12,385 nt of DNA from Physocladia obscura (lineage: Eukaryota > Chytridiomycota > Chytridiomycetes > Chytridiales > Chytriomycetaceae), in NCBI GenBank assembly GCA_027596945.1, contig JADGJH010001033.1:1-12385 (forward strand), in the 5' to 3' direction. Position 1 is the first letter of the stretch, and each line of letters opens with the position of its first letter. This document shows positions 1 through 12,385 of this stretch, piece by piece. The position numbers and the translations under genes were made by a program. A model generated the notes under the pieces. It did not search any database and was not told where the DNA came from. It was given only the letters and a program-made list of their open reading frames with translations.

Positions 1-82
1 TAATATTTCTATTTCCAATTCTATTAAATATTATTTAACATTTATGTTGCTTGTATAACACATTTTATTTCTTAAATCTAAC
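1..82 (+). repeat. Left arm of the long terminal inverted repeat
   Basis: The reverse complement of this segment matches 5421-5504 almost base for base. Shared stretches include GTTAGATTTAAGAAATAAAA and AGAATTGGAAATAGAAATAT. A divergent patch of about 11 bases lies in the middle. Similarity stops abruptly at base 82; the outer end is cut off by the window edge. Confidence 0.85.
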
Positions 83-92
83 AAAAGAATAT

Positions 93-217
93 TGCAAGAT
101 TTATTTTAAAGACTGTTTGGAATTTTTGTAATGGAGAATTTTAACCTTGAATAAAAAAAAAAAGAGAATTTTGCTAAAAATTCTTACCATACATAATCAT
201 AAACAGAGATTGCAACA
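93..217 (+). repeat. Direct repeat R, copy 1 (partial)
   Basis: About 125 bp beginning at GCAAGATTTATTTTAAAGAC and ending at GAGATTGCAACAA. It is clearly similar to 1734-1872 and 4950-5078, in the same orientation. Only the right part of the roughly 300-bp repeat is present; the left part is missing next to the left TIR. Confidence 0.85.
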
Positions 218-418
218 AACCCTCTTTGATGCAAGCAGCTCATCAAAATAGTCAAAAAGAATCACATAGAAAAGTTTGGGATTGAGAGTAAATGGAATTT
301 GAAAGGCTGGTACCAATGTTTCATTGCTCACCATAAAGATCAAATCAGTGTCAAAGAGACTAAGATTTTGATATCCAGATGCGTTAGTGAGAATAAAGTT
401 TGCAGTTATATCTTTCAA
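93..418 (-). pseudogene. Fragment of a second Harbinger transposase copy
   Basis: The minus strand has a 73-codon open stretch (418-197). Its pattern is alignable, though divergent, to the DSAY/PYK...VEHCC segment of the better preserved Harbinger copy at 2000-1880: an LVPAFQIPFTLNPK-like stretch, then a CCNLCL end where the other copy has CCNLHL. Beyond it (217-93) lies the same repeat that follows CCNL in the other copy. The catalytic residues are not recognisable. It is most likely a truncated 3' piece of a related transposase that stops beside the left TIR. Without the second copy it would not be identifiable. Confidence 0.4.
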
Positions 419-668
419 AACTGGCTGAATTATGTATCTTGTTACTTTAACTTTTCAAATCATTTTTTGGGTGGCACATTTTTCATGGAACAGATGTGGT
501 TTTATGTCGAATTGAGTAAGCAAAGTTTTAACCTCTAAAGTACGGTTTGTATTGGACTTTTGAAATGCCATCTTAATGACACCCAAGCGCAACGCAAAAC
601 CAGCAAAGACATTGTTAATAATGTATGCTGAATTTATTGAATCCTTTTGATTAATTTATATTAAGTAG

Positions 669-1230
669 GTGTTCCTGTCTCTGGAAGACTGCAATTACCA
701 AACAAACTCTCTCACAAACTCAAATTCATTACTTTCATCAACTGCAGATTTTGCTGATGATGCAGATGACAGAGAAAAAAGAGTAACCAACAACAAGAGA
801 AAAAGAAAATTGACTGTCTCTTCAAACATTTGCCAGTCCCAGTGGGTCATCAAAGTTTGATCCTGGATTGTCAGCCAAGAGAGTCAAACCAGAATCTTTC
901 ACATCAACATTCTTTGAAGCAACTCAAGAATGAACAAAGATGTTGGATCAGGAGTTGATGTTTAAAAGAGACAAACTGAAGTTGAGAGAGCAAAATGAAG
1001 TCCTGTCATTGAGTTTTTGACAAGAAGAGTTTGAAGATGCCAAGGGTGAGTGTCAGATTGCACAAGAACTCAAAGAAAAAGAAATTGTAGCAACTTGAGA
1101 ATTGAAAGGAAAGGAGTTGGCATGGCAGAAGGAGTTAAAGGAAAAGGAAATGTGCAGTTCTTTAATCCAAGCAGCTTTGGTGGCAGGAAAAAGTGCCATT
1201 GATTTGAAAGAGTATTTGGATTTATTTTAG
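669..1230 (+). pseudogene. Broken accessory ORF of the Harbinger element (basic, coiled-coil)
   Basis: The first part (to about 840) encodes an acidic stretch (ADFADDADD) and then a nuclear-localisation-like basic cluster (NNKRKRK). After a frameshift near 840, a second frame starting with GSSKFDPGLSAKRVKPE runs to a TAG at 1228. It passes through three in-frame TGA codons at 931, 1018 and 1096. This part is rich in E/K/L heptads (for example KEKEIVAT, ELKGKELAWQKELKEKE), typical of a coiled coil, and ends in AALVAGKSAIDLKEYLDLF. PIF/Harbinger elements usually carry a second DNA-binding (Myb-like/coiled-coil) protein that works with the transposase. The position here, convergent with the transposase, fits that. 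No Myb tryptophan pattern is visible, so the family is inferred. Confidence 0.5.
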
Positions 1231-1569
1231 TCATGTCACTAAGAAATAAACATTTTTATTTTTTTTATTTCAATCATATCATTATCATTGTTAAATTAAC
1301 ATTTTTTCTGACACCTTTTTTTTGATTCTTGTGCAAAAGATCTCAGCACTCTGCACAGAGTGGACGGCATTGGAATTGCCATTACTGTCAGGGTCAGGAA
1401 TGTCAATATCTTCATTCTATTCATCTTGAAATGACAGCATGATGTCATGTAGTATGAAACACACCTTGATCTGGTTGTTTAAGTGTGGGGAATCAGATTT
1501 TGTTTGGAACCACAAGTGTATTCTCCTTAGACTACTCTATCTTTCTTCAATATCCCAATTGCATGTTTG

Positions 1570-1880
1570 TTAAAGTGTAAAAGATTCAAGCTGTATTGAA
1601 CAATGAATTCACTCTTTATTGAAAGAAATCGCTCAATTTGCTTAAAAAGTAAAGAACAACAGTGGACTTGCCATTTCTGTCATTAAGCAGTAGCTTTTGT
1701 ATTAATACAAGGAAGTTTTGTATGGGGAGGAAAATTCAAGATTTATTTAAAGACTGTTTTTGGAATTTTTGTGATTGAGGATTTTGAACAATGAAAATCT
1801 AGAATAAAGAAAAAGAATTTTCACTAAAATTCCTTACCATACACAATCATAAATGGAGATTGCAACAATGTTCTACTACC
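1570..1880 (+). repeat. Direct repeat R, copy 2, inside the Harbinger transposase
   Basis: This is a non-coding segment of about 300 bp. It shares the block AAGCTGTATTGAACAATGAA (1588 on) and everything through GAGATTGCAACAA with the copy at 4782-5080. It lies between the transposase codons for VEHC (right edge) and for the GILK..SSLRR segment (left edge), which are adjacent in intact family members. It could be an inserted repeat or an old intron. A donor-like GTAAGG (minus strand, about 1840) is conserved as GTAAGA and GTGAGG in the other copies. Confidence 0.8.
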
Positions 1881-2767
1881 ACTCTAACTGACAAAATTTG
1901 TTCATTGAACTCCTTGTTGTTTGGAAGCAAAGCTGCGGGAGCTTTGTAAGGTGCTAACATTTTTGTGGATAGTGTGTATGCTGAATTTCAAAGCAAGAAT
2001 TTGCCATTACTCAAGTAGCAATGAGATTGAAGGAATAATTTTGACTTCTCAAAAACTGCATTGTCATGAACAGAACCAGATAGTAAATAATTTGCCCAGT
2101 TGAATTGATCACAACTTGTGCATTGATTGCATACTTGAGTTTCTGAGTCCAGTACACCTCAGGATCAATGCAAGGGCCATCATTTAAAATTGCATCTGTC
2201 CCATCAATAATTTCCACTAAACCACTTAATCCATATTTGCCCTCAAGAATAGTTGATGAGATCCTTTTTCTAAAGCAGTGGGCCACTTGATGAACTCACT
2301 CTCAAGGCTCAGGATTGGTGTATAAAACAACAGTGCTGGCTCCAATTCCCAAAGGCATTGAAAGCCTTCCAACTCCAACTCAATTCCCAAAACACCCAAG
2401 CCACTCAATGCTGTTATTAACTGAGCTGCAGGCTTCACTTGTGAATTGCAGCTATTGTTGTGAAACACTGGATGATTTTCAGTCATACATGCTGGTGTGA
2501 TCCATTTGAATGGCCGTGTGCAGGTGGGTATTTGCAAGATGTTCAATCAACTCTTAGTATCCTGTTTGCTTAGGGACAGAAGTTTGCAAGTATAGATATC
2601 GACTGCTGTAGATAGTTGCAGCAAATGTGATTAAATCCCCCTGAAAGTATTCAATCACTTCCATTTCATCTTGATTGCCCATAAACAGATGTTCTAGGAA
2701 ACATGTAGTCTGTAAATCATAGTCTACCTGTTTGAGCATCTTTTGACAGGTAATTTGTTTGGGCATA

Positions 2768-4275
2768 TTTGACCAAAAAAAATTTTTTTTTTGAGACAAA
2801 AAAAGCAAACTTTGAAACCCGCTATTGTGTTAAATAAAGCTTTTTTTTCAATATAGACTTTAAGCAGCTACATTGTAAAACACTGACAATGACAACAAGG
2901 CACTGAACAAACTAACCATACATATGTTGCCAACTACATTACATGCTGACACAACTAGTTTGTGACAGTAGAAGCAGCAGGACAAGACTGGCTTTTTATT
3001 TTGGAACTGATTTTTTCTAAAGAAAGCAAAAAGGGAAAATGAAAGTACCTCAAAAGTTTGTAATCAATAATCAAATGAAATCATGGGGAATTTGAAATGG
3101 GCTGATTAGGCATGAAAAAAAGCTATAAGAAGGCTGCTGGATTTTGACTTTTGAAAACATTCTAAAATAAAAACCTCTACCCAAAACTACTATCAAGGTT
3201 AAGGCTCACAACAACACTAAGCCTTACAACTCAAAAACCAACAAATACCTTATAATTTCATTTTGATTTTGGATGAAAGAAAATGGATTCCATTTTATTG
3301 CAAGTTACAGGCCAACAAGCAACTGCATACTCTCTACAACTTCTTCTTTCACAAGATGAAGATCACACAAATTGAGCAAATTTATGAGAAATCACCATTG
3401 ACAATCAGCCACTGGATTCAGCAATTAGAAGAAGAGGGAAGTTTCAGCACTCAAAAATGAAATCAATTGACTGAAAGTTCTCTCCTGATTATAAAGAATG
3501 GATTTTGGTTTTTTAATGAGGACCAAGCTGCATTTTGATGAAAATTTGCAATCACAATAAGCAAGTTCCATATTTGGCAGATTTTGCATCATGCTGGACT
3601 GACATGGAAAGTACTTGAGCATAGGACATTACAAATCAAAGATGGCAATGTTATGCATTTCACACATAAAATCAACTCTATTGATTTCAATCACAGCAAT
3701 ATCGCATTTCTTGAGGAAGTATCTTTCAATAATTGGGATATGTTAAGACATCAAGGATATGCTTTGAAGAGACAGAAAATGTATGTACATGGTCTTGACA
3801 GTGCCAGAATTCACATTTCACAATCACTGATTATGGATTTATGCTGGAATTATTCTGATTTACCTCCCAGCATATTGCCACTTTTTTAATCCTATTGAAG
3901 TGTTTTTTTGCATTCTCAAAGCAAAATTGAAATGCAAATATAAAGAAGGCAACATGACAGCAAAAAATCTTCTGTATGTAATTGGTACAGCATTGGCAAA
4001 TATGTGCAACATGGATCTCACCAATGTTTTTTGTAAGTGTGGATATATGGGAACCAAACTTTTTAATCCACAGGTTGGTCATTAGCAAAGTGTTTTTGTA
4101 GTTGGATTCAAATAAATTGTCCTTTTATTTAAGTAAACAATAATAAAAAATTATACATCATCATTCAAACCTAAGTTGCCACTGTGATTTGGATCTTCTA
4201 TATCAGCCACAGGGCCAGCTACACTTTCTTGTGTTGATTAGGGTTGTTTCTGTCAAAAAATTTTTTTGGACAGAA
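2768..4275 (+). mobile_element. Tc1/mariner-like element nested in the Harbinger transposase
   Basis: The 1,508-bp element is bounded by inverted repeats of about 35-42 bp. The left begins TTTGACCAAAAAAAATTTTT (2768 on). The right, read inward from 4275, begins TTCTGTCCAAAAAAATTTTT. Each end abuts a TA dinucleotide (2766-2767 and 4276-4277), the target duplication expected of this superfamily. It carries a disrupted DDE transposase on the plus strand. Joining the flanks at a single TA makes the surrounding minus-strand Harbinger reading frame continuous, which independently supports both boundaries. The TIRs contain an A-run/T-run palindrome. Confidence 0.85.
3263..4084 (+). pseudogene. Tc1/mariner (IS630-type) transposase, internally deleted and frameshifted
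   Basis: The N-terminal part has a helix-turn-helix pattern (KITQIEQIYEKSPLTISHWI). A TGA follows after about 65 codons and the frame resumes at HHAGLTWK, the end of the DNA-binding half. The first catalytic motif, normally F-I/L-D-E, reads FLEEVSFNNWDML, so Asp is Glu. A deletion of roughly 60 codons then joins YVHG to the second motif LDSARIH. A frameshift near 3850 leads to LPAYCHFFNPIE, which holds the third acidic residue. The spacing from the second Asp to this Glu is about 34 residues, as in DD34E elements. The frame ends at the TAG at 4084. Catalysis is not possible. The family call is secure; its sub-clade is not determined. Confidence 0.85.
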
Positions 4276-4413
4276 TAAAATCGTCCAATTTTACCATCTG
4301 GGCAAAACATCCAATATTAAAGAGTCTAAATTCACATGTATCTTGTACAAGGTAGATGAGGCCTATTAAAATAATAGTCTAGCCAAAACTTTCTGGACTG
4401 TTTGAAGAAATTG

Positions 4414-4485
4414 GTAAGTGATCTATTTCATATATTTTTTCTTTCTGTTCTTTTATTGTATACTAACATTGATAAAAAAATACAG
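4414..4485 (+). other. Intron-like segment with near-perfect splice signals
   Basis: The 72-nt segment starts with GTAAGT, has the textbook branch-point TACTAAC at 4461-4467 and ends TACAG 18 nt later. This is what a functional fungal spliceosomal intron looks like. Flanking plus-strand frames are short: PKLSGLFEEI before, and after it either GNEELIPI or the longer AMKNLFPSENLPTLPYSD. No gene could be assigned. It is either a relic intron of a transposon-borne gene or a chance match. Confidence 0.45.
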
Positions 4486-4781
4486 GCAATGAAGAACTTA
4501 TTCCCATCTGAAAATCTGCCTACCTTGCCATATTCAGATAGACACCTCACAGAAAGCAAGAAAGTTGTGTTGTGGCAGGGACTATTTCATTATACCTCAA
4601 AAATTCTTTGTCAACCAATAAGTTGTTAACATAATTTGTTTATCTGACAAAAAATTCTTGTTAAAACATCAAGTATTGAAAAATACAGGTAACTTAAAGT
4701 TAACCAAATGGCAAATAATTGTGGAACAAACAATCAGCTAAGATGACATGCAGTTTCTATTTTCAATTAACCAGATTTGTT

Positions 4782-5080
4782 TAAGTAAAGGAAAATTTAA
4801 GCTGTATTGAAGAATGAATGCATTTTTTATGGAAATAAAAACACTCAAATTGCTTAAAAGAAAAGAAAAGAAAACAGAGGGCTTGCCTTTCTATCATTAA
4901 ATGAAAGCTCTGTATTAATACAAAAATAGAGTTTTGTTTGGAAGGAAAATGGCAAGATTTATTTCAAAGACTGTTTTCAATTTTTGCAATTGAGGATTTT
5001 TAAAAATGAAAATCTATAATAAAGAAGAATTTTGCTAAAAATCCTCACCATATACATTCACAAGTGGAGATTGCAACAAT
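4782..5080 (+). repeat. Direct repeat R, copy 3
   Basis: About 300 bp matching 1570-1880 over its length, with small indels. The shared blocks are TTAAGCTGTATTGAAGAATG, the TGTATTAATACAA palindrome, CAAGATTTATTTCAAAGACT and GTGGAGATTGCAACAA. Sequence just to the right (5080-5120), read on the minus strand, still resembles decayed Harbinger code (AAGGAGCTTTC against AAGGAGTTCAA in copy 2). This copy may therefore also come from a transposase gene. Copies 2 and 3 are in direct orientation, about 3.2 kb apart, and flank the mariner insertion. Confidence 0.8.
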
Positions 5081-5155
5081 AATTTTTGTAGCTCTTTCAG
5101 ACAAATAGAAAGCTCCTTCGTGAAGTAAAACAAAAAACAAAGTTCATATAAAACA

Positions 5156-5420
5156 ATGGCAGAAGACTCAATTCAGATGTCCAATGGTCCTTCAAATGGA
5201 GTAGAAAGATTTTAGCCAATCCAGATACTGGAATGCCAACAGGTCAGAAAAATTTAAATTTTACAAGAAAACAAGCTTCATCTGATAAAACTGCATAGGT
5301 TCAACAACTGTTCAGTCTTTTCATAACCTTCAGTATATTAAAGTGTGTCTGATTTGCCAATTTCAGCATCTACCACAAAGTTCACTCCCTCTACTGCAGT
5401 ATTTGACTGCTGATGTGGAT
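5156..5420 (+). pseudogene. Possible start of a decayed transposon ORF
   Basis: An ATG in good context (AACAATGG) opens MAEDSIQMSNGPSNGVERF and then hits a TAG at 5213. In a neighbouring frame the sequence continues as ANPDTGMPTGQKNLNF and then stops again. Low-complexity, Ser/Asn-rich N-termini of this sort occur in transposon accessory proteins, but there is no recognisable domain. The region ends at the right TIR. Confidence 0.25.
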
Positions 5421-5504
5421 GTTAGATTTAAGAAATAAAATGTGTTATACAATCTGAACTGATGTTAAATGATATTTAATATAGAATTGGAAATAGAAAT
5501 ATTA
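5421..5504 (-). repeat. Right arm of the long terminal inverted repeat
   Basis: This is the inverted partner of 1-82. Similarity begins at 5421 and runs to at least 5504, where the left partner runs out at the window edge. The sequence beyond (TTATTAGATAACTGTG) may be flank or further TIR; this window cannot decide which. Confidence 0.85.
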
Positions 5505-6060
5505 TTTATTAGATAACTGTGAAAGAATATACAGTTTATTTCATTCATGGCAAAATTCAAGAATGAGATTAAAGAATTGGTTTTTAATCAATATTGAGGC
5601 GTTGGAAATAAGGCACAAAAGTTTTATTTTGATTGGGCATTTAAAATGTTCTATTCTTGGAAATAATAATAAGATTCTAAAAACTAAATTATACTTTATT
5701 GTGCCAATTCTACCAGCTCAAGTGAATCTGCCTCTGCAAGATTCACTGCTGCAAAACTATCCCAAGTACAATAAATAAATAATTTAACACTCTTGACAAT
5801 GTTTCTATTGATGATTCTGAACAGTTACAAACATTGGGCATCTGTATTTTATTTTGTCTGTTTATTTGGAGTGTTTTTTTGTTTTAATTTTTTTTTTTTT
5901 TGAGTTGCTGTGCTTCTTCAGTTATTCAATAATGTATTCTTATTGAATTCGTGTTTATTGAGCAATCACTACATAAAGAAAGCAAAGGATGATATAGACA
6001 AGCACCAACAGTCACAAAAAAGGAGATTAAATATGTCATGCAAATATCTCAAAAGGAGGA
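5505..6060. other. AT-rich, CpG-poor stretch without a recognisable gene
   Basis: The segment lies outside the visible right TIR and shares the low-CpG composition of the transposon block. It contains A/T tracts (for example T-runs at about 5874-5903) and short unconvincing ORFs on both strands. A donor-like GTAAGTA occurs just past it at 6066. No coding sequence or RNA gene is supported. Confidence 0.5.
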
Positions 6061-6089
6061 TGAGGGTAAGTACAAGTTGTGGCTTGTGC

Positions 6090-6621
6090 ATTGTTTGGGC
6101 GCGACTTGCATTGGTACACCTGGATGGAATCAATAATTTAATTCCTTTCTTGCCATACAAGTTGCGCCAAATCAGTCCGCAAGATCCAAATTCGAAAATG
6201 GCTAAACAAACGGTAATTCGTTGTTTAATGCATCTGGTAAATCAGTAAATACGGCGGCGAGCCGAGAGCAATAAGACAAATTGCCACCAACCAATATCCT
6301 AATGGTCCCACGAATCGAATCGGATCGAATAAACAAACACAGCAGCGAAGGGCGACACTCTAATTGACGAAAATTACCGCCACATAGCACAAATAGCGGT
6401 ACATAGTGGCAGGCAATACCGTTAGCAGCAGGTTTACGTTTAAACTAACTGCATTTTACGCCGCGCAACCCTGATGATCCAGATTCGAATTGGTCTCGTC
6501 GATTTGATTGATGTCAGCACGGTTGTGCGCTTTAAATTTCAATGATTCTCTCGCCAATCGATGGTTTGTGTTTCGGTCACTTTCTCTGAATCAAAATTCA
6601 ATCAAAAAATTTTGCCTACAA
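6090..6621 (+). promoter_or_regulatory. Upstream region of bZIP gene 1
   Basis: CpG suddenly becomes common here, marking the start of normal gene-bearing DNA. A CCAAT pentamer is at 6291-6295 and four tandem CGAAT/CGGAT pentamers are at 6311-6330. No TATA box stands out. It presumably contains the promoter and 5' leader of the gene starting at 6622 (or 6511). Function is inferred from position. Confidence 0.4.
6311..6330. repeat. Four tandem pentamers (CGAAT, CGAAT, CGGAT, CGAAT)
   Basis: Four head-to-tail copies of a CGAAT-like unit lie about 190-310 bp upstream of the possible start codons of gene 1. They could be a regulator-binding cluster or a small slippage repeat. Confidence 0.6.
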
Positions 6622-8391
6622 ATGCAATCGTCCAGTGAAAGCAACAAATATTTGGATAACAACAGGTCAAGCAAAAGTACACTCCCGGGAATGACACAAA
6701 GCAGAAATGCAAATGCCGGGCACGAGGAAGAAAAACTCGACGATCACTCACCAGAGATCGAAATGGAGATAGATGATGGTGTGTTAAACGCAATAAACAC
6801 AATTGCAAACGACACTTCAACGGGCACAGCACCAGTTTTGACTCAGCAAAAACGCGGGCGCGGCCGCCCTCGCCTTATGGAAACCCCAGCATCAAAACGC
6901 ACTGGCCAAAATAGGTTTGTTGATGAGTCACCACTAAAAAAAAAAAAAATTTATATTGATTCCAAAACAATAGAGAAAACCAGCGCGCTGCCCGCGAGCG
7001 TCGCCAGCGCTATATATTTGATCTGGAATCAAAAGTCCGACAATTGTCGCAAGCTAATAATGCCGTCCCAGCCCAGGCGTTATTCGAGCAACAGCAACAC
7101 CGACAAAGCGAATTCCAAGTACGTATCGCGTTTCTCGAATCGGAATGCACGCGGCTACAGAATGAAGCCGACGCCGCGCGCATAGCGTCTCTTCTTGAAA
7201 TCGAAGGGAAAAAATCTGTTGACCGCAATCCCACCCTTGAACATGCTGATGTTGATTTCGTTTGCACGCATTGTCCCTTGTGTACTACATCCACACAGCA
7301 TATAAGAATTTTAGCCACTCGTGTGGCCGAGCTCGAAGCTGTTGCATCACCCCTTTCTTCTGCTCCATCTTTTAGCTCTCAAATTTTGGATTATTCTGTT
7401 TCGCCACAGCGCCCAACATCTGCCTTGAGCTGCGAAGTCAGCAATTTTCAAAATTCTTATACAGTCGTCGATACATCAAACAATTTTTCGAATAATTACC
7501 CACGGTCTTCCTTTGAATTGTTTGGAATGCCGGATTATAGGAATGCGATTATTTCTTTGAAAAAGATTAAAGTTCTTGCAAATTGTAAACATGTTGATGA
7601 ATTATGTTCTATTCTAATGGTATTATTGTTCTGTTTTTTATTTTTTTATTTTTATTTTATTTTTTTATGACAGAGAATGTCATATTTTAATCCCTCAATG
7701 TTTTTTTTTTTTTAATTTTTCTCAGGCACAAGCAAACTGTATTCAAAAAAAACCAATGCGTTGGTATATTGTGCGCGGTCAAACACTGATTCACATGATT
7801 CTCGATCATTGCACAATGCTTGATCGTCAGGCTGCAATTGAGATATTATCGCGAGCACGAAAAACAAATTTGCATCATGAAGTACTGTCTTGATTTTTTT
7901 CGATGCTTCTGAAAACAAAATTTCTAATGTTAAAAATACATTTTTCTCACAGAACTATCAAATTACTATCGCAGAATTCTCACCACTTCTAAGTCCATTA
8001 CAAGTAGAACGAGATGAACACACTGCTACTTTCAGATCCGTGCTAACAGCAATCGAATCTTTGAAGAACGCTGATGATATTGTCGACCAAATTAGTGATA
8101 TTATTCATGTGTATAAGGAATCAGATGAAGATAAATTTTTCAGGCTGATAACTGCTTTCAACCGTCTCCAAAATATGTGCACAAGCTTTGAAGATTACAC
8201 AAAGGTAAATATATAATACTTTTATGTCGCTGAATTTTCGATTTTTATTTATTTACCTATTTTCGTTCCAGCTGATGGTTGCAGTCGAAGTGGGACGGCA
8301 AATTTTGAAAGCAGCTGGAGTTGCCCATGGTTTTACTGTATACGGCGAAAAAATTTTTGTACCTGACCATTCTTTCATAAAAAATGAATAG
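6622..8391 (+). CDS. Yap/Pap1-type bZIP transcription factor with helical-repeat C-terminus (gene 1)
   Basis: I assembled five exons: 6622-6914, 6974-7619, 7726-7881, 7953-8204 and 8272-8391 (488 aa). The introns are 59, 106, 71 and 67 nt, all GT-AG. Intron 1 is phase 2 and interrupts the basic region; the others are phase 0. The predicted nuclear protein has an acidic stretch (about 35-53), then KRGRGRPRL (77-85) just before the bZIP, as in fungal Yap/Pap1 proteins. The basic region is QNRENQRAARERRQRY (96-111). A short zipper (L115, L122) follows, then a second coiled coil (about 141-174) and a C-x2-C-x2-C cluster (195-201). The C-terminus has two helical repeats (about 277-355 and 366-465), related to those in the minus-strand genes. 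Splicing is essential: the basic region lies half on each side of intron 1. The start is uncertain: an in-frame ATG at 6511 would add 37 less typical residues. It likely binds DNA as a dimer; the targets are unknown. Confidence 0.85.
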
Positions 8392-8448
8392 AATGAATTT
8401 TTGTATAGTTTTTGTTTTTCTCTAATTTGGGAGTGGTGATAGCCCATA

Positions 8449-8454
8449 AATAAA
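8449..8454 (+). terminator. Polyadenylation signal of gene 1
   Basis: AATAAA lies 58 nt after the TAG stop of gene 1, inside CCATAAATAAATC. The position suits a fungal 3' UTR, but the motif is common in AT-rich DNA. Confidence 0.4.
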
Positions 8455-8500
8455 TCAACTTAATACTTCATCTTTAGATGAAACTATTACCAGAATTTTA

Positions 8501-8520
8501 ACACACAAACACACACACAC
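8501..8520. repeat. (CA)n microsatellite
   Basis: A short ACACACAAACACACACACAC tract downstream of gene 1, with one interruption. Confidence 0.9.
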
Positions 8521-9068
8521 TTAAAATATTTTTTTCGAATACAACTAGCTTAGAAATAAAATCAAAGTATTTCAGTGCCAAATAAGTATGCAAAATACAT
8601 TCATATTGCATTAAAAATTTCTCAGGCATAGTTGTCATTTTTGAATAAATTGTAATTCATTTTTTTAATTCTCATGGCAACTCCAGTCTTCCAGTTCGTT
8701 AAATGGCTATTTGAACTATTATATAATAATAAACTATTAAGGGCTCTAATTTCATTTAATTTTATTTTTTTGCCGCCGGGCTTCGCGATAAAGTGGGTAT
8801 AAGTCACAAAAACAAGAAAAATTTTTTAAAGCCTCCATGACAATTCAATATTTTCCACCAACCCAAAGTTTCGGCAAAGTTGAGTGGCTTGCTTACCACA
8901 CACAAAAAAATATTACGCTTAAAAAAGAGAGAAATAACTCAATTATTACTTTTTATCTTTCGCTTATTGCCTACGCTAACACAAACTACACTGTATAGAG
9001 AGAATAATAATAAAATATGAAGTTTCGTATTAGTGTGAAGTTTATGTGCATTTTTGAAGCTGATTTAA

Positions 9069-9074
9069 TTTATT
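9069..9074 (-). terminator. Polyadenylation signal of gene 2
   Basis: On the minus strand AATAAA occurs about 20 nt after the TAA stop of gene 2. The position is plausible, but the motif is not specific in AT-rich sequence. Confidence 0.4.
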
Positions 9075-9094
9075 TAGATTTGAAAGATGGGAAT

Positions 9095-11107
9095 TTAGTT
9101 ATACAAGTTTGGCTGCAAATATTGACAATTTTCGCGCTCCCTGCAACACTCAATTATTTCAATAACGCGGTATCGATCTTGTTGCGAGTGTAAGTTCAAA
9201 AGTCGTGTTTTCGTTTGTATCATGTGAAAATTTGTGATTTCTCTTTCTTTGCCAACCTGCTTCAGGAAAATCTGTAATAAAAAATAATAATAATAATAAT
9301 TAATAATTAATAATAATAATAATAATAATAGCATCAACGTACCAAATATAATGAATGATAATGATTTAGTAAGTTTTCTTTGTTTGTACTCGTTGAACAT
9401 TCTGGGCCATTTAGTTTCAATACATCATCCTCTGTGATGACTTTTACACGATGCAACGGAATCTCAAAGTCGTAAAAATCGAGCGCCATCAAAAATCTTT
9501 CCTCGACGCGTGAGTCATCAATACGGTAAAGAAACTGAAGAGAGATGAAAGAATGAGTCAAATATTTTTATCAGACAGTTTCTTTTTTAACCTGATGCTT
9601 ATCGCACTGATTGATTCGGTTTAGCAAAGCAAACACAAGATTTACAAATTTCAAAAATGTCGCTGCTAAAATTCGCTGATTTGAGCAAACAGCTGGTTCA
9701 ATCGATAGCTGGCAGAGATTTTCGACTAACTCGTTTGCACAGGCGTGTACTGAAGGAATCGAATTAAGTCGTGCTCGCAGTGTATTAAATTTGTCCATGA
9801 GCGATCCATCACATATTGATTTAACTGCTTTACTTGATATAGTATCATTATTGGTATTTGTAGCTGATGATAAAATTTTGAGATGGCCGTGTCGCTTGGA
9901 ATCTATTTCTCGGCAGTATTCGATAATAGTCATGGCGCAATATCGATCTTCTGGCGAGCATAAATCCATAAGCTTATGCTTAATTCTGAAAGCGTGGATT
10001 ACGGCCTTTTGCCGCATTACGGCGTCGTTAGTTCTTGCGTTTAGCTGTTCAATTTTCAAACCATAAAAAACATAGTATACGAATCAAAATTTAGAAATAA
10101 TTACTACCGTATACCACGTTTGAAACTGATCAAGAAAATTTTCTGCTTGTGGCGTTCTAAGAGATTCGACCAACCTCAACGTATTTGAAAAATAAACAGT
10201 TGGCTCTTCATAAAGGAGCTCGCCAGAAAAGGTCGGAATATCGAATGTCAAGGCACTGAGAGTCGACAAAATATCCTTCTCCACTTGGGAATCTTCAAGA
10301 ATACGTAGAGCCTTCAAAAAATTCAAATTCATCATCTCATAGAAAGACAAAAAGGAAAAACTCACGATCATGCCTCACCCTATTTCTTTCTTCCATGTTT
10401 CGACAGTTTTCAAATAAATCATATTTGGCCTTGAAAAAATTTATAAAGCACGCCGTTTTAATGTCCAGTTGCTCACAAGTAGCCCAACGTTCCAAAATTT
10501 GGAAGAGTTCTTCCAAAAATTTTGGAACTTGTAGATTCACGCTAGAGATACAGGAAAGTTTAATGCGTAGACTTTCGATAACGTTTCCAATTGAAAGTGC
10601 ATAACGCGAAATTGACGCCTCGCTTTGGCAAGAAGCAACAGTGGATTGTGAGCAATTGTTGCAAAATGCATTGTGAGAATCTGAACACTGCAGGGCAAAT
10701 GATTGTTTATTATTCAACGGAATTAGCGAATCAGGCGATCGTGCGACGTCCAAAACTTTATGCAAATTTTGCTCAAGCCTGCCGTTTTCTAGTTTGCGTT
10801 GCTGAATAGCCTCTTCTAACTGAACCACACGGGCTGCAAGAAGATCAGCAACACTAGCCGAACAAATCGACTGCGCTGAAAAAGAGCATGATAATGCCAA
10901 TGTATTGTTGGTTTGCGGAGGTGGCTGCGGAATTTCAGATACTATTTTGAACCACTCTCCGGCAAATTCGGCGACGTGGGCTTCGAGCTCTGCAATGCGC
11001 GCATCTTTACGCAGGCGGTAGTTTAGCTGGTGTTTACGGTTCTGTCGCGCAAAGTGTTCAGCAGCGGCTTGCGGTGGAAGATTGAGTTTTGGTCGGCCTC
11101 GCTTCAT
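9095..11107 (-). CDS. Yap/Pap1-type bZIP transcription factor with A-B-A-B helical repeats (gene 2)
   Basis: I assembled five exons on the minus strand: 11107-10379, 10311-10108, 10044-9592, 9534-9343 and 9271-9095 (584 aa). The four introns are GT-AG, phase 0, of 67, 63, 57 and 71 nt. The first acceptor could be 10336 instead, adding 8 aa; I preferred the one that keeps the 9-residue spacing seen in the paralogous exons. The protein starts MKRGRPKLNL, then has the basic region RQNRKHQLNYRLRKDARI (21-38), a short zipper (L41, F48), a Pro-rich linker (60-64) and a second coiled coil (about 86-121). C141, C149 and C152 resemble the Cys cluster of gene 1. Four repeats follow: about 165-260, 275-360, 384-480 and 500-575. 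Recurring motifs are FNTLR...SIPS, VE.LC.L and C..EDR...I. It is a likely nuclear DNA-binding dimer. An extra 5' exon is possible at 11192-11212. Gene 3 lies upstream in the same orientation. Confidence 0.85.
9276..9330. repeat. (AAT)n microsatellite within intron 4 of gene 2
   Basis: A run of imperfect AAT/TAA trinucleotides fills most of the 71-nt intron 9272-9342. The donor GTACGT and acceptor TTACAG lie on either side. Length variation here would change intron size without touching the protein. Confidence 0.9.
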
Positions 11108-11480
11108 TTTTTCATGCACGATATCCAATTTCACAAAAATCTTTTTTCCTTACTCAACAATTATAATTTGGTTTCAAAAGCAAGTACTCACCGCGGACAA
11201 TAAATAAGACATATTATTTTCTCTCATTTTGTTCTGAAATCTGTTCGCTTTGATTTTTTCCAGTCAAGTTTTGTTTTTTGTATTTCTTTGTGACTAAAGG
11301 TAAATCACATGACTTTTGAGAAAAAATCAGAATTCAGCCTCCCTTGTTGACATAAGATTTTATTTTATTTTTTATTGTTTCATTTTCGAAACCTGCAATA
11401 GTAATATTTGTCGAAGGCTTTTATTGTTTAATTTTGAATTGCATAATATATACATAAATTCCGAAAATGAACTTTCGCGG
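11108..11480 (-). promoter_or_regulatory. Intergenic/promoter region between genes 3 and 2, with a possible 5' exon of gene 2
   Basis: About 370 bp separate the stop of gene 3 from the MKRGRPK start of gene 2, so the promoter of gene 2 must lie here. On the minus strand, ATGTCTTATTTATTGTCCGCG (11212-11192) encodes 7 residues, MSYLLSA, and is followed directly by a strong donor GTGAGTA. Splicing to the AAG ending at 11141 would keep the phase and add 18 residues before MKRGRPK. That acceptor lacks a pyrimidine tract, so the exon is unproven. No clear TATA box was seen. Confidence 0.4.
11419..11424 (-). terminator. Polyadenylation signal of gene 3
   Basis: Minus-strand AATAAA about 57 nt past the TGA stop of gene 3, in ACAATAAAAGCC. 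Confidence 0.4.
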
Positions 11481-12362
11481 TCATATTTTGCAAGATTCAA
11501 TCATTTCCACGGCATGAAACAAATCCTGTTGCTGGCAAACACGCATGATTCGCTTTTTAACCCACAAAATTTGCGTGAGTGTGATCTGTTTTGTTGGACC
11601 TGTTTGTGCGACATATGTCTTCAACAAAGGTCAGTGCTAAATAGTTGCAAAACCAAATTTCACCCTACCGAATACAAGGAAGAAAGTTGTTTTGCGAAAG
11701 TATCTATCTCATTTTCATCTGCGCATTGCTTTTTGTAGATAGGAAGTTGAAAATCGGGACAGTTGAGAGCGCGTAAAAATTCTTCTTCGACTCCAAACTT
11801 TTCAATAATTTGAAGAATCTATACAAAATTTTATTGTTATTGCTATTGACTTACCTTGGCACAAAAAATAGAATATCATAATGTAACAAACTTCCTTCCG
11901 CTCCTCAACCGTGGCGCATTTTTCAATAATCAACTGTTTCAGTTTCATAAACTCTGATAACCGGGACGCCAAATTCGGCAAATTGGAACAAACTGTAGGC
12001 TCAATAGAAAGCCGACACAGCTCTTCAACAGTATGCCATAACGATGACGAAGACGATAAGCCACCACAGAGAGACGGAATAGACCAAAGTTGCATACGTA
12101 AGGTATTAAACCTTTCCAAAAGTGAACCGTCACATATGGATTTCAAAGCTCGATGGGATTTAGATTGATCGTTACTTTCTGCTGTCGATGAAGGCTGCGG
12201 TGATGCAATTTGTTTTTCATCATGCAGGCGGCAGTGTTCAATTATCTTCAAGGCGCAAATTCGGTCTTCTTTGGAGCATATCTGTAAAATTTGATATTTG
12301 ACTCGTAATATTTGAATCAGCGCATTTTGCAATATAGTCATGTTTCTAGTGGATAATCGGAT
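11481..12362 (-). CDS. 3' part of a third paralogue (helical-repeat C-terminus; 5' end beyond the window)
   Basis: Three exons are visible on the minus strand: 12362-11892, 11818-11669 and 11618-11481, giving 252 residues before the TGA. The introns are 73 nt (GTTTGT...TATAG) and 50 nt (GTAGGG...GAAG), both phase 0. The first exon begins after an acceptor TTTGAATTAG and matches exon 3 of gene 2 from its first codon, with 19 residues before RVKYQ/RIKHK in both. Shared stretches include CDGSL..(R/K)FNTLR, SIPS, and LC.LSIEP.VCSN. The second exon (QIIEKFGVEEEFLRAL) and third exon (QILWVKKRIMRVC, then AVEMIESCK) match exons 4 and 5 of gene 2. Ser-rich loops (PQPSSTAES, SSSSS) differ from gene 2. 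The bZIP part, if present, is to the right of the window, so DNA binding is inferred from paralogy. It reads as a tandem duplicate of gene 2 in the same orientation. Confidence 0.8.
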
Positions 12363-12385
12363 CTAATTCAAACAGTGAGAAAAGA

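Follow-up and report, generated by a model that had tools for sequence, protein, structure and literature searches.

The question raised by this locus is what the shared C-terminal region of its bZIP genes is, and what it might do behind a DNA-binding region resembling those of the fungal AP-1 factors. The window, the whole stretch of DNA analyzed, is the entire contig C939 (12,385 bp) of the Physocladia obscura assembly, which comprises 21.8 Mb in 1222 contigs. Three genes, A, B and C, were spliced by hand; all their introns are GT-AG and, except for the first intron of A, of phase 0. These models bear out the proposal of the first-pass annotation that two complete bZIP genes and the 3' part of a third are present: A and B are complete, and only the 3' part of C is seen, its bZIP not being on the contig because the gene runs off the contig end. 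A and B are convergent, and C lies upstream of B, head to tail. The genes and the features preceding their C-terminal repeats are as follows:

6622-8391, plus strand: gene A, 488 aa, five exons (6622-6914, 6974-7619, 7726-7881, 7953-8204, 8272-8391), open frame, GT-AG introns
6895-7064, plus strand: gene A bZIP, residues 92-128 (PF00170 E 7.8e-6; matches to 7aw7 and 1gd2)
7263-7283, plus strand: CTHCPLC, a cysteine motif that follows the zipper of gene A, seen in the sequence
9095-11107, minus strand: gene B, 584 aa, five exons (11107-10379, 10311-10108, 10044-9592, 9534-9343, 9271-9095), open frame, GT-AG introns
10934-11047, minus strand: gene B bZIP, residues 21-58 (PF00170 E 7.8e-4, below the cut-off)
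11481-12362, minus strand: gene C, 3' part, 241 aa, three exons (12362-11892, 11818-11669, 11585-11481)

An in-frame ATG at 6511 offers an alternative start for gene A, the basic region of which is interrupted by an intron, and the stop codon of gene B ends at 9095. AT-hook-like tails precede the bZIP in both genes (KRGRGRPR in A, KRGRPKL in B). Elsewhere in the window, an ATT/TAA triplet run occupies part of intron 4 of gene B (9280-9330), and remains of a DDE transposase lie in separate frames at 3542-4085 on the plus strand, about 2.5 kb upstream of gene A (HTH_33 E 7.9e-4, DDE_3 E 1.7e-4; both below their respective cut-offs). No Rfam family and, with a search that used the bacterial code, no tRNA was found in the window.

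bZIP proteins act as dimers on DNA. Both A and B show the N-x7-R/K and leucine zipper arrangement of this fold, in each case as N-x7-R, and PF00170 recovers them with 26.3 bits (E 7.8e-6) and 19.9 bits (E 7.8e-4), respectively, both below the curated cut-off of 27.6. The zipper of B is short, with prolines behind it. Among solved structures, the bZIP of A matches HapX (7aw7, E 1.6e-4) and Pap1 (1gd2, E 0.0049), and that of B returned chance matches only. When a profile of the family bZIP was compared with the PDB, HapX (1.1e-10) and Pap1 (2.8e-10) were followed at a distance by CREB (3.1e-4), and by profile the family bZIP thus appears closest to HapX and Pap1. The kinship with HapX is seen in 7aw7 being the best PDB match of the family profile and also of the bZIP of A; however, the Hap4-type family, which covers the CBC-binding motif before the bZIP, is not among the Pfam matches of A at E <= 10. 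With Pap1 and Yap1 the family further shares the GRK/RGR tail before the basic region and cysteines C-terminal to the zipper, but the PAP1 domain (PF08601) was not found here, helical repeats taking its place, and the signature of the basic region is incomplete. This signature, given in PMC7261193 as RxxxNxxAQxxFR, is represented in A by RTGQNRENQRAAR, with R, N, Q and R kept and A and F changed, and in B by NRKHQLNYR (NxxHQxxYR), with the first R missing. The earlier label 'Yap-like' fits A, fits B only loosely, and does not extend to C, the bZIP of which is not visible on the contig.

The C-termini of A, B and C are made of homologous copies of a single helical repeat, each unit being about 75 residues long. 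This repeat comes in two versions, u1 and u2, with two copies in A (u1-u2), four in B (u2-u1-u2-u1) and 2.5 visible copies in C (end of a u1, then u2-u1). This was established with 'outside' profiles of each version, built from other loci of the same genome with A, B and C left out. With the outside u1 profile the E-values are 3.6e-20 for A, 3e-17 for B and 6.2e-7 for C, as against a best domain E-value of 1.5 among 1500 shuffled sequences, and with this the claimed relationship between the three C-termini holds. The corresponding values for the outside u2 profile are 8.6e-18, 1.1e-5 and 0.024, with a best domain E-value of 0.094 among 1500 shuffled sequences, and the membership of C depends for this reason on the u1 profile. 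Since A is matched by profiles of the joint B/C type directly with only 1.3e-3 and 7.5e-4 (best shuffled domain E-values 0.45 and 0.12), its kinship to the other two is mainly carried by the wider family. The individual units are:

7518-7866, plus strand: gene A u1, residues 280-360 (u1 profile domain E 1.7e-14), with the intron 7620-7725 inside it
8028-8301, plus strand: gene A u2, residues 390-459 (u2 profile domain E 1.2e-14), with the intron 8205-8271 inside it
10273-10591, minus strand: gene B unit 1, u2 type, residues 176-250 (outside u1 profile domain E 0.0026; profile of its own type, this unit included, 4.3e-38)
9901-10212, minus strand: gene B unit 2, u1 type (domain E 5.1e-6 with the outside u1 profile)
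9496-9801, minus strand: gene B unit 3, u2 type (6e-5 with the outside u1 profile, 3.8e-4 with the outside u2 profile)
9134-9387, minus strand: gene B unit 4, u1 type (only 0.069 with the outside u1 profile; 1.8e-10 with a B-type u1 profile from which this unit was left out)
11481-12362, minus strand: gene C, 3' part as a whole, with u1 end, u2 and u1 (outside u1 profile, whole-sequence E 6.2e-7)

The two versions are themselves homologous (hhalign probability 96.8%); the B-type u1 and B-type u2 units align with each other at 88.7% probability, and the canonical u2 profile did not match the B-type u1 units (8.3%). Introns recur at the same places in all three genes, always in phase 0, namely behind the second predicted helix of u1 and near the C-terminal end of u2. 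Across the family u1 is marked by [DNE]-x-C-x3-[DE]-R. An N-x2-H comes after it in A and in those homologues, 10 of 14, that could be examined, but is missing from the B-type units; D312, C314, N333 and H336 of u1 are invariant in all nine rows of an alignment, A5, that spans five genera. As to the recurring motifs noted earlier, FNTLR and SIPS are indeed common to B and C, but the version in A has diverged to FRSVLTAIESL.

The repeat, unfamiliar to the first-pass annotation, is not covered by any Pfam model. In A, B, C and six homologues, no Pfam family exceeds a shown cut-off over the module, and 12 module rows gave no Pfam match below E 0.004; the weak names that came up, CRR7 (0.0043, two of the 12 rows), KA1 (0.0083), ARM_LIN_2nd (0.014) and others (one row each), were rejected as scattered. 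Nor had that annotation recognized in it the domains usual in fungal bZIP proteins, and Pfam agrees: DUF3425 (PF11905) is listed neither in A, B and C nor in the 12 module rows, and the PAP1 cysteine-rich domain (PF08601) is reported neither for A, B and C nor for the six homologues. Genome searches for DUF3425 and, in six frames, for PF08601 were empty as well, but so were their controls. DOG1 (PF14144) is likewise absent from the Pfam matches of A, B, C and the 12 module rows and from the genome search. A PDB profile search with the module alone gave a single match (1wix, E 0.71), which we judged to be chance. The structure prediction that had been called for, done on parts of gene B, gave all-helical models in each case but at a pLDDT of 50.4 for exons 2-3, with the 63-nt intron translated through, and of 60.1 for exon 3 alone, and no usable match followed: Foldseek with these low-confidence models returned nothing at E <= 0.001. 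The top rows of VIA-align (a designed binder, the FAK FAT domain, a catenin tail) appear to reflect an arrangement common among helical proteins in general.

When the 71 matches with E-values of up to 1 from five protein searches of the same genome are pooled, the module is located at 43 places on 22 contigs. At 35 of these PF00170 matches the same strand at a distance of 289-892 bp upstream; if only places at E <= 0.01 are taken, 30 of 34 have a same-strand bZIP within 2.5 kb upstream, for which chance would account in about 0.4%. The others comprise gene C, which reaches the end of its contig, and three C622 places, of which two have an upstream exon with an RGR tail and a KRR-type basic stretch, the bZIP apparently being split by an intron. 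Places lacking a bZIP and with E > 0.01 (on C1085, C422, C632 and C860) may be chance matches. Conversely, the module lies downstream of 35 of 69 PF00170 matches at E <= 1 and of 25 of 34 at E <= 0.01. All these counts are lower bounds; in tandem bZIP-module genes on C76 (L071, L077) and C622 (L018, L076) the basic region and zipper apparently lie on more than one exon, and as scans for single-exon bZIPs miss some genes, the bZIP counts may be too low. The module genes are clustered, with 33 of the 43 places on 12 contigs that hold two or more (1.4 expected, treating contigs as equal), and B-type genes are found on three contigs. On C425 a piece of a retrotransposon reverse transcriptase (L015, 2760-3152; RVT_2, E 1.1e-10) adjoins two B-type bZIP genes, and on C12 the bZIP-module gene of C1069 has a near-copy (L033) that is apparently broken into several frames and possibly a pseudogene. 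Zn2Cys6 clusters, a mark of its fungal nature, give 28 matches at E <= 0.01 in this genome, all above the cut-off.

Many of these paralogues have lost the asparagine of the bZIP, a residue that contacts DNA and is almost invariant elsewhere. In 38 module genes the position holds Asn (14), Met (12), Leu (4), Ile (4), Val (3) or Thr (1), that is, a residue other than Asn in 24, with A and B among those that retain it. This table includes some genes outside the 43 places (C12, C723, C1110a) and leaves out C138b and the C622 gene at 9393; on C459, C901, C1201, C101, C1101, C622, C723 and C76 the basic region is split by an intron and its splicing is our reading. An RGR- or GRK-like tail, on a loose pattern, precedes the basic region in 30 of the 38. 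In a tree of 34 hand-spliced rows, some without u2 and with B-type genes represented by their second and third units, 15 non-Asn genes form one clade (support 99/96), and four changes at the asparagine are needed, three of them forced by well-supported branches. The clade, spread over contigs C459, C1123, C901, C101, C1201, C1101, C138 and C579 (e.g., L031, L029 and L080), has Met, Leu or Thr at this position, and 12 of its 15 members carry a PCLNPNC-like CX4C behind the zipper.

Cysteines are a recurrent feature of the linker between zipper and module. Among the 22 linkers readable in full, 18 have a CX2C or CX4C pair, where shuffling gives a mean of 2.2 and a maximum of 8 in 5000 rounds; the exceptions are C459c, C1123b, C579m and C1110y, and gene B, which has C-x8-C at the usual place, is counted only by virtue of a CNNC further down. 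CX4C occurs in 13 of 36 readable linkers. Of the 14 homologues described below, all nine examined have CxxC behind the zipper, and the first Cys of the pair is invariant in the nine rows of A5. Within the module, 24 of 28 u1 units retain their cysteine, as do, on a loose pattern, 20 of 23 u2 units.

These two features invite comparison with Yap8 (Arr1) of S. cerevisiae. In PMC7261193, Yap8 is described as having Leu in place of the Asn and as recognizing an extended site with the help of a basic tail at its N-terminus, and according to PMC6545440 its arsenic response runs through Cys132, Cys137 and Cys274. The paralogues with a hydrophobic residue at the asparagine (24 of 38 non-Asn, one of them Thr) are alike in the former respect, and the CX4C seen in part of the linkers matches the Cys132-Cys137 spacing, which is a likeness of pattern; unlike Yap8, genes A and B of the window have Asn.

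A query of the C1204 type retrieved 14 proteins, all from chytrids and all Chytriomycetaceae (Physocladia, Entophlyctis, Siphonaria, Podochytrium, Obelidium and Rhizoclosmatium), under names such as 'hypothetical protein', 'Uncharacterized' or 'BZIP domain-containing' and with PF00170 or nothing as precomputed Pfam match. Unnamed Chytriomycetaceae bZIP proteins such as Rhizoclosmatium BCR33DRAFT_856497 and Entophlyctis HDU83_005521 share the GRK tail, bZIP, CxxC, LYGP-type u1 and u2; they differ in a basic region of the NLEAQRAFR type and fall in a supported tree group that excludes A and B. Podochytrium has Ser at the asparagine position. The P. obscura protein P0004 is 95% identical over 98% of the hand-spliced C1204-type gene; the public gene models P0004 and P0006 each seem to be a fusion of two neighboring bZIP genes. 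A search with residues 165-584 of gene B found no match at E <= 1 among 4731 candidates, which says little on absence, as paralogues in its own genome exist and yet went unmatched, and a profile search with A5 returned three proteins from the 7994 scored candidates sharing most words, missing most of the A5 rows themselves. Given its presence in five other genera, the module is, as far as these homologues indicate, at least family-wide in Chytriomycetaceae and not special to the A-B-C locus. The cluster of the first-pass annotation has to be seen more broadly, its contig being one of 12 that bear two or more module places. An expansion of bZIPs by a factor of 3.25, in the ancestor shared by chytrids and derived fungi, is reported in PMC10406608, and fungal transcription-factor numbers are treated in PMC5415576. 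Among the literature matches listed, which comprised titles and abstract openings with few subscription journals, neither the helical domain nor the loss of the bZIP asparagine is described; since the bZIP expansion is already reported and these two are not found there, the family is best described as a bZIP chassis combined with an uncatalogued domain.

Accordingly, we lean towards A, B and C being paralogous Pap1-like (fungal AP-1) bZIP factors with a C-terminal all-helical regulatory domain. Each protein would dimerize and contact DNA through the basic region and the RGR-type N-terminal tail, and would be controlled by the two repeats of A, or the four of B and probably of C, of about 75 residues each. 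We infer from the sequences that this domain probably regulates activity or partner choice, and it is, to judge from the homologues, a common trait of Chytriomycetaceae bZIPs that was multiplied largely in clusters in the P. obscura genome. That it is a single compact regulatory domain is likewise a reading of ours, because the predicted fold reached only a pLDDT of 50-60. Counting against this reading are the short zipper of B with its prolines, the bZIP scores of A and B below the Pfam cut-off, and the missing match between the canonical u2 profile and the B-type u1 units. The most specific mechanism we favor, tentatively, is sensing through thiols, in which a stress signal would be bound by the Cys pair and the u1 Cys, or would oxidize them, and thereby change the exposure of the domain, analogously to Yap1 or Yap8 but through a different domain. 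Such sensing cannot be universal, because gene B has C-x8-C and four of the 22 linkers are without the pair, and the conserved cysteines may alternatively be structural or zinc-binding.

The many paralogues in one genome, the second coil behind the Cys pair, the weak zipper of B and the variable unit number (two or four) would also suit a somewhat doubtful alternative, in which the helical repeats are a second dimerization or partner-selection domain through which tandem paralogues pick partners, no small signal being sensed; however, invariant Cys, Asp, Asn and His residues in u1 would be unusual for a plain interface. Those same four residues, D312, C314, N333 and H336, might instead line a pocket or metal site if the module were a ligand- or cofactor-binding receptor domain. 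Plant TGA factors have a bZIP followed by a helical C-terminal domain (DOG1), and the same domain order here (the TGA side being general background), together with the all-helical prediction, is consistent with a receptor of that kind; yet neither DOG1 nor any other C-terminal sequence match connects the two, the PDB chains of TGA3 and TGA7 matching over the bZIP only, and we think this unlikely. Finally, the weak bZIP of B, the transposase remains in the window, the reverse-transcriptase piece beside the B-type genes on C425 and the broken C12 copy are all compatible with turnover, in tandem and driven by transposons, having left many copies, B and C included, as duplicates that are decaying or dominant-negative and no longer act as activators. 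This is decidedly improbable, as A and B retain intact frames, splice sites and unit order and B-type genes recur on three contigs.

To a bolder proposition we attach a low likelihood: that a chytrid lineage evolved a large clustered bZIP class with a new helical sensor domain, and that the 15-gene clade, by swapping Asn for Met, Leu or Thr, coupled new DNA specificities of the Yap8 kind to diverging thiol or ligand sensors. If true, this would be a lineage-specific receptor-like expansion comparable in its logic to the nuclear receptors. The analysis delimits, in regulators of six chytrid genera, a domain for which Pfam has no model, and offers a natural series of paralogues, at least 38 of them readable in a single genome, with the bZIP asparagine replaced in 24. 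The rules of bZIP DNA recognition and the origin of Yap-like stress sensing would thereby become testable in early-diverging fungi.
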